From contig NZ_JAFIQT010000008.1 in assembly GCF_017355935.1 (NCBI RefSeq), positions 124,001 through 188,000 on the forward strand: 64,000 nucleotides of DNA, read 5' to 3'. This document shows positions 1 through 64,000 of the stretch, piece by piece. Positions within the stretch are counted from its first letter, which is position 1, and every line of letters begins with the position of its first letter. The DNA comes from Telluribacter humicola (GTDB lineage Bacteria > Bacteroidota > Bacteroidia > Cytophagales > Spirosomataceae). The notes under the pieces were generated by a model. That model was not told the DNA's origin, did not search any database, and saw nothing but the letters and a program-made list of their open reading frames with translations. A program made the position numbers and the translations under genes.

Positions 1-324
<324 letters not shown>

Positions 325-340
325 TTAGTCAGAATATTGA

Positions 341-348
341 CAAAGGTA
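341..348 (-). promoter_or_regulatory. Bacteroidetes-type -7 box before ahcY
   Basis: On the minus strand this reads TACCTTTG, matching the Bacteroidetes -7 consensus TAnnTTTG. It ends 31 bp upstream of the ahcY start codon. No good TTTG is seen at the -33 distance, so this is a half-supported promoter. Confidence 0.4.
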
Positions 349-507
349 CCAGCTAAGACTAATATTTGGAAGAAATGTAGATTAAAATTGCCTAATGAAG
401 CCTAAAATTGGATATATTATCTAATATACCTCTACTGCAGCAGAAAGCTCTAGAAAGATCATCAGCTATATAACTGCTTTACAGATATTTTGTCTAGGGT
501 CACTTTA

Positions 508-544
508 AAGAAAAAGACAGCTTTCACTAGGCTGTCCTTTTCTT
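508..544 (-). terminator. Hairpin terminator of the secreted-protein gene
   Basis: Arms 508-521 and 531-544 pair over 14 positions with one mismatch. On the minus strand the stem is followed by a T-rich run. It lies about 220 bp beyond the stop of the minus-strand gene at 767-1351, so that gene would have a long 3' untranslated region holding the repeats at 571-736. Confidence 0.55.
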
Positions 545-570
545 AATTTATAACAGTATACCCCTCGCTG

Positions 571-736
571 CCGCCAGTTTGCAACTGGCGGCTTATGCTA
601 TTAATAAAGTCTATGACTGGCGCATCAACCAATTTCCTTTGTGCCTTACTCCCAGATAGGTAGTAGTAGGGTAGTTACCGCTGGGCATACAAGTCAAAGA
701 CTTGCCAGATATATCCCGCCAGTTGCAAACTGGCGG
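571..736. repeat. REP-like pair of near-palindromes in opposite orientation
   Basis: The 21-bp unit at 571-591 (core CGCCAGTTTGCAACTGGCG) is the exact reverse complement of the unit at 716-736. Each is itself a near-palindrome with an off-centre spacer. Between them, at 690-704, lies a third hairpin, CAAGTCAAAGACTTG. The arrangement resembles a REP doublet or a small non-autonomous element. I see no transposase gene nearby. The rest of the 310-766 gene-free spacer shows only the terminator at 508-544 and the ahcY promoter box. Confidence 0.65.
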
Positions 737-766
737 GAGCCTCGGGGATCGTATCCGGCTATCCCA

Positions 767-1351
767 TCATACCGGTATCGCTATAGTATAGGTACCATCA
801 GGATAGAAAGTAATCTGTTTTTCGTTGTATACATTTCCACCCTGAACTCTGAATTGTTTAACTCTTAGCGGTTCGCCAGTTTTGGCATGACGAATAGGTA
901 CTCCAGGCTTCTCTTCTGCATTGTACCATCTATCCTGCTTGGGAGGACGAATGTACAGCCTATCCTGAATGACCTCCTGCAGGCAACTAATCAACTCTTC
1001 TTTCTGACTATCAGTCAAGGGTCCCGATAGATGATCCTGGTTGTAAATAAGGACTACGTACCCATTGAAGGAGGCCCACTGCGTGGGAGGATTGTCCCGG
1101 TATCGGTCATCAATGATAGCCCGTAGGTACCACGTCTCCCTCCCCATAAGATCCTTGGACTTCGTTAAATGTACCACTCCTTTATCTCCCAAGTAATACC
1201 GTTTCTGGAAAGATTCCCGTATATACTCCATTAATAAATTTCGCTGTTGATCGTTATGCAGCTTCACTTCCTGGCATAGTTGACCAATACTGGCAGCAGG
1301 CTTAAGGAGTAATAACAGCAAAGGCAATAGGAGGTAAGGTCTTGGTTTCAT
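767..1351 (-). CDS. Secreted protein of unknown function
   Basis: A 194-residue protein with a clear N-terminal signal sequence (MKPRPY, then a leucine-rich core, then a PAASIGQ cleavage region). The mature part is mixed alpha/beta with no motif I recognise; it is rich in charged and aromatic residues and ends in a strand-like QITFYPDGTYTIAIPV. Two cysteines are predicted in the mature protein. It is transcribed alone on the minus strand, with REP-like repeats and a terminator downstream. It does not look like part of the peroxiredoxin operon, because that operon ends in the same orientation upstream of it with a separate spacer. The function is unknown. Confidence 0.7.
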   Translation of the reverse strand: MKPRPYLLLPLLLLLLKPAASIGQLCQEVKLHNDQQRNLLMEYIRESFQKRYYLGDKGVVHLTKSKDLMGRETWYLRAIIDDRYRDNPPTQWASFNGYVVLIYNQDHLSGPLTDSQKEELISCLQEVIQDRLYIRPPKQDRWYNAEEKPGVPIRHAKTGEPLRVKQFRVQGGNVYNEKQITFYPDGTYTIAIPV

Positions 1352-1449
1352 ACGTGCGTAACTTTATGGCAGGAATCTTCTTGACGAATAACAAGATAAG
1401 AACAAAAAAATATTGACGCCATTTTTTTGAGCTTGGGATATACTACCTA

Positions 1450-2040
1450 TTACAACAATACGCAGAAGCTCTTGAAGATAGCGCCTAAGCGTACAGCGTC
1501 AAAGATGCGAGCCTGGGTACCCCCGTGGCCAAGTACCGACTGCTCGTGTGAGGTAACGCAGAGTTCGCACCCGTTGAGAGCCGACACTACCAGGCTTAGC
1601 AGTTCGAAGAACTCCTTACCCAGGACCGGATTCATCATGATGCTCATCTTGATACCTGCCTGGGTAGTTTCGTAGTACTCCTTCTTCACAAAGTGACGGA
1701 AGCGGTAGAATACGTTGTTAGCATTAAGCAACGATACGCACGAAGCTACCTCGGCCAGTTCCTTCTCGTCGGCCCCTTCTTTGGCTGCCAGCTCTTCCAG
1801 AGCAGCGATCAGGGCCGTGCTTTTCTCGTTGATAGCTACACCCAGGGCCAGCAGGAGGGCTTCCTTACGGTTCAGGTTTTGTGACTTGAGTACGTTACCT
1901 ACGTTGATCTTGAGGTCCTTGAGGTAACGGTGGTCCTGCTTGGCGAGCTTGTCCAGCAAGACGCTTTCAAAATCAGTCGGAAGGTTTACTTCCTTATATA
2001 GCGACTCCTTCGGGTTGGTCGCGGCTGCGAATGGATACAT
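1450..2040 (-). CDS. ahpD: AhpD-like alkylhydroperoxidase (carboxymuconolactone decarboxylase fold)
   Basis: 196 residues. The catalytic motif CELCVTSHE lies at about residues 158-166 (Cys158, Cys161, His165), in the order found in AhpD, where the CxxC pair and the following His reduce peroxides or recycle AhpC. The N-terminal two thirds are helical, as in the family; length is slightly above the 177 residues of the mycobacterial protein. It follows ahpC by 83 bp on the same strand, which supports a two-gene operon in which AhpD is the reductant adapter for AhpC. No ahpF-like reductase is nearby. The start ATG (complement 2038-2040) is the only reasonable one. Confidence 0.9.
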   Translation of the reverse strand: MYPFAAATNPKESLYKEVNLPTDFESVLLDKLAKQDHRYLKDLKINVGNVLKSQNLNRKEALLLALGVAINEKSTALIAALEELAAKEGADEKELAEVASCVSLLNANNVFYRFRHFVKKEYYETTQAGIKMSIMMNPVLGKEFFELLSLVVSALNGCELCVTSHEQSVLGHGGTQARIFDAVRLGAIFKSFCVLL

Positions 2041-2123
2041 GGTATTGATCTGGTTAAATGAGAGTTAAAAAAGAGGGGGAGGCTTGTGGCCACCCCCGGT
2101 ATAGTTTCTGCCTTTACGAAAGA

Positions 2124-2678
2124 TTAAGCTTCAATAGTAGCCTCGCCTTTTGTCCAGTTGCAGGGGCACAGTTCGTCAGTCTGCAGAGCATCCAGTACGC
2201 GGATCACTTCATTAACGTTACGGCCTACCGACAGGTCATTTACACATACCCAACGGATGATACCCTGAGGATCTACGATGTACGTTACACGATACGCTAC
2301 TTTCTCGTTGGCTTCGAGGATACCCAGTTCTTCGGCCAGTGACTTCGACGTATCAGCCAGCATTGGGAACTGCAGGCCACGCAGGTCGTCGTGGTTTTTG
2401 CGCCAGGCCAGGTGAACGAACTCAGTGTCAGTAGAAGCACCAATCAGGATCGCGTCACGATCAGCGAAGTCTTCCACGTGCTTGTTGAATTCAGCGATTT
2501 CGGTAGGGCACACGAATGTGAAATCCTTAGGCCACCAGAACATCACCATCCACTTACCGGCATTCTTATGGTCTTCTGAAGTAATGTCGTAGAACTCCTG
2601 ACCTTTTTCGAGGGATACAACGGCCGTTTTCTTGAATTCAGGGAAAACCGAACCTACAGATATAATTGAGTTTCTCAT
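2124..2678 (-). CDS. ahpC: Peroxiredoxin AhpC, two-cysteine type with C-terminal CxC
   Basis: 184 residues from the chosen start. The peroxidatic cysteine is in DFTFVCPTE (Cys57), and the C-terminus has DELCPCNW (Cys171, Cys173), the three-cysteine layout known from mycobacterial and actinobacterial AhpC. The enzyme reduces hydrogen peroxide and organic peroxides in the cytoplasm. An open frame extends 23 codons further upstream, but that extension is cysteine-rich and non-conserved and overlaps a good promoter at 2717-2747; starting at MRNSIISVG is therefore preferred. The downstream partner is ahpD. Confidence 0.95.
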   Translation of the reverse strand: MRNSIISVGSVFPEFKKTAVVSLEKGQEFYDITSEDHKNAGKWMVMFWWPKDFTFVCPTEIAEFNKHVEDFADRDAILIGASTDTEFVHLAWRKNHDDLRGLQFPMLADTSKSLAEELGILEANEKVAYRVTYIVDPQGIIRWVCVNDLSVGRNVNEVIRVLDALQTDELCPCNWTKGEATIEA

Positions 2679-2716
2679 GATTAGTAGTTTGTAAGATTTG
2701 CACTTTTTAACGAATG

Positions 2717-2747
2717 CAAAGTTACAGGCCACAGCAGAGACTCCCAA
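2717..2747 (-). promoter_or_regulatory. Promoter of ahpC-ahpD
   Basis: On the minus strand, TTGG (2744-2747) is followed after 19 bp by TAACTTTG (2717-2724), a full match to the Bacteroidetes -7 consensus TAnnTTTG. The predicted transcript starts just upstream of the ATG at 2678, which argues against the longer reading frame. Confidence 0.6.
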
Positions 2748-2887
2748 GTCAGTGCATAGTATGATTCCTGGAAAATGTTAAACGGAAAGCAGGAAGTGAT
2801 ATATGTCAGTAATGAGAAGAATGTAGGTCGTAAAGAAGCTAGTAGAACAGTACTTGGGAATAATAGTACTTATCAAATAAGTAAAGC

Positions 2888-2930
2888 AACAGACTGCCAT
2901 TCTTAATATGGATAAGAATGGCAGTCTGTT
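2888..2930 (-). terminator. Long perfect hairpin downstream of murF
   Basis: Arms 2888-2905 and 2913-2930 are perfectly complementary over 18 bp with a 7-nt loop. It lies about 85 bp past the murF stop on the minus strand and is followed on that strand by a moderately T-rich stretch. A transcription terminator is the simplest reading, although the T-run is weak. The rest of 2748-3016 shows nothing else. Confidence 0.6.
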
Positions 2931-3016
2931 AGGTACTGGTACAGTAGCTGGCTGATTAGGAAGAATAATTCTTAAAATACTTTGGGATACTTACATCTCC
3001 CCCAAAAGCAGGTACT

Positions 3017-4318
3017 TTATATAAACTGCACTACACTTTCCAGCCCCATACCCCGCGATCCTTTGATAAGGATATGCGTATCCTGCTGAGGATTATCCAT
3101 GATCCAGTTGTGCAGTGAAAACTTATCCGGGAAATAGTAGGCCTTGGGCAGGGGCGGTAAGGCGTGTGCTATGAGTTTTCCGGACAGTATAACCAGGTCA
3201 AAGTTTCCCTGCGCGATCAACTGCCCCAGTGCCAGGTGCTCCGCTTCGGTTTCGTCGCCCAGCTCGAGCATATCCCCCAGGATCACCATTTTGCGCTGGG
3301 CTTTGAGGTGAGTAAAGTTACCAATGGCAGCCACCATGGACGAAGGGTTAGCATTGTAGGCATCCAGTACAATAGTATTAGAGCCCTTCTGAATTACCTG
3401 TGAGCGGTTGTTATCAGGCTGGTAGTTGGCAATGGCTTCGTGAGCATCCACTTCCTCTACACCCATATGGATACCTATGGCCAGGGCTGCGCACATATTG
3501 TCAAAGTTATAGCTGCCCGGCAGGTGCGTTGTCACGGTTTTGCCGTTGTTGCCCCGATAGACTACTTGTGGGGTATCTTCCAGTAGGGTAGGATTGACGG
3601 CACCATTCTCTGAGCGATAAAAAACAATTTCTTTAAAAGCATGACGCTTGCTGACCATTTCCATCAAGGTGTCATTTTGTGCATTTACAAATACAGTCCG
3701 CTTCTTTTTAGAAAGAAAGTCGTACAACTCACCTTTTCCCTTGCGAACCCCTTCGATTCCTCCGAAACCTTCCAGGTGCGCCTTGCCTATGTTAGTGATC
3801 ATGCCATGCGAGGGTTCGGCAATGCTGCTGAGCAGGGCTATCTCCTGCTGGTGATTGGCGCCCATTTCTACCACCGCCATTTCATATTTAGCAGGGTCAA
3901 TAGCCAGTAAGGTAAGGGGGACTCCTATATGATTATTAAGGTTGCCACGCGTGGCGTAGGTTCTGAATTTCATGGCCAGTACGGCGGCTATTAATTCCTT
4001 GGTAGTAGTCTTGCCGTTGGAGCCGGTCAGGCCTATCACCGGAAAGTCAAATGTACGGCGGTGGTGGCGGGCCAGATCCTGCAGGGCCAGCAGTACATCA
4101 TCCACCAGTACATAGCGCTCATCCTGCACTACCTCCGGGTTGTCCACGACTACGTAGGCAGCTCCCTTGGTGAGGGCTTCGGAGGCAAAGAGGTTTCCAT
4201 CAAATTTATCTCCTTTGAGGGCAAAGAAGAGGCAGCCAGGCTCGATCTTGCGGGTATCAGTGGATACCGTCCGGTGTTTCAGGTATACCTGGTATAGTTC
4301 GGCAGTAGTAGTCGACAT
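3017..4318 (-). CDS. murF: UDP-N-acetylmuramoyl-tripeptide--D-alanyl-D-alanine ligase
   Basis: 433 residues, the usual MurF length. It adds D-Ala-D-Ala to the UDP-MurNAc tripeptide in the cytoplasm, the last soluble step of peptidoglycan precursor assembly. The ATP-binding loop GLTGSNGKTTTKE lies at about residues 96-108, followed by NLNNHIGVPLTLL, EMGANHQQEI and LDAYNANPSSM, all Mur-ligase signatures. The N-terminal STDTRKIEPGCLFFALKGDKFDG segment is the substrate-binding domain. It is not in a dcw cluster here; it stands alone between the ahp pair and a divergent cargo-protein gene. Start ATG complement at 4316-4318. Confidence 0.97.
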   Translation of the reverse strand: MSTTTAELYQVYLKHRTVSTDTRKIEPGCLFFALKGDKFDGNLFASEALTKGAAYVVVDNPEVVQDERYVLVDDVLLALQDLARHHRRTFDFPVIGLTGSNGKTTTKELIAAVLAMKFRTYATRGNLNNHIGVPLTLLAIDPAKYEMAVVEMGANHQQEIALLSSIAEPSHGMITNIGKAHLEGFGGIEGVRKGKGELYDFLSKKKRTVFVNAQNDTLMEMVSKRHAFKEIVFYRSENGAVNPTLLEDTPQVVYRGNNGKTVTTHLPGSYNFDNMCAALAIGIHMGVEEVDAHEAIANYQPDNNRSQVIQKGSNTIVLDAYNANPSSMVAAIGNFTHLKAQRKMVILGDMLELGDETEAEHLALGQLIAQGNFDLVILSGKLIAHALPPLPKAYYFPDKFSLHNWIMDNPQQDTHILIKGSRGMGLESVVQFI

Positions 4319-4432
4319 TGTTATAGAATAGTAGCTAAGACCAAATAGCGGTAAATTTCGTTTATTTTAAAGCAGGTCATCCAAAACCTGATTTTATTCG
4401 TAGGTCCAAAAATACATGAATATTCTTCAACG

Positions 4433-6658
4433 ATGAGAATACCTCTCCTGTATCTATTTATACTTCTTCAGGTCTCCTTCAGGTTACAGGCTCAGACGCC
4501 CTGGTTCCGGACAGATACCCTAACGCCGGTTAGCTACCAGGGCAAGCCTCTGCTGAACCCGTGGGCGGGCGGACTCAACGCCGGTCAATTCTCCAAAATG
4601 CATCTGAACAATGACGGCGTAGAGGATCTGGTAGTATTTGATCGTACCAATAATAAAGTCACTACGTTTCTGGCTGATCCGGCTACCAAAGCCTTTCGAT
4701 ATGCCCCCGCCTACGAAGCGCGCTTCCCCTTCGTGCAAAACTGGATGCTGCTCGTTGATTACGATCAGGATGGACATAAAGATCTCTTCACCCATACCCC
4801 ACAGGGAGTACAGGTGTACCGTCAGGAGCTGAATGGTACTTCCTGGACCTGGAAGCTGGCCAAGCCCCTGCTGTATTCCAGAGGCTTCTCGGGACGAATC
4901 AATCTATTGGTCTCGGCTACCGATATACCGGCCCTTACCGATGTGGACGATGACGGAGACCTTGATATTGTCACTTTTGAGATGCTGGGGCACTACGCGG
5001 AGATGCATCAGAACATGAGTATGGAGAAGTACGGCGTACCGGATAGTCTTGAGTTTATCCGGAATGGCGTGTGCTGGGGAAACTTTACAAAGGAGCATTG
5101 CAATGATTTTCAGTTTGGTCTTGATTGCGGTTCGCTTGAGAGCCTCGGCAGTAGTACCGATGCAACTGCCCGGGTCATGCACTCCGGAGATGCGTTGCTG
5201 CTACTTGATCTGAATGGGGATGGAAAGAAAGACATGCTACTGGGCCACGTCACTTGCAATAATATAATGCATCTTGTCAATCAGGGTACCAATCGGGTGG
5301 CCAACTACACCAGCTTTAGTACCACCTTCCCGGCTAAAGATCCCATTGATTTTACCATATTTCCGGCCCTATACCTGGAAGATGTAGACTTCGATGGTGT
5401 CAAAGACCTGTTGGCTGCTCCTAATGTGTATGCCAACGAAGGAAACCTGATGGACTTCCGGGCCTCCGGCTGGTACTACCACAACAACGGTACGGCTACA
5501 AATCCAGACTTCGTGCTGCGTCAGAAAGGTTTCCTTCAGGATCAGATGATAGATGTCGGCGAGAATGCCGCCCCGGCCTTTTTTGATGTAGATGGTGACG
5601 GTGATCTGGACCTATTCATTGGAACAGGGGGAGTACGTAAGGGCAATGGATTTAGGGCAAGTATGTGGTACCTACGTAATGTAGGTACAGCTCGTGAGCC
5701 GCGCTATGAAGTGGCCTCCGAAGACTACCTCTCGCTATCGGAATCATTGCAGATTACAAACCTGCGCCCCCAGTGGGCTGATTTTAATGGGGATGGTGTG
5801 CCAGATTTGGGCTTTGCAGGGGTTACCTTCAAAGGAACAGAGTATCGGTACATGCCTAATCGTGCTTCGCGTGGGGCCGCCGCTCAGCTTAATGCCGCCG
5901 AGGCCGTAACCTTGGTACTGCCCGCCGAAGTACAACCCGGCGATTCACCCTATTTTTATGATGTTGATCGGGATGGCGACCTGGACCTGATCGTTGGAAA
6001 GACCCAGGGTAATATCGCTTACTACCTCAATACCGGCACGGCCCGTCAGCCGGTATTCCAGCTACAGACCGACGAACTGGCTAATGTTTCATTTAATTAC
6101 CGCGGACGCTTTGTAAGTATTGGTGTAGAAGATATAAATCTGGATGGCCAGCCTGATCTGCTAACCACCGATCAGAGTGGAACCATGAAGATATTTCATT
6201 CTGGTGAATGGGGGAAATGGAGCAAGCATGATAGCCTTCTGGTAGAGAACCCGGTACTAGATCGTACCATACAGCCTTACCTGGGTACCTATCTGTATCC
6301 TGCCGTAGCCGATTATAACGGTGATGGCAAACCTGACCTTGCCATAGGTACAAACGCCGGAGGACTGCGCCTGATGACCAATATCCTGCCTGTGACTATT
6401 ACCGCTCCTGAGCCGGGTCTCACCTGGCGTGCCGAGGTATTTCCGAGCCCGGCTGTTGACTACGTATATATAACAACGGATACTAATGCAGAGGTGGAAG
6501 TATATAATCTGCAGGGTATCACTATGCTGCCTAAACCACTGCCGGTTAAGGCCAATCAGGAGGCGGTAGTGGATATTCAAAACTGGGTACCAGGACTTTA
6601 TATTTTTCGAATTAGCAATACCAGGGGCGTAGTAGTAAAGAAAGTACTTGTGCGGTAG
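4433..6658 (+). CDS. FG-GAP/VCBS-repeat protein with type IX secretion C-terminal domain
   Basis: 741 residues. A signal peptide (MRIPLLYLFILLQVS...RLQAQ) leads into repeated calcium-binding-like FG-GAP/VCBS units: DVDDDGDLDIVTF, DLNGDGKKDMLLG, DVDGDGDLDLFIG, DVDRDGDLDLIVG, DINLDGQPDLLTT and DYNGDGKPDLAIG, consistent with a beta-propeller. The last 80 or so residues form a sorting domain (VFPSPAVDYVYITTD, then NTRGVVVKKVLVR) typical of proteins exported by the type IX system and anchored or released at the cell surface. No enzymatic domain is visible, so a surface adhesion or scaffold role is an inference. It is divergent from murF and has no operon partners. Confidence 0.9.
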   Translation: MRIPLLYLFILLQVSFRLQAQTPWFRTDTLTPVSYQGKPLLNPWAGGLNAGQFSKMHLNNDGVEDLVVFDRTNNKVTTFLADPATKAFRYAPAYEARFPFVQNWMLLVDYDQDGHKDLFTHTPQGVQVYRQELNGTSWTWKLAKPLLYSRGFSGRINLLVSATDIPALTDVDDDGDLDIVTFEMLGHYAEMHQNMSMEKYGVPDSLEFIRNGVCWGNFTKEHCNDFQFGLDCGSLESLGSSTDATARVMHSGDALLLLDLNGDGKKDMLLGHVTCNNIMHLVNQGTNRVANYTSFSTTFPAKDPIDFTIFPALYLEDVDFDGVKDLLAAPNVYANEGNLMDFRASGWYYHNNGTATNPDFVLRQKGFLQDQMIDVGENAAPAFFDVDGDGDLDLFIGTGGVRKGNGFRASMWYLRNVGTAREPRYEVASEDYLSLSESLQITNLRPQWADFNGDGVPDLGFAGVTFKGTEYRYMPNRASRGAAAQLNAAEAVTLVLPAEVQPGDSPYFYDVDRDGDLDLIVGKTQGNIAYYLNTGTARQPVFQLQTDELANVSFNYRGRFVSIGVEDINLDGQPDLLTTDQSGTMKIFHSGEWGKWSKHDSLLVENPVLDRTIQPYLGTYLYPAVADYNGDGKPDLAIGTNAGGLRLMTNILPVTITAPEPGLTWRAEVFPSPAVDYVYITTDTNAEVEVYNLQGITMLPKPLPVKANQEAVVDIQNWVPGLYIFRISNTRGVVVKKVLVR

Positions 6659-6853
6659 GTAAACCTACGGCGGTGGTCTTACCGTTGACTACATGTATTT
6701 GCTATTATGGAAAACAACTCATCTCTTTTGTGTGTTGATTGTAAGTCAGTAATATTGTCCTAAAAATGATTTGATATTTGTAGAAATAGATATACTTTGA
6801 TATTGCTTATTTTTTATTAAGTTTATTATTTATAATAGACTGGCAACTAATCT

Positions 6854-7249
6854 ATGGGAAAATCAAATATTTACCTCCTCGTTGAATTAGAGAAGTTTAT
6901 AAAAGGACTCGCTTTGCATTATCAGGATTTGCAGAAAGCATTCTTAATCAATGCGGCTTATTTCCAGATACTGGAGCCTAAATATTTTTCGGATGATCTC
7001 TTTCTGACCTGGAAGAATATAGTTAGACAGGCGAGTGGTCTGAAAGATCCTTTTGCCGTAAAAGAGGCTGTACTCAAAACCCAGATCATGTATACTATTA
7101 GTCAGATGTCAGAGCAGGAATGTTATGAATTGGCTATGAAAATAAACAATCTCTACGTAGCGGTTAGTGCTGAGTTAAAAGGAGCAGAGTCGTATAACCG
7201 GGCAGTTTCTCCTGCCGGTAACTTATCTTTTTCGACTTATCACCAGTAA
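6854..7249 (+). CDS. Small protein of unknown function, paralogue of the gene at 8143
   Basis: 131 residues, largely alpha-helical, no signal peptide or membrane segment. I do not recognise the family. It aligns by eye over most of its length with the 110-residue protein at 8143-8475: AYFQILEPKYFSDDLFLTWKNI corresponds to RYFVELDEESFSEALLPLWLSI, and QMSEQECYELAMKINNLYV to QLSLEECSRIASDLHELYI. The surrounding 6.7-8.6 kb region is AT-richer than its neighbours. An inverted repeat at 7305-7343 may end its transcript. The start ATG at 6854 has no obvious Shine-Dalgarno, as is normal for the phylum. Confidence 0.65.
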   Translation: MGKSNIYLLVELEKFIKGLALHYQDLQKAFLINAAYFQILEPKYFSDDLFLTWKNIVRQASGLKDPFAVKEAVLKTQIMYTISQMSEQECYELAMKINNLYVAVSAELKGAESYNRAVSPAGNLSFSTYHQ

Positions 7250-7304
7250 TAGTACTTACTAACTATTAATTGGTACTATATGCTTTCACAATGTGAAGAG
7301 CCAT

Positions 7305-7343
7305 GGCAGGCTTTTAGTCCCTTATACTTCTCTTGAGCCTGCC
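7305..7343 (+). terminator. Inverted repeat, possible weak terminator
   Basis: GGCAGGCT (7305-7312) pairs with AGCCTGCC (7336-7343), and flanking GAAGAG/CTTCTC bases can extend the stem imperfectly; TTTC follows. It lies 55 bp after the stop of the 6854 gene. Apart from this the 7250-7556 spacer holds nothing I can name. Confidence 0.35.
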
Positions 7344-7556
7344 TTTCATTTAAATAAATTACCGTTTAAAAAGATTTTTTGGTACATATAGTATATATCG
7401 ATATACTTGACGGATTTTTTACAGGACTATTCAGAACATATATAGCTTCAGGTTGTTGTAATCGGAGGTTATCGAATAAAAATAGTGTTCTGAGTATCTT
7501 TTGAATATTTAGTAACAATTCGAGTGCTGAATAGACATATATCCCGCCATCACCAT

Positions 7557-8036
7557 ATGAATCAAAAAATACCCCCAACCAAGGTCGCTACGACAGAGCT
7601 GGCCTTGTTATTTTGTGCCATTATTGGTCTTACAACTGCGTATCTGAGCGTCAAAAAGAGTGGCTTTTCTCCTTTACCTGTTAAGACTTCCTATGCGGCG
7701 GCCCGGGCTGATAGTGAGGAAATTTTCGATAATACATTTGGAGAGTTTCAGGGATCTATACTGGCATCGTATGACGACCGGTTTCCGCTGTTATATAACC
7801 AGATCCAGGAGTACGAATTAGAAAAGGGGATGAGAGATGGAATTATTGTGCTTTTGAAAAAGCAGACTAAGGTATTGGTCGTAAAGAGAGATGAAATAGT
7901 ATCATTGGTAGAGGTACAGGCAGGGGAGCATTACAAGAAAAAACTGTATGTACTTACAGCTTGCCTGAAGAAGTATGGTGATGCTATACACAAGAGAGAG
8001 ACATTCAGGGCTTTAGCGACTACAGAGCCTCGATAG
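7557..8036 (+). CDS. Small membrane-anchored protein of unknown function
   Basis: 159 residues from the ATG at 7557; an in-frame ATG 11 codons earlier adds only a histidine-rich leader. One hydrophobic segment (ELALLFCAIIGLTTAYLSV, about residues 13-31) can anchor it in the inner membrane, and the remainder is soluble, charged and probably helical. There is no lipobox and I recognise no family. It lies between two paralogous small-protein genes (6854 and 8143) on the same strand, so the three may form one functional group; that is inference from position only. Confidence 0.55.
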   Translation: MNQKIPPTKVATTELALLFCAIIGLTTAYLSVKKSGFSPLPVKTSYAAARADSEEIFDNTFGEFQGSILASYDDRFPLLYNQIQEYELEKGMRDGIIVLLKKQTKVLVVKRDEIVSLVEVQAGEHYKKKLYVLTACLKKYGDAIHKRETFRALATTEPR

Positions 8037-8142
8037 ATGCATTAAAATAAAAGTAACATCAAAAATCTTGCCATTTTAGAATTATTTACAGATATTGCTT
8101 TGGATTACGAAATCCACCCTACCAATAACTGTGATAGTCTAA

Positions 8143-8475
8143 ATGAATACAACTTCCTCATGTGAGATCTATGAGAAGCTCTATTCAATTATCAATTGCC
8201 TTATAGTCGGAAAGGGGGACATTAAGTCCCGCCTCTTACATAAGGACAGATATTTTGTTGAGCTCGATGAAGAAAGTTTTTCGGAAGCCCTTTTGCCCCT
8301 GTGGCTTTCGATCCGAATCCGACTGATGGGCTATGGGCAATACGCTAGCCGTAACCAGAAGTTGGCCGCTGTAAAGCAAAACGGAGTGCAGTTGAGTTTG
8401 GAAGAGTGTTCACGTATAGCGTCTGATTTACATGAGCTTTACATAAAGCTGCAGCATGAGTACTATGCTCGCTAA
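8143..8475 (+). CDS. Small protein of unknown function, paralogue of the gene at 6854
   Basis: 110 residues, helical, soluble. The conserved pattern shared with the protein at 6854 is YFxxLxxxxFSxxLxxxW in the middle and a (S/Q)LxxEECxxIAxxLxxLY-like helix near the C-terminus. It is shorter at the C-terminus than its paralogue. The gene ends 98 bp before a strong terminator (8573-8613), which closes the small-gene block. Function unknown; the pairing with a diverged copy suggests duplication rather than chance. Confidence 0.65.
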   Translation: MNTTSSCEIYEKLYSIINCLIVGKGDIKSRLLHKDRYFVELDEESFSEALLPLWLSIRIRLMGYGQYASRNQKLAAVKQNGVQLSLEECSRIASDLHELYIKLQHEYYAR

Positions 8476-8572
8476 GTTTCAGTTTTGAATAAAGCCATAG
8501 GCATTTGCACACTATACACACACACACATACCTTTTTTAGGGAAGCCTTACGCAGGTACCTGATGTCATTGT

Positions 8573-8613
8573 ATTGCTCTTGTCTTCTACAGAAGGCAAG
8601 AGCAATTTTTTTT
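8573..8613 (+). terminator. Rho-independent terminator after the small-gene block
   Basis: ATTGCTCTTG (8573-8582) pairs perfectly with CAAGAGCAAT (8597-8606), inner TTC/GAA bases extend the stem, and a run of eight T follows. This is the best-formed terminator in the region. Confidence 0.85.
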
Positions 8614-8654
8614 AATTAAAGTTTAGAAAGGAGACTACTCTATGTAGGTCTGTA

Positions 8655-8984
8655 CTACCACTTCTTGAATATAAAGTACACCGCCAGCACGATCAACCCG
8701 AATCCTACTAGGTAGTTCCACCGCACGGGCTCTTTCAGATAAAAGACGGCAAAAGCCACAAACACCGCCAGACTCACTACTTCCTGAATCGTTTTTAGTT
8801 CAAAGGCATTGAAGCTGTACGACCCGATCCGGTTTGCGGGTACAGCTATACAGTACTCCACAAAGGCTATCAGCCAGCTAATCAGGATTACCTTCCAAAG
8901 GTCCGTCTCCCGGAACTTAAGGTGCCAGTACCAGGCCGTAGTCATAAACAGGTTTGACAGAAAAAGCAGTAGTATAGTACGCAT
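8655..8984 (-). CDS. DMT-like small membrane protein, DUF486 family
   Basis: 109 residues from the ATG with complement 8982-8984. The open frame continues 39 codons upstream, but the hydrophobic start MRTILLLFLSNLFMTTAWYWHL is the family's N-terminus. Four transmembrane segments are predicted by eye, and the GSYSFNAFELKTIQEVVSL and LKEPVRWNYLVGFGLIVLAVYFIF segments match DUF486 proteins, relatives of drug/metabolite transporters. Substrate unknown. It is a single gene, convergent with the small-gene block and divergent from the NCS1 permease. Confidence 0.8.
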   Translation of the reverse strand: MRTILLLFLSNLFMTTAWYWHLKFRETDLWKVILISWLIAFVEYCIAVPANRIGSYSFNAFELKTIQEVVSLAVFVAFAVFYLKEPVRWNYLVGFGLIVLAVYFIFKKW

Positions 8985-9238
8985 GGGCGGGTAGTTGAGA
9001 GATAAAAATTTTCCAAAGCAAATATCATCAATGGTTATCATATTAATGAGATAGGCAGCCAACAGTTGCCTTGCATGACACCACAGGAAAGTTATTCCCA
9101 AAAAGAAATAGTACTTCGAAAGGAAAATTTTAGATTAGTTGGCTTTGTGTAAAAGGTACAGCTCTCGTAAGGCTTATCTTACCCACTGCCCGACTTACGG
9201 TTGAATCCATTAGTTAACTCTTAACCTCCTGATTGCCC

Positions 9239-10651
9239 ATGAACCTGTCTCAGTTTACTGATAAGTTAAATGCCGTTGAAGAGTATGAGCGCGAACGAGT
9301 ACCGGAGCGAAAGCTGCGCAGTAGTAAAAGTTTTCTGGGACTATATGCAGGGGAGCATACCGCAGGTACTGAGTTTGTAATTGGGCCGCTGTTTGTAGCG
9401 CACGGGGTAAGCGCCGGTGATCTTGTACTGGGGTTACTGATAGGTAATATACTGGCGGTGCTTAGCTGGGCTTTCCTTTGTGCACCCATCGCCATCAAGG
9501 AGCGTATTACGTTGTACTTTAAGCTTGAAAAAATATGTGGTCCGCGGCTAACCAAGGTATATAACCTGGTCAACGCGCTGATGTTCTGCTTCCTGGCGGG
9601 CTCCATGATCGCAGTATCCGCTACGGCGGTGGGTATACCCTTCAACCTGCCACTGCCTACGCTGCAGGATGTCCTACCTAATAGTGCCCTATGGGTGGCT
9701 ATAGTACTGGTGGTAGGGCTGGTGACTACTGTTATAGCCATGCTTGGTTACGACCTGGTGTCTTATGTGGCCAATCTGGCGGCACCCTGGTTGTTCCTGG
9801 TGTTTGTGGCGGCGGCAGTGGCTGTGTTACCCGAAGCGGGTGTTACTTCAATAGGTGACTTTTGGAGTGTGGCTAACGACAAGATCTGGACCGGAGTACC
9901 TCTGGAAGGGCAGTCAAAGTTTACCTTCTGGCACGTTATGTTTTTTGCCTGGTTCTGTAATATGGCTATGCACATCGGTATGGCTGATATGTCGGTACTA
10001 CGTTATGCCCGTAGCTGGAAAGCCGGATTCACGTCAGGAGCTGGTATGTTCCTGGGGCATTATATAGCCTGGGGAGCATCGGGTATCCTTTACGCTATTT
10101 TCTTACAGCAGGCAGCTAATAAGCTCGAGTTCTCGCCTGGGCCGGTAGCCTACTACGCGGCCGGACTGGCGGGTGTGATCTGTGTAGTAATAGCGGGCTG
10201 GACTACGGCCAACCCTACCATCTATCGGGCTGGTCTGGCCCTGCAGTCGTGGTATCCCAAGTGGAAGACCTGGAAAATTACTCTATTAGTAGGATTGATC
10301 ACTACCTCGGCGGCCATGTTTCCGGCGCTGGTAATGCGCCTGCTGGACTTTGTGGCCCTGTACGGATTGCTGCTGATGCCGATGGGAGCTATCATCTTCT
10401 CGGATGTATACCTGCTGCCGCGGCTCGGGTTGAGTGAGGAATACGCCCGTAAGAAAGGATTACATATCAACTGGGCCGCCGGACTGACCTGGGTACTGAC
10501 GCTGGCATTCTGCCTGGTCCTGAACTGGATTTTCGGAATTGAAATATTCTTCCTGGGACTACCGGGCTGGTTTGTGGCCGTAGGATTATACCTGGCAATG
10601 AGCAAGGTGTTCCAGTCTGCTAATGTATCCCAAACCGTAGATGTTGTATAA
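9239..10651 (+). CDS. NCS1-family nucleobase/cytosine-type permease
   Basis: 470 residues from the ATG at 9239; a TTG two codons upstream is less likely. About twelve hydrophobic segments; GPLFVAHGVSAGDLVLGLLIGN in the first helix and AGWTTANPTIYRAGLALQS in the middle recall purine/cytosine permeases of the NCS1 cation symporter group. It probably imports a nucleobase, hydantoin or related ring compound across the inner membrane with Na+ or H+. A 59-codon membrane peptide gene follows at 34 bp, and a RidA-like and an FAD oxidase gene lie next door, which hints at catabolism of an amine or nitrogen heterocycle. Substrate not readable from sequence. Confidence 0.82.
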   Translation: MNLSQFTDKLNAVEEYERERVPERKLRSSKSFLGLYAGEHTAGTEFVIGPLFVAHGVSAGDLVLGLLIGNILAVLSWAFLCAPIAIKERITLYFKLEKICGPRLTKVYNLVNALMFCFLAGSMIAVSATAVGIPFNLPLPTLQDVLPNSALWVAIVLVVGLVTTVIAMLGYDLVSYVANLAAPWLFLVFVAAAVAVLPEAGVTSIGDFWSVANDKIWTGVPLEGQSKFTFWHVMFFAWFCNMAMHIGMADMSVLRYARSWKAGFTSGAGMFLGHYIAWGASGILYAIFLQQAANKLEFSPGPVAYYAAGLAGVICVVIAGWTTANPTIYRAGLALQSWYPKWKTWKITLLVGLITTSAAMFPALVMRLLDFVALYGLLLMPMGAIIFSDVYLLPRLGLSEEYARKKGLHINWAAGLTWVLTLAFCLVLNWIFGIEIFFLGLPGWFVAVGLYLAMSKVFQSANVSQTVDVV

Positions 10652-10684
10652 AATAAGTTGGTAATCCCTCAAATAGTACTCCCT

Positions 10685-10864
10685 ATGACTTTGCCTAAAA
10701 CACTAGCTTATATACTCGGTGCCCTGGGTTTGGGGCTGACCATCATACCCTCCATGCTGTCTTTTGCGGGTACTATTACTCAAGATCAGAACAAGACGCT
10801 CATGGCGGTAGGTATGGTACTATGGTTTATAGCCGCGTTCCGTATCATCAAAAGGGAGAGCTGA
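10685..10864 (+). CDS. Two-helix small membrane protein
   Basis: 59 residues with two hydrophobic stretches (LAYILGALGLGLTIIPSML and TLMAVGMVLWFIAAFRII) and a short polar loop between them. The ATG at 10685 is preferred over a TTG nine codons earlier. It is 33 bp after the NCS1 permease and on the same strand, so it is probably cotranscribed and may be an accessory or stabilising peptide of the permease; this is inference. It ends 11 bp before the convergent RidA-like gene. Confidence 0.6.
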   Translation: MTLPKTLAYILGALGLGLTIIPSMLSFAGTITQDQNKTLMAVGMVLWFIAAFRIIKRES

Positions 10865-10875
10865 AACAGGACTGG

Positions 10876-11355
10876 CTACGGATATACCGCTACCAGTTCT
10901 ATTTCGATAAATTTCTCCGGACTCACCAGACTGGCAATTCCAACGGTGGAGCGAATGGGCTTCACCGGATTTTCCTTTGTTCCAAAATACTGCGCGTACG
11001 CCTCGAACCATCCCTGGTAGTCGTGGGTGCCCTTCCATTTGTCTGGTGCTACGTACACCCGTAGCATCAGCACATCCTTAAAGCTAAGCCCTTTTGCCTT
11101 CAGGGTCTTTTGCAGATTGTTGAGTATATTCAGGGCCTGCGCTTTGGTGTCGCCAAAGCGGGCAGGTGTACCTTCCTGTGCGGTACTATCCACCACTCCT
11201 CCGACCGTGCCACTGGTCCAGAGCATCTTCTTGCCTTCCGGAATAATAGCTCCTGATGAAATGGGCGAAGTAGGTGCTCCATAAAATTCAACGGTTTGGG
11301 CTTTGCCACTGATGCAGGTAATACAAATGAGTAAAAGTGAGAGTAGGTGTTTCAT
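10876..11355 (-). CDS. RidA-family (YjgF/UK114) protein with signal peptide
   Basis: 159 residues. The N-terminal 20 residues (MKHLLSLLLICITCISGKAQ) form a signal peptide ending in the Bacteroidetes-typical KAQ, so the protein should be exported. The rest is a RidA domain: MLWTSGTVGGVVD, the segment QALNILNNLQKTLKAKGLSF, VLMLRVYVA and a C-terminal RSTVGIASLVSPEKFIEIELVAVYP. Family members deaminate reactive enamines/imines or bind small metabolites; the catalytic Arg corresponds to the one in IRSTVGIASL. It is divergent from an FAD oxidase that would make imines, which supports an imine-clearing role outside the cytoplasm. Confidence 0.88.
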   Translation of the reverse strand: MKHLLSLLLICITCISGKAQTVEFYGAPTSPISSGAIIPEGKKMLWTSGTVGGVVDSTAQEGTPARFGDTKAQALNILNNLQKTLKAKGLSFKDVLMLRVYVAPDKWKGTHDYQGWFEAYAQYFGTKENPVKPIRSTVGIASLVSPEKFIEIELVAVYP

Positions 11356-11451
11356 TTGTTTGGTGTATTAGGATTATTAAAATTTTAAATAGTAAATAAA
11401 TCTAAATAATTAAAATAATATTCTGCAATAGTAAATATATTCAGAATAATG

Positions 11452-11483
11452 TTTGACGTCAACAGGCTTTGTCTATAAATTTC
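11452..11483 (+). promoter_or_regulatory. Promoter of the FAD oxidase gene with an overlapping palindrome
   Basis: TTTG (11452-11455) is followed after 20 bp by TAAATTTC (11476-11483), one base off the -7 consensus TAnnTTTG. The perfect palindrome TTGACGTCAA (11453-11462) overlaps the -33 element and could be an operator. The spacer is otherwise very AT-rich. Confidence 0.4.
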
Positions 11484-11520
11484 GGCTGAATCAACCCTGT
11501 TTAACCCCCATTATGCAGCT

Positions 11521-12678
11521 ATGAATCGTCGAGACTTCTTTCAAAAAACCGGATTAGGCAGTCTGGCTTTGACCACAGGTGTCGTGTCATCCTGTACATC
11601 TACAACTCAATCCCAATTCGCGGACAAGCACTTTCACATTAATCGGGGGTACCACCAGATACCCAAGCTACGCCTATCCATGGACCGGATTGTGAAGGAG
11701 ACCGTGGGGCTGCGTCCGTTTCGGGCCTCAGGACCACGGCTGGATACGGAGCAACTAGGCAACAAAACCATTGTCCACAACTACGGGCACGGGGGGAGCG
11801 GCTGGTCACTATCGTGGGGAACGGGCAACATAGCCCGGCAGAAAGTACTGGCGACTCCGGAGCGAAAAATAGCGGTACTGGGCTGTGGTACGGTGGGCAT
11901 AGCTACGGCCCGGCTGTTACAGGAGAGCGGCTGTGAGGTTACGATCTATACCAAAGATGTACCTCCCAACATTACCAGCAACCTGGCTACGGGTACCTGG
12001 TCACCGGCTTCGCGCGTATGCGATCCGACAGTGGCTAAGCCGGAGTTTCGGTCAGTATGGGAGGAGGCTACGCGGTTTTCACACCGCCGGTTCCAGTTAC
12101 TGCTCGGGATGGATGATATAGCCGCCTGGGTGGAGGAATACAGTGCCTTTGATGAGCAACCCGCGCGAAGCGGTGCGGTAGCCGCCGGAGGAGAGGTGTA
12201 TGAGCTACCCGGCCTGATACCGGAGCGGGTAAGGCTCAGCCAGAAAGAGCATCCATTCAAGGCCGAGTACGTAACACGCCGGTCCAACATGATCTTTAAC
12301 ATCCCGACTTACCTGCGTCACCACCTCAACGACTTCCTGATGTTTGGCGGGAAGGTAAAGATCCACGAGATTAAAAAACTGGAAGATATAGACGCGCTAC
12401 CGGAAAAGGTCGTAGTCAACTGCATGGGGCTGGGGGCGAAGCCGGTATTCAATGACGAAGAGCTGACGCCTGTATCGGGGCAGTTGTCCTGCCTGATCCC
12501 GCAGACCGAAGTACAGTATAAGTTCAATACCAAAGGAGCCAACTTCATCGCCCGCAAGGATGGTATATACCTGGGCAGTAATGGCATCGTAGGCAACTGG
12601 GACACAACCCCCAGTAAGGAGCAGACCGAGAAAGTAGTGACGATCCTTCAGAAAGTAATGAGTGAGATGCGCGGCTAG
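11521..12678 (+). CDS. Exported FAD-dependent oxidoreductase, D-amino-acid-oxidase (DAO) family
   Basis: 385 residues. The start MNRRDFFQKTGLG is a twin-arginine signal, followed by a hydrophobic stretch and SSC, a possible lipobox; the protein is therefore probably exported folded with its cofactor. The FAD-binding motif VLGCGTVGIATARLLQ lies at about residues 119-134, followed by SNLATGTWSPASRVCD, as in D-amino-acid oxidases. DAO enzymes oxidise amines or amino acids to imines with release of peroxide. Next to it, divergently, is an exported RidA-like protein. Substrate unknown. A hairpin at 12687-12723 ends the transcript. Confidence 0.8.
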   Translation: MNRRDFFQKTGLGSLALTTGVVSSCTSTTQSQFADKHFHINRGYHQIPKLRLSMDRIVKETVGLRPFRASGPRLDTEQLGNKTIVHNYGHGGSGWSLSWGTGNIARQKVLATPERKIAVLGCGTVGIATARLLQESGCEVTIYTKDVPPNITSNLATGTWSPASRVCDPTVAKPEFRSVWEEATRFSHRRFQLLLGMDDIAAWVEEYSAFDEQPARSGAVAAGGEVYELPGLIPERVRLSQKEHPFKAEYVTRRSNMIFNIPTYLRHHLNDFLMFGGKVKIHEIKKLEDIDALPEKVVVNCMGLGAKPVFNDEELTPVSGQLSCLIPQTEVQYKFNTKGANFIARKDGIYLGSNGIVGNWDTTPSKEQTEKVVTILQKVMSEMRG

Positions 12679-12686
12679 CCCCCTTT

Positions 12687-12723
12687 CCGGCTCGTGTCTG
12701 TGCTGCCAGGTACCACGAGCCGG
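12687..12723 (+). terminator. Hairpin after the FAD oxidase gene
   Basis: CCGGCTCGTG (12687-12696) pairs with CACGAGCCGG (12714-12723), a perfect 10-bp stem with a 17-nt loop; no strong T-run follows. It separates the oxidase from modA. Confidence 0.5.
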
Positions 12724-12831
12724 TATATCTTGCCTTTGTACAATCCGGCCCTTCTATTCGTACATTTCTTAATCTTTGCTACCTTTACCCTATATCATTT
12801 CCTCACACGTATGAGGTGTATATCAGGGTTC

Positions 12832-13590
12832 ATGAAATATATCGCGCTGCTAGTAATAGTACTTACAGGATTAGGAGGCTGTACCGAGCCTAATAAAAAA
12901 GTAGTGGTAGCCACGGCCGCCAATGTGCAGTACGTGATGCAGGAGCTCAAAGAGGAGTTTGAGAAGGAGTCAGACACTGAGGTTGAAATGGTAGTAAGCT
13001 CCTCCGGCAAGCTCACCGCCCAGATCCGCGAAGGCGCCCCGTTTGACGTATTCGTGTCGGCAGACACCCAATATCCTAATGAAATTCATAAGAACGGAGG
13101 CAGTGATGTGGCTCCACGGGTATATGCCCGAGGTACCCTGGTACTCTGGACGCTGGATTCTACGGCTATCGACCTTTCTATAAACAGACTTGCTGATAAA
13201 TCCATCCGGAAAGTAGCGCTGGCCAATCCGCGTACTGCCCCTTATGGCGAAGCCGCCGTACAGGCTATGGAGAAAGCGGGTATCTATGAGCAGGTAAAGG
13301 ATAAGCTGGTATACGGCGAAAGCATTGCTCAGACCTCACAGTACATTGCTTCCGGCGCGGCCGATGCCGGCTTTACGGCTATGTCGGTAGTACTTTCGCC
13401 GGAGATGAAGGGCAAAGGACATTGGGTAAAGGTAGATAGCTCAGCTTACCAGCCCATTGAGCAGGCAGCCGTACTACTCCGGCACAGCGAAGACTCCTTC
13501 AAAGCGCAGCCCAGCCGTGACTTCTTTGAGTTTTTATTTTCCGGGAAAGCAAAAGCTATTTTTCGGAAGTATGGCTATTCGGTGGAGTAG
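12832..13590 (+). CDS. modA: Molybdate ABC transporter, substrate-binding lipoprotein
   Basis: 252 residues from the ATG at 12832; the open frame begins 46 codons earlier, but the upstream part lacks coding character and the chosen start gives a lipoprotein signal (MKYIALLVIVLTGLGGC, lipobox LGGC). The mature protein has VVVATAANVQYVMQELKEEF, VSSSGKLTAQIREGAPFDVFVSADT and YGEAAVQAMEKAGIY, hallmarks of ModA, which captures molybdate or tungstate in the periplasm. modB follows after 53 bp. No molybdenum cofactor genes are in the window. Confidence 0.94.
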   Translation: MKYIALLVIVLTGLGGCTEPNKKVVVATAANVQYVMQELKEEFEKESDTEVEMVVSSSGKLTAQIREGAPFDVFVSADTQYPNEIHKNGGSDVAPRVYARGTLVLWTLDSTAIDLSINRLADKSIRKVALANPRTAPYGEAAVQAMEKAGIYEQVKDKLVYGESIAQTSQYIASGAADAGFTAMSVVLSPEMKGKGHWVKVDSSAYQPIEQAAVLLRHSEDSFKAQPSRDFFEFLFSGKAKAIFRKYGYSVE

Positions 13591-13643
13591 CGCATATCTA
13601 AGTACCTGATAAGGCTAACTTCAAACCTATACCTGCAGCTTAC

Positions 13644-14318
13644 ATGGATCCTGAACCTCTCTGGCTTACCTTACGACTGGCTACCCTTACTACCCTGATC
13701 CTGTTTGTAATCGCGTTGCCGATGGCGTACTGGCTGGCGTATTCGCGGTTTAAGGGTCGGTCGGTGGTGGAGGCCATTATCGGTATGCCGCTGGTGCTGC
13801 CGCCTTCGGTGCTGGGCTTTTACCTGTTGCTGGCATTTAGTCCTTCCCGGGCCTTTGGGCAGTGGCTGGAGAGTACCTTGGGGCTGCGGCTGGTATTTTC
13901 GTTTCCGGGGCTGGTCGTTGCTTCCATTATTTATAGCTTGCCCTTCATGATCTATCCGCTGCAGGCGGGTCTGCAGTCGTTACCAGCTTCCCTGCGCGAA
14001 GCCTCCTATACCCTGGGCAAAAGCGCCTGGACTACGTTTTTTAAAGTACTGCTGCCCAATAGCAAATCGGCTATTCTGACGGCGTTGGTACTTACCTTTG
14101 CCCATACGGTGGGGGAGTTCGGGGTAGTACTGATGATTGGTGGCAACATACCCGGTGTGACCAAGGTAGCTTCCGTAGCTATCTACAACGAGGTAGAGGC
14201 GCTGAATTATGATGCGGCTAATCAGTACGCGCTCGTGCTTTTTGTGGTAACATTCTTAATTTTATCGATTATTTATACGATCAACAACCGATTGCTGCGT
14301 GTCCGACACCCCGCTTGA
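13644..14318 (+). CDS. modB: Molybdate ABC transporter, permease
   Basis: 224 residues, about five to six membrane helices. EAIIGMPLVLPPSVLGFYLLLAF near the first third and the coupling-loop sequence HTVGEFGVVLMIGGNIPGVT (EAA-loop region at about residues 153-172) are typical of ModB. It forms the inner-membrane channel of the molybdate importer with ModC. Its 3' end overlaps modC by 20 bp, which indicates translational coupling. Confidence 0.94.
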   Translation: MDPEPLWLTLRLATLTTLILFVIALPMAYWLAYSRFKGRSVVEAIIGMPLVLPPSVLGFYLLLAFSPSRAFGQWLESTLGLRLVFSFPGLVVASIIYSLPFMIYPLQAGLQSLPASLREASYTLGKSAWTTFFKVLLPNSKSAILTALVLTFAHTVGEFGVVLMIGGNIPGVTKVASVAIYNEVEALNYDAANQYALVLFVVTFLILSIIYTINNRLLRVRHPA

Positions 14319-15189
14319 CATATCGATCCGGCATAGTCTGAGTACAGCCCAGGGGGTGATCTCTATGGAGGTGGCACTGGCGGTAAAGCCGGGTGAAATA
14401 CTGGCGCTGACGGGTCCTTCGGGGGCTGGCAAAACTACCCTGCTCCGGATCGTAGCAGGGCTGATTCAGCCGCAGTCAGGACTGGTCCGGTACGGTAGTG
14501 AGGTATGGACCGATACGACGGGGCAAGTACTTAGAGCGCCCCAGCGGCGGCCGGTAGGCTTTGTCTTTCAGGATTACGCCCTGTTTCCCCACCTGACAGT
14601 ACGCCAGAACCTAGCCTTTGCGCTGGATAGGGGGCAGGATGAGGGCATAGTAGATGAGCTACTCCGTGCCGTAGAACTTACCGAGCTGGCCGGACAAAAA
14701 CCGGCTCAGCTATCGGGAGGGCAGCAACAGCGGGTCGCACTGGCGAGGGCGCTGGTGCGTAAGCCCCAGGTACTGCTCCTGGATGAGCCTATGGCTGCTC
14801 TGGATCGCTCCATGCGGTACCGGATGCAGGACCTGCTGCTGGACCTACACTGGCAGTACCGGTTCATGATGATTCTGGTCACGCACGATCTGGCGGAGAT
14901 ATTCAGGCTGGCCGATCGGGTCGCCCGGCTCGAAGACGGACGTATTGCACAGGTAGGGAGCCCCGGCGAAATCTATACGCACAATCAGGACCTGAGCGAG
15001 GAGCCTCTGCTTTATGGGGAAGTACTATCGGTAGAGGTTGCAGATGATCAGCTGGTGGTACTGGCTCTGATTCAGCAGCAGGTACGTCGGCTGAGACTAC
15101 CACAGGCTCTGGCTCCGCAACTAACGCCCGGACGCTCATTTCTGCTCCGGTACTCTCTCGAAACACCTATGATCGAACTGATTGATTAG
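14299..15189 (+). CDS. modC: Molybdate ABC transporter, ATP-binding protein
   Basis: 296 residues beginning at a GTG inside modB. The start is supported because the first beta-strand (LDISIRHSLSTAQGVISMEV) is needed for the fold; the next ATG, at 14364, would remove it. Walker A is GPSGAGKTT (about residues 40-48), the signature is LSGGQQQRVALARAL, and Walker B is VLLLDEPMAALD. The C-terminal 60 residues are shorter than a full Mop domain pair but could hold one TOBE-like barrel. Energises molybdate import. Confidence 0.93.
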   Translation: MSDTPLDISIRHSLSTAQGVISMEVALAVKPGEILALTGPSGAGKTTLLRIVAGLIQPQSGLVRYGSEVWTDTTGQVLRAPQRRPVGFVFQDYALFPHLTVRQNLAFALDRGQDEGIVDELLRAVELTELAGQKPAQLSGGQQQRVALARALVRKPQVLLLDEPMAALDRSMRYRMQDLLLDLHWQYRFMMILVTHDLAEIFRLADRVARLEDGRIAQVGSPGEIYTHNQDLSEEPLLYGEVLSVEVADDQLVVLALIQQQVRRLRLPQALAPQLTPGRSFLLRYSLETPMIELID

Positions 15190-15244
15190 TAGTAAGTAGT
15201 CAGCTATACAGTCTTATAGTATGTAAACTAACATGTAGCGACGA

Positions 15245-16684
15245 ATGAAGTACTTTGGTATTATAGTAGGTATAGTACTACTGTCTGTACAGGCTGTTAT
15301 TGCTCAACAGCGCCCTAACGTGGTTATATTCATCGCGGATGATGTAAGCTGGAATGATTTCGGCTGCTATGGCAACAAAGAAGTCAAAACGCCAAATATT
15401 GATCGTATAGCCAGGGAAGGGCTACGCTTTACCAATGTGTACCTGACGGCCAGCTCGTGCAGCCCCAGCCGCAACAGCATTCTGTCGGGACGGTACCCGC
15501 ACAACACAGGTGCCGCTGAGCTACATACACCACTGCCCGCCGAAGTACCTACCTTTCCGGGAGCTCTCAAAGAGGCCGGGTACCACTGCGTATCTGCCGG
15601 CAAATGGCACTCGGGACCCCATGCCGTCAAAGATTTTAGTTTGGTACAATCCAAAGGAAATGGGAATGGCGGGGAGGAGCAGTGGGTAAATGTGCTGCGC
15701 GACCGGCCGCGGGAGAAGCCTTTCTTTATGTGGTTTGCGGCTCTGGATGCGCATCGGGAATGGGGCGAAAACCAGTACGCCGGCACTAACCCTCCTGATG
15801 CCATATCGCCCCCTCCCTACATGGCCAATACTCCCGCTACCCGCAGGGACCTGGCGCAGTACTACGACGAAATAACCCGCTTTGATACCTATATAGGTGA
15901 AGTGGAAGAGGAGCTTGCAAGACAGGGCGTACTGGATAATACATTGATTATAATAATGGCTGATAACGGGCGCCCCTTTCCCCGAAACAAAACGCGCCTC
16001 TATGACGAAGGAATCAGGACTCCGTTCATCGTCAAATGGAAGAAGGGGATAAAGGCACAAGTACCTCAGGTATCGGAGAGCCTGATCAGTGTGATAGATA
16101 TAGCCCCAACCGTACTCGAACTGGCGGGGCTTTCGGTACTCCCGGGATTTCAGGGAAAAAGTTTTTCGAAAGTACTCAAGGAGCCCGGCAGTAGCTTCCG
16201 TAACTATGTGTTTGCGGAGCACAACTGGCACAACTACGAAGCATACGAGCGTATGGTACGGACCAAAGACTGGCTCTATATCTACAATGGCCGCCCGCAG
16301 TTTGCCAGTTCTTCCGCTTCGGACATTCATCGTTCGCCAGCGTTTCAGGATTTAGTGAAAGGATATCACACTGGGGAGCTTACCAAAGCGCAGCAGGATA
16401 ATTTTATCCAACCCAGACCCGCCGAAGAACTGTATAATTGCGCCAAAGATCCTTATCAACTGACCAACTTGGCTGAACAGGCTGTTCACAATAAAGAACT
16501 CCAAAAACTGAAGCAGGTACTTAAGAACTGGATGGACCAGACCGGCGATACCCAACCTGACCATCTTACGCCTGCTGATTCAGATTGGTTTAGTGGCAAT
16601 AAGCTGGATACACCTCTTGTACGTGGTGAAATGCCGGGCACAAAAAGAGGGGCGGTCAGCACTACCAACAAAGGACCATTCTGA
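15245..16684 (+). CDS. Secreted S1-family sulfatase
   Basis: 479 residues with a signal peptide ending in VIAQ. The N-terminal metal site RPNVVIFIADDVSWNDFGCYG and the CSPSR motif (Cys72, converted to formylglycine by a maturase) followed by NSILSGRYPHNTG define a type I sulfatase; HSGP and MADNGRPFPRNKTRLYDEG are further active-site regions. The arrangement recalls heparan-N-sulfatase-like members, so a sulfated glycan substrate is plausible but not shown. The formylglycine-generating enzyme is not in the window. A LytTR regulator follows 27 bp later. Confidence 0.92.
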   Translation: MKYFGIIVGIVLLSVQAVIAQQRPNVVIFIADDVSWNDFGCYGNKEVKTPNIDRIAREGLRFTNVYLTASSCSPSRNSILSGRYPHNTGAAELHTPLPAEVPTFPGALKEAGYHCVSAGKWHSGPHAVKDFSLVQSKGNGNGGEEQWVNVLRDRPREKPFFMWFAALDAHREWGENQYAGTNPPDAISPPPYMANTPATRRDLAQYYDEITRFDTYIGEVEEELARQGVLDNTLIIIMADNGRPFPRNKTRLYDEGIRTPFIVKWKKGIKAQVPQVSESLISVIDIAPTVLELAGLSVLPGFQGKSFSKVLKEPGSSFRNYVFAEHNWHNYEAYERMVRTKDWLYIYNGRPQFASSSASDIHRSPAFQDLVKGYHTGELTKAQQDNFIQPRPAEELYNCAKDPYQLTNLAEQAVHNKELQKLKQVLKNWMDQTGDTQPDHLTPADSDWFSGNKLDTPLVRGEMPGTKRGAVSTTNKGPF

Positions 16685-16711
16685 TGCTTTACCCAATCCA
16701 ATACTTCCTCT

Positions 16712-17482
16712 ATGCATATACTTATTATTGAAGATGAACCTCTCGTGGCTCGCAACCTGCAGAACACCGTACGGCAGATTGAGCCCGAGGCGAGGCTGGA
16801 TGGCCCGCTCGAAAGCGTAGAGGCTGCTATCGGCTGGTTCCGGAATAACCAGACCCCCGATCTGATCCTGTCAGATATCCAGTTGTCGGACGGAGTAAGC
16901 TTCGAGATATTTCGCCAGGTCGACACCGACTGCCCTATTATATTCACAACGGCCTACGACGATTACGCCATCCGGGCTTTCAGGCTCAACAGTATTGACT
17001 ACTTACTGAAACCCATCCACGAAGAGGACCTGAAGCGGGCGTTTGCCAAGTACCACCGATGGCGGGGAACCGACCGGTCCAATTATTTCCCGACCCAGCT
17101 GAGCAATCTGCTCGAGCAGCTGGATACCCGTCCCTCCAAATCCTATAAGCAACGCTTCCTGGCGCATCACCAGCGTACGGTCGTGGCCGTACCGGCTGAG
17201 CGGGTAGCTTTCTTTGTTCGTGATGAGGTAATCTGGCTGGTGACTCTGGAAGGCCAGCGGCTCATCACCGATTACGCTTCGCTGGATGAGCTGGACGAAC
17301 TACTGGATCCGGTGCATTTCTTTCGGGCCAGTCGTCAGTATACGATTAGGAAGGAGGCGCTGGAAGGCTACCGTACCCATCATACCGGTAAACTGGAGTT
17401 AATCGTGACAGCCGCTCCTGATGAGACTATTTCGGTGAGTAAGGAAAAGGCGCCGCAGTTCAGGCGGTGGTTTGAAGAGTGA
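16712..17482 (+). CDS. LytTR-family response regulator
   Basis: 256 residues. Receiver domain at residues 1-120 with acidic pocket IIEDEP, phospho-acceptor Asp55 in LILSDIQLSDG, TTAYDD and the conserved Lys in YLLKPI. The C-terminal part, from about residue 150, is a LytTR DNA-binding domain (RVAFFVRDEVIWLVTLEGQRLITDYASLDELDELL, then FFRASRQYTIRKEAL). Such regulators are usually encoded beside a LytS-type kinase; none is adjacent, and the only such kinase in the window lies 31 kb away at 48366. It is cotranscribed with the sulfatase by position. Confidence 0.92.
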   Translation: MHILIIEDEPLVARNLQNTVRQIEPEARLDGPLESVEAAIGWFRNNQTPDLILSDIQLSDGVSFEIFRQVDTDCPIIFTTAYDDYAIRAFRLNSIDYLLKPIHEEDLKRAFAKYHRWRGTDRSNYFPTQLSNLLEQLDTRPSKSYKQRFLAHHQRTVVAVPAERVAFFVRDEVIWLVTLEGQRLITDYASLDELDELLDPVHFFRASRQYTIRKEALEGYRTHHTGKLELIVTAAPDETISVSKEKAPQFRRWFEE

Positions 17483-17537
17483 TAGGGTAGGTACGGCGGC
17501 TGAGATTCTTTGTATTTTAAAACCATTTTCAACCTTT

Positions 17538-18215
17538 ATGCAGACTTTTTACAAGCTACTACGAATTGCACTTATGACGTTACCTCTGCTGGCCATGCAG
17601 CAGGCCAAGCCTACCCGCGTTGTATTCTTTGGCGACTCTATTACTCAGGCGGGCGTAGGGCCCAAAGGGTACATTTCTCAGATGAAGGAAATGCTGCAGG
17701 CACGCGGCCTGAGCGATCAGTACGAACTGATAGGGGCGGGCATAGGCGGTAATAAAGTATACGACCTGTACCTGCGCATGGAAGAGGACGTACTGGCCAA
17801 AAATCCTGATGTAGTAGTTGTATACGTAGGTATCAACGATGTATGGCACAAGCGTACCCACGGCACCGGTACCGATCCGGATAAGTACGTGAAGTTTTAC
17901 GAAGCCATTATTAAAAAGCTACAGGCCAATAATATCCGTGTTATCCTGAGTACACCTTCGGTCATTGGGGAGAAATCAGACTACTCCAATGAGCAGGACG
18001 GCGACCTCAACCGCTACGCCGGTTTTATCCGTGACCTGGCGAATAAGCATAATCTGACGCTGGTGGACCTACGCAAAGATTTTCAGGACTATCTGGTAAA
18101 GAATAATCCTGACAATAAGGAGTCAGGCATCCTTACCACCGACCGCGTTCACCTGACCGAAGCCGGTAACAAGTTTGTAGCCGAGAGAATGCTGAATGCC
18201 CTGGTGAAGAAGTAG
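17538..18215 (+). CDS. SGNH/GDSL hydrolase, exported
   Basis: 225 residues from the ATG at 17538. A longer frame starts inside the response-regulator gene but lacks a signal peptide at its end. Block I is VVFFGDSITQAG (nucleophile Ser), block II has Gly in GAGIGGNKVYD, block III is VVYVGINDVWH with Asn, and block V is TTDRVHLTEAG with the Asp-x-x-His pair. It is an esterase or lipase-like enzyme that may deacetylate glycans; the upstream sulfatase gene makes a glycan substrate plausible. The N-terminal hydrophobic segment suggests export. Confidence 0.88.
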   Translation: MQTFYKLLRIALMTLPLLAMQQAKPTRVVFFGDSITQAGVGPKGYISQMKEMLQARGLSDQYELIGAGIGGNKVYDLYLRMEEDVLAKNPDVVVVYVGINDVWHKRTHGTGTDPDKYVKFYEAIIKKLQANNIRVILSTPSVIGEKSDYSNEQDGDLNRYAGFIRDLANKHNLTLVDLRKDFQDYLVKNNPDNKESGILTTDRVHLTEAGNKFVAERMLNALVKK

Positions 18216-18232
18216 CAGGTGAATACCTGTAA

Positions 18233-18264
18233 AAAAGGCGAGCCGATTAACCAGCTCGCCTTTT
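18233..18264. terminator. Bidirectional terminator between convergent genes
   Basis: AAAAGGCGAGC (18233-18243) pairs with GCTCGCCTTTT (18254-18264), with A-run before and T-run after. It serves both the SGNH hydrolase (plus) and the fatty acid hydroxylase (minus). Confidence 0.88.
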
Positions 18265-18268
18265 TGTG

Positions 18269-19252
18269 TTATGAAGCTTTTGGAGTTACTTTGAATTCCT
18301 CCTGACCTATTTCCTTGATAGGTACTGGCTTTTTCTTTCCGTTAATAACTTCTTTGGCTTTTGCCACATCTATCGGATCTCCAAATAGATAAAACATTTT
18401 CATTTTGAACCCTTTGGCATTCTTCATATCCTCCCAGATATCCATGTACTCATGGAAATTGATGTAGATTGGGTTAGCCTTATGCTCTAAGCTAGTGGTA
18501 ATACCATAAATAGCCTGCTCTTCCTCTTCCTGGTAGGTACCAAACATCCGATCCCAAAGGACAAAGGTGGCGCCGTAGTTCTTGTTGATGTACTTCTCCT
18601 GTGAGCCGTGGTGTACCCGGTGGTTGGATGGGGTAGCAAAGATGTATTCGATGGCAGGGTGCAACTTGCGGATGTACTCTGTATGTACCCAGAACTGGAA
18701 TAGAACCGCTATCTGGTTAACAATAAAGAATATAACGGGGTGGAAACCCATAATGGCAATGGGGAAGAAAAAGATCAGCTTCAGGTGCTGTACCCAGCTT
18801 AACCGGAATGATACCGTCAGGTTGTAGTTTTCGCTGCTGTGGTGTACCACATGCGTAGCCCACCAGAACCGTTGCTCGTGCGAAATGCGGTGAGCCCAGT
18901 AGCTACACAAGTCAAAGAATACATAGCAGGGTATAAACGTCCACCAGGCAAAATGCATGCGCCAGGGTACTAGGTTATACATCCAGACTATAATGGAAAA
19001 AAGCGTGAATTTTAAGAGGAAAGCAACTATTACGTTTCCAATTCCGACCAACACAGAGCCAATAGTCTCATTTTTGTCGTACAGATGTCTGTCGTGCCGA
19101 TAAGAGATATACCACTCGATCAGCACAAAGAAGAACATGACTGGTGCGGCCCATACTATAATCTCGGGGGCACTTTTTGTAAGACCATCAAGTTGGGTAA
19201 AGTTAATTTTTGGGGCACCAAAAAGAGTAGATAAGTTGAGTAATACCGTCAT
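18269..19252 (-). CDS. Fatty acid hydroxylase / sterol desaturase family membrane protein
   Basis: 327 residues. Histidine clusters HRISHE, HVVHHSSENYN and NHRVHHGS form the di-iron site of the family, set among four or five membrane helices. Members hydroxylate or desaturate lipid chains in the membrane using oxygen. The substrate is not evident; ornithine lipid, sphingolipid or carotenoid modification are all known in the family. It is a single gene. Its stop sits four bases from a shared terminator. Confidence 0.88.
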   Translation of the reverse strand: MTVLLNLSTLFGAPKINFTQLDGLTKSAPEIIVWAAPVMFFFVLIEWYISYRHDRHLYDKNETIGSVLVGIGNVIVAFLLKFTLFSIIVWMYNLVPWRMHFAWWTFIPCYVFFDLCSYWAHRISHEQRFWWATHVVHHSSENYNLTVSFRLSWVQHLKLIFFFPIAIMGFHPVIFFIVNQIAVLFQFWVHTEYIRKLHPAIEYIFATPSNHRVHHGSQEKYINKNYGATFVLWDRMFGTYQEEEEQAIYGITTSLEHKANPIYINFHEYMDIWEDMKNAKGFKMKMFYLFGDPIDVAKAKEVINGKKKPVPIKEIGQEEFKVTPKAS

Positions 19253-19434
19253 TCCTTTGTCAATTGTGTTTCACTAAATAATAAAGTCAGCTTTAGAAGA
19301 AATGTTTTAAAGATCCGCTAATCTGTTGTTCAATAGTCAGAGTTGAAAAATTTATAAGTAGTAAATAACTCACTTTTACCATAGTATCCCAACGTTATCT
19401 GATTAAATCTGCCCAATCAGCTATAAAAAAAATG

Positions 19435-20394
19435 TTAAGGAGCCACAGAGGGAAGGTCAGGCTTGCTAAGGGTACGCCAGAGATAAAAGGTAAGATAGGC
19501 TTCCCAGCCACAGAAGTTACTAAAAACCAGATCCAGTTCTGCCCGCTCGGGTCGCCGTGCCAGCCCCTTTACCTTATGCAACGCATTGTATAATCCTACG
19601 TCTCCGTAAGGGACGCAGGTGGCTACTTTCAGTGACTTCATAAGAGCATAGTTAGCGGTCCACTCACCGATGCCTTTATACGAAGTCAACTGACGGATCA
19701 TAGCCTCGGGCGTGGATAAGGTACTCAGTTGCTCTTTTGAAACCTCCCCGGTACTAAAAGCCCTGGCGATGGTGATGAGGTATTGGGCCTTTCTTTCCGA
19801 AAATTGAAGCTCCCGTAGCGCAGCAGGCTCAACCATAGCAACCTGCCTGGGCTCCGGAAAGAGATAGTAGGTTTCATCCTGCCAGTCTATCCGCTCTCCG
19901 AGGGTTTCTACCAGCCTCCTTTTTAACTTATAGGCAAAGGACAAGTTGATTTGCTGCCCGATGATGCTCCAGCAGAGAGCCTCAAATAAGTCAGGAATAC
20001 CAATCAGGCGCAGGCCGCAGTACTCATCTGCCATGAAAGCAAGCTCCTGGTCTGACCTGAGCAGCTTGTAAAAAGGCGCCAGATCCGTATCCAGATCAAA
20101 CAGGTCCCGTACATATTGGATCAAGGCGGCTTCGTCCGTGATGGTACCTCGAAGTACCTCAATATGGAGGTTACTGTCTACTTGCGATATTTTTACCAGA
20201 ACCGGCTGCCCGGCTATTCGGATGGGTTTAATGACGGCATCAGGCAAAATGCGGTGCATGATATCGTCGTAGTTCCGGTCCAGAAACCACAGACACTCCT
20301 GAAAGCTGAATAAGGGAGGAGTAGGGGTAAGGTAGGATAAGCTTTCGGAGATCAACTGTTTCTTTGGATTAGATAAGTGAAAAAAGCCCGGCAT
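19435..20394 (-). CDS. alkA: DNA-3-methyladenine glycosylase II (AlkA-like)
   Basis: 319 residues. An N-terminal AlkA domain (FSFQECLWFLDRNYDD) is followed by the helix-hairpin-helix-GPD region LTSYKGIGEWTANYALMKSL, with catalytic Asp in VPYGDVGLYNAL. It removes alkylated bases from DNA. The ATG at 20394 lies inside the loop of a perfect terminator hairpin (20381-20407) that belongs to the upstream gene; the other in-frame option is the TTG at residue 14 (20355). The fold needs residues from about 28 on, so both fit. The boundary at the 5' end is therefore uncertain, the identity is not. Confidence 0.9.
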   Translation of the reverse strand: MPGFFHLSNPKKQLISESLSYLTPTPPLFSFQECLWFLDRNYDDIMHRILPDAVIKPIRIAGQPVLVKISQVDSNLHIEVLRGTITDEAALIQYVRDLFDLDTDLAPFYKLLRSDQELAFMADEYCGLRLIGIPDLFEALCWSIIGQQINLSFAYKLKRRLVETLGERIDWQDETYYLFPEPRQVAMVEPAALRELQFSERKAQYLITIARAFSTGEVSKEQLSTLSTPEAMIRQLTSYKGIGEWTANYALMKSLKVATCVPYGDVGLYNALHKVKGLARRPERAELDLVFSNFCGWEAYLTFYLWRTLSKPDLPSVAP

Positions 20395-20407
20395 AACCGG
20401 GCTTTTT
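20381..20407 (-). terminator. Terminator of the membrane protein gene, overlapping the alkA start
   Basis: AAAAAGCCCGG and CCGGGCTTTTT form a perfect 11-bp stem with a 5-nt loop (CATAA). It lies 31 bp past the stop of the gene at 20438. The loop contains the complement of the ATG assigned to alkA. Confidence 0.82.
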
Positions 20408-20437
20408 AAGAACGAAAGACAGACCTTTTAGTATGTA

Positions 20438-22114
20438 CTATAAAGTGATTTCCTCGCCGGTAGATAACCTGAAATACTCATTGTCTTTAATAACTCCGGC
20501 GTATAGCTTAAACTGGGAAGCATTCAGGTACTTTTTCAGGATGGAAATAGAAGTAGCTCCGTCGTGGTAGTATCGGCCTGTACGTAGTACCCCCAGTACA
20601 CTACGATGATTGTTTTTGGTGGGAAAGAAATGCAGCTCCGACCCCGCCTGAAGGATTACATAGGCTCCCTCATTTTTACCCAGATCCCGGCTCACTTCCG
20701 GGAAACGAAACGTTATAAAATCCTGACCGTTCTCGACCTCTACCGGTGTACTGCCCTTAATCGGAGCATTGGCCAGGCGTTCAAAATAAAACGAAGGCAT
20801 CTCATACACCCCGGTGGCTATCGATTCTTCATAAATGGTATCTACCGGCTTCCTTACCGCGACGTAGATCGGTGAGGAGGGAATAGCCCGGTTGTTTTTC
20901 CATTCGTAGGCGTCCGTTAGTAGTACTTTCCGGTAGTAATCCACTGCTTCCCAGTTCTGGAAGTAGGCATTGAAAAAGTAGAGTAGCGCTATACCCAGGC
21001 CTGCTGTACTAAGTATTTTGGGATTGTGCCGGAAGATTGGAGTTCGGAGTAACAGGAGGTAGATAAATAAGATCCAGTACACAAACATATGCTTATAGCG
21101 GTTGGTCAGGATAGAACCGGCCCCTTCGGAGGCACGACCCAGCGCAAACACACTAAAGACAATAAATAAGAAGGCCAGACAGCCCCATACCCATACCTCA
21201 TTGGCGTAAGGTGTCTGCTTCTTTATAAGTACCTTCTTTATGAATGGTATGAATAGCCATATAACCAGCGCCAGGATAATCAGTCCTGCAACCCCTGCTA
21301 TTACTAGTCGTATTTTATCAGAAAGGGTAGGGAATATGTCCACAATCATCCCTGGCATGGTGACCAGTATCTGGAGCAGCGAGTCAAAGTGCCTCAAGTT
21401 TTCACTGATGGGGGGACGGAAGTCAGGTACTTTTAGCTGGTAGTAGTAGTAAAATACCAGCAGCCCCATGACCAGACCCCACACACCCAGCCGCTTAAAT
21501 TTCTTCTGGACGAACAGTACCAATGCACCCGCCAGGAATAAAAAGGTACCGGTAACATCAGAGTACAAGGCTATGATAGCGGCAACTATACCTAGTGCAA
21601 ACCACCCTACCGAATGTCTGGATAAGAGCCAAAGTGCCAGAAAAGACCAGATAAATACGGCTATATGCTGCATGGGAATCATAGCCCAGTATACAGCCCC
21701 ATAGTTGATCGGGGTGAACAGCAGAAATGGAATAGGCAGGAAGTAGAGCCAATTAATGTTTTCCTGACGAAACCAGTTAATAAACAGCCCTAGCAGGATC
21801 AAGTAGGTAGAGATACCCAGTACCATCATGATTCTGAGATCCAGCGAACCATTTAGCAGATATACCCAGTAGGATACAAGACGGTCCACGACTATACGCC
21901 TTTCGTCATCCTGCGTATACAGGATGTTCCAAAAGCCCCTGATCCCGTCATAGTTGCCTTTCAGAATTTTTACCGTAGGCTCCAGCAGTGCGTCAAAGTC
22001 ATCCTGAAAAGGTATATTAACGGACATTTCAAAAAAAGTAAAATAGAAAAATACAATTGGAAATGCCGTTACTATAAAAAGTAAAATACCTTTTAAGGAA
22101 AGCTTAGAAGCCAT
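20438..22114 (-). CDS. Large multi-spanning membrane protein, possibly a glycosyltransferase-like protein
   Basis: 558 residues from the ATG with complement 22112-22114; the frame runs 25 codons further upstream without support. About ten hydrophobic segments fill residues 10-400, with an early periplasmic-type segment PFQDDFDALLEPTVKILKG that recalls the acidic first loop of GT39/GT83-type lipid-linked sugar transferases; the C-terminal 170 residues are soluble. No signature is conclusive, so the function is left open. The neighbour upstream on the same strand is an NDP-sugar transferase, which fits a polysaccharide role, but a terminator separates them. Confidence 0.65.
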   Translation of the reverse strand: MASKLSLKGILLFIVTAFPIVFFYFTFFEMSVNIPFQDDFDALLEPTVKILKGNYDGIRGFWNILYTQDDERRIVVDRLVSYWVYLLNGSLDLRIMMVLGISTYLILLGLFINWFRQENINWLYFLPIPFLLFTPINYGAVYWAMIPMQHIAVFIWSFLALWLLSRHSVGWFALGIVAAIIALYSDVTGTFLFLAGALVLFVQKKFKRLGVWGLVMGLLVFYYYYQLKVPDFRPPISENLRHFDSLLQILVTMPGMIVDIFPTLSDKIRLVIAGVAGLIILALVIWLFIPFIKKVLIKKQTPYANEVWVWGCLAFLFIVFSVFALGRASEGAGSILTNRYKHMFVYWILFIYLLLLRTPIFRHNPKILSTAGLGIALLYFFNAYFQNWEAVDYYRKVLLTDAYEWKNNRAIPSSPIYVAVRKPVDTIYEESIATGVYEMPSFYFERLANAPIKGSTPVEVENGQDFITFRFPEVSRDLGKNEGAYVILQAGSELHFFPTKNNHRSVLGVLRTGRYYHDGATSISILKKYLNASQFKLYAGVIKDNEYFRLSTGEEITL

Positions 22115-22195
22115 TGGAATCGTTGGTGATGAATGATTTGATAGTGTAAATAGAATCAGGATATAAAATATATCCAAGTCCAGGGGCAAAATGTT

Positions 22196-22219
22196 AGGGT
22201 TGGGTACTCACCCAACCCT
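22196..22219 (-). terminator. Hairpin terminator of the NDP-sugar transferase gene
   Basis: AGGGTTGGGT (22196-22205) pairs perfectly with ACCCAACCCT (22210-22219) with a 4-nt loop, 4 bp past the stop; on the minus strand ACATTTTG follows. Confidence 0.65.
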
Positions 22220-22222
22220 GGT

Positions 22223-23119
22223 TTACCAGAGGTTGGATGGGTACTTACCCGAAGTATGTAGTTCACTAAGAGCGGCCTGTACAGTAGGCTTATCTTCAGG
22301 ATACGTCACCCCAAACCAATCGGACTGGCTGGTGAAGACCCTGCATTTGCCTAAGTCATTAAAGATCATATTCGTGACAATGTACGGAATATAAAACTCA
22401 GCCTTAGGCGTAGTGAAATTAGCCCGGGCATAGGCCTCAAATAAGTTCTTTGTAATGGGGAACACAGAAGGTTTGAAGCCCCAGAAATTCATGGATACAA
22501 TGGTCTCGGCAGAAAGCTCGGTCATGATTTCATCTTCCTCAAAGTAGATCTTGCCGAGGTCGCTGGATATTTTGGTACGCTCTACTACCGACGACAGGTT
22601 ACCGTCACTATTCACTACGCATACACCGCGGGATACAGTACCATTTTCGGACAGTGTACGCTTCAGCTCGTAGCCAATCATAGCATGTTGTGTATCGTCG
22701 GTATCGCTCTGAAGAAATTCCGCCATGGTCGCAAAAGCTTCCCGACCATAGAAATCGTCGGCATTGATTACAGCAAAAGGAGTAGAGGTTTGTTCCCAGG
22801 CGCAAAGCATAGCGTGTCCGGTACCCCAGGGTTTGGTGCGCTCTACGGTGCCCAGATCTTCGGGTACGTACGACTGTATACCCTGTATAGCAAAGTCATA
22901 GTCAATCAGGCCCTGTAGCTTGGGAGCAAATACAGCCTCCATTTCATCTCTGATTTCTTCCCGTACTATAAACACTACTTTGCCAAAGCCACCCCGGATG
23001 GCATCAAAAAGAGAATAATCTATAATGGTTTCCCCATTAGGGCCAAATTGATCGAGTTGTTTAATGCCTCCGTAGCGGCTGCCCATACCGGCGGCCAGTA
23101 TCAAAAGTGTAGGTTTCAT
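22223..23119 (-). CDS. NDP-sugar nucleotidyltransferase
   Basis: 298 residues from MKPTLLILAAGMGSRYGG, the first beta-strand and nucleotide-binding GxGxRxG loop; 14 upstream in-frame codons are dropped. FGPNGETIIDYSLFDAIRGGFGKVVFIVRE, KPWGTGHAMLCAWE and VINADDFYGREAF (metal-binding Asp) mark a nucleotidyltransferase of the glucose-1-phosphate thymidylyl/uridylyl type. It activates a sugar phosphate for polysaccharide or glycolipid synthesis; which sugar and nucleotide cannot be said. Confidence 0.85.
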   Translation of the reverse strand: MKPTLLILAAGMGSRYGGIKQLDQFGPNGETIIDYSLFDAIRGGFGKVVFIVREEIRDEMEAVFAPKLQGLIDYDFAIQGIQSYVPEDLGTVERTKPWGTGHAMLCAWEQTSTPFAVINADDFYGREAFATMAEFLQSDTDDTQHAMIGYELKRTLSENGTVSRGVCVVNSDGNLSSVVERTKISSDLGKIYFEEDEIMTELSAETIVSMNFWGFKPSVFPITKNLFEAYARANFTTPKAEFYIPYIVTNMIFNDLGKCRVFTSQSDWFGVTYPEDKPTVQAALSELHTSGKYPSNLW

Positions 23120-23225
23120 TCGTATGTGTGATTTTGGGTGTATATCTAAAAGGAGCGGCAAGTTAAAAACTTATGCCTAAAGCTAATTAGGTTGTTTACC
23201 AGATTTAAAAATCGGACAACAAAAA

Positions 23226-23255
23226 AAAGCGCCGCGTGGAAGCTCGCGACGCTTT
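23226..23255 (-). terminator. Terminator of the IscA-type gene
   Basis: AAAGCG.CGCG and CGCG.CGCTTT arms (23226-23236, 23245-23255; one internal mismatch) are followed on the minus strand by eight T. Confidence 0.75.
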
Positions 23256-23308
23256 AAATCACACTTAATCAAAAATAAAAAGCTCGCCGGATGGATCCGG
23301 CCAATATT

Positions 23309-23635
23309 TTATACTGCGAAGCTTTCCCCGCATCCGCAGGTACGCGAAGCGTTAGGGTTGACAAATTGGAATCCTTTGCCATTTAAGCCATCGCTAAAAT
23401 CTAACGTGGTACCAGCCAGGTACAGGATACTCTTTTTGTCTACCACGATTTTGATGCCTTTGTCTTCAAATACCATGTCAGTAGGCTTGTACTCTGAATC
23501 GAACTCAAGGTTATACATGAGGCCTGAGCAGCCACCACCTACTACACCAACGCGGATATGATTTACGTCCGCACGGCCCTCCTCGTTACGGAGTTCTAAT
23601 ATTTTATCTTTAGCCTTATCAGTTACTGTTACCAT
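23309..23635 (-). CDS. A-type iron-sulfur cluster carrier (IscA/HesB/ErpA family)
   Basis: 108 residues, normal family length. The three conserved cysteines are visible: GGGCSGLMYNL (about residue 35) and RTCGCGESF near the C-terminus. It carries and delivers 4Fe-4S or 2Fe-2S clusters to apo-enzymes in the cytoplasm. It lies 122 bp downstream of thrB on the same strand but has no known link to threonine synthesis. Which subtype (IscA, SufA or ErpA) cannot be decided here. Confidence 0.93.
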   Translation of the reverse strand: MVTVTDKAKDKILELRNEEGRADVNHIRVGVVGGGCSGLMYNLEFDSEYKPTDMVFEDKGIKIVVDKKSILYLAGTTLDFSDGLNGKGFQFVNPNASRTCGCGESFAV

Positions 23636-23757
23636 CGTCTGAGCAATTATTCGTCTTACCTTCAGTAGTAATAACTTTTTTTTGGAGAGTAAAGTTCAGT
23701 TGCCGGATCGTTTAATAGAGCTTTTTAGCCTCTGGATTAGACTATATGGCTATATAC

Positions 23758-24696
23758 TTAATTCTTTTCCAATAGCTTAGGGCCTTCCTTATTAATAGCC
23801 GAAACGTGCATCTTACTGCCGATACCAGCCTGCTCAAAGGCGTTCTGCATAGCCTTGCCAATGCGCTCAGCGTCGCTGCGGCTTCGGCTTAGAGCAAACA
23901 TAGAGGGACCCGCACCCGAAATGCTGCACCCAAGGGCTCCGTTGTCAATAGCGGCCTGCTTTACCTCGTTGAACTCCGGGATCAGGATAGCGCGCACGGG
24001 CTCAATGATCACATCAACCATAGAACGGCTGATCAGATCGAAGTCTTCCTTCATGAGTCCGGTGATGAGTCCGGCTACATTACCCATTTGTGAAATGGTA
24101 TTTTTGAGCGATACCTCGTTGCGAAGGATGTAACGGGCATCTTTGGTATTGACTTCAATATCGGGGTGTACCAGCGTACAGTGCAGGCTAGAGGGTACCG
24201 GAACGGTGAATACATCCAGCGGATTATAGCTCCGGATCACGACAAAGCCACCCAGCAGCGAAGGACCCACGTTATCAGCGTGGGCTGATCCGCAGGCGAT
24301 GCGCTCACCTTCAATGGCAAAGGGTAGGAGTTGCTCACGCGTAAAGGGCTGATCAAGCAGCTCGTTAATGGCAAACACACCGGCTACGGCACTGGCCGCG
24401 CTGGACCCCATACCGCTGCCTAGCGGCATGTTTTTATGAAGCGTTACCTCACAGCCTACGTCCAGCCGATTCAGCTTATTCAGGAAGTGCTGCATCACTA
24501 CCGTCACGGCGTTACGCGAGGCATCGCGGGGAAGCCGGCCTTCGTCACCCGTTATGTCAGCAATGACAATACCGGGCTCATCGCGCCGACGTACCTCTAC
24601 GATATCGCCGGGTTCATCCACGGCAAAGCCAAATATGTCAAATCCGCAGGCTACGTTGGCAACGGTAGCGGGGGCGAAGGCTTTTATGTAATTCAT
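23758..24696 (-). CDS. thrB: Homoserine kinase
   Basis: 312 residues. The GHMP-kinase ATP loop is NMPLGSGMGSSAASAVAG (about residues 86-103); APATVANVACGFDIFGFAVDEPGD opens the protein and GALGCSISGAGPSMFAL is the third motif. It phosphorylates L-homoserine in threonine synthesis. It follows thrA by 22 bp. The expected third gene thrC (threonine synthase) is not next in line; an IscA-type gene is found instead. Confidence 0.96.
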   Translation of the reverse strand: MNYIKAFAPATVANVACGFDIFGFAVDEPGDIVEVRRRDEPGIVIADITGDEGRLPRDASRNAVTVVMQHFLNKLNRLDVGCEVTLHKNMPLGSGMGSSAASAVAGVFAINELLDQPFTREQLLPFAIEGERIACGSAHADNVGPSLLGGFVVIRSYNPLDVFTVPVPSSLHCTLVHPDIEVNTKDARYILRNEVSLKNTISQMGNVAGLITGLMKEDFDLISRSMVDVIIEPVRAILIPEFNEVKQAAIDNGALGCSISGAGPSMFALSRSRSDAERIGKAMQNAFEQAGIGSKMHVSAINKEGPKLLEKN

Positions 24697-24718
24697 GTGT
24701 TTGGTCAGGTCTGCTCTA

Positions 24719-27181
24719 TTACCCCAGATAGCTACTGATACTCATAATGTCGGCAAATACGCCCGAAGCTGTAACCTCGGCACCCGCACCGGGGCCTTTT
24801 ACAACCAGGGGACGATCCTTATAGCGCTCCGTTGTGAATGATACAATGTTATCACTGCCGGATAAAGTATAGAAGGGATGCTGCGGCCCTACGGTACGTA
24901 GCTCTACTTTTGCTTCACCATCTTCAAGGGTTGCTATGTACCTGAGTACTTCACCCTTAGCCTGAGCACTGGCTAATAGCCCTTCAAAATACTCGTTGGA
25001 GGCTTCCAGCTCAGCGAAGAAAGCTTCCACGCTGGGGGCTTTCAGACAATTATCGGGAAGTAGCTGGGCTACGCTGACATCTTCCGGTTCGAGGGGTACA
25101 CCTACTTCACGCGACAGGATCAGGATCTTACGGGCTACGTCGGTACCGCTCAGGTCGTCGCGCGGATCAGGCTCGGTATAGCCTTTGGCTTTGGCATCAC
25201 GCACCACATCCACAAAGCGGACACCGGACTTGAAGTTGTTGAATATGTAGGAAAGGGTACCGGAGACAATAGCTTCTATCTTCAGAAACTTATCACCGCT
25301 GGCCATCAGTCCCTGAATGGTATTTATAATGGGTAGTCCGGCTCCTACGTTGGTTTCGTAGAGGAACTTCACCCCCCGCTGCAGGGCTGTCCGCTGCAGG
25401 CGCAGGTACTCGTCGTAACGTCCGGAGTTGGCCACCTTGTTGGGAGTTACTACCGAAATGCTGGCGTCGAGGAGCGTTTCGTAGTAGCGTACTATGTCCT
25501 TATCGGAGGTACAGTCCACAAATACACTGTTGGGCAGGTTCAGCTCCTTGATACGCTGTACAAAGGCAGGCAGGCTGGTTTTGACGCCCTGTTCGGCCAG
25601 TTGGTCACGCCAGTCTTTCAGCGAAACGCCTTCCGGGTAAAGCAGCATTCTCCTGGTATTGGACAAGCCTATGACATTCACGATCAGCAGTTTTTCGGTG
25701 CGGAGGTATTTTTCCTGGTCGCAGAGCTGCTTGAGTAGGGTACTACCTATCAGTCCGACACCCACTATGAAGAGGTTGAGGGAGCGGGTCTCGGACTGAA
25801 AAAAAACCCCGTGTATAGCGTTTAGCGCTTTCGACAGGTCATTCTTGGAGATAACTACTGATATATTCAACTCAGATGATCCCTGAGCGGTAGCTATCAC
25901 GTTGATACCGTTTTTTCCAAGTACTGAGAAGAGCTTGCCGGATACACCGGTACTCTTCTTCATCCCTTCACCCACAATAGCCACGATAGAAACATTCTTC
26001 TCGATACTGATGCTGTCAATATCTCCGGTGGCAATTTCAGCTTCAAATTCTTTCTCCAGTACCTCACGCGCCCGGTCAGAGTTGCGGGGGTCGATAGTGA
26101 AGCAGATAGAGTGCTCCGATGAAGCCTGTGAGATCAGAATAACACTTATATTATTGACAGAAAGCGCCGTAAACAGGCGGGCCGATATACCAGCCACCCC
26201 GATCATACCACTACCCTGTACGTTGACCATAGCGGTATCATCAATGGATGATATACCTGTGATAGCGTAGGCGTAGTCTTTGCTGTTAGCTGTACGGCTA
26301 ACGAGGGTGCCTTCAAAATCGCGATTAAAGGTGTTAAGTACTTTAAGAGGTATATTTTTGGCAAAAGCCGGCTGTAAGCTAGGGGGATAAATTACTTTAG
26401 CCCCGAAGTGCGACAGTTCCATGGCTTCAGCGTACGAAATCGAAGGAATCGTAAAAGCATTAGGTACCTTACGCGGATCGGCCGTCATCATGCCATCTAC
26501 GTCCGTCCATATTTCAATGACTTCGGCATCGAGGGCTGCTCCAAAGATAGAAGCCGTGTAGTCCGAGCCTCCGCGTCCGAGTGTGGTCGTGATTCCATCC
26601 GCCGTAGAGGACACAAAACCAGTAATGCACTGTAGGGCGCTGCTCTTGGCAAAGTGCTCAAGAATAAGGCGATCCGTAGTGGCGAAGTCTACCTCGGCCA
26701 TACCAAAGTAGGCGTTAGTCCTGACCATCAGACGTGCGTCGCAGTATTCTGCAGCTACTCCTCTGTGCTTGAGGGCTTCGGTAATGATAGTCGTAGACAG
26801 CCTCTCCCCAAAGCTCATGATCAGGTCGAGGGTACGTGGGGTAAGTTCGCGGATAAGGTACACCCCGCGAAGCAAGTCTTCCAGTTCGTTCACCAGCCCT
26901 TTGACGGTGGCAAAGGTACTGCTCTGGCTTTTTACACCGATCAGTCCGCGGATGGTAGTGAAGTGTCTTTCTTCTACCGCTTTCATCAGATCAAGGTACT
27001 CCCCATTTCCGGCGGCGGCCATTCGGCCTATCTCGATGAGCCGGTTCGTGACGCCTCCCATCGCTGAGAATACCACCGCAATGCGCTCACCCTGCGCAAG
27101 ATTATCTTCCAGAATACTGATTACCTGCTTGATGCTGTCAACCGTACCGACCGACGTACCGCCAAATTTGAGAACTTTCAT
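24719..27181 (-). CDS. thrA: Bifunctional aspartokinase / homoserine dehydrogenase I
   Basis: 820 residues, the same length as the E. coli enzyme. The kinase domain begins MKVLKFGGTSVGTVDSI, with FGERLSTTIITEALKHRG and TTLGRGGSDYTAS; two ACT regulatory units occupy about residues 315-455; the C-terminal homoserine dehydrogenase starts near LFIVGVGLIGSTLLKQL and contains KFLYETNVGAGLPII and FNNFKSGVRFVDVVRDAKAKGYTEPDPRDDLSG. It catalyses the first and third steps from aspartate to threonine. Feedback control by threonine is likely from the ACT units. No leader-peptide attenuator was seen upstream. Confidence 0.97.
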   Translation of the reverse strand: MKVLKFGGTSVGTVDSIKQVISILEDNLAQGERIAVVFSAMGGVTNRLIEIGRMAAAGNGEYLDLMKAVEERHFTTIRGLIGVKSQSSTFATVKGLVNELEDLLRGVYLIRELTPRTLDLIMSFGERLSTTIITEALKHRGVAAEYCDARLMVRTNAYFGMAEVDFATTDRLILEHFAKSSALQCITGFVSSTADGITTTLGRGGSDYTASIFGAALDAEVIEIWTDVDGMMTADPRKVPNAFTIPSISYAEAMELSHFGAKVIYPPSLQPAFAKNIPLKVLNTFNRDFEGTLVSRTANSKDYAYAITGISSIDDTAMVNVQGSGMIGVAGISARLFTALSVNNISVILISQASSEHSICFTIDPRNSDRAREVLEKEFEAEIATGDIDSISIEKNVSIVAIVGEGMKKSTGVSGKLFSVLGKNGINVIATAQGSSELNISVVISKNDLSKALNAIHGVFFQSETRSLNLFIVGVGLIGSTLLKQLCDQEKYLRTEKLLIVNVIGLSNTRRMLLYPEGVSLKDWRDQLAEQGVKTSLPAFVQRIKELNLPNSVFVDCTSDKDIVRYYETLLDASISVVTPNKVANSGRYDEYLRLQRTALQRGVKFLYETNVGAGLPIINTIQGLMASGDKFLKIEAIVSGTLSYIFNNFKSGVRFVDVVRDAKAKGYTEPDPRDDLSGTDVARKILILSREVGVPLEPEDVSVAQLLPDNCLKAPSVEAFFAELEASNEYFEGLLASAQAKGEVLRYIATLEDGEAKVELRTVGPQHPFYTLSGSDNIVSFTTERYKDRPLVVKGPGAGAEVTASGVFADIMSISSYLG

Positions 27182-27246
27182 TAATTACTGATAGCGAAAT
27201 GAAAAAATAGCTTCAGACCAGGCCTTACAAGTGGCCAATCCGGCTG

Positions 27247-27254
27247 CAAATATA
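27247..27254 (-). promoter_or_regulatory. -7 box before thrA
   Basis: Reads TATATTTG on the minus strand, a full TAnnTTTG match, 66 bp upstream of the thrA start. A TTCG lies 21 bp further upstream as a weak -33 element. Confidence 0.45.
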
Positions 27255-27425
27255 GTAATTCGTAGGCTGTCAGGACGAAGCGGGCCAAAAACTATAAGGA
27301 TTCGACGTATTTAGTTTTGGAAAAAATAAAGATATTAGAGATTTGGGGAGCAGGTACTTCCGGTACCTCGCCACTCGATCATGTTCTGCCCTATTCTCTG
27401 CCTCCCTTAATCTGACCTGATACCT

Positions 27426-28706
27426 ATGCTGTACCGCTACCGAGTGCTGATCTTCTTGTTTTCGCTCTCCATGATTACCTACCTCGACCGGGTGTGTATA
27501 TCGGTAGTGGGTAAGCGGATGAAAGATGACATGGACCTGACCAATGAGCAGTTCGGCTGGATACTGGGAGCTTTCTCGCTGGCGTATGCCCTGTTTGAAG
27601 TACCTACCGGTGCCCTCGGTGATTGGTTAGGGCCACGAAAGGTCTTGCTGCGGGTGGTATTGTGGTGGTCGGTATTTACCGCGCTCACTGGTGTCGCTTC
27701 TGGACTCATCATGCTTATTGCTATTCGCTTCCTGTTCGGAATGGGCGAGGCGGGGGCTTATCCCAATAGCTCCATTGTCATCGCCCGCTGGTTTCCAGCC
27801 GTCGAGACGGGGCGGGCGCAGGCTTTTATATGGGCGGCAGGGCGACTGGGCGGTGCTTTGGCTCCTCTGGTGGTGGTACCGCTGGCGGCTTCACTGGGCT
27901 GGCGGGCATCGTTCTGGGTAATGGGTCTGATTGGGGTGGTGTGGGCAGTGGTGTGGTACCAGTGGTTCAGAGACTTTCCGCGCGAGAAAAAGGGCATCTC
28001 CGAAAATGAACTGGCCTACATTCAGGAGCATCGGCGCTTTCGCGTACAGGCGCACGGACTGGCATGGGGCGCCCTGCTGCGGAGTCGCAACCTATGGGCG
28101 CTCGTACTGATGTTCCACTTCTACATGTACGGAGCGTACTTCTTTTACAGCTGGTTACCCATCTACCTGCAGGAGGGGCGCCAATTTACCGAAAATGAAA
28201 TGCAGTTCTTTACCACACTTCCTTTCATCTCAGGAGCTATCGGGTGTTTCATGGGAGGCTTTATCAGCGACTGGCTGGTGAAGCGCTTCGGGTTGCGCAT
28301 AGGCCGGGCCAGTGTAGGAATGGTAGGCATGGGTTTGTCGAGCCTGGTGATGTGGGTTTCGGCTCTTTCAGAAGATAACCTTACGGCGGCCTATCTGCTG
28401 TCGGCGGGGATGCTGTTTAAAGACCTGACCTTACCCGTATCCTTCGCGGTATGTGTGGATATTGGTAAAAGCCGGGCCGGAACGGTGTCCGGTACCATGA
28501 ATATGATCGGGCAGTTGGGAGGCTTTTTTCTGGCGGTGTTCTTTGGGAGAATTGTGGATCTGTCCGGTGACTACAACTATCCGCTCTACATCATAGGTAC
28601 CCTGCTCGGCTTCAGCAGTCTGCTGTGGCTGGTGATTGATCCAACGCAGGAACTGTGGGAGCATGAGCAAACGCAGAAAGTGGATACAGGGCTGCTGGAT
28701 GGCTAA
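27426..28706 (+). CDS. MFS transporter, anion:cation symporter (ACS) family
   Basis: 426 residues, twelve membrane segments. MITYLDRVCISV in helix 1, GWILGAFSLAYALFEVPTGALGDWLGPRKVL covering the inter-helix loop, and GMGEAGAYPNSSIVIARWFP are typical of the ACS group (hexuronate, galactonate, glucarate and phthalate transporters). Probably imports a sugar acid or other organic anion with protons. It stands alone, divergent from thrA, so the substrate cannot be inferred from neighbours. Confidence 0.88.
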   Translation: MLYRYRVLIFLFSLSMITYLDRVCISVVGKRMKDDMDLTNEQFGWILGAFSLAYALFEVPTGALGDWLGPRKVLLRVVLWWSVFTALTGVASGLIMLIAIRFLFGMGEAGAYPNSSIVIARWFPAVETGRAQAFIWAAGRLGGALAPLVVVPLAASLGWRASFWVMGLIGVVWAVVWYQWFRDFPREKKGISENELAYIQEHRRFRVQAHGLAWGALLRSRNLWALVLMFHFYMYGAYFFYSWLPIYLQEGRQFTENEMQFFTTLPFISGAIGCFMGGFISDWLVKRFGLRIGRASVGMVGMGLSSLVMWVSALSEDNLTAAYLLSAGMLFKDLTLPVSFAVCVDIGKSRAGTVSGTMNMIGQLGGFFLAVFFGRIVDLSGDYNYPLYIIGTLLGFSSLLWLVIDPTQELWEHEQTQKVDTGLLDG

Positions 28707-28734
28707 ACCAATACATTTTATAGATAAGGATAAT

Positions 28735-29472
28735 TTAGAACTCAAAGACCAGCCCCGCTCCGGTATTGAGTACTCCTATAAAGCGCCACTTGCTCTGTAG
28801 GGATTTGATAGGGCCTATATCGCCTACTATTGCGTAAGTCGGTACATCTTTAAAGTACATATTGGAACCGATCCATTGGCCTGTGATCTGGAAACGGAGC
28901 CGGTTCGATATAGGTACACTAGCACTACCCCCAGCGCCATACCCCAACGCTTTAGTACTGCCTTGTGCTACCCGGGCCTCCACCGGATTACGCCCCGTGG
29001 AGGAGGTGCCAATAACCGATAGCCCCGGTGATCTGGCAAATGCCACTCCTAGCTGTACGTGCCCTTCCAGCATGACAGGACCCGTGCGAAGATACACCGC
29101 AGGGCCAGCCAGTACCGAACCAAAAAGCCACTTGGTTACATCGGTCTGCCAGGTATAGGTATCCCTGTTGGGGAGCAGAATACTGTATTGTTCTATGAGG
29201 GGATCCGCGTTGGTTTTGTTTATATTCAGGCTTCCTGACAGGCGTACACCCAACCAGGAGCTAAAACGTTGTTCGTAGCTAAGCTCACCAAAGTATCCTG
29301 AACCCGCCAGACCCGCTTCCGGGTCGCTGAACTGCTTGCTGGCAAATTTGCCGATGGGAATGCTGTAACCGCCAGAGAAAGAAATAGCGCGAGGAGCTGT
29401 ACTTTGTGCCCATCCGCTTGTGGTTATGCCAAAGAAAAGGATGGCGTACAGTAAATGGACAGGTGGACGCAT
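28735..29472 (-). CDS. Outer-membrane beta-barrel protein, coupled to the McrB-like gene
   Basis: 245 residues with a signal peptide (MRPPVHLLYAILFFGITTSGWAQ) and alternating aromatic/polar strands ending in TGAGLVFEF, the aromatic C-terminal strand of an outer-membrane barrel. SGGYSIPIGKFASKQF and GYFGELSYEQRFSSWLGVRLSGSLNI are typical of the OmpA-like or Lom-like barrels common in the phylum. Its ATG is one base after the stop of the McrB-like gene, so the two are translationally coupled. Role unknown. Confidence 0.78.
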   Translation of the reverse strand: MRPPVHLLYAILFFGITTSGWAQSTAPRAISFSGGYSIPIGKFASKQFSDPEAGLAGSGYFGELSYEQRFSSWLGVRLSGSLNINKTNADPLIEQYSILLPNRDTYTWQTDVTKWLFGSVLAGPAVYLRTGPVMLEGHVQLGVAFARSPGLSVIGTSSTGRNPVEARVAQGSTKALGYGAGGSASVPISNRLRFQITGQWIGSNMYFKDVPTYAIVGDIGPIKSLQSKWRFIGVLNTGAGLVFEF

Positions 29473-29473
29473 A

Positions 29474-31063
29474 CTAGCTGACAGGTTTTTGGTATATGTA
29501 CAGAAATGCTTCTTTAGGTACCTGATCGTACTCCTTTCGGGTCAGGAAAGGGTTGATTTCGTACAGGTAAGGCTCGTTGTGATGAAGGACTTCTTCACCA
29601 AAGAGCTCGCGCTCGGGCAGGGTAATACGGCGCACCAGTTGCTCATTAAACGATTTTCCCCAACGTATGTTGTCGCCCAGTACAAGCTGTATTTTTTCCC
29701 AGTCGTCATAAAAGTACTCCCGAAGCAGGGGGATGATCTTCATTCTGAATACCTCACACAGCCCCGCGTACGACTGGACCGGCAACAGATAAGCGTGCCC
29801 CAGCGTATGATCCCGGTCGTAGAGGGCTTCGATGCGCTGGTTGATGGTGGCTAAAAGCTGCCGCAAGTCTATGCCCTCAATAGTACGTCCGGCCAGTAGC
29901 TCCGGTTCGGGAGCATACTCTTCAAAGTCAAAACGGCGACGCAGGGCCGTATCCAGCAGGGCGATGGAGCGATCGGCTGTATTCATACTTCCGGCTACAT
30001 AGAGGTTGGCCGGTATGCCAAAGCGGCCCCGCGAGTAGGGAAGCTGAACACTCTGCTCATAGGTACTTCCCAACCTTTTGTCCGGTTCAAGCAGGGTGAT
30101 CAGTTCGCCCAGTACGGCTGACACGTTGGCGCGGTTGATTTCATCAATCACCAGCAGCACCGGTTCGGCTTCGGCAAAGCGCTGGCGTCGGTTGTCAGAG
30201 GTATCACTCAGGCAGCCCTCAAAAGAACTGTAACCTGCTTTGCGAAGCGCCTCCAGACAGGCTTCGTAGAAAATGCCCTTTTTGATCTGGTAGCTTACCT
30301 GACCACCAACTACCTCGGGTCGGATACCTTCCATAAACTCCTCGTAGCTAAATGAGGGGTGGAACGTAACGGAGTAGTGGCTTTTCACCTCCTGCATCAG
30401 CTGCTGTAAACGGTAGGTTTTGCCCGTGCCCGGCGGGCCAAACAGGATGTAGTTGAGCGGGATACTGAGTTGGGTTCGGGTCTTGGACGAAACATAGCTT
30501 TCGCTGCGCTCTTCTACCTGACTGGCAGCTCGATCGTCGTCGGTACTGGCTGGATTACTTACCCGCATGAGTAGTTCACCCCGAAAAGCTTCGTCCATGG
30601 CGGCCCGGTAAGCCGAGTCGTTGTGGTGGTCCCGCTTAGGGCTTTGGGCCATCTTTTCGGCTATTTCATTGATGCAGTCCTGCCATGCCTTCTGGACCAG
30701 CGGGTTTTCGATCCAGTGTTTCTGCTCGTAGGGGATCTGCAGGTGTATATACCGGCTGCTTCTGGTAAAATTGACGAATGAAAACTGATTTAATTCGGAG
30801 AGTTGGATGCTGCCATCGTGCTTAATCAGTAGCAAAAGGTGCACGCCTTTTTCGCGCCGGATGGCCAGAGCAATGTTGGAATTTACGTTGGCCGATATCA
30901 TTTTATCCTTGCGGACTACGATGGCCAGACGGTTATCATTTTCAGAAAGACTATGGTACTCAATCAGGTCGTGGAGCAATTTGAAAAAGATACGGCAGGC
31001 TTCGGGCTGGTTGATTTCCCGCAGTTTTTTGATCAGTTGTTCTCTCTCTTCGTCTTTAGGCAT
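29474..31063 (-). CDS. McrB-like AAA+ NTPase without McrC
   Basis: 529 residues from the ATG with complement 31061-31063. The C-terminal AAA+ domain has Walker A GPPGTGKT (209-216), Walker B VLLVIDEINRAN, the McrB hallmark GSMNTADRSIALLDTALRRRFDF and a tail with the conserved GHAYLLP-like segment. The N-terminal 200 residues form a separate domain that may bind DNA or another target. In McrBC restriction this motor drives the nuclease McrC; no mcrC follows. Instead an outer-membrane barrel gene starts one base after its stop. A stand-alone McrB-like ATPase could serve another defence or housekeeping role. Confidence 0.85.
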   Translation of the reverse strand: MPKDEEREQLIKKLREINQPEACRIFFKLLHDLIEYHSLSENDNRLAIVVRKDKMISANVNSNIALAIRREKGVHLLLLIKHDGSIQLSELNQFSFVNFTRSSRYIHLQIPYEQKHWIENPLVQKAWQDCINEIAEKMAQSPKRDHHNDSAYRAAMDEAFRGELLMRVSNPASTDDDRAASQVEERSESYVSSKTRTQLSIPLNYILFGPPGTGKTYRLQQLMQEVKSHYSVTFHPSFSYEEFMEGIRPEVVGGQVSYQIKKGIFYEACLEALRKAGYSSFEGCLSDTSDNRRQRFAEAEPVLLVIDEINRANVSAVLGELITLLEPDKRLGSTYEQSVQLPYSRGRFGIPANLYVAGSMNTADRSIALLDTALRRRFDFEEYAPEPELLAGRTIEGIDLRQLLATINQRIEALYDRDHTLGHAYLLPVQSYAGLCEVFRMKIIPLLREYFYDDWEKIQLVLGDNIRWGKSFNEQLVRRITLPERELFGEEVLHHNEPYLYEINPFLTRKEYDQVPKEAFLYIYQKPVS

Positions 31064-31244
31064 AGTCTGTATTACCAATTGGTGAGCCAATATACACAAA
31101 AACCTACTGCTCTTACCAAGCGGCTTTTAAGGCCATCCAGTGGATAAATTTCTACATTCCATCCTAAAACGAATGCGCCATTACCGTGGGTATCTATTGG
31201 TACGGAATTATTGCATACCTAATCAGAAAACACAGACTATTGAT

Positions 31245-31493
31245 ATGGACAGGAACGAAATGAACAAAGAAACCCATGCGACCAAAAGCACCGCCAGTAC
31301 CAGAAGAATCTGGATCTGGGTGATTGGCGCAGGGATTATCTTATCGGCGATTGCTCACTTTGGCGGATGGTTCTATCATGATCTTGATATGACTCCTACC
31401 ACAACACCACAAGAGGAAATTGTACCCTCGGATACAGTCAGGGGAGACGTAATTGTAAATCCGGATACGTCGGCTACCGATGTACGACGGTAG
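31245..31493 (+). CDS. Small single-pass membrane protein
   Basis: 82 residues from the ATG at 31245; another ATG at 31260 is equally possible and the 35 codons further upstream look non-coding. One membrane segment (IWIWVIGAGIILSAIAHFGGW) is followed by an acidic, threonine-rich periplasmic tail. No known family. It is divergent from the McrB-like gene and convergent with the D-lactate-dehydrogenase-like gene. Confidence 0.5.
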   Translation: MDRNEMNKETHATKSTASTRRIWIWVIGAGIILSAIAHFGGWFYHDLDMTPTTTPQEEIVPSDTVRGDVIVNPDTSATDVRR

Positions 31494-31511
31494 CACCTTA
31501 TGGGTGCTACC
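31489..31511. terminator. Hairpin carrying both stop codons of convergent genes
   Basis: GGTAGCACC (31489-31497) pairs with GGTGCTACC (31503-31511). The plus-strand gene stops with the TAG in the left arm (31491-31493) and the minus-strand gene stops with the TAG complementary to 31507-31509 in the right arm. Confidence 0.6.
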
Positions 31512-34458
31512 TTAGCGCTTCCCACAGAATCTCCACCGGATGTAAGGCTTTACGTCCGGTTCCGTCCTTAATCTGATGGCGACAACTCGTGCCCGGGGCT
31601 GCAATAATGACCTCTTCGGGTTGTTGACGTACCGTTGGAAAAAGTACCAGTTCACCAATTTTCATTGAGACATCATAATGCTCTGCTTCGTACCCAAATG
31701 ATCCGGCCATACCACAGCAGCCGGACGGAATAAGCTGTACATCATAGTTTGCTGGCAACGAAAGAGCCTTCTTAGCGGGCACCAGCGAGGAGAGAGCCTT
31801 CTGGTGGCAATGTCCGTGTAATTTGATAAGTCGCTTTTCAGTCGTGAAAGCGTCTTTTTTTATGCGCTTCCCTTCTATTTCACGGGCTATAAATTCTTCG
31901 AACAGCAGGCTATGTTCCGCTATGCGGCGCGCGTCTTCAACCAGGTGCTCCGGCATCAGGTCCAGGTACTCATCACGGAACGTCAGGATAGCCGAGGGCT
32001 CTATACCAATCAGTGGAGTATCCGCTGTAATCAGCTCTTTCAGCAGCTCTACATTCTGAATAGCGATCTGCTGGGCTTCCTTTACAAACCCTTTGGAAAG
32101 ATAAGTCCTGCCTGACTCGCTATGCTGGGGAATGATTACCTCGTACCCTAGCTTTTCGAGCAGGAGTACTGTTTTCTGCCCTATTTCTACATCATTATAA
32201 TCCGTAAACTCATCACAGAATAGATATACCTTGCCGGAAGGGCTGCTTTCTGAATTCTTCCGGTGCTGCTTGTACCAGTTGCGTAGGGTAGTAGAGGCCA
32301 GGGCAGGCATGGTACGGTCAGGGTGGAAGCCGACGGTGCGGTTAGCTACGCGTCGCAGGGCCGGATTTCCAAATACAGCGTTATACGCCCAGGGAGCCAG
32401 GGAAGCCAGCTTCATTTGCTTAGTGAAGTTAGCGATGAGCTTAGCCCGGGCGGGTGCTCCGTGTTTGTCGTACTGCTGCTGGGTAAACTCGGCCTTCATC
32501 TTACCTACATCTACCGTAGAAGGACACTCGGCCTTGCAACCCTTGCACGAGAGGCACAGGTCCAGCGTTTCCTTCACCATATCCGCACTGGTAGCATCCT
32601 CCTTGGGACTGGGCCATGCAGTATAGAACTGCCGCAGCATGTTAGCGCGGGCGCGTGTGGTATCTTTTTCGCTGCGGGTGGCCATAAAGCTGGGGCACAT
32701 GGTACCCCCGCTTAGTTGTGACTTTCGGCAGTCACCGGAGCCGCTGCACTTTTCGGCCAGGCGCAGTATACTTTCGTCTTTGGAGAAGTCAAAGGTAGTC
32801 TTGGGGGCGGGGGCCGCGTAGTCGGGAAGGTACCGGAGCGACTCGTTCATAGGTGGCGTGTCGACGATTTTGTTAGCGTTGAATACCCCGTTAGGGTCCC
32901 AGATACGCTTTACCTGCCGGAACATCTCGTATACCTCCTCGCCCATCATGAAGGGGATAAACTCGCCCCGCAGGCGTCCGTCGCCGTGCTCGCCCGAGAG
33001 GGCACCGTTGTACTTCTTGACCAAAACGGCTGTATCCGCCAGTACCTGTCTGAACTGTTGCTTGCCTTCGCTGGTCTTGAGGTTGATCATGGGCTCTACG
33101 TGCAGCTCGCCGGCTCCCGCGTGGGCGTAGTAGGAGGCATGCAGGCCGTGCCGGGTCAGTAGTTGCTCCACATCCGCTATGTAGTCAGGTAGGTCCTCAA
33201 CGGCCACGGCGCAGTCTTCAATAAGGTTGACGGGCTGGGTGTCGCCGGGTAGGTTACGGATCAGGCCGAGGCCTGCCTTACGAATATCCCAGGCTTTAGT
33301 GGCGTCGGCTCCGAACAGGAGCGGATGAGCGTAGCCCAGCTGTTCCTGTTGCAGGTCGGCAATAAGAGATACGGCTTTCTGCTTGACTTCCTCTTCGGTA
33401 TCTCCCCAAAACTCCACCATCAGCAGGGCCGCCGGGTCGCCTTCCAGGAAGAAGCGGTTCTTGGAGTACTCGTGGTGATCTTTGGTGAAGTCCATGATGT
33501 ACTTGTCCACTAACTCGGAGGCCTTGGGCTGGTGCTTCATAGCTACACGGTTGACGTGCAGAGCTTCGGCCAGCGTGGTAGTATGCACGCACAGTACCCC
33601 TACGGCAGCCGGAGGGACATCTACCAGTCCTATCTTTATTTCTGTGACAAAGCAGAGGGTACCTTCTGAACCGGCTATGAGGTGACACAGGTTGATGTTT
33701 TGGTTCTCGAAACCCTTCACCAGGGCATCCAGAGCATAGCCGGAGTTGCGGCGCGTGACGGTGGGCTTCGGAAACTGCTTTTTGATCAGTTCCTGATCCA
33801 CCGGGTTGGACAGCATGCCCCACATACCCGCGTAGATGGCCTGTTCGCGCTTGCTGTTGGCTCCTTTATCGGCTAGTTTTTTAACAAAGTCTCCTGTACT
33901 GAGGTTATGAAAGGTGGCCTCACTACCGTCCGACAGCAGGACTTTTACTTCCAGCAGATGGTCGCGGGTGGTGCCCCAGGTGATGGAGTGTAGTCCGCAG
34001 GAGTTATTCCCAACCATTCCCCCGATCATAGCGCGGTTGGCGGTAGAGGTTTCCGGTCCAAACAAGAGCCCGTAGGGTGCCAGGTGCTTGTTAAGATCGT
34101 CACGAATAACGCCCGGTTGTACGCGTACCCACTTCTCCTCCGCATTGATTTCCAGTATCTGACCAAAGTACTTTGATATATCCACCACGATGCCTTTCCC
34201 AACTACCTGTCCGGCCAGTGATGTACCAGCCGCCCGTGGAATGAGCGTTACCTTTTGCTTATTGGCGAAGTCAATAAGACGACGAATATCTTCCACCGTA
34301 CGGGGAAGTGCTACGGCGAGGGGGAGCTCCTGATAGACAGAGGCATCCGTAGCGTACAGGTGGCGCTGCGCCTGGTGCAGGGTAGAGTCGTCGTAGTAGA
34401 GCTCACCTTCAAAAGCGGACCGAAGGGTATTAAACTGGAACAGGGATACGCGGTTCAT
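31507..34458 (-). CDS. FAD- and Fe-S-containing dehydrogenase (D-lactate dehydrogenase / glycolate oxidase-like fusion)
   Basis: 983 residues. An N-terminal FAD-binding domain (PRAAGTSLAGQVVGKGIVVDISKYF, then GPETSTANRAMIGGMVGNNSCG) and FAD-oxidase C-terminal domain (HAGAGELHVEPMINLKTSEG, SGEHGDGRLRGEF) are fused to a ferredoxin-type part with CSGSGDCRK...CPSFMATRSEKDTTRARANMLR and CLSCKGCKAECPSTVD (two 4Fe-4S sites), and a C-terminal CCG-like domain (HGHCHQKAL, SGCCGMAGSFGYE). The GlcD-GlcF type fusion oxidises a 2-hydroxy acid, most likely D-lactate, and passes electrons to the respiratory chain. Exact substrate not decided. Confidence 0.9.
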   Translation of the reverse strand: MNRVSLFQFNTLRSAFEGELYYDDSTLHQAQRHLYATDASVYQELPLAVALPRTVEDIRRLIDFANKQKVTLIPRAAGTSLAGQVVGKGIVVDISKYFGQILEINAEEKWVRVQPGVIRDDLNKHLAPYGLLFGPETSTANRAMIGGMVGNNSCGLHSITWGTTRDHLLEVKVLLSDGSEATFHNLSTGDFVKKLADKGANSKREQAIYAGMWGMLSNPVDQELIKKQFPKPTVTRRNSGYALDALVKGFENQNINLCHLIAGSEGTLCFVTEIKIGLVDVPPAAVGVLCVHTTTLAEALHVNRVAMKHQPKASELVDKYIMDFTKDHHEYSKNRFFLEGDPAALLMVEFWGDTEEEVKQKAVSLIADLQQEQLGYAHPLLFGADATKAWDIRKAGLGLIRNLPGDTQPVNLIEDCAVAVEDLPDYIADVEQLLTRHGLHASYYAHAGAGELHVEPMINLKTSEGKQQFRQVLADTAVLVKKYNGALSGEHGDGRLRGEFIPFMMGEEVYEMFRQVKRIWDPNGVFNANKIVDTPPMNESLRYLPDYAAPAPKTTFDFSKDESILRLAEKCSGSGDCRKSQLSGGTMCPSFMATRSEKDTTRARANMLRQFYTAWPSPKEDATSADMVKETLDLCLSCKGCKAECPSTVDVGKMKAEFTQQQYDKHGAPARAKLIANFTKQMKLASLAPWAYNAVFGNPALRRVANRTVGFHPDRTMPALASTTLRNWYKQHRKNSESSPSGKVYLFCDEFTDYNDVEIGQKTVLLLEKLGYEVIIPQHSESGRTYLSKGFVKEAQQIAIQNVELLKELITADTPLIGIEPSAILTFRDEYLDLMPEHLVEDARRIAEHSLLFEEFIAREIEGKRIKKDAFTTEKRLIKLHGHCHQKALSSLVPAKKALSLPANYDVQLIPSGCCGMAGSFGYEAEHYDVSMKIGELVLFPTVRQQPEEVIIAAPGTSCRHQIKDGTGRKALHPVEILWEALR

Positions 34459-34615
34459 GTACTATCTGAATGATTGCTTATGCAAAAGTAATAGGGGCGG
34501 CGCCATTTTAGACGGGCCTACAGGTCAAAGATCGCTATATACGCCACATAACTACGCTGGCAAACTTTTTTTATTACAGCAGCTACTAAACAACAACCTT
34601 ACGTACAGGATCTAT

Positions 34616-36103
34616 ATGAAAATCAACAAAGCGATTCTGGCTCTGCTGAGCCTGCTGGCCGGGTCTGCGACCTGGGCTCAAAACATAGCCCGCGTGACTG
34701 TAACAGCGCCGGATGGCCTGAATCAGAAGGTGTCCTTAACGGCAGAGCGGGTCAAGTTCCATGAGACACTGGGTATGGGCCTGGCCGATACGGAGTTTGA
34801 TAACCTGGGAGTAGTGGACCTTAGTACCCAGAATAACGGAGTGTTTGACATCAAACTGGATCAGCCAACTCTGGTACGGATGACCCTGCCTCCATCGGGT
34901 GCCGCCGGTGGCTCTAACGAGGGGAGAACGCAGCTCCTGTACCTGAAACCGGGTGATAACCTGACGGTAAAACTAAATGCTGACCGGAGCATGGAGTTTT
35001 TGGGTAACAGTGCTGCATACCAGCAGCTCCTGCGCGACTACTACCGCGAAAACCATTTCCAGTACCTGCCGGCTTATGGCTATAAGCCTACGCAGGTAGA
35101 TAACCAGGCCATCCTGAAGCAGAGTGATAGCCTGCAGCAGCTACGCCGGACCCGCTACAACGAGTTTAAGTCATCCACCAATGTAGACAAAGCCTTTGAT
35201 GCGTACGTGCAGGCGGCCTCTATGACGGAGCCTTATCTATTACAGGCACTGGTGATGGACCGCGACATGCGTAAGAACCGTCCGGTGAAGCTGACAGCCG
35301 ACGAGCAGAAGAAGCTAACAGAACTCACTCTGCAGAATTTTAAACTTATGCCCGATGAGGCACTGATCAGCCAGACCTACCGCAACGAGCTGCGAAACTG
35401 GATACAACTACAGGCTACTCAGGGGGCACAGGGCAGTACCGAAGGGCATAATGCGCTGAGTCAGCAGGCGTTGCAAAAGGCGTATCAACTAACGCAGGAG
35501 AAACTTAAAGACTACCCCCGCCAGCGGGAGTACCTCTCGACTTACTGGCTCAACCTGGCCAGTACAGCCTATCCGACCACGCAGACCGCCCGTACCATTC
35601 TGGCTGACTACCGGAAAGCCTATCCGCAGTCTCAGCAGATCGCTTACTTTGAAGATTGGCTTAACACCAGAGACCAGCTCAAAGATGGTACCATGGCTCC
35701 GGATGTAGCTTTAATGGGTGTAGATAGTACCCCAGTTTCTATAAGCAGTCTAAAGGGAAATCCGATGGTACTGGCTTTTGCCTTCAATCTGAAACAGCAC
35801 GAGCCATCCCTGAAAGCGCTGGAAGAAAGCTATAAGGATAAGGTTAACTTTGTATATGTGAGTGTGGCACCGGGCATTCCCTTCACTACCTGGAAAAAGT
35901 ACGCTGAGGCGCGTCCGGGGGTAATGCACCTGTGGGCATCTCCAAAGGCTATTGAAGAGCTGAAAGATAAGTATGCCATAACGCCCAATCATCCGTTCGT
36001 ACTGATCGATGCGCAGGGCCATATCGCCAACCGCTGGATACCAATGGGCTTTCCCGAAAGTAAGGTGCTGAAGACTGAACTCGATAGGGTAGCCGGAAAG
36101 TAG
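34616..36103 (+). CDS. TlpA-like thioredoxin-fold protein lacking catalytic cysteines
   Basis: 495 residues from the ATG at 34616, which gives a signal peptide (MKINKAILALLSLLAGSATWAQ); 53 upstream in-frame codons are dropped. The N-terminal 130 residues resemble a DUF4369-like beta domain, the middle is helical, and the C-terminal 140 residues are a thioredoxin fold: APDVALMGVDSTPVSISSLKGNPMVLAFAF followed by KDKVNFVYVSVA and a cis-Pro region NHPFVLIDAQG. The CxxC active site is absent (FNLKQHEP occupies its place), so disulfide chemistry is unlikely. Exported to the periplasm. Confidence 0.8.
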   Translation: MKINKAILALLSLLAGSATWAQNIARVTVTAPDGLNQKVSLTAERVKFHETLGMGLADTEFDNLGVVDLSTQNNGVFDIKLDQPTLVRMTLPPSGAAGGSNEGRTQLLYLKPGDNLTVKLNADRSMEFLGNSAAYQQLLRDYYRENHFQYLPAYGYKPTQVDNQAILKQSDSLQQLRRTRYNEFKSSTNVDKAFDAYVQAASMTEPYLLQALVMDRDMRKNRPVKLTADEQKKLTELTLQNFKLMPDEALISQTYRNELRNWIQLQATQGAQGSTEGHNALSQQALQKAYQLTQEKLKDYPRQREYLSTYWLNLASTAYPTTQTARTILADYRKAYPQSQQIAYFEDWLNTRDQLKDGTMAPDVALMGVDSTPVSISSLKGNPMVLAFAFNLKQHEPSLKALEESYKDKVNFVYVSVAPGIPFTTWKKYAEARPGVMHLWASPKAIEELKDKYAITPNHPFVLIDAQGHIANRWIPMGFPESKVLKTELDRVAGK

Positions 36104-36186
36104 ATAATAAGGCTACCTTCGTATCTTCGATCAACGATGGGTGTAGTACATTATTCAGCGTCTGACTCCACTATGATACACTTATA

Positions 36187-37506
36187 ATGAAGCTTAGTTA
36201 TATAAAGTACTTAGGCAGGATAGCTGCGCTGAGTTTTCTGGTAAGCGTCTTGCTGAGCCAGAAAAGCTCAGCGCAGTTTATTATGGATGACTTTACGGAT
36301 ACTACCAAGTACCAGTCGGCTCTTTTTGCCATTTATAAACAAAGCGACCGTCTGCGGTTTAGTGGCTACATCCAGCCGCAATTCCAGATAGCTCAGTCCA
36401 AAGGAGCACCCAGCTACAACGGAGGCGATTTTCCGGAGGGAGTAAGCAACCGGTTCATGATCCGGCGGGGGAGGCTGCGTGTCGACTATTCACACTTCAA
36501 TAAGCAGGGGCAGCCGACGGTATTTTTTGTTTTTCAGTTTGACGGTACCGAACGGGGCGTTGTAGTCAGAGACTTTTTCGGGCAGTTTTATGAGAATAAG
36601 TGGAGTGTTCTGAACCTGACCACGGGTATATTTCCCAGACCCTTCGGCTATGAAGTGAATCTGAGCTCGGCCAGGCGCGAGTCGCCGGAGCGGGGACGTA
36701 TGTCTCAGATACTTATGCGCACCGAACGTGATCTGGGAGCCAGATTATCTTTTGAGGCCCAGGAGGATGATTATCCGCTGGATTTTCTTAGGGTGGATCT
36801 GGGGGTATTTAACGGACAAGGGCTGACGGCTACAACGGACTTTGACAGCCGCAAAGACGTAGTTGGGCGGGTCATGCTGAAACCAATGGAGGTGTGGCCG
36901 CGAGTGGTTATCTCGGCGGGTACTTCGGTGTTGTACGGAGGTATGGAGCAGTTTACCAATGAGATCTACCGGATGGGCAGAGACGGGTACCGGCTTGATG
37001 CTTCTCCTGATAACGTCGGAAAGATAGCGCCCCGGCACTACTACGGTGGCGACATACAGATCAAGTTTTTGTCTGAAAGAGCCGGTACCGAACTGCGGGC
37101 GGAGTACATTACCGGTACCCAGACATCCACCCGAACTACCTCCGAAACTCCAAGTCAGATTCCCGAGTTTAGCAATGGCCTGAGGGCTCCGCTGTTTATC
37201 CGGCCCTTCGATGGAGCATACTTTTACTTCCTGCAGACCCTGTTCCATCCGGAGCACCAACTGGTGCTCAAGTACGACTGGTACGACCCTAATACTGAGG
37301 TTGCGGGTACTGACATTGGTACTGGATTTACGGGGGCCGATGTTTCGTTTCGTACTCTAGGATTAGGGTATAACTACTACGCTACGGATAACCTTCGTTT
37401 TCTGCTGTACTACGATTTCGTAAAAAATGAGAAGACCCAGCTGGATGGCTATCGGGCCGACCTGCGGGATAATATTTTTACCATGCGGGTACAGTATAGT
37501 TTCTGA
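36187..37506 (+). CDS. Outer-membrane porin, OprP/OprO-like
   Basis: 439 residues with a signal peptide. RFSGYIQPQFQIAQ, RFMIRRGRLRVDYSHF, VFFVFQFDGT and GIFPRPFGYEVNLSSARRESPERGR are typical of the phosphate-selective-porin family of beta-barrels; the C-terminal strand ends in MRVQYSF with a terminal Phe. It forms a channel for small anions or sugars in the outer membrane; the ligand is not known. It follows the thioredoxin-fold gene by 83 bp on the same strand and ends in a strong terminator. Confidence 0.86.
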   Translation: MKLSYIKYLGRIAALSFLVSVLLSQKSSAQFIMDDFTDTTKYQSALFAIYKQSDRLRFSGYIQPQFQIAQSKGAPSYNGGDFPEGVSNRFMIRRGRLRVDYSHFNKQGQPTVFFVFQFDGTERGVVVRDFFGQFYENKWSVLNLTTGIFPRPFGYEVNLSSARRESPERGRMSQILMRTERDLGARLSFEAQEDDYPLDFLRVDLGVFNGQGLTATTDFDSRKDVVGRVMLKPMEVWPRVVISAGTSVLYGGMEQFTNEIYRMGRDGYRLDASPDNVGKIAPRHYYGGDIQIKFLSERAGTELRAEYITGTQTSTRTTSETPSQIPEFSNGLRAPLFIRPFDGAYFYFLQTLFHPEHQLVLKYDWYDPNTEVAGTDIGTGFTGADVSFRTLGLGYNYYATDNLRFLLYYDFVKNEKTQLDGYRADLRDNIFTMRVQYSF

Positions 37507-37525
37507 ACGGGTGCAGCCTATACAT

Positions 37526-37563
37526 AAAGAGCCCCGGTAGCCATTCAGCTACCGGGGCTCTTT
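37526..37563. terminator. Bidirectional terminator after the porin gene
   Basis: A 15-bp perfect stem (37526-37540 with 37549-37563, core GAGCCCCGGTAG) with an A-rich start and T-rich end between the convergent porin and DUF4136 genes. Confidence 0.88.
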
Positions 37564-37598
37564 ACTTCTATTTATTAAGTTACCTTACCTGATTATGA

Positions 37599-38177
37599 TT
37601 ATCGGGTAGTATAGGTATCAGCAGTAGCTCCCGGGAATGGGCGCAGAATATCCATAATGATATCTTTGACCATAGTCTGGCGATCATCACGCTTGTTAGC
37701 GGGCTTTACTCGTCCGGACGCCCATCCCTGCCATACCATCCTATCCTTTGCCTGATTCTGATAAATATTCAGAATAAAGCGTCCTTCCTGATAATTGTAG
37801 GTAGAGATGTTGTTATTCATCGGGCCGTACCACCACCAGTAGGGACCCATATTATTATTGGATCTAACCTGCTGACGGTCTTTTACGTCAGTAAGGTACC
37901 GTAATACGATATCCGGATTATTCTGATCCAGTACGTATCCTTTGCTTTGCATTACTTCTGTAATAGCATCACTCAGACGTCTTCTGTTAAGTTCACTGCC
38001 CAGGAGGGGGTCTTGCTGCATATCTTTCTCAGCTTCTACCCGGAAGGTTTTAAACTGCTTCAGATTTACCGAGGTATCATAATCATGTTGTACCTGAAAA
38101 GATGGACTACAGGCTACCGTTACGGCCCCCACCATCGCTATCATCAGGTATGTTGCTAATTTTCCTGTTCTTTTCAT
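37599..38177 (-). CDS. DUF4136 lipoprotein
   Basis: 192 residues. A lipoprotein signal (MKRTGKLATYLMIAMVGAVTVAC) is followed by FQVQHDYDTSVNLKQFKTFRV, SDAITEVMQSKGYVLDQNNPDIVLRYL and RMVWQGWASGRV, the features of DUF4136 lipoproteins. Function of the family is unknown; members often occur with envelope stress or efflux genes. It is a single gene here, with a 390-bp upstream spacer. Confidence 0.85.
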   Translation of the reverse strand: MKRTGKLATYLMIAMVGAVTVACSPSFQVQHDYDTSVNLKQFKTFRVEAEKDMQQDPLLGSELNRRRLSDAITEVMQSKGYVLDQNNPDIVLRYLTDVKDRQQVRSNNNMGPYWWWYGPMNNNISTYNYQEGRFILNIYQNQAKDRMVWQGWASGRVKPANKRDDRQTMVKDIIMDILRPFPGATADTYTTR

Positions 38178-38567
38178 GGGTCTTATTTTAAGTTAATGTA
38201 CTATCTGGTTTAGTGCCTTAGAAAACACCTATTGTATAAACTCAAAAAACCATTCCATTAGTATACTAATCATTGTTTAACTGCAATTTTGTCAGGTACT
38301 TAAAGGGGGTTTTAGGAAGTTTTTTCAGTATCGCACTGGTCGGGATATTCAGCAGTTGGCTGCCTGATTGATATTTAGATTCATCCTGAAATTGTACCCT
38401 CACTTTGCACAGCAGTATATTATTCAATGCTTTGGTTTTATGTGCATAAACTAAATAACCTTGCCAAATGGCAAGGTTATTACACGCTGGGACCGAAGTA
38501 GGAATATGCCCCTCATGTACATTCTGTCAGTATAAATAGTGAATTGATATAGGTGCTATTGAGAGCT
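38178..38567. other. Gene-free spacer with one terminator hairpin
   Basis: No coding frame with support. A perfect 13-bp stem at 38454-38466/38469-38481 (AATAACCTTGCCA and its complement, 2-nt loop) lies 87 bp beyond the stop of the minus-strand lipoprotein at 38568 and probably terminates it. The rest is AT-rich, presumably the DUF4136 promoter region. Confidence 0.55.
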
Positions 38568-39803
38568 TTATTCGAGCGTGGATAGATCAACGCCCAGTGC
38601 CTTAGTGGCTATATCAGCAAGGCTTTTTTTATCACCTTCAAAGTGAAAGGTACTATGGCGGTGGACCAGGCTTTCTCCTTTCTTCAGAGCTTTTACGGAT
38701 GAGCTAGACTCTAGCTCATAGAAAGGGCCCATCTGCGAGCCGTCTTCCAGCGGACCGTCGTTATAGGCGTTCAGCGCATCACCCTGATAAGGCTCCTGAT
38801 GAATCTCCCAGCTCGACTTCAGATAATCCCCCTCCGGATTGAGATCATACTGTACGACGGTCAGTATCCCTTTTTCCGCATCGTAGCTCCCGGCTACTGG
38901 CCGGGCCGACCGGGGAGCCAAGCCTATCTTGCTACGATACTTTCCATCGGCGCTCAGTAGTACTGCGGTATCAGTCACACGAAGTCGTTCGGTAGGTATC
39001 TTTCCGAAGTAGTTGTCCGTCAGGAGTAGTTGGGCGGAGCGTTGTTTGTCAATGGGAGCAATGATGGTTGTTTTCTCCGTGGGTTTGAACATCCCCAGTA
39101 TCCAGATTCCCAGCAAGCCTCTTTCCCGGGTCCAGTCGTCACCCCGGTTGGTGAGTGTATTTCTGGACTCATAGGCAACCGACTTTACCTGATCGGGCAG
39201 CCTGATACCCAGTCTGTCCGCGATAGTACCTTTATCCATCATACTTATTTCCCGTTCGATGTCAAACATAAAGCGGGTACCGCTGTAGTTATCCAGTACT
39301 GCACTCTTCCTGAAAAGGGCTGATGAAGCGTTGGATTGAACTACCTCAAAGGGCTCGCTATCGATCAGGGGTGGTGTCTGCCAGTTGTCAAAGGTGAAGG
39401 GTTTTCCTTTTTCGAAGTACACCGAATATTGCCCTCCCTCCGGCGACAGCCAGAAGCGCTCTTCACCCCCGTAGGCATTCATGTGCGGGGTATGTTGGCC
39501 GCTGCTGATGTGGGCGTAATTAAGCCAGCCGTAGCTGCCCCCAGTGGTACCACCAGATGTACTGGTCATGACGCGCCCCTGGTAATCAGGTACCAGTACG
39601 GCCTGTGCCATCGGATTGTCCGGGGCCTGTAAGAGTATGACTTCTTTCTGCTTTTTCAGAAAATCTACATCGTAGCCAAAGGTACCTTCCATAGCGGTTG
39701 TGTCCTGTTTAGTGGAGGAGTTAGCGGTGTTGTTCTGGTTTTGGCAGGCGAGCGTACCTATAAGTACCGCTATCGCCATAGTAGGGAGGAAAGCTTTTAT
39801 CAT
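38568..39803 (-). CDS. Lipoprotein, possibly DUF6786 / mutarotase-like fold
   Basis: 411 residues. A lipoprotein signal (lipobox TLAC) leads into a conserved-looking domain with VLVPDYQGRVMTSTSGG, GGEERFWLSPEGGQYSVYFEKG and SSWEIHQEPYQGDALNAYNDGP. I associate this pattern with DUF6786, a family related to aldose-epimerase-like beta-sandwiches, but I cannot verify it here. A carbohydrate-binding or isomerising role would be inference. Upstream is a gene on the other strand; downstream is the spacer with a terminator. Confidence 0.6.
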   Translation of the reverse strand: MIKAFLPTMAIAVLIGTLACQNQNNTANSSTKQDTTAMEGTFGYDVDFLKKQKEVILLQAPDNPMAQAVLVPDYQGRVMTSTSGGTTGGSYGWLNYAHISSGQHTPHMNAYGGEERFWLSPEGGQYSVYFEKGKPFTFDNWQTPPLIDSEPFEVVQSNASSALFRKSAVLDNYSGTRFMFDIEREISMMDKGTIADRLGIRLPDQVKSVAYESRNTLTNRGDDWTRERGLLGIWILGMFKPTEKTTIIAPIDKQRSAQLLLTDNYFGKIPTERLRVTDTAVLLSADGKYRSKIGLAPRSARPVAGSYDAEKGILTVVQYDLNPEGDYLKSSWEIHQEPYQGDALNAYNDGPLEDGSQMGPFYELESSSSVKALKKGESLVHRHSTFHFEGDKKSLADIATKALGVDLSTLE

Positions 39804-40036
39804 ACATTCCTGTTCAGAGCTATACTACTAAAAGCAGCACAAGGGCTATATATAATAGGAGAGGATGACGTAAGGCTTTTAAAGTACTTGGGAGGAGTAC
39901 CGGAGGCTCATTTTCAAACATTATTTCGCTAACTTGCCGACTATTTTAAAGCTTTCGCTGAATGGGCAAAAAGATAGGTCCTTACTTTCTCTTTTTCAGT
40001 TAATTTGGCGGATTTTAATCTTTTGATTTTTAAGTA

Positions 40037-41194
40037 ATGATAGTAGAAACTGCGCAACGTACGCGTCAGACCTCCGAGTACTACTTTTCTGTGAAACTGG
40101 CCGAGGTACGGAAACTGGTAGCCGAAGGACATGACGTAATCAATCTTGGCATCGGTAATCCGGATATGATGCCTTCGGATGAGACCATTGAGGCCCTGAC
40201 CGACGCCTCACATAAGCCTCAGGCGCACGGGTATCAGCCTTATACGGGTACCCCCACCTTTCGTAAAGCCGTTGCGGACTACTACCAGCGTACCTATGGT
40301 GTGACGCTGGACTCTAATTCTGAAGTACTACCCCTCATTGGTTCCAAAGAGGGCATAACGCATATATCACTTACTTTCCTTGATCCGGACGACGAGGTAC
40401 TGGTACCCGAACTGGGCTATCCGGCCTACCGGGCCGTAAGTCAGATGGTAGGTGCCAAAGTTAAAGAATATCCTCTGAGGGAGGACTTCGGCTGGCAACC
40501 CGACTGGAATGTCATGGGTGAACTGGTCACTCCGCGTACCAAGCTTCTCTGGCTCAACTACCCCCACATGCCCACGGGAGCCCCTGCTACCCGGGAGCTG
40601 TTTGAGGAGGCAGTAGCTTTCGCTAAGAAGCACCGTGTACTCCTGTGCCACGACAACCCGTATAGCCTGGTGCTGAATAAGAAATCACCTATCAGCCTGC
40701 TATCCATAGAGGGAGCCAAAGAGGTAGCTATTGAGCTGAACTCCATGAGCAAGTCGCATAACATGGCGGGCTGGCGCCTGGGCTGGCTGGCAGGAGCGAA
40801 GCCTTACCTGGATGCTATACTTAAGATCAAGAGCAACGTAGACTCCGGCATGTTCTGGGCCTTGCAGGAAGCTGCCGCTACCGCTCTGGCCAATACTGAC
40901 GAGTGGCACCGTGAGCGAAATGCGGTGTACGAAGGACGACTGGAAGCGGCTCAAGCTTTTCTGGCGACCCTAGGCTGTACTTGGGATCCGAAGCAGGAGG
41001 GTATGTTTTTCTGGGGCAAGCTACCCGAATCGGTTGAGTCAGCCGAGAAGCTTGTGGATGAACTACTGTATCAGAAGCATGTCTTCATAGCTCCGGGCTT
41101 TATATTCGGCCCCAAAGGCCAGCGCTATATCCGACTGTCACTATGTACCCCTAAAGAGCGCCTTTGGGAAGCGGCGGAGAGAATCAAGGGCTAA
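40037..41194 (+). CDS. Class I/II pyridoxal-phosphate aminotransferase
   Basis: 385 residues. NLGIGNPDMMPSDETIEAL, the PLP-binding lysine in ELNSMSKSHNMAGWRLGWLAG and a C-terminal FGPKGQRYIRLSL with the substrate-binding Arg show fold-type I. It most resembles LL-diaminopimelate/aspartate-type aminotransferases. Position before tyrA suggests it transaminates an aromatic keto acid or prephenate in tyrosine or phenylalanine synthesis, an arrangement common in the phylum. Exact substrate not shown by sequence. Confidence 0.9.
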   Translation: MIVETAQRTRQTSEYYFSVKLAEVRKLVAEGHDVINLGIGNPDMMPSDETIEALTDASHKPQAHGYQPYTGTPTFRKAVADYYQRTYGVTLDSNSEVLPLIGSKEGITHISLTFLDPDDEVLVPELGYPAYRAVSQMVGAKVKEYPLREDFGWQPDWNVMGELVTPRTKLLWLNYPHMPTGAPATRELFEEAVAFAKKHRVLLCHDNPYSLVLNKKSPISLLSIEGAKEVAIELNSMSKSHNMAGWRLGWLAGAKPYLDAILKIKSNVDSGMFWALQEAAATALANTDEWHRERNAVYEGRLEAAQAFLATLGCTWDPKQEGMFFWGKLPESVESAEKLVDELLYQKHVFIAPGFIFGPKGQRYIRLSLCTPKERLWEAAERIKG

Positions 41195-41263
41195 AATAAA
41201 TTTCGATTTTCGAATGTAGAATGGGGCGCCGGCGCGCAGACAAGTACTGTCGGTGCCATTCAG

Positions 41264-41291
41264 CATTCATAATTCAGCATTCATAATTCAG
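41264..41291 (+). repeat. Two tandem 14-bp repeats directly before the tyrA start
   Basis: CATTCATAATTCAG occurs twice in tandem (41264-41277, 41278-41291), preceded by a partial copy, and the second copy ends at the base before the tyrA ATG. The unit may be a slippage-prone leader. Confidence 0.75.
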
Positions 41292-42149
41292 ATGATAGTA
41301 AGTATAATAGGAGTAGGGTTACTGGGAGGTTCGTTTGCCCTGGCACTTCGCGAGAAGTACCCCAACATGAGGTTTATAGGGGTAGATAAGTCTGAGGTGA
41401 ATCAGAAGATAGCCCTTGCCAAAGGCATTGTAGACGAAATCATGCCCCTTGAGGAGGCCCTGCGGGTCTCTGACCTCAACGTGCTGGCTACGCCCGTCGA
41501 TACCATCATGCACCTGTTGCCCGTACTCCTGGATCAGCTTTCTGATGGAAGTACAGTCATGGATCTGGGCTCTACCAAGGGACTCATCTGTGAAGCAGCC
41601 GACGCGCACCCGCGCCGGGCGCAGTTTGTGGCGGTACATCCTATGGCCGGTACCGAAAATTCCGGTCCGGGCGCGGCTTTCAAAGAATTGCTGCCGGGTA
41701 AGAACGTCATCATCTGCGACCGCGAGAAGAGTAATCCTGACGCCGTAGCGCTGGTAGAAGCCCTGTTGCGCGATGTCGGCATGAAGATCCACTACATGAC
41801 CCCCACCGAGCACGACCTGCACCTGGCTTACGTATCGCACCTGAGCCACATTAGTTCGTTTGCCCTGGGTCTGACGGTGCTGGAAAAGGAAGAAGACGAA
41901 AAAGCCATTTTCGATATGGCCAGTACCGGTTTTTCCTCCACGGTACGCCTGGCCAAAAGCTCACCCCAGATGTGGGCCCCCATCTTCGATCAGAACAAAG
42001 CCAATGTCTCCAAAGCCTTAGGTGACTATATTGAATTCTTAAAGCGCTTCAAGGAAGCCATTGATAGCAAAGACCTGGAAGCCAGCCTCCGCTTCATGGC
42101 GCGTGCCAACGATATCGGCCGGGTACTGGGCGGGATTGAGAAGAAGTAA
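41292..42149 (+). CDS. tyrA: Prephenate dehydrogenase
   Basis: 285 residues from MIVSIIGVGLLGGSFALAL, the NAD(P)-binding GxGxxGG motif; 13 upstream in-frame codons are made of the tandem repeat and are dropped. NVLATPVDTIMHLLPVLL, TVMDLGSTKG, AVHPMAGTENSGP and the SHLSHISSFAL helix are conserved in TyrA. It converts prephenate to 4-hydroxyphenylpyruvate. It follows the aminotransferase. A diverged copy of its last 69 bases occurs at 42595-42663. Confidence 0.95.
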   Translation: MIVSIIGVGLLGGSFALALREKYPNMRFIGVDKSEVNQKIALAKGIVDEIMPLEEALRVSDLNVLATPVDTIMHLLPVLLDQLSDGSTVMDLGSTKGLICEAADAHPRRAQFVAVHPMAGTENSGPGAAFKELLPGKNVIICDREKSNPDAVALVEALLRDVGMKIHYMTPTEHDLHLAYVSHLSHISSFALGLTVLEKEEDEKAIFDMASTGFSSTVRLAKSSPQMWAPIFDQNKANVSKALGDYIEFLKRFKEAIDSKDLEASLRFMARANDIGRVLGGIEKK

Positions 42150-42150
42150 A

Positions 42151-42237
42151 ATGGAGGTTATAAAAGCCTTTGATGAAGCTTTATATGTAGCTACGGAAGA
42201 AGAAATGGGGCAGCATAAATCTCTATTTTACCGATAG
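42151..42237 (+). CDS. Possible 28-codon peptide after tyrA
   Basis: An ATG two bases after the tyrA stop opens a 28-codon frame (MEVIKAFDEALYVATEEEMG...). It lies in the segment between the two copies of the tyrA tail and could be a fragment of an incoming gene. No family is recognised and coding status is doubtful. Confidence 0.25.
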   Translation: MEVIKAFDEALYVATEEEMGQHKSLFYR

Positions 42238-42275
42238 ACTCAAGCATGACAAGCAAAGGCAAAAGGTCATTGGCT

Positions 42276-42554
42276 CTATCGGGTAACATACTTCAAGTCT
42301 TTACGAGCGCGGTAGAGGATAATAGGGTCGGCGAACTTCGCAGGTACCAGGTCCACTTTTGTGTGAAGTAGCGGTTGTAATCTTCCCCGTAGCTGTTCAC
42401 GTACTTTGTAATCCAGGGGCTGTTCCAGCAGGATGTCTATATCGTGGTATTTCTCTCCACGGGCAAACGATCCGAAGAGCGCCAGGCGGTTAATACCAAA
42501 CTCTTCAAAGATGCCCTCACGGCGTAGAATCAGTTCTAATTCCTGAATAGTCAT
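42276..42554 (-). CDS. MNT-type nucleotidyltransferase-domain protein
   Basis: 92 residues from the ATG with complement 42552-42554; the frame extends 39 codons further through the tyrA-tail copy, which is not credible as protein. LALFGSFARGEKYHDIDILLEQ carries the GSxxxGxxxxxDxD nucleotidyltransferase motif. Small proteins of this kind (MntA-like) pair with HEPN toxins and neutralise them by adenylylation. No HEPN gene is next to it. It lies on the minus strand between tyrA and the duplicated tyrA end, which marks it as part of an acquired segment. Confidence 0.8.
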   Translation of the reverse strand: MTIQELELILRREGIFEEFGINRLALFGSFARGEKYHDIDILLEQPLDYKVREQLRGRLQPLLHTKVDLVPAKFADPIILYRARKDLKYVTR

Positions 42555-42594
42555 AGCGGTGTCTTTTCTCAAATATATAAAAAATACCGGTACT

Positions 42595-42663
42595 GCCAGC
42601 CTCCGCTTTATGGCGAGTGCCAACGATATCGGCCGGGTACTGGGAGGTATTGAGAAGAAGTAG
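42595..42663 (+). pseudogene. Diverged copy of the tyrA 3' end
   Basis: 69 bases match the last 69 bases of tyrA (42081-42149) at 64 positions. Four of the five differences are silent (including TAA to TAG); one changes Arg to Ser. The reading frame and stop are kept but nothing of tyrA lies upstream, so this is a remnant of a different tyrA allele. Confidence 0.88.
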
Positions 42664-42719
42664 CCAACCATGGGTACCGTTTTTTTCGTTACATTAGTAT
42701 AAATTCTATATTCGGAGCT

Positions 42720-43289
42720 ATGGATAATGTATTTAAGATAAAAACGGTGGAGGGACTGACGGACGAGCTGTTTTTTGACTTGTGCCAGGCCAACTCTGAG
42801 CTACGTATAGAGCGTGATCAACACGGAAATATTATCGTCATGTCACCAACGGGAGCAGATACTGGTAACTTTAATCTTGGTATAAGTGCCAAAATCTGGT
42901 TTTGGAATGAATACTCTAAACTTGGGTATGCTTTTGATTCATCCACAGGATTTACACTCCCCAACAGTGCTGTACGCTCTCCCGATGCCTCATGGGTATC
43001 TAAGAGTCGATGGGAAAGCTTGTCCAAAAGTGCTCAGGAGAAGTTTGCCCCGATTTGTCCTGACTTTGTAGTAGAAGTTCGATCCAAGACTGACCGTCTT
43101 ACCGACCTGCAGGCCAAAATGGAAGAGTACCAAGCGAACGGCTGCCGCCTCGGCTGGCTTATTGACCGCCAGGTTAAGACCGTATACATTTACCAGGCAG
43201 TGGGCGCTCCTGAAGTCATCAAGGGGGAGCCGACGAAGCTATCCGGAGAAGATGTACTTCCGGGGTTAGAGATAGAGATAAAGTATTAA
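42720..43289 (+). CDS. Uma2-family restriction-endonuclease-fold protein
   Basis: 189 residues. IVMSPTGADTGNFNLGI, NSAVRSPDASWVSKSRW and the PD-(D/E)xK core CPDFVVEVRSKTDRLTDLQAKMEEYQANGCRLGWLID are typical of the Uma2 (DUF820) family, abundant in cyanobacteria and some Bacteroidetes. The nuclease activity and role of the family are not settled; some are linked to mobile DNA or defence. It sits 56 bp after the tyrA-tail copy. A terminator closes it just before the TolC gene. Confidence 0.88.
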   Translation: MDNVFKIKTVEGLTDELFFDLCQANSELRIERDQHGNIIVMSPTGADTGNFNLGISAKIWFWNEYSKLGYAFDSSTGFTLPNSAVRSPDASWVSKSRWESLSKSAQEKFAPICPDFVVEVRSKTDRLTDLQAKMEEYQANGCRLGWLIDRQVKTVYIYQAVGAPEVIKGEPTKLSGEDVLPGLEIEIKY

Positions 43290-43332
43290 TTCTGCTTCGC
43301 GGCGTTTTTTCTCCGCTTCGTGTACATAAGTT

Positions 43333-43383
43333 TTCCGGTTTCGTAGCTTTCCCTGACTTTTGAAGCACGAAACCGGAATTTTT
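43333..43383 (+). terminator. Terminator between Uma2 and the export operon
   Basis: TTCCGGTTTCGT (43333-43344) pairs with ACGAAACCGGAA (43367-43378), a perfect 12-bp stem followed by five T. It ends only nine bases before the TolC-family start codon. Confidence 0.78.
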
Positions 43384-43391
43384 ATATACCC

Positions 43392-44693
43392 ATGAAAAAG
43401 TACCTACTTATTGGATGCCTGCTGGTAGGAGGGGGATCTGTCAGTGCACAGACTGAGCTGAACAGTGTCGAAGAAGCACTCGCGCTGGCCCGCCAGCATA
43501 ACCCTGACCTACAGGCTACCCGCCAGACCGCCCAGTGGCAAGCCGGAGCGGTAGATGTAGCCAGAGCCGGGCGTTTGCCTACATTAAGAGCTACCAGTTC
43601 ACTGGATTATAACTATGCCTTACCCGTACAGCTGGTTCCCGCTGAGTTTTTAGGTGGCCGTCCCGGAGAGTACCAGCGGCTGCAGTTTGGGGTACCTTAC
43701 AACCTGACTGCCGGACTGGAAGCGAACTATAATCTGCTCAGCCCTACGCTCACGCACGACATCCGCCTGGCGGGCCTGAATCAGCAAATAGCCGAAGCCC
43801 AGGTAGCCGCTCAGCAGGATCAACTGGCTACGCAGGTGGTACGAGCCTACTACCTGACGGCCCTGGCGCGGGAGGCCATGCAAATCTCAGAGGTAAACCT
43901 GCGCAATGCCGATACCTTGTTGGTACTGGCTCGCGAGCGCTATAACGCGGGTGTCACCGAGCAGCTCGACCTGAACCGTACCCAAAGTACCCGCCTGTCC
44001 CTGGCGGACCAACTGGAACAAAACCGGCTGGCCTATACCAACAACCTCAGGCAGTTGAATATGCTGGTAGGGCAGGAGGTAAGAGTACCGGCCGATGCCG
44101 CACAGGGTTGGGCCGTAGCCGGAGAGGCCCCCGCCACCACAAACCCCGACGACTACCCCCAAATCCGTCTGAAGGCCAGTCAGCTCAGCTACTTTCAGGC
44201 GGCCATTCAGCGCGAGCAGGCTACCCGGTTGCCTCAGCTATCGCTGTACGGCCGCTACTCCGCCCAGGCCCAGCGACGGGAGTTTAACTTCCTGGACTTT
44301 GACAAACCCTGGTTCAGCATCGGGGTAGTAGGTATCCGGCTGGATGTCCCTATATACAGCGGAGGCGTGAAGTTGCATAACCTAGCCCGGGCCAAAGTAC
44401 GAGCCGACATAGCCCGTACCGAAATGGAAGCCGAGCGTCGCCGGCAGCTGGCTCAGGATGAGGAGTGGCAGACTTCCTTCGCGCAGGCCCGCCGGTCACT
44501 GGCGCTAAGTCGGGAGAATCTGGACCTGTCGGCTCAGAACCTGAGCCTGGCCCTGATCAAGTACCAGGCCGGTACCTACACCTACGATCAGTACCTGACG
44601 GTATTCAACGAGTCGCTGCAGACCCAGAACCGCTACCTGCGTACCCTGGCTGACGCTATGATCTATGGTGGGCTCCTGCGAACCAGACTTTAG
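43392..44693 (+). CDS. TolC-family outer-membrane efflux protein
   Basis: 433 residues with a signal peptide (MKKYLLIGCLLVGGGSVSAQ). Two long coiled-coil halves with DVARAGRLPTLRATSSLDYNYA, ARERYNAGVTEQLDLNRTQ and, in the second half, ALIKYQAGTYTYDQYLTVFNESL mark the trimeric exit duct family. It is the first gene of an export operon (TolC, membrane-fusion protein, permease, ATPase). Substrate is unknown. Confidence 0.93.
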   Translation: MKKYLLIGCLLVGGGSVSAQTELNSVEEALALARQHNPDLQATRQTAQWQAGAVDVARAGRLPTLRATSSLDYNYALPVQLVPAEFLGGRPGEYQRLQFGVPYNLTAGLEANYNLLSPTLTHDIRLAGLNQQIAEAQVAAQQDQLATQVVRAYYLTALAREAMQISEVNLRNADTLLVLARERYNAGVTEQLDLNRTQSTRLSLADQLEQNRLAYTNNLRQLNMLVGQEVRVPADAAQGWAVAGEAPATTNPDDYPQIRLKASQLSYFQAAIQREQATRLPQLSLYGRYSAQAQRREFNFLDFDKPWFSIGVVGIRLDVPIYSGGVKLHNLARAKVRADIARTEMEAERRRQLAQDEEWQTSFAQARRSLALSRENLDLSAQNLSLALIKYQAGTYTYDQYLTVFNESLQTQNRYLRTLADAMIYGGLLRTRL

Positions 44694-44783
44694 ATATTAT
44701 ACAATGAATATAGTACAGCATGATTAGCTACTGTAAAGCTATCGGCTAATCCTCTACCAGCTAACACCTACTACCTACTTACC

Positions 44784-45878
44784 ATGAAATCCAGATACAT
44801 CTCAGGCCTGATCGTATTAGCTATGATAGGCTGCAAATCAGGTGAAGAAGGCACTACGCCTACTTACAAAGAACTAACCGAAGCGGTGTATGCATCGGGT
44901 AACGTGTACCCGCAGAACGAATACAAACTCTTTGCCGAGGCTGATGGGGTACTTACCCAGCAACTGGTCAACGAAGGCGACAGCGTAAGCAATAACCAGC
45001 TCCTGTTCGTGCTGGCAAGCGCGGCTACGGATGCCCGTTCACAGGCCGCCGCCAACATCTACCGCCAGACTGAAGCGAACCTGTCTCAGACTTCGCCCGT
45101 ACTAAGCGAGTTGGAAGCACAGATACGTACCACCCGTACCCGGCTGGAGAATGACTCGGTCAACTACTTTCGCCTGAAAGGCCTTTACGAGCGGAACGCT
45201 ACCTCACGGGCTGAGTTTGAACGGGCCGAGCTAGTCTACCGCACCAGCCGCAATGAACTGGCGGCGCGTCAGCAGTCTCTGCAGCGCACTCGAAATCAAT
45301 TGTACGTTGACTTGCAGAATGCCCGTAGCCAGTACCGGGTCACCTCCGTCGATGCCAGTAACTACCGCCTGCGTAGCTACGGCAATGGTAAGGTATACGA
45401 GGTGTACAAAAAGCCGGGAGAACTGGTACGCCGTACCGAAGCCGTAGCCCTGATCGGTAGTGGGAACAGTACCTACGTACAAATGGCGGTGGACGAAAGC
45501 GATTTTACCAAAGTGAAGGTAGGGCAGGAGGTACTCATTAAAGTCGATGCCTTCAATCAGAAAGTATATAAAGCCCGTGTCTCCAAGATCTACCCCAAGC
45601 TCAACCGTGTAGACCAGTCGTTTCGGGTAGATGCGGAGTTTGAAGGCGAAGCCCCCGAAGGGTACTATGGTCTGACGGTGGAAGCCAACATCATTATCAG
45701 TCAGAATCCCCGCGCTCTGACTATACCCAAGTCGTACGTTGTAGGTGGTGATAGTCTATGGGTCGAAGAAGGGGGAGAAAAGAAAAAGATCCGGATCAGC
45801 AAAGGTGCCGAAAACCTGGACCTGGTAGAGGTGAAGAGCGGGCTGACCGAGAGTAGTGTTGTCCTAAAGCCAATTTAA
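44784..45878 (+). CDS. Periplasmic adaptor (membrane-fusion) lipoprotein
   Basis: 364 residues. MKSRYISGLIVLAMIGC is a lipoprotein signal (lipobox MIGC). NEYKLFAEADGVLTQQLVNEGDSV is the lipoyl-like half motif, followed by a coiled-coil hairpin (about residues 90-185) and a beta-barrel region with YVQMAVDESDFTKVKVGQEVLIKVDAF. It bridges the inner-membrane permease and the TolC duct. The stop codon is one base before a 470-bp inserted element that separates it from the permease. Confidence 0.92.
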   Translation: MKSRYISGLIVLAMIGCKSGEEGTTPTYKELTEAVYASGNVYPQNEYKLFAEADGVLTQQLVNEGDSVSNNQLLFVLASAATDARSQAAANIYRQTEANLSQTSPVLSELEAQIRTTRTRLENDSVNYFRLKGLYERNATSRAEFERAELVYRTSRNELAARQQSLQRTRNQLYVDLQNARSQYRVTSVDASNYRLRSYGNGKVYEVYKKPGELVRRTEAVALIGSGNSTYVQMAVDESDFTKVKVGQEVLIKVDAFNQKVYKARVSKIYPKLNRVDQSFRVDAEFEGEAPEGYYGLTVEANIIISQNPRALTIPKSYVVGGDSLWVEEGGEKKKIRISKGAENLDLVEVKSGLTESSVVLKPI

Positions 45879-45879
45879 G

Positions 45880-45916
45880 TTTAACCACAGAGTTAAATGA
45901 GGTTTGGCACAGAGTT
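45880..45916 (+). repeat. Left terminal inverted repeat of the GxxExxY unit
   Basis: Begins TTTAACCACAGAG and ends GGCACAGAGTT; the word CACAGAGTT occurs twice within it. It starts one base after the stop codon of the adaptor gene. Confidence 0.88.
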
Positions 45917-45930
45917 CAAAAGAGTAAAAA

Positions 45931-46302
45931 ATGGATGTTAATCAAGTGACACATAAGGTACTAAACTGTGCTTTTGAAGTGCATACCGCCTTAGGCCCAG
46001 GATTGCTGGAGAGTGCGTATAAAGAATGTCTCTTCTATGAGCTTACTCTGCGAGGTATTTATGTAGAGAAGGAGAAGCCAATGCCCCTGGTGTTTAAAGA
46101 AGTAAAACTCGACTGCGGATATAGAATTGATCTATTCGTAGAAAATCAACTGGTAGTTGAGCTTAAGGCGGTTGATGCAATCCATGATGTACATATAGCT
46201 CAGGTACTTACCTATATGCGGTTGAGTAACTCAAAGGTGGGACTACTACTCAATTTTGATGTGACAAGCCTCAAGAACGGTATCAAGAGATTAGCTCTTT
46301 AA
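45931..46302 (+). CDS. GxxExxY family protein, predicted nuclease fold
   Basis: 123 residues. The naming motif is GPGLLESAY (about residues 23-31), followed by a PD-(D/E)xK-like core: GYRIDLFVENQLVVELKAVDAI with Asp and ELK in the expected order. Members of this family are small, often multi-copy, with unknown function. The gene begins 14 bp after the left inverted repeat and ends 10 bp before the right one, inside an efflux operon with which it shares no evident function. Confidence 0.9.
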   Translation: MDVNQVTHKVLNCAFEVHTALGPGLLESAYKECLFYELTLRGIYVEKEKPMPLVFKEVKLDCGYRIDLFVENQLVVELKAVDAIHDVHIAQVLTYMRLSNSKVGLLLNFDVTSLKNGIKRLAL

Positions 46303-46312
46303 AAACTCATAT

Positions 46313-46349
46313 AACTCTGTGCCATACCTCATTTACCTCTGTGGTTAAA
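46313..46349 (-). repeat. Right terminal inverted repeat of the GxxExxY unit
   Basis: Reverse complement of the left end with two mismatches. Its last bases overlap a possible GTG start of the permease frame; the true permease ATG at 46368 lies beyond it. Confidence 0.88.
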
Positions 46350-46367
46350 ATCATTCATTCTGGAACC

Positions 46368-47618
46368 ATGAATCTAAAAATAGCCTTTAATATCGCGCAG
46401 ACGCACTTGCTGACCAAGAAGAAGCAAACCATGGTGGCCATGCTGGGCGTTACCTTCGGGATCGCCATGTTCATCGTCATGATCAGCTTTATGCAGGGCG
46501 TCAACCAGTTCCTGGAAGACTCCGCCCTGGATGCTTCGCCGCACGTGCGCATATACAAGCAGATCACCTCCGACCGTCCCAGTATTATAGAGACCATCAA
46601 TCCCGATGGCCTTAACGTGGTACACCACCAGAAGCCCAAGCAGGAACTGGCTCGTATCAAGAATGGCCTGGTGATAGCCCGGAACATTGAGCAGCAGCCG
46701 GAGGTACTGGGCGTATCGCCGCAGGTAAGTACGCAGGTGTTTTTCAACGTGGGCTCTGTGCCCGTGCCGGGTACCCTGGCCGGGGTGGATGTCATGCGAG
46801 AGGAGAAGCTTTATCGCCTGAGCCAGCGCATGAAGTCGGGTACCATCGAAGACCTGCAGTCCAATTCCAACGGAGTTATTCTGGGGCGTCTCCTGGCCCG
46901 CAAGCTCAACCTCAAAGTAGGCGACAAGGTCAATGTGACCTCCTCGACGGGTGGTACCGCACTGCTGCGGGTAGTAGGGGTATTCAGCTTTGGTATTCAG
47001 ACGGTTGACGACGCCCGTGGCTACGTCAACCAGGCCAAGGTACAGGAGTTGATTCAGAAGGATGCCAACTACATCACCGACCTGCATATCAAGATGAAAG
47101 ACCCCATGCAGGCCATTCCTTTTGGGCAGCAACTGGCCCGGCAGTACGATTACAAGGTGGAAGACTGGGCGACGGCCAATCAGGCTATCCTGGCTGGGGA
47201 AAAGATCCGGGGCGTTATGACGTTTGTAGTTTCATTTACCCTGCTGGTAGTGGCGGGCTTCGGGATCTACAACATCATGAACATGAACGTCATGAACAAG
47301 ATCAAAGATATCGCCATTCTGAAAGCTACGGGTTTTGGAGGCAAAGACGTCATCGCCATCTTCATGATCCAGTCCATCATCATTGGTTTTTTGGGAGCTA
47401 TATTGGGTGTAGTGATTGGGTTCAGCCTTAGCTACATACTCTCCATCACGCCCTTCGACGCCGGAGACTTCCTGGCTATCGATACCTTCCCGGTCAAGTT
47501 TGATCTGAAGTACTACATACTGGGGGTGCTGTTCGGAGTTATTACGACGTTGCTGGCAGGGTACTTCCCCTCCAAACGAGCCGCCAAAATAGATCCCGTT
47601 GAAATTTTAAGAGGTTAA
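46368..47618 (+). CDS. ABC exporter permease, MacB/FtsX type
   Basis: 416 residues from the ATG at 46368. A first membrane helix (MVAMLGVTFGIAMFIVMISFM) is followed by a large periplasmic domain (about residues 45-270) and three C-terminal helices, with GFGIYNIMNMNVMNKIKDIAILKATGFGGKDVIAIFMIQS, the FtsX/LolE/MacB signature. With the TolC duct, the adaptor and the ATPase it forms a tripartite MacAB-like system for drugs, peptides or lipids. The 5' spacer is occupied by the inserted GxxExxY unit. Confidence 0.93.
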   Translation: MNLKIAFNIAQTHLLTKKKQTMVAMLGVTFGIAMFIVMISFMQGVNQFLEDSALDASPHVRIYKQITSDRPSIIETINPDGLNVVHHQKPKQELARIKNGLVIARNIEQQPEVLGVSPQVSTQVFFNVGSVPVPGTLAGVDVMREEKLYRLSQRMKSGTIEDLQSNSNGVILGRLLARKLNLKVGDKVNVTSSTGGTALLRVVGVFSFGIQTVDDARGYVNQAKVQELIQKDANYITDLHIKMKDPMQAIPFGQQLARQYDYKVEDWATANQAILAGEKIRGVMTFVVSFTLLVVAGFGIYNIMNMNVMNKIKDIAILKATGFGGKDVIAIFMIQSIIIGFLGAILGVVIGFSLSYILSITPFDAGDFLAIDTFPVKFDLKYYILGVLFGVITTLLAGYFPSKRAAKIDPVEILRG

Positions 47619-47674
47619 CGAGGTACTCAATGCGTGAAGCGGGCAACGCTCATAAACTCATAGACTTTAAACTC

Positions 47675-48382
47675 ATGGACTCTCAAAAAACGGCTGTTCT
47701 TAAAGCCACGAATATAAATAAGTACTTCACCGAGCCGGTCAGGTTTCAGGTGCTGAAAGACATTAGTTTTGAAGTACAAAAGGGTGAGTTTCTATCCATC
47801 ATCGGGAAGTCCGGTTGTGGCAAATCTACCCTGCTCTACATCCTGTCAACCATGGATACCAGCTATGACGGTACTCTGGAGGTAAACGGACAGCCGCTCA
47901 CGGGCAGGAGTCAGGATCAACTGGCGACATTTCGTAATGAGCACCTGGGGTTCGTGTTTCAGTTTCACTTTCTGTTGCCCGAGTTTTCAGTATTGCAGAA
48001 TGTCATGCTACCGGGACTGAAACTGGGCAAGTTTCCAACCCGCGAGGTGGAGGAACGAGCCTACCAGAAACTGCGGCTGGTAGATATGCACGAGCACGCC
48101 CTGAAGCCCTCGTCCAAGCTATCGGGCGGGCAGCAGCAGCGGGTAGCTATCGCCAGAGCCCTAATTAATGAGCCTACTATTATTATGGGTGATGAGCCTA
48201 CCGGCAACCTGGACAAGGCCAACTCGGAGATGGTATTTGATATATTCAGGGAAATTTCCCGTACCAACGGCCAAACCATCATCACCGTGACGCACGATCC
48301 TGACTTTGCTGCGGGTGGTGACCGGATCATTGAGATGTCGGATGGAAAAATAATCTCACACGGCTATGAAGCTAAAATTTAA
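47675..48382 (+). CDS. ABC exporter ATPase, LolD/MacB type
   Basis: 235 residues from the ATG at 47675; 15 upstream in-frame codons are dropped. Walker A GKSGCGKSTLL, signature LSGGQQQRVAIARAL, Walker B IIMGDEPTGNLD, and the Q-loop FQFHFLLPEFSV with the LolD-like FHFLLPE wording. It powers the permease upstream. Its 3' end overlaps the sensor kinase start by 17 bp. Confidence 0.95.
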   Translation: MDSQKTAVLKATNINKYFTEPVRFQVLKDISFEVQKGEFLSIIGKSGCGKSTLLYILSTMDTSYDGTLEVNGQPLTGRSQDQLATFRNEHLGFVFQFHFLLPEFSVLQNVMLPGLKLGKFPTREVEERAYQKLRLVDMHEHALKPSSKLSGGQQQRVAIARALINEPTIIMGDEPTGNLDKANSEMVFDIFREISRTNGQTIITVTHDPDFAAGGDRIIEMSDGKIISHGYEAKI

Positions 48383-49391
48383 CCTCTACGTCGAGCTGAT
48401 CTTTGGCTTTTTTACCCTCTTAGGGTTTGCCGCTCGCTTTTGGGCCGTTCCCGAGGTGGGCTTAGGCATCCACATCATATTCGCCATTATCCAGTTCATT
48501 TTCATGAATCTGATCTGGATCTTTTACTACTGGCTGGACTACAAGCTCAACCGGGTTATGCCTTTTGATCGGGGCATTGGCCGACGGGTAGTGGTGCAGT
48601 TGCTGATCGGCTGGGGAGTCCTAAAGCTTTTCCTGATTCCGGTGGGGGCATTCTTTTTAGTGATCGCTATACCTTCCATTGCCGCATATATTAATAAACT
48701 TAACGTCGTATTCATCGTGCTTACCGCTTTCTTCGGAAGTACCGTCATGAATTCGGGATTTATAGCCATGCATTTTCTGAAGCGCTGGAAGGAGGATGCT
48801 GTCCGGGCGGCCAATCTGGAAAAGGAAAAAGCACAGGTACAGTTCAACAACCTCCGCAATCAGGTCAATCCGCACTTCCTGTTCAACAGCCTGGCATCAC
48901 TGGACACGCTCATTCAGGAAAACCCCGCTCTGGCGCGGCAGTTTGTCCACCAGCTTTCTAAGGTATACCGCTATGTACTCCAGAGCCAGGAGAAGGGGCT
49001 GGTCCCGCTGGAGACGGAAGTTGATTTTGTGAACAACTACATCTCGCTGCTGAAAGCCCGCTTCAACGGCTTCCTGCGGGTAGATATCAGTATACCCGAC
49101 GAGCTCTACGAGCGACCCATCGTACCCGTGACGCTGCAGGTACTGATTGAGAATGCCATCAAGCACAATGTCATCAACCAGGAGCACCCGTTGCAGATCG
49201 AGGTAGGAGCCAACGAGGACCAACTGGTCGTGACGAATACAGTCTGGAAAAAGCGGCAGGTAGAAACCTCCAATGGTTATGGCCTCAAGAATCTGAAGGC
49301 CCTGTACCACTACCTCAGCAAGGAAGATGTACAGGTCGAGGAGTCGGCCGATCGGTTCACGGTACGGGTTCCCTGGGCCGTTGAAGGGTAG
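48366..49391 (+). CDS. LytS-type sensor histidine kinase
   Basis: 341 residues. Four hydrophobic segments (about residues 8-140) precede the His_kinase domain with the phospho-accepting His170 in NQVNPHFLFNSL, then VPVTLQVLIENAIKHNV (N box) and NGYGLKNLKALYHYL (G box). It overlaps the ATPase gene by 17 bp, so kinase and exporter are coupled and it may sense the exported compound or envelope stress. The usual LytTR partner gene is missing downstream. Confidence 0.93.
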   Translation: MKLKFNLYVELIFGFFTLLGFAARFWAVPEVGLGIHIIFAIIQFIFMNLIWIFYYWLDYKLNRVMPFDRGIGRRVVVQLLIGWGVLKLFLIPVGAFFLVIAIPSIAAYINKLNVVFIVLTAFFGSTVMNSGFIAMHFLKRWKEDAVRAANLEKEKAQVQFNNLRNQVNPHFLFNSLASLDTLIQENPALARQFVHQLSKVYRYVLQSQEKGLVPLETEVDFVNNYISLLKARFNGFLRVDISIPDELYERPIVPVTLQVLIENAIKHNVINQEHPLQIEVGANEDQLVVTNTVWKKRQVETSNGYGLKNLKALYHYLSKEDVQVEESADRFTVRVPWAVEG

Positions 49392-49476
49392 CTGAGCGCC
49401 ATCTTTGCCAATAGGTTTTTCTGCACCTGAGCATAATAATGGTTACCTTCACGGCCAGAAATCTAACGGATAAATC

Positions 49477-50229
49477 GTGGCCTGGTATCATACATTTTTT
49501 GAAGGCTTGCCCCAGCAAGCCTGGAAGCTCAATCAGAACGAAGAGTACACAGAGTGGGAGGTAGACTTCCTGGCGGATGTACTCGAACTGGAACCGAACA
49601 GCCGCGTGCTGGATGTATTTGGAGGTTACGGCCGCCACGCGTTACCGCTGGCGGAGCGGGGCTACCGGCTTACCAGTGTAGACATAGCAAAGGGGTATTG
49701 CGAGGAGCTGAGCCAGGCCGCTACTGCCGGGGAGTTGCCGGTAGAGGTAATTTGCGGCGATTTCCTGACCATACCCCTCGAAGGCGGAAAGTTTCAGGCG
49801 GCTTATTGTATGGGCAATAGCTTTAGCTTCTTCCCCTATGAGCAGATGGTTCCCTTTATTCAGCGTATCGCCGATCTGATGGAGCCGGGTGCCCGCTTTG
49901 TAGCCCATACCGAACTCGTTGCCGAAAGTGTACTGCCTCATTTTGTAAATCGGAGCTGGATGCCAGTAGGAGAAGGCGATGAGGAATTGATCTTCCTGAT
50001 GAATAGTACCTATAACCCCCTGGAAGGCTGTATAGAAGCCGAGCTCACCTATGTGAAGGGTATCGAACGCCTTAGCCACGTAGTACAGCAGTATATCTAC
50101 TCCCTGGCCGAACTGAAGCGCATATTCAGCCTCGCCGGTCTCACCATTACCGAAACCTTCACAGATCTGGACGGCGAACCTTTCCGCCTGGGCGACGAGC
50201 AGTTATACCTGCTGGCGGTGAAGGAGTAG
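49477..50229 (+). CDS. SAM-dependent methyltransferase
   Basis: 250 residues starting at a GTG (49477). SAM-binding motif I is VLDVFGGYGRHALPLAERGY, motif II is TSVDIAKGYCEEL and motif III is VICGDFLTIPLEGGKFQAAYCMGNSFSFF. The class I fold is clear, the substrate is not. A beta-sheet insert near residues 150-200 fits family members that modify small molecules. It is 85 bp from the kinase gene and may not belong to that operon. Confidence 0.88.
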   Translation: MAWYHTFFEGLPQQAWKLNQNEEYTEWEVDFLADVLELEPNSRVLDVFGGYGRHALPLAERGYRLTSVDIAKGYCEELSQAATAGELPVEVICGDFLTIPLEGGKFQAAYCMGNSFSFFPYEQMVPFIQRIADLMEPGARFVAHTELVAESVLPHFVNRSWMPVGEGDEELIFLMNSTYNPLEGCIEAELTYVKGIERLSHVVQQYIYSLAELKRIFSLAGLTITETFTDLDGEPFRLGDEQLYLLAVKE

Positions 50230-50373
50230 GGGAGTTTATGAATTAGGTTAATAAGGAGGAAAGCAGGAAGGGAGGAAAGTGATAAGGGGCGTCGTGTGGG
50301 AAGTAAGAATGCCCATACTGCCCCTATTTATCTTTTTAATTTCCTCTTCCCGCTCTTTCACTCATTCGCTCAT

Positions 50374-51780
50374 TCACTCTTTGTTAGAGTACACGGAGGT
50401 GGTACGGGGAATGTCCGTTTTGGCCAGGGTACCAAAGCCTCCTTTTATATCCATCACCTTATCAAAGCCTCTTGATTTCAGGATAGAAGCCGCTACCATG
50501 GAGCGGTAGCCGCCGGCGCAGTGCAGGTATATGGTCTTGTCCTTGGGGTACTCCGCCATTTGTTCGCTGATGTAGTCGAGGGGTAGGTTAAGGGCACCTT
50601 CTACGTGTCCGGCCTCGTACTCATTGGGCTTGCGTACATCTACAACCGTCAGATTCTCTCCCTTGATTTGCTCTGCCAGTTGCTCCGCCGTAATGGATTC
50701 GATAGTATCTACCTCCTTACCGGCTCCAACCCAAGCTTCCAGGCCACCATCAAGGTAACCCAGGGTATAGTCGTAGCCTACACGGGCCAGCCGCGTTACA
50801 ACTTCCTCTTCCCGGCCGGACTGGGTAATGATCAGCAGCGGTTGTTTCAGATCCGGAATAAGAGCACCTACCCAGGGGGCAAAGCTACCGTCAATACCAA
50901 TGTTGATGGAGTTAGGAACAAATCCTTTGGCGAACTCCGGGGCAGGGCGCGTATCCAGTACCAGGGCTCCGGCGGCGTTGGCCGCCGCTTCAAAAGCCTC
51001 CGGGCTCAGCGCCTGTACGCCCCGTTCCAGTACCTCGTCTATGCTGTCGTAGCCTTCCCGGTTCATTCGTACGTTCTGGGGGAAGTACTGCGGCGGTGCC
51101 AGCAGTCCATCTGTTACTTCCTTTATGAACTCTTCGCGGGTCATATTGGCCCGCAGGGCGTAGTTGGTCCGCTTTTGGTTGCCCATCGTGTCGTAGGTTT
51201 CCTTACTCATGTTCTTTCCGCAGGCCGATCCCGCTCCATGAGCCGGATACACGATTACCTCGTCGGGTAGGGGCATGATCTTGCCGCGGAGGCTGTCGTA
51301 CAGGTAGCCCGCCAGGTCGTGCATAGTTAGATTACTCTTCTGCGCCAGATCGGGACGGCCTACATCACCAATGAACAGGGTATCTCCGCTGAATAGGGCG
51401 TTGGGCGTACCCTGTTCGTCCAGGAGCAGGTAGCAGGTCGACTCCATCGTATGACCGGGGGTATGAATAGCCCTGATCGTTACCTTACCTACTTTAAACT
51501 CCTCCCCATCCCGTGCTATATGAGCGTCAAAGCTGGGATTCGCCTGGGGACCGTACACAATGGGAGCCCCCGTTTTCTGCGACAGGTCCAGGTGACCCGA
51601 TACAAAGTCAGCGTGGAAGTGGGTTTCGAATACGTACTTGATCGTGACTCCTTCGCGGTGGGCCTTTTCGATGTAGGGCCCCACTTCGCGCAGAGGGTCA
51701 ATGACTGCCGCTTCTCCGTCTGACTGTATAAAGTAGGCGCCCTGCGCCAGGCAGCCGGTATAGATCTGTTCAATTTTCAT
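50374..51780 (-). CDS. Persulfide dioxygenase-rhodanese fusion (CstB/ETHE1-like)
   Basis: 468 residues. The metallo-beta-lactamase domain has ETHFHADFVSGH (His54, His56, Asp58, His63) and HTPGHTMES; it oxidises persulfides such as glutathione or bacillithiol persulfide with non-haem iron. Two rhodanese domains follow: in the first, the catalytic Cys is replaced by Thr319 (TQSGREEE), in the second Cys421 is kept (LHCAGGYRS). Role: hydrogen sulfide detoxification. An inverted repeat just upstream (51826-51858) may be an operator. Start ATG complement at 51778-51780. Confidence 0.92.
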   Translation of the reverse strand: MKIEQIYTGCLAQGAYFIQSDGEAAVIDPLREVGPYIEKAHREGVTIKYVFETHFHADFVSGHLDLSQKTGAPIVYGPQANPSFDAHIARDGEEFKVGKVTIRAIHTPGHTMESTCYLLLDEQGTPNALFSGDTLFIGDVGRPDLAQKSNLTMHDLAGYLYDSLRGKIMPLPDEVIVYPAHGAGSACGKNMSKETYDTMGNQKRTNYALRANMTREEFIKEVTDGLLAPPQYFPQNVRMNREGYDSIDEVLERGVQALSPEAFEAAANAAGALVLDTRPAPEFAKGFVPNSINIGIDGSFAPWVGALIPDLKQPLLIITQSGREEEVVTRLARVGYDYTLGYLDGGLEAWVGAGKEVDTIESITAEQLAEQIKGENLTVVDVRKPNEYEAGHVEGALNLPLDYISEQMAEYPKDKTIYLHCAGGYRSMVAASILKSRGFDKVMDIKGGFGTLAKTDIPRTTSVYSNKE

Positions 51781-51825
51781 GACGTGATGAGTGTAAGGTA
51801 GTTTGTTGTGAACAACAGGTCTAAG

Positions 51826-51858
51826 GTATAGCTATTAAACCTTTTTTTATAGCTATAC
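51826..51858. promoter_or_regulatory. Inverted repeats upstream of the persulfide dioxygenase gene
   Basis: GTATAGCTAT (51826-51835) and ATAGCTATAC (51849-51858) are exact inverted copies with a 13-bp spacer; a second palindrome GTTGTGAACAAC lies at 51805-51816. Either could be a repressor site for a sulfide or redox sensor; no regulator gene is adjacent. Confidence 0.35.
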
Positions 51859-51942
51859 AACAAAAAGGGAGGTACCTGCTGGTTCCCTTCCCTCCGTTTT
51901 ACAGAGATCTCCTCTCTGTGATAGATTAGTACTTTACCCACA

Positions 51943-53328
51943 CTATACCTGTACCAGTTTCCACTTGCCCCGTCGGAATACCCATATACCCAGCAGGGCC
52001 AGCAGCGATTCCGCAATGGGTACTGACATAAATACACCAAGCGGCCCCATCTCCAGCCCGATCGCGAGTATGTAGGCCAGCGGAATCTCGACCAGCCAGA
52101 AGCAGACCAGGTTCAGCAGGGTAGGGGTGCGGGTATCACCGGCCCCATTGAGCGCCTGGATGATCACCATCCCGAAAGCGTAGAAGCCGTAGCCCATACA
52201 CAGTACCCGTAGCGCCCGTACGCCCGTGTCTACTACCGCCGGGGTAGAGTTGAACCAGCCGATAATGGTACTGGCCTCGATGTAGAACAAGAGCGCTACC
52301 AGCACTAGGAATACCATGTTGATATAGGCCGAGCGCCAGACCGAGGTTTCGGCCCGTTCAGGTTGGTTGGCGCCCAGGTTCTGACCTACCAGGGTGGAGG
52401 CGGCGTTGGCCATTCCCCAGGAGGGCAGCAGCGTAAATATGATCACCCGTATGGCTATCGTATAGCCAGCTACGACATCACTGCCAAACTCGGCCAGGAT
52501 GCGCGTCAGGAATATCCAGCTCGCCGACGACACCAGAAACTGTCCCGTTCCTCCGGCCGCGATGCTAAGTATACCCGCTATAACCGGACGGTCGGGCGTA
52601 AAGTCGGCCCGGCTGATGGCAATGCCCCGGGTCGTTTTGTAGAGGTAGTACAACTGGTAACCTACCCCGACCGTACGGCCGATAGTGGTAGCTACGGCGG
52701 CTCCGGTTACGCCCATTTCGGGAAAGATGCCCCAGCCGAATATAAAGAGCGGGTCCAGTATGATGTTGAGGCCGTTGGCGATCCAGAGCGAGCGCATGGC
52801 TGCTGAGGCCGCCCCGGCCCCGCGCAGGGCACCGCTTAGCGAGTAGAGCAGCACGATTACCGGGCTACTCAGGTACTCGATCCTGGCGTAGGTAGTACCT
52901 ACCGCGATCACCTCCTCCGAGGCCCCCATCAGCCGCAGGATATGCTCCGCCGACAGGAAGCCCACCAGCCCCATCACGACCGAGACTACCAGTGAGATCA
53001 GGATCACCTGTCCGATGGCCCGTCCGGCCTGCTCGGGATTGCCTTCGCCTACCCGACGCGACACCAGGGCCGTGGCCGCCATACTGAGCCCAATGGCTAC
53101 TGAGTATACCAGCGTGATCACCGACTCGGTAAGACCTACCGTAGCGACGGCCTCAATGCTGACTTTGGATACAAAAAATACGTCTACCACCGCAAAGAGC
53201 GACTCCATGACCATCTCCAGGATCATGGGTACCGATAACAGAAATATAGCGCGGTTGATACTCCCGCTGGTATAGGTTTGCTCCGACCCGTCCAGGGCCA
53301 TACGAAGCAGCTTAAACCACTTTTTCAT
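51943..53328 (-). CDS. MATE-family multidrug exporter
   Basis: 461 residues from the ATG with complement 53326-53328; 24 upstream codons are dropped. Twelve membrane helices in two repeats; RAIFLLSVPMILEMVMESLFAVVDVFFV in helix 1 and LVSRRVGEGNPEQAGRAIGQ in the loop after helix 2 are typical of MATE (NorM/DinF-like) antiporters, which expel cationic drugs using Na+ or H+. It is in line with the persulfide dioxygenase gene but separated by 162 bp with possible terminators. Confidence 0.92.
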   Translation of the reverse strand: MKKWFKLLRMALDGSEQTYTSGSINRAIFLLSVPMILEMVMESLFAVVDVFFVSKVSIEAVATVGLTESVITLVYSVAIGLSMAATALVSRRVGEGNPEQAGRAIGQVILISLVVSVVMGLVGFLSAEHILRLMGASEEVIAVGTTYARIEYLSSPVIVLLYSLSGALRGAGAASAAMRSLWIANGLNIILDPLFIFGWGIFPEMGVTGAAVATTIGRTVGVGYQLYYLYKTTRGIAISRADFTPDRPVIAGILSIAAGGTGQFLVSSASWIFLTRILAEFGSDVVAGYTIAIRVIIFTLLPSWGMANAASTLVGQNLGANQPERAETSVWRSAYINMVFLVLVALLFYIEASTIIGWFNSTPAVVDTGVRALRVLCMGYGFYAFGMVIIQALNGAGDTRTPTLLNLVCFWLVEIPLAYILAIGLEMGPLGVFMSVPIAESLLALLGIWVFRRGKWKLVQV

Positions 53329-53758
53329 AGATAATAGATGCAAAAAGGAATAGGAAAGTAGGATATCGGAGCGTAGCAGACGCAGCGATTCCTTAAACAA
53401 GTAAATCTGAAAAAAGAGAAAGATGGCCTGAATTAAGCCAGGGCTGGAACAATCATGGGCGTAGACGTTTTCACAAAAGTAAAAAAGAGTTTTTGATTGT
53501 AGCTGATAATCAGGCTCAATTTTTTTTTGTAAATTAGTAGGAGAGGCAGCAGATGGATATAAATGGTTACTGTTTCAGTCTCCTTGCCGGATAGGGATAA
53601 ACAAGCCCTGTCAGGAGAATAAGATGTTAGCCTGGATTGACTATAAGTACTATAAATATAGGCCTGTTTAGCCTGAACTTTTGCCCACTCTGACTGGTTA
53701 TCTTTAGCCGACCTGATTAACTTTTTTCACGGCAACTTTGCTAGAAAACTCATACTGA
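53329..53758. other. Divergent spacer between MATE and hflX genes
   Basis: 430 bases without a supported reading frame. It holds a poly-T stretch near 53519-53529 and AT-rich sequence expected of two divergent promoters; a near-match TATCTTTA lies around 53699 on the plus strand. No repeat or RNA structure stands out. Confidence 0.4.
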
Positions 53759-55018
53759 ATGATTGATAAAAATAAACTGAATTCTACGGCCAAGCGTCAG
53801 GAAACTGCCGTTCTGGTAGCGGTAAGTACCCAGCGTCAGTCTGCCGAAAAAACCCAGGAATATCTGGATGAACTTGCCTTCCTGGCTACCACACTGGGCG
53901 TCAAAACTCTGCAGACTTTTTCCCAGAACCTCGACCGTCCGGATATTCGGACCTACGTGGGTAAGGGAAAGCTGGATGAAATAAAGACCTTCATCATCGA
54001 TAACCCCGTGGATATGATCATCTTTGACGATGATCTGACTCCCTCGCAGGTGCGTAACCTTGAAGGTGCTTTTGAAGAGATCAAAGTACTGGACCGGGGG
54101 CTCCTGATCCTGGATATATTTGCTATGCGCGCGCAGACCTCACAGGCCAAAGTACAGGTTGAGCTGGCTCAGTATCAGTACATGTACCCCCGCCTGACCC
54201 GCATGTGGACGCACCTTACCAGCCAGAAGGGTGGGGTGGGTATGCGCGGACCGGGTGAGAAAGAGCTCGAAACGGACCGTCGTATCATCAAGGACCGGAT
54301 TACGTTCCTGAAAGAAAAGCTGGACAAGATAGACCGGCAGGCCATTACCCGCCGCAAAGAGCGTAACCGCCTGGTGCGGGTAGCGCTGGTAGGGTATACC
54401 AACGTAGGGAAGTCCACGCTGATGCGCCGCTTGGCCAAGGCCGACGTATTTGCCGAGAATAAACTCTTCGCTACCGTAGACTCTACGGTACGGAAGGTAA
54501 CGCTGGAAAACATTCCTTTCCTGCTCACCGACACAGTAGGATTTATCCGGAAGCTGCCTACTACCCTGATTGAGTCCTTCAAATCGACGCTGGACGAGGT
54601 ACGCGAAGCCGATGTACTGCTGCACGTAGTGGATATATCGCATCCGTCTTTTGAGGAGCATATTGAGGTGGTTAACAGTACCCTGGCCGATATTGGTGCC
54701 GCCGACAAGCCTACCGTTCTGGTCTTTAACAAGATCGACCTCTACCAGCAGACTGCCGAAGAGGAGTTCTGGCACGAGGATGAAGAACCCGCCGGCGAAC
54801 CCCTGGTAGAGCAGGTACCGGCCGAAACGCTGATCGAGCGCCTCAAGAAGAGCTACATCGCCCGCAAAGCCGACCATGTGGTGTTTATCTCCGCTGAGCA
54901 GAAGGAGAATATGGAGGAGCTGCGCAACCTGATTTTTAAGCTCGTCAAGGAAAAACACTTCACCATCTATCCCAACTGGGAGAACGTCAGCCTCTCCGAC
55001 TTCGATTGGGAAGAATAA
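53759..55018 (+). CDS. hflX: GTPase HflX
   Basis: 419 residues. The N-terminal HflX domain (TAVLVAVSTQRQSAEKTQEYLDELAFLA, then YVGKGKLDEIKTFI, then VQVELAQYQYMYPRLTRMWTHL with GMRGPGEKELETDRRII) precedes a G domain: G1 GYTNVGKST, switch DSTVRKV, G3 DTVGFIRKLP, G4 NKID. It binds 50S subunits and rescues or splits stalled ribosomes. A strong terminator follows. Confidence 0.97.
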   Translation: MIDKNKLNSTAKRQETAVLVAVSTQRQSAEKTQEYLDELAFLATTLGVKTLQTFSQNLDRPDIRTYVGKGKLDEIKTFIIDNPVDMIIFDDDLTPSQVRNLEGAFEEIKVLDRGLLILDIFAMRAQTSQAKVQVELAQYQYMYPRLTRMWTHLTSQKGGVGMRGPGEKELETDRRIIKDRITFLKEKLDKIDRQAITRRKERNRLVRVALVGYTNVGKSTLMRRLAKADVFAENKLFATVDSTVRKVTLENIPFLLTDTVGFIRKLPTTLIESFKSTLDEVREADVLLHVVDISHPSFEEHIEVVNSTLADIGAADKPTVLVFNKIDLYQQTAEEEFWHEDEEPAGEPLVEQVPAETLIERLKKSYIARKADHVVFISAEQKENMEELRNLIFKLVKEKHFTIYPNWENVSLSDFDWEE

Positions 55019-55056
55019 GGGTTTGGTATAAATAGGAAAATTTCAGAAATTCGCCC

Positions 55057-55086
55057 ACGGTTTCCGGACAGTACTCCGGAAACCGT
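55057..55086 (+). terminator. Terminator of hflX
   Basis: ACGGTTTCCGGA and its complement TCCGGAAACCGT form a perfect 12-bp stem with a 6-nt loop, followed by TTCTTTC. It lies 9 bp before the tRNA gene. Confidence 0.82.
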
Positions 55087-55094
55087 TTCTTTCT

Positions 55095-55166
55095 GACCCC
55101 GTAGTTCAACGGATAGAATAGAAGTTTCCTAAACTTTAGATATGGGTTCGATTCCCGTCGGGGTCA
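55095..55166 (+). tRNA. tRNA-Arg (anticodon CCU)
   Basis: Acceptor GACCCCG pairs with CGGGGTC, the D-arm is GTTC/GAAT, the anticodon stem GAAGT/ACTTT holds loop TTCCTAA with anticodon CCT at 55128-55130, and the T-arm is ATGGG TTCGATT CCCGT. The discriminator is A and no CCA is encoded. It reads AGG codons. 72 nt. I looked for a second copy of its 3' end downstream as an attachment site and found none. Confidence 0.95.
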
Positions 55167-55168
55167 CT

Positions 55169-55197
55169 AAGCCAGGCACTTGCCTGGCTTTTTTTGT
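55169..55197 (+). terminator. Terminator of the tRNA gene
   Basis: AAGCCAGGCA pairs with TGCCTGGCTT around a 2-nt loop and is followed by a run of T. Confidence 0.88.
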
Positions 55198-55325
55198 TCC
55201 CTGCCAGCTCAACCTGATCTGTGACCACGCAGCGAGTAGATACTAAGGCCAAAAAAGCTCTTGTAATACCATGTCCCGCGGGATTTTATTCGCATAAGGC
55301 TAGTCTTAAAAATTATGACATAAAT

Positions 55326-55400
55326 CATTCGAACCATATAGCCCTATACTGGCTCTTTGAAGTATTAATAATTTACTAAGTTTGCCTCTCCTGTGAGGAT
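55326..55400 (+). repeat. Promoter-containing repeat, first copy
   Basis: About 75 bp here align without gaps to 56055-56129, at roughly three quarters of positions by eye; the best-kept words are ACTGGCTCTT and the CATT.GAACC start. This copy contains the TM2 gene promoter. Confidence 0.7.
55356..55384 (+). promoter_or_regulatory. Promoter of the TM2 gene
   Basis: TTTG (55356-55359), a 17-bp gap, and TAAGTTTG (55377-55384) match the Bacteroidetes consensus TTTG / TAnnTTTG exactly. The ATG lies 46 bp downstream. Confidence 0.65.
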
Positions 55401-55429
55401 TATATGTATTTTCAACCCTATACACCACT

Positions 55430-55717
55430 ATGAAAGATAAATTTGTCGCTGGCCTGTTGGCCCTCCTGTTCGGTGGCTTTGGATTACACCGCTTTTACCT
55501 GGGGCAAACCCGCCTGGGCGTACTCTACCTCCTTTTCTGCTGGACGCTCATTCCCTTCCTGATCGGCATCATTGATGCCTTTATCTTCTGGTTTGGCTCA
55601 CGACACGCCTTCAACTTGGAGCACAACTTCCATGCGTTCTCACACACCGGTGCCGAAACGGTCCGATTAACTTTTGAGGACCTGGAAAGGATGCAGAAAA
55701 GCGGGGAAGTAGCTTAA
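55430..55717 (+). CDS. TM2-domain membrane protein
   Basis: 95 residues. Two membrane segments around the TM2 signature: VAGLLALLFGGFGLHRFYLGQ, then GVLYLLFCWTLIPFLIGIIDAFIFW. The short C-terminal tail is acidic. TM2 proteins are widespread with unknown molecular function. It shares its promoter region with a diverged copy upstream of the nuclease-like gene 680 bp further on. Confidence 0.9.
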   Translation: MKDKFVAGLLALLFGGFGLHRFYLGQTRLGVLYLLFCWTLIPFLIGIIDAFIFWFGSRHAFNLEHNFHAFSHTGAETVRLTFEDLERMQKSGEVA

Positions 55718-55761
55718 AAGCCTCCTACCTGTTACCCTGTAATCCACAGTTACATATAGAT

Positions 55762-55947
55762 ATGAATAAACTTCTACTGGGAGTAAAGATCTTCAGTGTC
55801 ACAATTCTTTGCCTAAGTATCACAGCCTCTTTACTATCCATCCTGTACGGTAGAGTAGTTGTGGGAATAGTAGCCATTGCCTTTCAGGTTTACCTGATCT
55901 GGATAATTATGGGAAGGCCAGAGTTCTGGAAGCAGAGAATGGAGTAA
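55762..55947 (+). CDS. Two-helix small membrane protein
   Basis: 61 residues, two hydrophobic stretches (ILCLSITASLLSILYG and VVGIVAIAFQVYLIWIIMG) and a basic C-terminus (RPEFWKQRME). It follows the TM2 gene by 44 bp on the same strand and is closed by a strong terminator, so the two form a small operon. No family is recognised. Confidence 0.6.
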   Translation: MNKLLLGVKIFSVTILCLSITASLLSILYGRVVVGIVAIAFQVYLIWIIMGRPEFWKQRME

Positions 55948-55980
55948 GAGAGCTTACATGCTAATACCTTATCAAGAAAT

Positions 55981-56016
55981 AAAATCTCGCCTAATGTCTA
56001 AATCAGGCGAGATTTT
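55981..56016 (+). terminator. Terminator after the TM2 operon
   Basis: AAAATCTCGCCT (55981-55992) pairs with AGGCGAGATTTT (56005-56016), a perfect 12-bp stem with a T-rich end. Confidence 0.85.
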
Positions 56017-56054
56017 TGCTGGTATGTCACTATTTGTGTAGTTGAGTCCTAAGC

Positions 56055-56129
56055 CATTTGAACCGAATAGCTCTGTACTGGCTCTTATGAGTATTGATCA
56101 TTCAGTATGTTTACCTCTATCGTGAGAAA
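56055..56129 (+). repeat. Promoter-containing repeat, second copy
   Basis: Aligned copy of 55326-55400. The bases corresponding to the -7 element read TATGTTTA (56106-56113), and the ATG in them is the start codon of the lipoprotein nuclease-like gene. Confidence 0.7.
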
Positions 56130-56985
56130 GTACCTGCCCCTGTTGCTTCTGGCCCTATGCATAGTTGCCTGTGACGAGAATACTACCCCCTATCCCTATC
56201 CGGCCCCCGAAAGCGTACACCTGAGCCTGGGCAAGCCTACCAACACCAAAGCAGACACCGCCAACGCCACAGATTTCCTCATGATCAAGGAAGCTTATGC
56301 CCTGTCCTACAATCGCACTAACAGACATCCTAACTGGATGAGCTGGGAGCTGACCAGCGATTGGTTAGGTGTAGTCGATACGCATGAAGGTTTTAGAAAT
56401 GATCCGGAGCTACCTAAAGGATGGAGTCGTATTTCTCATCTGGAGTATCGTGATTCAGGGTTCAATATGGCTCAGCTTTGCCCTAATATGGATCGTACCA
56501 GTACAGTTGAAAGCTTCTCAGCTACCTACCTGACTACAAACGCTATCCCCATAGCTAACGTCCTACATGCTACTCTCTGGGCGCAGCTTGAAGTATTCGC
56601 CAGGAGCCTGGCCGTAAAAGGATACCATGTGTTTATTATAGCAGGAGCCTACGGCAGTGGGGGAGAAGGTTACAAAGGAGCTATTAGTAGCATAGGTAAC
56701 GGCATCAATGTCCCCGCTCATCTTTACAAAGTGATCGTGGCTATTCCCAACGGCGGTAACCTGGAAAAGATCAACGCAACCACGCCAGTCATAGCCGTAG
56801 ACTTTCCTAACCGCAACAGCCAGACCAGGAACAAGAGCTGGACAGACTTCATCACTACTCCCGAAGCCATCGAAAAAGCCGCTGGCGTTAGCTTCTTCAC
56901 TTACCTGCCCGAGCCTATAAGGAGCCAGCTAAAAACTTTACGATTTGATCCCACTACTTCACCAATAGCTCAACCCCTGCGGTAA
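56107..56985 (+). CDS. NUC1-type DNA/RNA non-specific endonuclease homologue with substituted active site
   Basis: 292 residues with a lipoprotein signal (lipobox IVAC, Cys22), so it should be membrane-anchored outside the cytoplasm. It aligns with NucA/Serratia-type nucleases: ALSYNRTNRHPNWMSWELT, then GFNMAQLCPNMDRTSTVESFSATYL, then LWAQLE. The family's DRGH motif is NMAQ here, so the catalytic His is Gln123; the metal-binding Asn is His154; Glu162 is kept. Codons are unambiguous (CAG for Gln123). Either the enzyme is dead, or it uses another mechanism or binds without cutting. A convergent terminator follows at 57147-57179. Confidence 0.85.
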   Translation: MFTSIVRKYLPLLLLALCIVACDENTTPYPYPAPESVHLSLGKPTNTKADTANATDFLMIKEAYALSYNRTNRHPNWMSWELTSDWLGVVDTHEGFRNDPELPKGWSRISHLEYRDSGFNMAQLCPNMDRTSTVESFSATYLTTNAIPIANVLHATLWAQLEVFARSLAVKGYHVFIIAGAYGSGGEGYKGAISSIGNGINVPAHLYKVIVAIPNGGNLEKINATTPVIAVDFPNRNSQTRNKSWTDFITTPEAIEKAAGVSFFTYLPEPIRSQLKTLRFDPTTSPIAQPLR

Positions 56986-57146
56986 GAATAGTATATAAAT
57001 TCAAGGTTGTATTGTAATGCGCTAATTGCCAAATAGTTTAAATCTATTATTCTTTATAGTAAATGGGGGGCTCCTACTTTATACGACGTAAATAAGATGG
57101 TACAGGCCCAGTGATTTGGAATAGAGATACCCCTGAATCATAAGTA

Positions 57147-57179
57147 AAAGAGGTCGCCTATACATAGGCGACCTCTTTT
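57147..57179. terminator. Bidirectional terminator between convergent genes
   Basis: AAAAGAGGTCGCCTAT and its complement form a near-perfect stem of about 15 bp with a small loop, A-run before and T-run after. Ends are given to within a base or two. Confidence 0.82.
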
Positions 57180-57200
57180 ACTTTAAATAAATCAAATCTA

Positions 57201-58145
57201 TCAATGCGCAGCCTTTGCGTCTGAGCCCTTGAATAGTTTGCTACCCAGGGTTACAAATTGTGCGATCACAGCTCCCAGTAGTACACCACCCAGCGCCAGC
57301 ACCAGCACTTTTACCAGCCACGCCAGTACAGGTACACTAGCCAAAGAGTGCTCTAACGCCTCCAGCGGGTGGTGCAGAAATGGCAAGCCGTGGGCAATGA
57401 TTTCGGCCCCTACCCACAGCATGGCCGCCGTACCAACATAGCCCAACGTAGTCAGGAAATTTGGCATCGACTTTACAATACCACGCCCGATCTTTTGAGT
57501 GGTGGGGCTGAATTTCTCCTGCGCCATGTGCACACCAATGTCATCTGCTTTCACGATCAGTGCCACAAAGCCATACACCGCAACGGTAATAAAGATAGCG
57601 ACCGTCAATAATACCACAATTTGGGTAACCAGGGGACTTTCGGTTACCGTGGCATAGGCAATGGCCATGATTTCTGAAGAAAGGATCAAGTCGGTTCGCA
57701 CCGCACTGGTCACCCGCTCTTTCTCCAGCTCCTGCGGGGTAATTACTTTCATTTCGTCGGTTGGCTCATCATCCGGTGCGTGGTGAGATTTGCTGAAAAT
57801 AGAATGTACCTTTTCATAGCCCTCAAAACACAGGAAGGCACCGCCGATCATAAGTACATAAGGTATAATGGCCGGAGCAAAGTACCCAAGCAACAGGGCC
57901 GCCGGCCCCAGAATAAGTACCTTGTTGATGAGCGACTTTTTAGCAATCTGATAAATGATGGAAAGTTCGCGCTTGGGATCGAGACCCACCACATACTTAG
58001 GTGTTACGGCCGTATCGTCGATAACAATGCCGGAAACCTTGCCTGTTGTTTTAGCCACCTGCGTCGGAACGTCATCGAGGCTTGCCGCACTGACTTTTAC
58101 CAGTGCCGCCACATCATCTAAAAGTGCGAGAAGACCTGTCGCCAT
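57201..58145 (-). CDS. DUF808 family inner-membrane protein (YedI-like)
   Basis: 314 residues with about seven hydrophobic segments. MATGLLALLDDVAALVKVSAASLDDVPTQVAKTTGK...GIVIDDTAVTPKYVVGLDPKRELSIIYQIAKKSLINK is the conserved DUF808 opening. E. coli YedI belongs here; function unknown. It is transcribed alone toward the nuclease-like gene, with a shared terminator between them. Confidence 0.92.
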   Translation of the reverse strand: MATGLLALLDDVAALVKVSAASLDDVPTQVAKTTGKVSGIVIDDTAVTPKYVVGLDPKRELSIIYQIAKKSLINKVLILGPAALLLGYFAPAIIPYVLMIGGAFLCFEGYEKVHSIFSKSHHAPDDEPTDEMKVITPQELEKERVTSAVRTDLILSSEIMAIAYATVTESPLVTQIVVLLTVAIFITVAVYGFVALIVKADDIGVHMAQEKFSPTTQKIGRGIVKSMPNFLTTLGYVGTAAMLWVGAEIIAHGLPFLHHPLEALEHSLASVPVLAWLVKVLVLALGGVLLGAVIAQFVTLGSKLFKGSDAKAAH

Positions 58146-58604
58146 TATATAAAGTTTAATTTAAGTTTTAAGTAAGCTCATGCTGCCTCCCAATTACTAC
58201 GGAATAACTGTGCCAGCCCTATTTTCCAAGATTCGAATGTAAGCGAAAGATGTGGGAATGTAATTGAAGGGGAGTCGTAATGTGGAAAAATTTGGATGGG
58301 GTGGTGTAGGCAGAGGTACTCTCCACTATAAAGTAGAGAGCTTTAGGCTGTACAGGTGGTGGGGCACACGTAGAGCCGGAACCTCGTTACATGCGTTAAA
58401 CTTGCCCATAGATAATTACTTCACCAGACCACTGATAGCGATCACATACCCTTGTACCGGTAGGGTATGGAGTAAACTGTATTTTGAAGTACCTACCTAC
58501 TTTGAAAAACGATACTCAGGCCAACCTGGAGCTGACCCGAGTCATTCGTGAAGTACCATAGCGATAAAGCGGAACGCAGGTATCAGATAGCCATGCCCAT
58601 ACTA
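58146..58604. other. Spacer with possible gene remnant
   Basis: 459 bases without an intact gene. The 95-codon plus-strand frame at 58264 starts with TTG and has no coding character. The right part (58493-58600) looks like a decayed outer-membrane protein end, listed separately. An imperfect CTCTC/GAGAG inverted repeat lies near 58318-58342. Confidence 0.45.
58493..58600 (-). pseudogene. Possible decayed C-terminus of an outer-membrane barrel protein
   Basis: Read on the minus strand, one frame gives GHGYLIPAFRF and, after a shift of frame, another gives WYFTNDSGQLQVGLSIVFQSR and a stop. These have the alternating aromatic pattern and closing strand of an outer-membrane barrel. A stop codon interrupts the second frame upstream. 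The stretch is short, so chance resemblance cannot be excluded. Confidence 0.3.
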
Positions 58605-59033
58605 CTACCTGGCGGGTATCTCTTTGAAGTAGTGCCTTAGTGCTTCGTGCTTTTTCAGATCTTCCAGCACATGCAGGCTGAGGGGCTTGTTAATGAAGTT
58701 AATGACGCACGGATGTACGATGGCCTTTACTTCTTCGCTGGGATTCAGAAAAGAGGTAATACAGATTTTTGTGGATGGAAACAGAGGTAGAAAGTATTTG
58801 GTAAATAGCTTGACAAATTCCCAGCCATCTATAACAGGCATGCTCAGATCGTGGAAAATTAGATCAGGAACTACCTTTTCTTGATTGGAAGCTAAAAAGT
58901 CGAAGTAATCTAATGCCTTGGTGGACTTGGTCATGGAAATGATATTTTTAGCGAATCCGGTTTTAGTGATCTTGTGTTTTGTGATAAACAGGGAGATCTC
59001 ATCGTGATCAACCACCATTACGTTCCTTATCAT
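58605..59033 (-). CDS. Stand-alone response-regulator receiver protein
   Basis: 142 residues, receiver domain only. Acidic residues in VVDHDEIS, phospho-acceptor Asp62 in LIFHDLSMPVIDGWEF, Thr/Ser in CITSFLNPS and Lys in NFINKPLS are all present, so it is a functional CheY-like protein. No output domain and no kinase is adjacent; it may act in a phosphorelay with a hybrid kinase elsewhere. Confidence 0.9.
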   Translation of the reverse strand: MIRNVMVVDHDEISLFITKHKITKTGFAKNIISMTKSTKALDYFDFLASNQEKVVPDLIFHDLSMPVIDGWEFVKLFTKYFLPLFPSTKICITSFLNPSEEVKAIVHPCVINFINKPLSLHVLEDLKKHEALRHYFKEIPAR

Positions 59034-59431
59034 TAGTTTGGTTTTAGTTGAGTAAAGCAGATGTGTCGATGTCTGTTAGTCAACAATAATTGAGCCGAGT
59101 CTTATAAATTTGTAAGGCAATTAGTATACGGTACTGAGGCCTGTACGGCCCAGATCCAATACTATTGCACCCGCAGACGGATTTAGTGCCTGGTATGGCT
59201 GGTGGTAAGAGTAGCTGTGAGGCTGTCTGTTATTGAAGGTGAATATAGAATTGTATGACACAGTTGGGAGTAGATCCGGCAGCTATTTGTAATCCCTTCC
59301 ATACTTTGATATATCACCTGACCCTACAACTTCAGTACTTGTGTTTCAGTAGATTGAAAAATCCGGCTACTTTGTTGTAATCATCAGATTCATCCAATTT
59401 CTGTAAGTAATCATACCTTAAGCTTTTGGAT
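59034..59431. other. Divergent spacer upstream of the sigma factor
   Basis: About 400 bases with no supported gene. Two TACTTTG words (near 59304 and 59370) are one base short of the TAnnTTTG box and might mark promoters for the sigma factor. No repeats or RNA structure stand out. Confidence 0.35.
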
Positions 59432-60025
59432 ATGCCCTACCTTACCGCTCTGAAACAGGAAAATGAGATTCTGCAGCAGGTCTCTCAGGGGAGCGAGAGG
59501 GCATTTGCAACGCTTTTCCATTACTATCATCAGCGTTTAGGGGTTCACATTTACAGAATCACCAGGTCGGAGGAACTGGCGGAGGAAATAGTTCAGGACG
59601 TTTTTCTGAAAATATGGCTGAACCGAGAGCTGCTTACGGACATAGATAACTTCCCGGTTTACCTGTATGTCATCTCAAAAAATGCTGCACTTAACTGTCT
59701 TAAGAAGGTTGCTAACGAGAAATCGAGGACTATTGACCTGGACCTGATTCCTGATGCAGCCTATGCTCCCGACACGAGTGAAGAGGATTACCGCTACCTG
59801 CTCATTGATGAAGCCATTGATCGCCTGCCCACCCAGCAGCGGCAGGTATATCTGCTGAGCCGGCACGAGCGCCTGCCCTATACAGAGGTGGCTACTCGTA
59901 TGAGCATTTCAAAAGAAACGGTAAAGAAGTACCTGCAGATTGCAACGGAATCCATCTCATCGTATACCCGTAATCGCTTATTGATAAGTACTTTAGTGAT
60001 CTTGTGCTATTTTATTCTAAAATAA
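59432..60025 (+). CDS. ECF RNA polymerase sigma factor (FecI/Bacteroidetes type)
   Basis: 197 residues from the ATG at 59432; a TTG two codons earlier is less likely. Region 2 is FATLFHYYHQRLGVHIYRITRSEELAEEIVQDVFLKIWLNR; region 4 is AIDRLPTQQRQVYLLSRHERLPYTEVATRMSISKETVKKYLQIA. A hydrophobic C-terminal tail (LISTLVILCYFIL) is a common feature in this subfamily. It should direct transcription of the downstream susC-type gene when released by the FecR protein. Confidence 0.92.
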   Translation: MPYLTALKQENEILQQVSQGSERAFATLFHYYHQRLGVHIYRITRSEELAEEIVQDVFLKIWLNRELLTDIDNFPVYLYVISKNAALNCLKKVANEKSRTIDLDLIPDAAYAPDTSEEDYRYLLIDEAIDRLPTQQRQVYLLSRHERLPYTEVATRMSISKETVKKYLQIATESISSYTRNRLLISTLVILCYFILK

Positions 60026-60096
60026 TTCAGAGTCAATACCCCCTTTTTACTACCCCCGATTGTCCTATTGGCAGAGTATGTCAATAATCATAACTT

Positions 60097-61281
60097 ATGG
60101 ACAATCCAGACAGCCGACTACAAGTACTTCTTGACCGCTATTACCATGGTACTGCTACTGCTCAGGAGAAAGAGGAGCTGATGTCACTTGTCCGTTCGGG
60201 GGAATATGATGCGCTTCTGGAAGAATATCTTAAAGACCAGTGGTCTAACTCTGCGGAAGGGGAGGAGCTATTCTCAAAAGAAAAAAGCAGTGCGATACTT
60301 AACTCCATCCTCGAGTATCCACAACAGGAAGAACCAGTTGAAGCAAAAGTTTTCAAACTAAACTGGATGCGATATGCCGCCGCCGCCGTGATTATTCTGA
60401 CTGGTTTTGGCGTTTGGTATAGCTATGATAAGAATCAGACTAAAGATAAGATACAGCCACAAATTGTAGAAAGTAACAGCATCAGGCCTGGGGGCAACAA
60501 AGCCTTACTCACACTGGCTGATGGTTCATCTATCGCCCTGGATCAGGTAAAGCAAGGCGTTCTGGCCAGACAGGGCAATGTCGAGATCAGTAAGCAGCAG
60601 GACGGTATCGTGGTATATAGTGCGAAATCAACCGGAGGTACCGCTGCTGCCGGAATCAATACACTAACTACTCCCAAGGGAGGCCAATACGAGATCTTAT
60701 TGCCGGATGGCAGCCAAGTCTGGCTCAACGCGTCCTCATCAATACGTTTCCCTTCTGTTTTTGCGGCTACCGAGCGCCAGGTTGAAATTACCGGCGAAGC
60801 TTATTTTCAGGTAGCGAAAGATAGGAGCAAGCCTTTCCGGGTCAGGTTCAACAAGTCTGAAGTACTGGTACTTGGGACGAGCTTCAATATCATGGCTTAT
60901 CCTGACGAAGAAACCTCAAAGACTACTCTGGTTGAAGGCTCCGTTTCAATCAGCAATGTTCATCAGCAGGCCAGGCTCGTGCCTGGTCAGCAGGCGGCTG
61001 TATTGTCAACGGGTCAAATCAAGACCCGGTACATTCCGGTGGATGAAGCCGTTGCCTGGCGAAAGGGAATGTTTCAATTCAAAAATGCTGGTGTAGAAGA
61101 AGTGGCCAGGCAGCTTGCCAGGTGGTATGATGTCGAAATCGAGTACCAGGGCCAGGTACCCGTTAAGCAGTTCACCGGCAGCGTTTCCAGACAGGTAGAG
61201 CTTACAGAAATAGTAGGGATGCTGCGGTACGCAGGAGTTAACTGCCGGATTGAGAATAAGAAGATTATTATAAGCCCGTAG
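60097..61281 (+). CDS. FecR-family anti-sigma factor / signal transducer
   Basis: 394 residues. The cytoplasmic N-terminal part (about residues 1-88) binds the sigma factor; WMRYAAAAVIILTGFGVWYSY is the single membrane helix; the periplasmic part has TPKGGQYEILLPDGSQVWLNASSSIRFPSVFA and GEAYFQVAKDRSKPFRVRF, typical FecR motifs, and a C-terminal DUF4974-like domain (FKNAGVEEVARQLARWYDVEIEYQG). It passes a signal from the STN domain of the outer-membrane receptor to the sigma factor. Confidence 0.94.
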   Translation: MDNPDSRLQVLLDRYYHGTATAQEKEELMSLVRSGEYDALLEEYLKDQWSNSAEGEELFSKEKSSAILNSILEYPQQEEPVEAKVFKLNWMRYAAAAVIILTGFGVWYSYDKNQTKDKIQPQIVESNSIRPGGNKALLTLADGSSIALDQVKQGVLARQGNVEISKQQDGIVVYSAKSTGGTAAAGINTLTTPKGGQYEILLPDGSQVWLNASSSIRFPSVFAATERQVEITGEAYFQVAKDRSKPFRVRFNKSEVLVLGTSFNIMAYPDEETSKTTLVEGSVSISNVHQQARLVPGQQAAVLSTGQIKTRYIPVDEAVAWRKGMFQFKNAGVEEVARQLARWYDVEIEYQGQVPVKQFTGSVSRQVELTEIVGMLRYAGVNCRIENKKIIISP

Positions 61282-61330
61282 GACTGCATATACAGAATAC
61301 AATCCTGACTAAACCTAAACCCTTAACACA

Positions 61331-61360
61331 ATGACACCAATCCTACACCCACCGCCCTGA
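61331..61360 (+). other. Possible 9-codon leader peptide (MTPILHPPP)
   Basis: An ATG preceded by CCTAAACCCTTAACACA opens a 9-codon frame ending in three prolines and TGA. The context resembles that of the susC start (CCTAAACCTTTACAAATG). The stop lies in the first hairpin (61353-61370). Consecutive prolines stall ribosomes, so an attenuation role is conceivable. Confidence 0.3.
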
Positions 61361-61407
61361 AAGTAGGGCGCCAAAACAAAAGGGGAAAATGCGCTAACAT
61401 TTTCCCC
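61353..61407 (+). promoter_or_regulatory. Two hairpins in the susC leader
   Basis: CGCCCT/AGGGCG (61353-61358, 61365-61370; 6 bp) and GGGGAAAATG/CATTTTCCCC (61382-61391, 61398-61407; 10 bp perfect). Neither is followed by a T-run, so they are not plain terminators; they may stabilise the mRNA or control translation. Confidence 0.55.
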
Positions 61408-61475
61408 GATGTTCAGGCACGCAACCGAGCTTCTCTCACAAAGTCCTTTTGCTATTCCTAAACCTTTACAAATGT

Positions 61476-64000
61476 ATGAAAATAAACTTCTTACCCTGCC
61501 ACGCAGGGCATAGGCAGTCCTATTTCGCAGCAAAAATTATAGTTGTCATGACCAGGATAATGCTTTTGCTCGTCATCACCCTCACGCATGTTACGGCGGA
61601 TGGGTTCAGTCAGAAGATCTCCATCAATGCCAAGGGCGCTCCCCTCGAGAATGTCCTGAAGGTTATTGAAAAGCAGACTAACTACCTCTTCCTGTACGAC
61701 AAACTGGACCTGCCGGAGTCGCAGAAGGTATCTGTACGCATTAAAAATGCAGACATAGACCAGGTACTGGGAGCACTTTTCAAAGACATACCCGTGTCAT
61801 ACAAGATCTTTAATCAGAATATAGTCCTGAAGAAAGTAGTCAGAAGCCAGGGGCAGGAAGCAGTGCTACCGCTCAAACTACCGGAAAGCAAACCAACTAT
61901 ACAACTAAACTACCGGGAAGTAGAGACACCACCCCAAAACCTGGACAGGCCCATTCGGGGAAGGGTGACGGACGAAAATGGGGCTCCCTTCCCGGGAGTA
62001 AGTATTCTCGTAAAAAATTCACAGATCGGTACTACAACGGACGCCAGTGGTGAATTCAGGTTAAATGTACCTGATGGATTTGTTCAGAGTAATGAGCTGG
62101 TTGTAATTGCCAGTTTTGTAGGGTATAAAACGCAGGAGATCGCTGTCGGTACCAGACAAGACATCAGCTTCGGAATGTCGGTAGATACCAAGTCGCTCAA
62201 TGACGTAGTGGTAGTAGGATATGGTACCCAGAACAAGAGCAGCATTACAGGGTCGGTGGCCTCGCTACCGATGAAGTCAATCGAGAATCAGCCCGTGACC
62301 AGTCTTGATCAGGCACTTGGTGGGCAAATAGCTGGCGTGAATGTAGCCCAGACCAAAGGCGCTCCCGGCGGTGGCGTATCTGTACGGGTTAGAGGCACGG
62401 GATCAATTGGTGCTGGCAATGAGCCGCTCTATGTCATCGATGGATTTCCGGTTTCCGGTGATTTTAACAGCACTTTTAATCCGCTTTCGACGATCAACCC
62501 TAATGATATTGCATCCATCGAAATCTTGAAAGATGCTTCTGCCGCGGCCATATATGGATCAAGGGGAAGCAATGGCGTGGTGCTGGTCACCACGAAGCGC
62601 GGCAAGTCCGGCAAATCCACCATCCAGTTCGATACGTACTACGGGTTACAGCAGGTCGCCAATAAGATCGAGATGCTTAATGCCCGGGAGTACGCCATAT
62701 TCAATACCGAAGCCAGAAATAATGCCTGGGTAGATCGTGGTGGCAAAGCTACCGATCCGAATAGCGTGCGCCCGGCGAATCTGCAAATACCTGAAATGTT
62801 TATGAATCCGGAGTCACTTGGAAAAGGAACGGACTGGCAGGATGAAGTTTTCCGTACGGCCCCCATTCAGAATTACCAGTTGTCAGTTTCGGGGGGCAAT
62901 GATAAAACGCAGGTTTTTGTGTCAGGCGCCTACTTCAAGCAGAATGGAATAGTGATGAATACGGGCTTTGACCGCTACTCGGCCCGAATTAATGTGGATC
63001 ACAGAGTATCTCAACCCATTAAGATCGGGATGAATCTGTCCCCTTCGTTCGCGTCCAACAAGCTGCTGCCCGTAGAAGATCAGGTTTTTTCAGGAGGAAT
63101 ACTGGGTTCTGCGCTTTCTATGCCGCCTACTGTGCCGGTGTATAATCCGGACGGTTCATTTACTACTTTGCTAGGACCTTCTCCCTACAACATCGGTGTG
63201 ATCGACAACCCGGTTGCGATTGCCAGCAAAGTAAAAGATAACAAGACTGTCTTCCGGACCCTGGGTACTGTGTACGCAGAGATAGACTTACTGGCCGGAC
63301 TGAAGTTCCGTACTTCTTTCGGGCTTGACTACTCAGACGCCCGCCAAAGCGCCTACTTCCCATCTGATTTGGGCTTTTTTGGAGTACCTGCTCCCGTACA
63401 GGCCCGAGCCAACGCGAGCACGGGTCGTGACATCAACTGGCTCAATGAGAATATATTGAGCTATAAGAAAACCTTCGGAGGAAAACACGAACTGGACGTA
63501 CTAGGGGGCTTTACCTCCCAGAAAGCGAAGTACGAAGCCATGGCGCTGGCGGCCACCAATTTCCCGACTGATCTGGTCACCACGCTGAACGCGGGACAGG
63601 TGACGAGCGGCGGGACGGGTATTTCGGAATGGTCGCTGCTATCGTATTTGGGAAGGGTCAACTATACCTTTGCCAACAAGTACCTACTCTCTGCGACTAT
63701 TCGACGGGATGGCTCTTCGCGCTTTGGTGCACAGAATAAATGGGGAACGTTCCCTTCGGCTTCGGTAGGATGGTACCTTTCTGAAGAAGCCTTCCTGAAA
63801 GGGCAGAACGTCATTACCGACATGAAACTCAGAGCCAGTTATGGACTCGCCGGAAATAATACCATTGGTAACTATAACCATATTGGGTTGCTGTCCAACC
63901 GCCGTTACAGCTTTGGTGAAGGTACCGGTAGTGTGGCGTATGGGCTATACCCAACCTCCATCACCAATGAGTACCTGGGCTGGGAAATGATGCAGCAGTT
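61476..64000 (+). CDS. SusC/RagA-type TonB-dependent receptor with STN domain (cut by window edge)
   Basis: 841 residues are visible. A long signal region (to about residue 45, ending GFSQ) leads to an STN secretin/TonB signalling domain (about residues 46-118), then a carboxypeptidase-like beta domain (GRVTDENGAPFPGVSILVKNSQIGTTTDASGEF, about 162-195), the TonB box DVVVVGYGTQNK (about 243-254) and a plug with GGQIAGVNVAQTKGAPG and YVIDGFPV. Large SusC-type barrels import glycans or peptides with a SusD lipoprotein. The STN domain and the sigma/FecR pair upstream indicate cell-surface signalling. Its susD partner would lie right of the window. Confidence 0.96.
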   Translation, partial: MKINFLPCHAGHRQSYFAAKIIVVMTRIMLLLVITLTHVTADGFSQKISINAKGAPLENVLKVIEKQTNYLFLYDKLDLPESQKVSVRIKNADIDQVLGALFKDIPVSYKIFNQNIVLKKVVRSQGQEAVLPLKLPESKPTIQLNYREVETPPQNLDRPIRGRVTDENGAPFPGVSILVKNSQIGTTTDASGEFRLNVPDGFVQSNELVVIASFVGYKTQEIAVGTRQDISFGMSVDTKSLNDVVVVGYGTQNKSSITGSVASLPMKSIENQPVTSLDQALGGQIAGVNVAQTKGAPGGGVSVRVRGTGSIGAGNEPLYVIDGFPVSGDFNSTFNPLSTINPNDIASIEILKDASAAAIYGSRGSNGVVLVTTKRGKSGKSTIQFDTYYGLQQVANKIEMLNAREYAIFNTEARNNAWVDRGGKATDPNSVRPANLQIPEMFMNPESLGKGTDWQDEVFRTAPIQNYQLSVSGGNDKTQVFVSGAYFKQNGIVMNTGFDRYSARINVDHRVSQPIKIGMNLSPSFASNKLLPVEDQVFSGGILGSALSMPPTVPVYNPDGSFTTLLGPSPYNIGVIDNPVAIASKVKDNKTVFRTLGTVYAEIDLLAGLKFRTSFGLDYSDARQSAYFPSDLGFFGVPAPVQARANASTGRDINWLNENILSYKKTFGGKHELDVLGGFTSQKAKYEAMALAATNFPTDLVTTLNAGQVTSGGTGISEWSLLSYLGRVNYTFANKYLLSATIRRDGSSRFGAQNKWGTFPSASVGWYLSEEAFLKGQNVITDMKLRASYGLAGNNTIGNYNHIGLLSNRRYSFGEGTGSVAYGLYPTSITNEYLGWEMMQQ

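Follow-up and report, generated by a model that had tools for sequence, protein, structure and literature searches.

Analysis of a 64,000-nucleotide stretch of the genome of the soil bacterium Telluribacter humicola (referred to here as the window) revealed a gene whose product is probably a non-catalytic envelope lipoprotein with the fold of the nuclease NucA, kept for a non-catalytic task. The window gene would be one of a set of duplicated genes for secreted nucleases. Its catalytically dead product may be retained in the envelope to bind nucleic acid, a nucleotide or a partner protein, for which either the emptied cleft or the outside of the fold could serve as the platform. NucA residue numbers, together with what we take to be membership of the NucA active site, are used below as the reference for alignment columns; the columns themselves were located by alignment. 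The features of the gene are as follows.

56107..56985, + strand: coding sequence of the putative pseudo-nuclease lipoprotein, 292 aa (ORF and sequence, Pfam match)
56107..56169, + strand: predicted signal peptide up to the lipobox (sequence and purpose-written pattern)
56170-56172, + strand: predicted lipidated Cys22, with Asp-Glu-Asn next (sequence and purpose-written pattern)
56245..56910, + strand: Endonuclease_NS domain (PF01223), residues 47-268 (Pfam match)
56380..56382, + strand: Thr92 in place of a conserved Arg (NucA R93) (alignment)
56464..56475, + strand: NMAQ (residues 120-123) in place of DRGH, with Gln123 for the general-base His (NucA H124) (sequence, alignment)
56551..56553, + strand: Ile149 in place of the conserved PQ glutamine (alignment; equivalence to Serratia Gln114 suggested by motif)
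56566..56571, + strand: His154-Ala155 in place of the metal-ligand Asn (NucA N155) and the next Arg (alignment)
56578..56604, + strand: stretch with the kept active-site helix residues W158, E162 and R166 (NucA W159, E163 and R167) (alignment)

The window gene is a single uninterrupted frame, and the ORF list holds no frame of at least 80 aa on the reverse strand over it. Searching Pfam revealed the PF01223 domain with an E value of 3.3e-29 and 102.6 bits, above the curated cut-off of 23; no other Pfam family and no NCBIfam family matched the protein at E up to 1. A sequence search matched the protein to Anabaena NucA (1zm8) with an E value of 2e-42. The signal peptide and the lipobox LCIVAC-DEN, which is of the bacterial lipoprotein type, agree with the original prediction of a lipoprotein; both were called from the sequence with a purpose-written pattern rather than with a prediction program. 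A foreign origin was considered from base composition, and the values of the gene (GC 0.50, GC3 0.53) lie inside the range of seven neighbours. Two simple patterns for a Bacteroidetes-type promoter gave no match upstream of the gene. A hairpin-like inverted repeat followed by a T run, terminator-like by eye, is located directly upstream at window positions 55982-56018. Genes for a FecI-type sigma factor and a FecR-type anti-sigma factor (named by eye) are positioned downstream at 59426-61281. The genes flanking the window gene, also named by eye, hint at neither a ligand nor a partner.

Comparison with NucA revealed that 3 of 11 active-site positions (W158, E162 and R166) are kept in the window protein according to the alignment. 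In NucA numbering, the changes are R93T, D121N, R122M, G123A, H124Q, PQ Gln to Ile, N155H and R156A, and they replace the general base, the direct metal ligand, the PQ glutamine, an aspartate and three arginines. In the N-terminal part, the structure alignment with NucA showed the same shift by one residue (model residues 33 and 35 against chain residues 34 and 36). The replacement of DRGH by NMAQ, the His154 at the site of the metal-binding Asn and the retention of Glu162 had been described before and were confirmed by sequence and alignment, and the losses at Thr92 (R93), Ile149 (PQ glutamine) and Ala155 (the Arg after the metal Asn) extend that list. With Gln123 and His154, the protein lacks both the catalytic His and the metal-ligand Asn of active DRGH nucleases.

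In the Serratia nuclease, the Asn is described as the sole direct protein contact of the metal, while the His and Gln114 hold the water shell of the metal (PMC5758888). Judged by its motif, the PQ glutamine is probably the counterpart of Gln114. Because the equivalents of H124, N155 and the PQ glutamine are replaced, the window protein lacks the base and the ligand and probably also the water shell. A His-to-Gln exchange in the Serratia nuclease left <0.001% of the activity, as cited in PMC3479092. The window protein is therefore expected, from its residues, to be without catalytic activity. A changed metal site had been offered earlier as an option and is unlikely, given that neither the base nor the metal ligand nor the PQ glutamine has been kept. 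That the site has been rebuilt, with Gln123, His154 and Glu162 as a new metal or acid-base set in a protein still active as a nuclease or phosphodiesterase, is highly improbable. Glu162 and Arg166 are kept, and NucB, another His-Me nuclease, carries acidic residues for the His and Gln (PMC5758888), but here the base, the direct ligand and the PQ glutamine have all been swapped for residues not known as substitutes, and Gln is a poor base.

To place these losses among homologues, the active site was read in 191 rows, from which two fragments without the site and one duplicate reading (L149 = L193) were removed. Of the remaining 188 distinct genes, 125 belong to the same genome family and 63 to other families within the order; the set consists of the top-scoring matches among those listed and is not a random sample, with distant members under-represented, and the near-identical pairs that remain come from different genomes. 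Among the matches listed, His124 is kept in 184 of the 188 genes and N155 in 186, the exceptions for the latter being the window gene and L149. W159, E163 and R167 are kept in all 188 of these listed matches, and each of the 63 listed genes from outside the family has both the His and the Asn. On these counts, the substitutions are more than chance. Four of the 188 listed genes are without the His: the window gene, L003 from contig C11 of the same genome (FVMAN in this region), L038 from the sister species (FVMGN) and L149/L193 from genus g26 (genome G047, L193 16842-17774), which reads ERLM for DRGH and has Val for the metal Asn. Collection of homologues, which had been proposed as a check on the conservation of the substitutions, thus gave a pair conserved without the His, FVMAN/FVMGN, while the combination of Gln and His at the two sites was found in the window gene alone among the 188 matches listed.

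Further copies were sought by motif. A scan of a genome contig collection, which may omit the window gene's own or a very near genome, with an 8-residue peptide matched 30 stretches, 0 of which encode a relative of the window protein. The DNA pattern for GF-x-M-[AG]-[NKQH]-LCP matched 12 stretches of the same collection, with a nuclease only in the one from the sister Telluribacter. A wider pattern matched 5 places in the 222 genomes of the family; 3 are the nucleases, and the other matches, L065 and L066, were rejected as not encoding nucleases. These patterns detect only dead motifs with Met in the second place, and L149 shows that there are other forms.

A structural model of the window protein was generated with AlphaFold2 from a 48-row alignment (pLDDT 92.7, pTM 0.86). 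Comparison of the model with the PDB by VIA-align placed NucA first (Z 36.5 and 36.4), followed by the Serratia nuclease (26.9), forms of EndoG and EXOG (24-27) and the nuclease-like domain of autotaxin (about 24). The window protein is thus confidently predicted to have the NucA/Serratia beta-beta-alpha fold.

The T. humicola genome contains four PF01223 genes: the window gene, an intact DRGH copy (L002/L036), the FVMAN copy (L003/L035, G000:C11), which keeps the metal Asn, and a distant DRGH form (L001). FVMGN is found in the sister genome G015, taken to be Telluribacter sp. SYSU D00476 (contig C1, NZ_JAFEUV020000001.1). FVMAN and FVMGN are syntenic orthologues with matching gene order in the two species; the intact DRGH copies of the two species share a helicase-like neighbour (named by eye). 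An orthologue of the window gene was found in neither of the two Telluribacter genomes. Its nearest homologue among the matches listed has 55% identity and carries DRGH, and FVMAN/FVMGN are 50-53% identical to the window protein. Like the window protein, the FVMAN/FVMGN pair comes from this genus, has a lipobox and has lost R93, D121, R122 (to Met) and H124; unlike it, the pair retains the metal Asn, the PQ glutamine and the following Arg and is syntenic in both species.

The sister genome also holds a DRGH nuclease gene broken into two pieces (L040, G015:C10:121020-121888) and a short fragment (G015:C6:252005-252220), which mark birth and death of the PF01223 nuclease family in the genus. A FecI/FecR-type sigma/anti-sigma pair adjoins the DRGH nuclease L037 there as well. 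Orthology of the window gene and L037 on the basis of this shared pair was not accepted, as the two differ at 0.62 of fourfold sites against 0.35-0.55 in six other pairs of both species; dS is saturated, and the L037 branch measures 1.7-2.05 against about 0.27 per lineage in the intact pair.

The ancestry of the dead copies was examined with trees. With all columns, a clade of the window gene and FVMAN had an AU p of 0.557, and the placement of the window gene was unsettled. With the active-site columns excluded, the window gene grouped with the DRGH copies L006/L040 (support 84/87), and the FVMAN clade had an AU p of 0.168; the trees neither establish nor refute a common origin of the window gene and the FVMAN pair. 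Joining all four dead genes in one clade was 92 log units worse (AU p 7e-16; 40 rows, active-site columns excluded). This rejection indicates that L149 arose independently, so that Telluribacter accounts for one or two losses of the His and genus g26 for a further one. L149/L193 resembles the window protein in the loss of R93, D121, H124, the PQ glutamine and N155 and in the retention of W159, E163 and R167, but differs from the Telluribacter dead copies in this independent origin.

Selection was analyzed with purpose-written codon models with one rate class for all sites and 8 rows. FVMAN and FVMGN are 86% identical with a dN/dS of 0.05-0.08, compared with 93% and 0.07 for the intact pair. 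Omega was 0.067 on the FVMAN and FVMGN tips, and fixing it at 1 cost 106 log units. Since these tips postdate the common loss of the His, the gene without the His has been maintained by strong selection. The FVMAN/FVMGN pair is a conserved pseudo-nuclease under strong purifying selection after His loss. The claim of a conserved pseudo-nuclease thus holds for the paralogue on G000:C11, with its sister orthologue, but not in the same way for the window copy, of which no orthologue is known from the two genus genomes or the contig patterns and for which this status is no more than likely.

In the models that concern the window gene, one omega shared by the whole tree (0.06) was only 2.2 log units worse than separate omegas, with three fewer parameters, so that models free of a clock give no hint of relaxation. 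An omega of 1 over the whole branch of the window gene cost 19 log units with one topology and 20 with the other, in a test in which the branch length reached its bound and the branch includes time before the loss. A neutral last phase fitted best at zero; phases of 0.05 and 0.1 cost 1.2 and 3.0 log units, which places the limit at about 0.07 by interpolation, compared with about 0.27 (intact pair) or about 0.5 (FVMAN pair) for the lineage since the species split. The branch is long (0.69-0.81), and synonymous sites are saturated, which leaves room for a recent death of the gene. With a clock set by the nearest DRGH copy, the omega of the window branch was 0.114 against a background of 0.056, a gain of 8.5 log units over a single omega; provided that this clock is valid, the window gene has likely undergone some relaxation or a change of role. 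The codon models revealed no sign of a long neutral decay of the window gene.

The pattern of loss was studied in 53 columns conserved in at least 95% of 121 intact genes, 10 of them in the active site and 43 elsewhere. The window protein keeps 3/10 active-site columns against 39/43 of the others (Fisher p 0.0002). The values are 4/10 against 37/43 for L149 (p 0.005), 5/10 against 37/43 for FVMAN (p 0.02) and 6/10 against 38/43 for FVMGN (p 0.053), and five intact comparison genes keep 10/10 and 41-43/43. Three columns outside the active site (Ser, Asn and Phe) are missing in all four dead genes, which suggests that they form a second shell of the site. The pattern is one of lost catalysis in a retained fold, rather than of scattered decay. 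That the window gene is instead a recently dead copy heading for loss, from which catalysis drifted away while the frame is still unbroken, is rather unlikely. Such a copy would match the DRGH of the nearest homologue among the matches listed, the long branch, the raised omega under the clock and the lack of an orthologue in the two genus genomes, and the broken gene and fragment of the sister genome show that copies die in the genus. The original prediction had named close homologues that all carry DRGH as the mark of a decaying single copy, and with the DRGH of the homologue at 55% identity half of this mark is present; against decay stand the clustering of losses (7/10 in the active site, 4/43 elsewhere), the open frame, the confidently modelled fold and the neutral tail at zero, though a short phase of up to about 0.07 is compatible with the data. 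The window gene would appear to be under selection today.

The NuiA inhibitor family was also examined. Its one match in the T. humicola genome lies at G000:C17 beside the intact DRGH paralogue, where the 3' end of the NuiA gene overlaps the start of the lipoprotein nuclease gene by four bases (G000:C17:934810-936029; L196 1799-3051). NuiA and nuclease genes are also adjacent in G015, G011 and G003, and NuiA is present in 110/222 genomes of the family; in G047, some 14 kb separate it from the dead copy L149. NuiA was found beside none of the dead copies in the two Telluribacter genomes, so the window gene does not form a NucA-NuiA pair. An intact copy with an inhibitor gene and dead copies without one fit together, which is weak evidence because the intact sister copy L006 likewise has no adjoining NuiA. 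A decoy or inhibitor role had been suggested, and no result spoke in its favour. That the window protein serves as a decoy for NuiA, or inhibits an active nuclease, could draw on the overlap of the only NuiA gene with the intact paralogue, but it is highly improbable: the window protein has a signal peptide and NuiA, by eye, has none; the NuiA site on NucA overlaps the substrate site (PMC5758888), the part altered here; and none of this genome's dead copies has a NuiA gene nearby.

A special form of the favoured non-catalytic reading would be a nucleic-acid-binding lipoprotein similar to the tsetse proteins Tsal1 and Tsal2, which would hold extracellular DNA or RNA on the cell surface, where it could be taken up, serve in adhesion or be digested by the intact paralogue. 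The PF01223 domain and the His-to-Gln change are shared with these nucleic-acid binders (PMC3479092), R166 and W158 are kept, and Cys-Asp-Glu stands at the lipobox. The net charge of -1 lies within the range of intact homologues (mean -3.0, n=121). An argument from this near-neutral charge against nucleic-acid binding was dropped, as intact homologues are more acidic on average, and the probability given to this form was raised slightly on that account. It is still a minority possibility: besides the His, the protein has lost the metal Asn and three conserved Arg, unlike Tsal as reported, and the lipobox has Asp-Glu without the Lys or polar residue that surface export in Capnocytophaga is reported to need (PMC5080379), which leaves surface exposure as a lead only. 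Nucleic-acid binding by the window protein is possible.

These results describe a clear-cut example, in bacteria, of an enzyme that has died while its protein was retained. Within one genome, an intact copy accompanied by its inhibitor gene is joined by two dead ones, of which one is conserved between two species and the other is altered further; another genus adds an independent case. The role of a nuclease fold without catalysis thereby becomes directly testable. Genes annotated as DNA/RNA non-specific endonuclease from PF01223 may not cut. A search of the literature by title or abstract, in which coverage of subscription journals is thin, revealed no inactive bacterial PF01223 members. It is conceivable, as a bolder conjecture, that copies of a secreted lipoprotein nuclease have become, time and again within this bacterial family, envelope receptors that are under selection but do not cleave, with the metal site emptied and the W159-E163-R167 helix always kept; if so, that helix would be the core of the new ligand site.

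Among known systems, Anabaena NucA (PDB 1zm8, 2o3b; PF01223) shares 33% identity with the window protein over 238-240 aligned residues, and its W159, E163 and R167 have kept equivalents. The window protein differs from NucA in the loss of DRGH, the metal Asn, the PQ glutamine and R93, in being a lipoprotein by its sequence and in having no adjoining NuiA gene. The nuclease-like domain of autotaxin and the other ENPP1-3 enzymes has the same fold as that predicted here. We know of no nuclease action of this domain. It is described as serving enzyme structure (PMC6052110), and it is fused to a phosphodiesterase domain and carries a Ca-binding EF-hand-like motif, whereas the window protein (292 aa) stands alone. 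Dead PF01223 proteins are already known in tsetse Tsal1/Tsal2, of which the window gene encodes a bacterial lipoprotein variant. These salivary proteins likewise combine PF01223 with Gln for the catalytic His, have residual activity only and bind nucleic acid with a KD in the low nanomolar range (PMC3479092). Unlike the window protein, they are insect saliva proteins in which nearly all other catalytic residues are reported to be conserved in place (PMC3479092).
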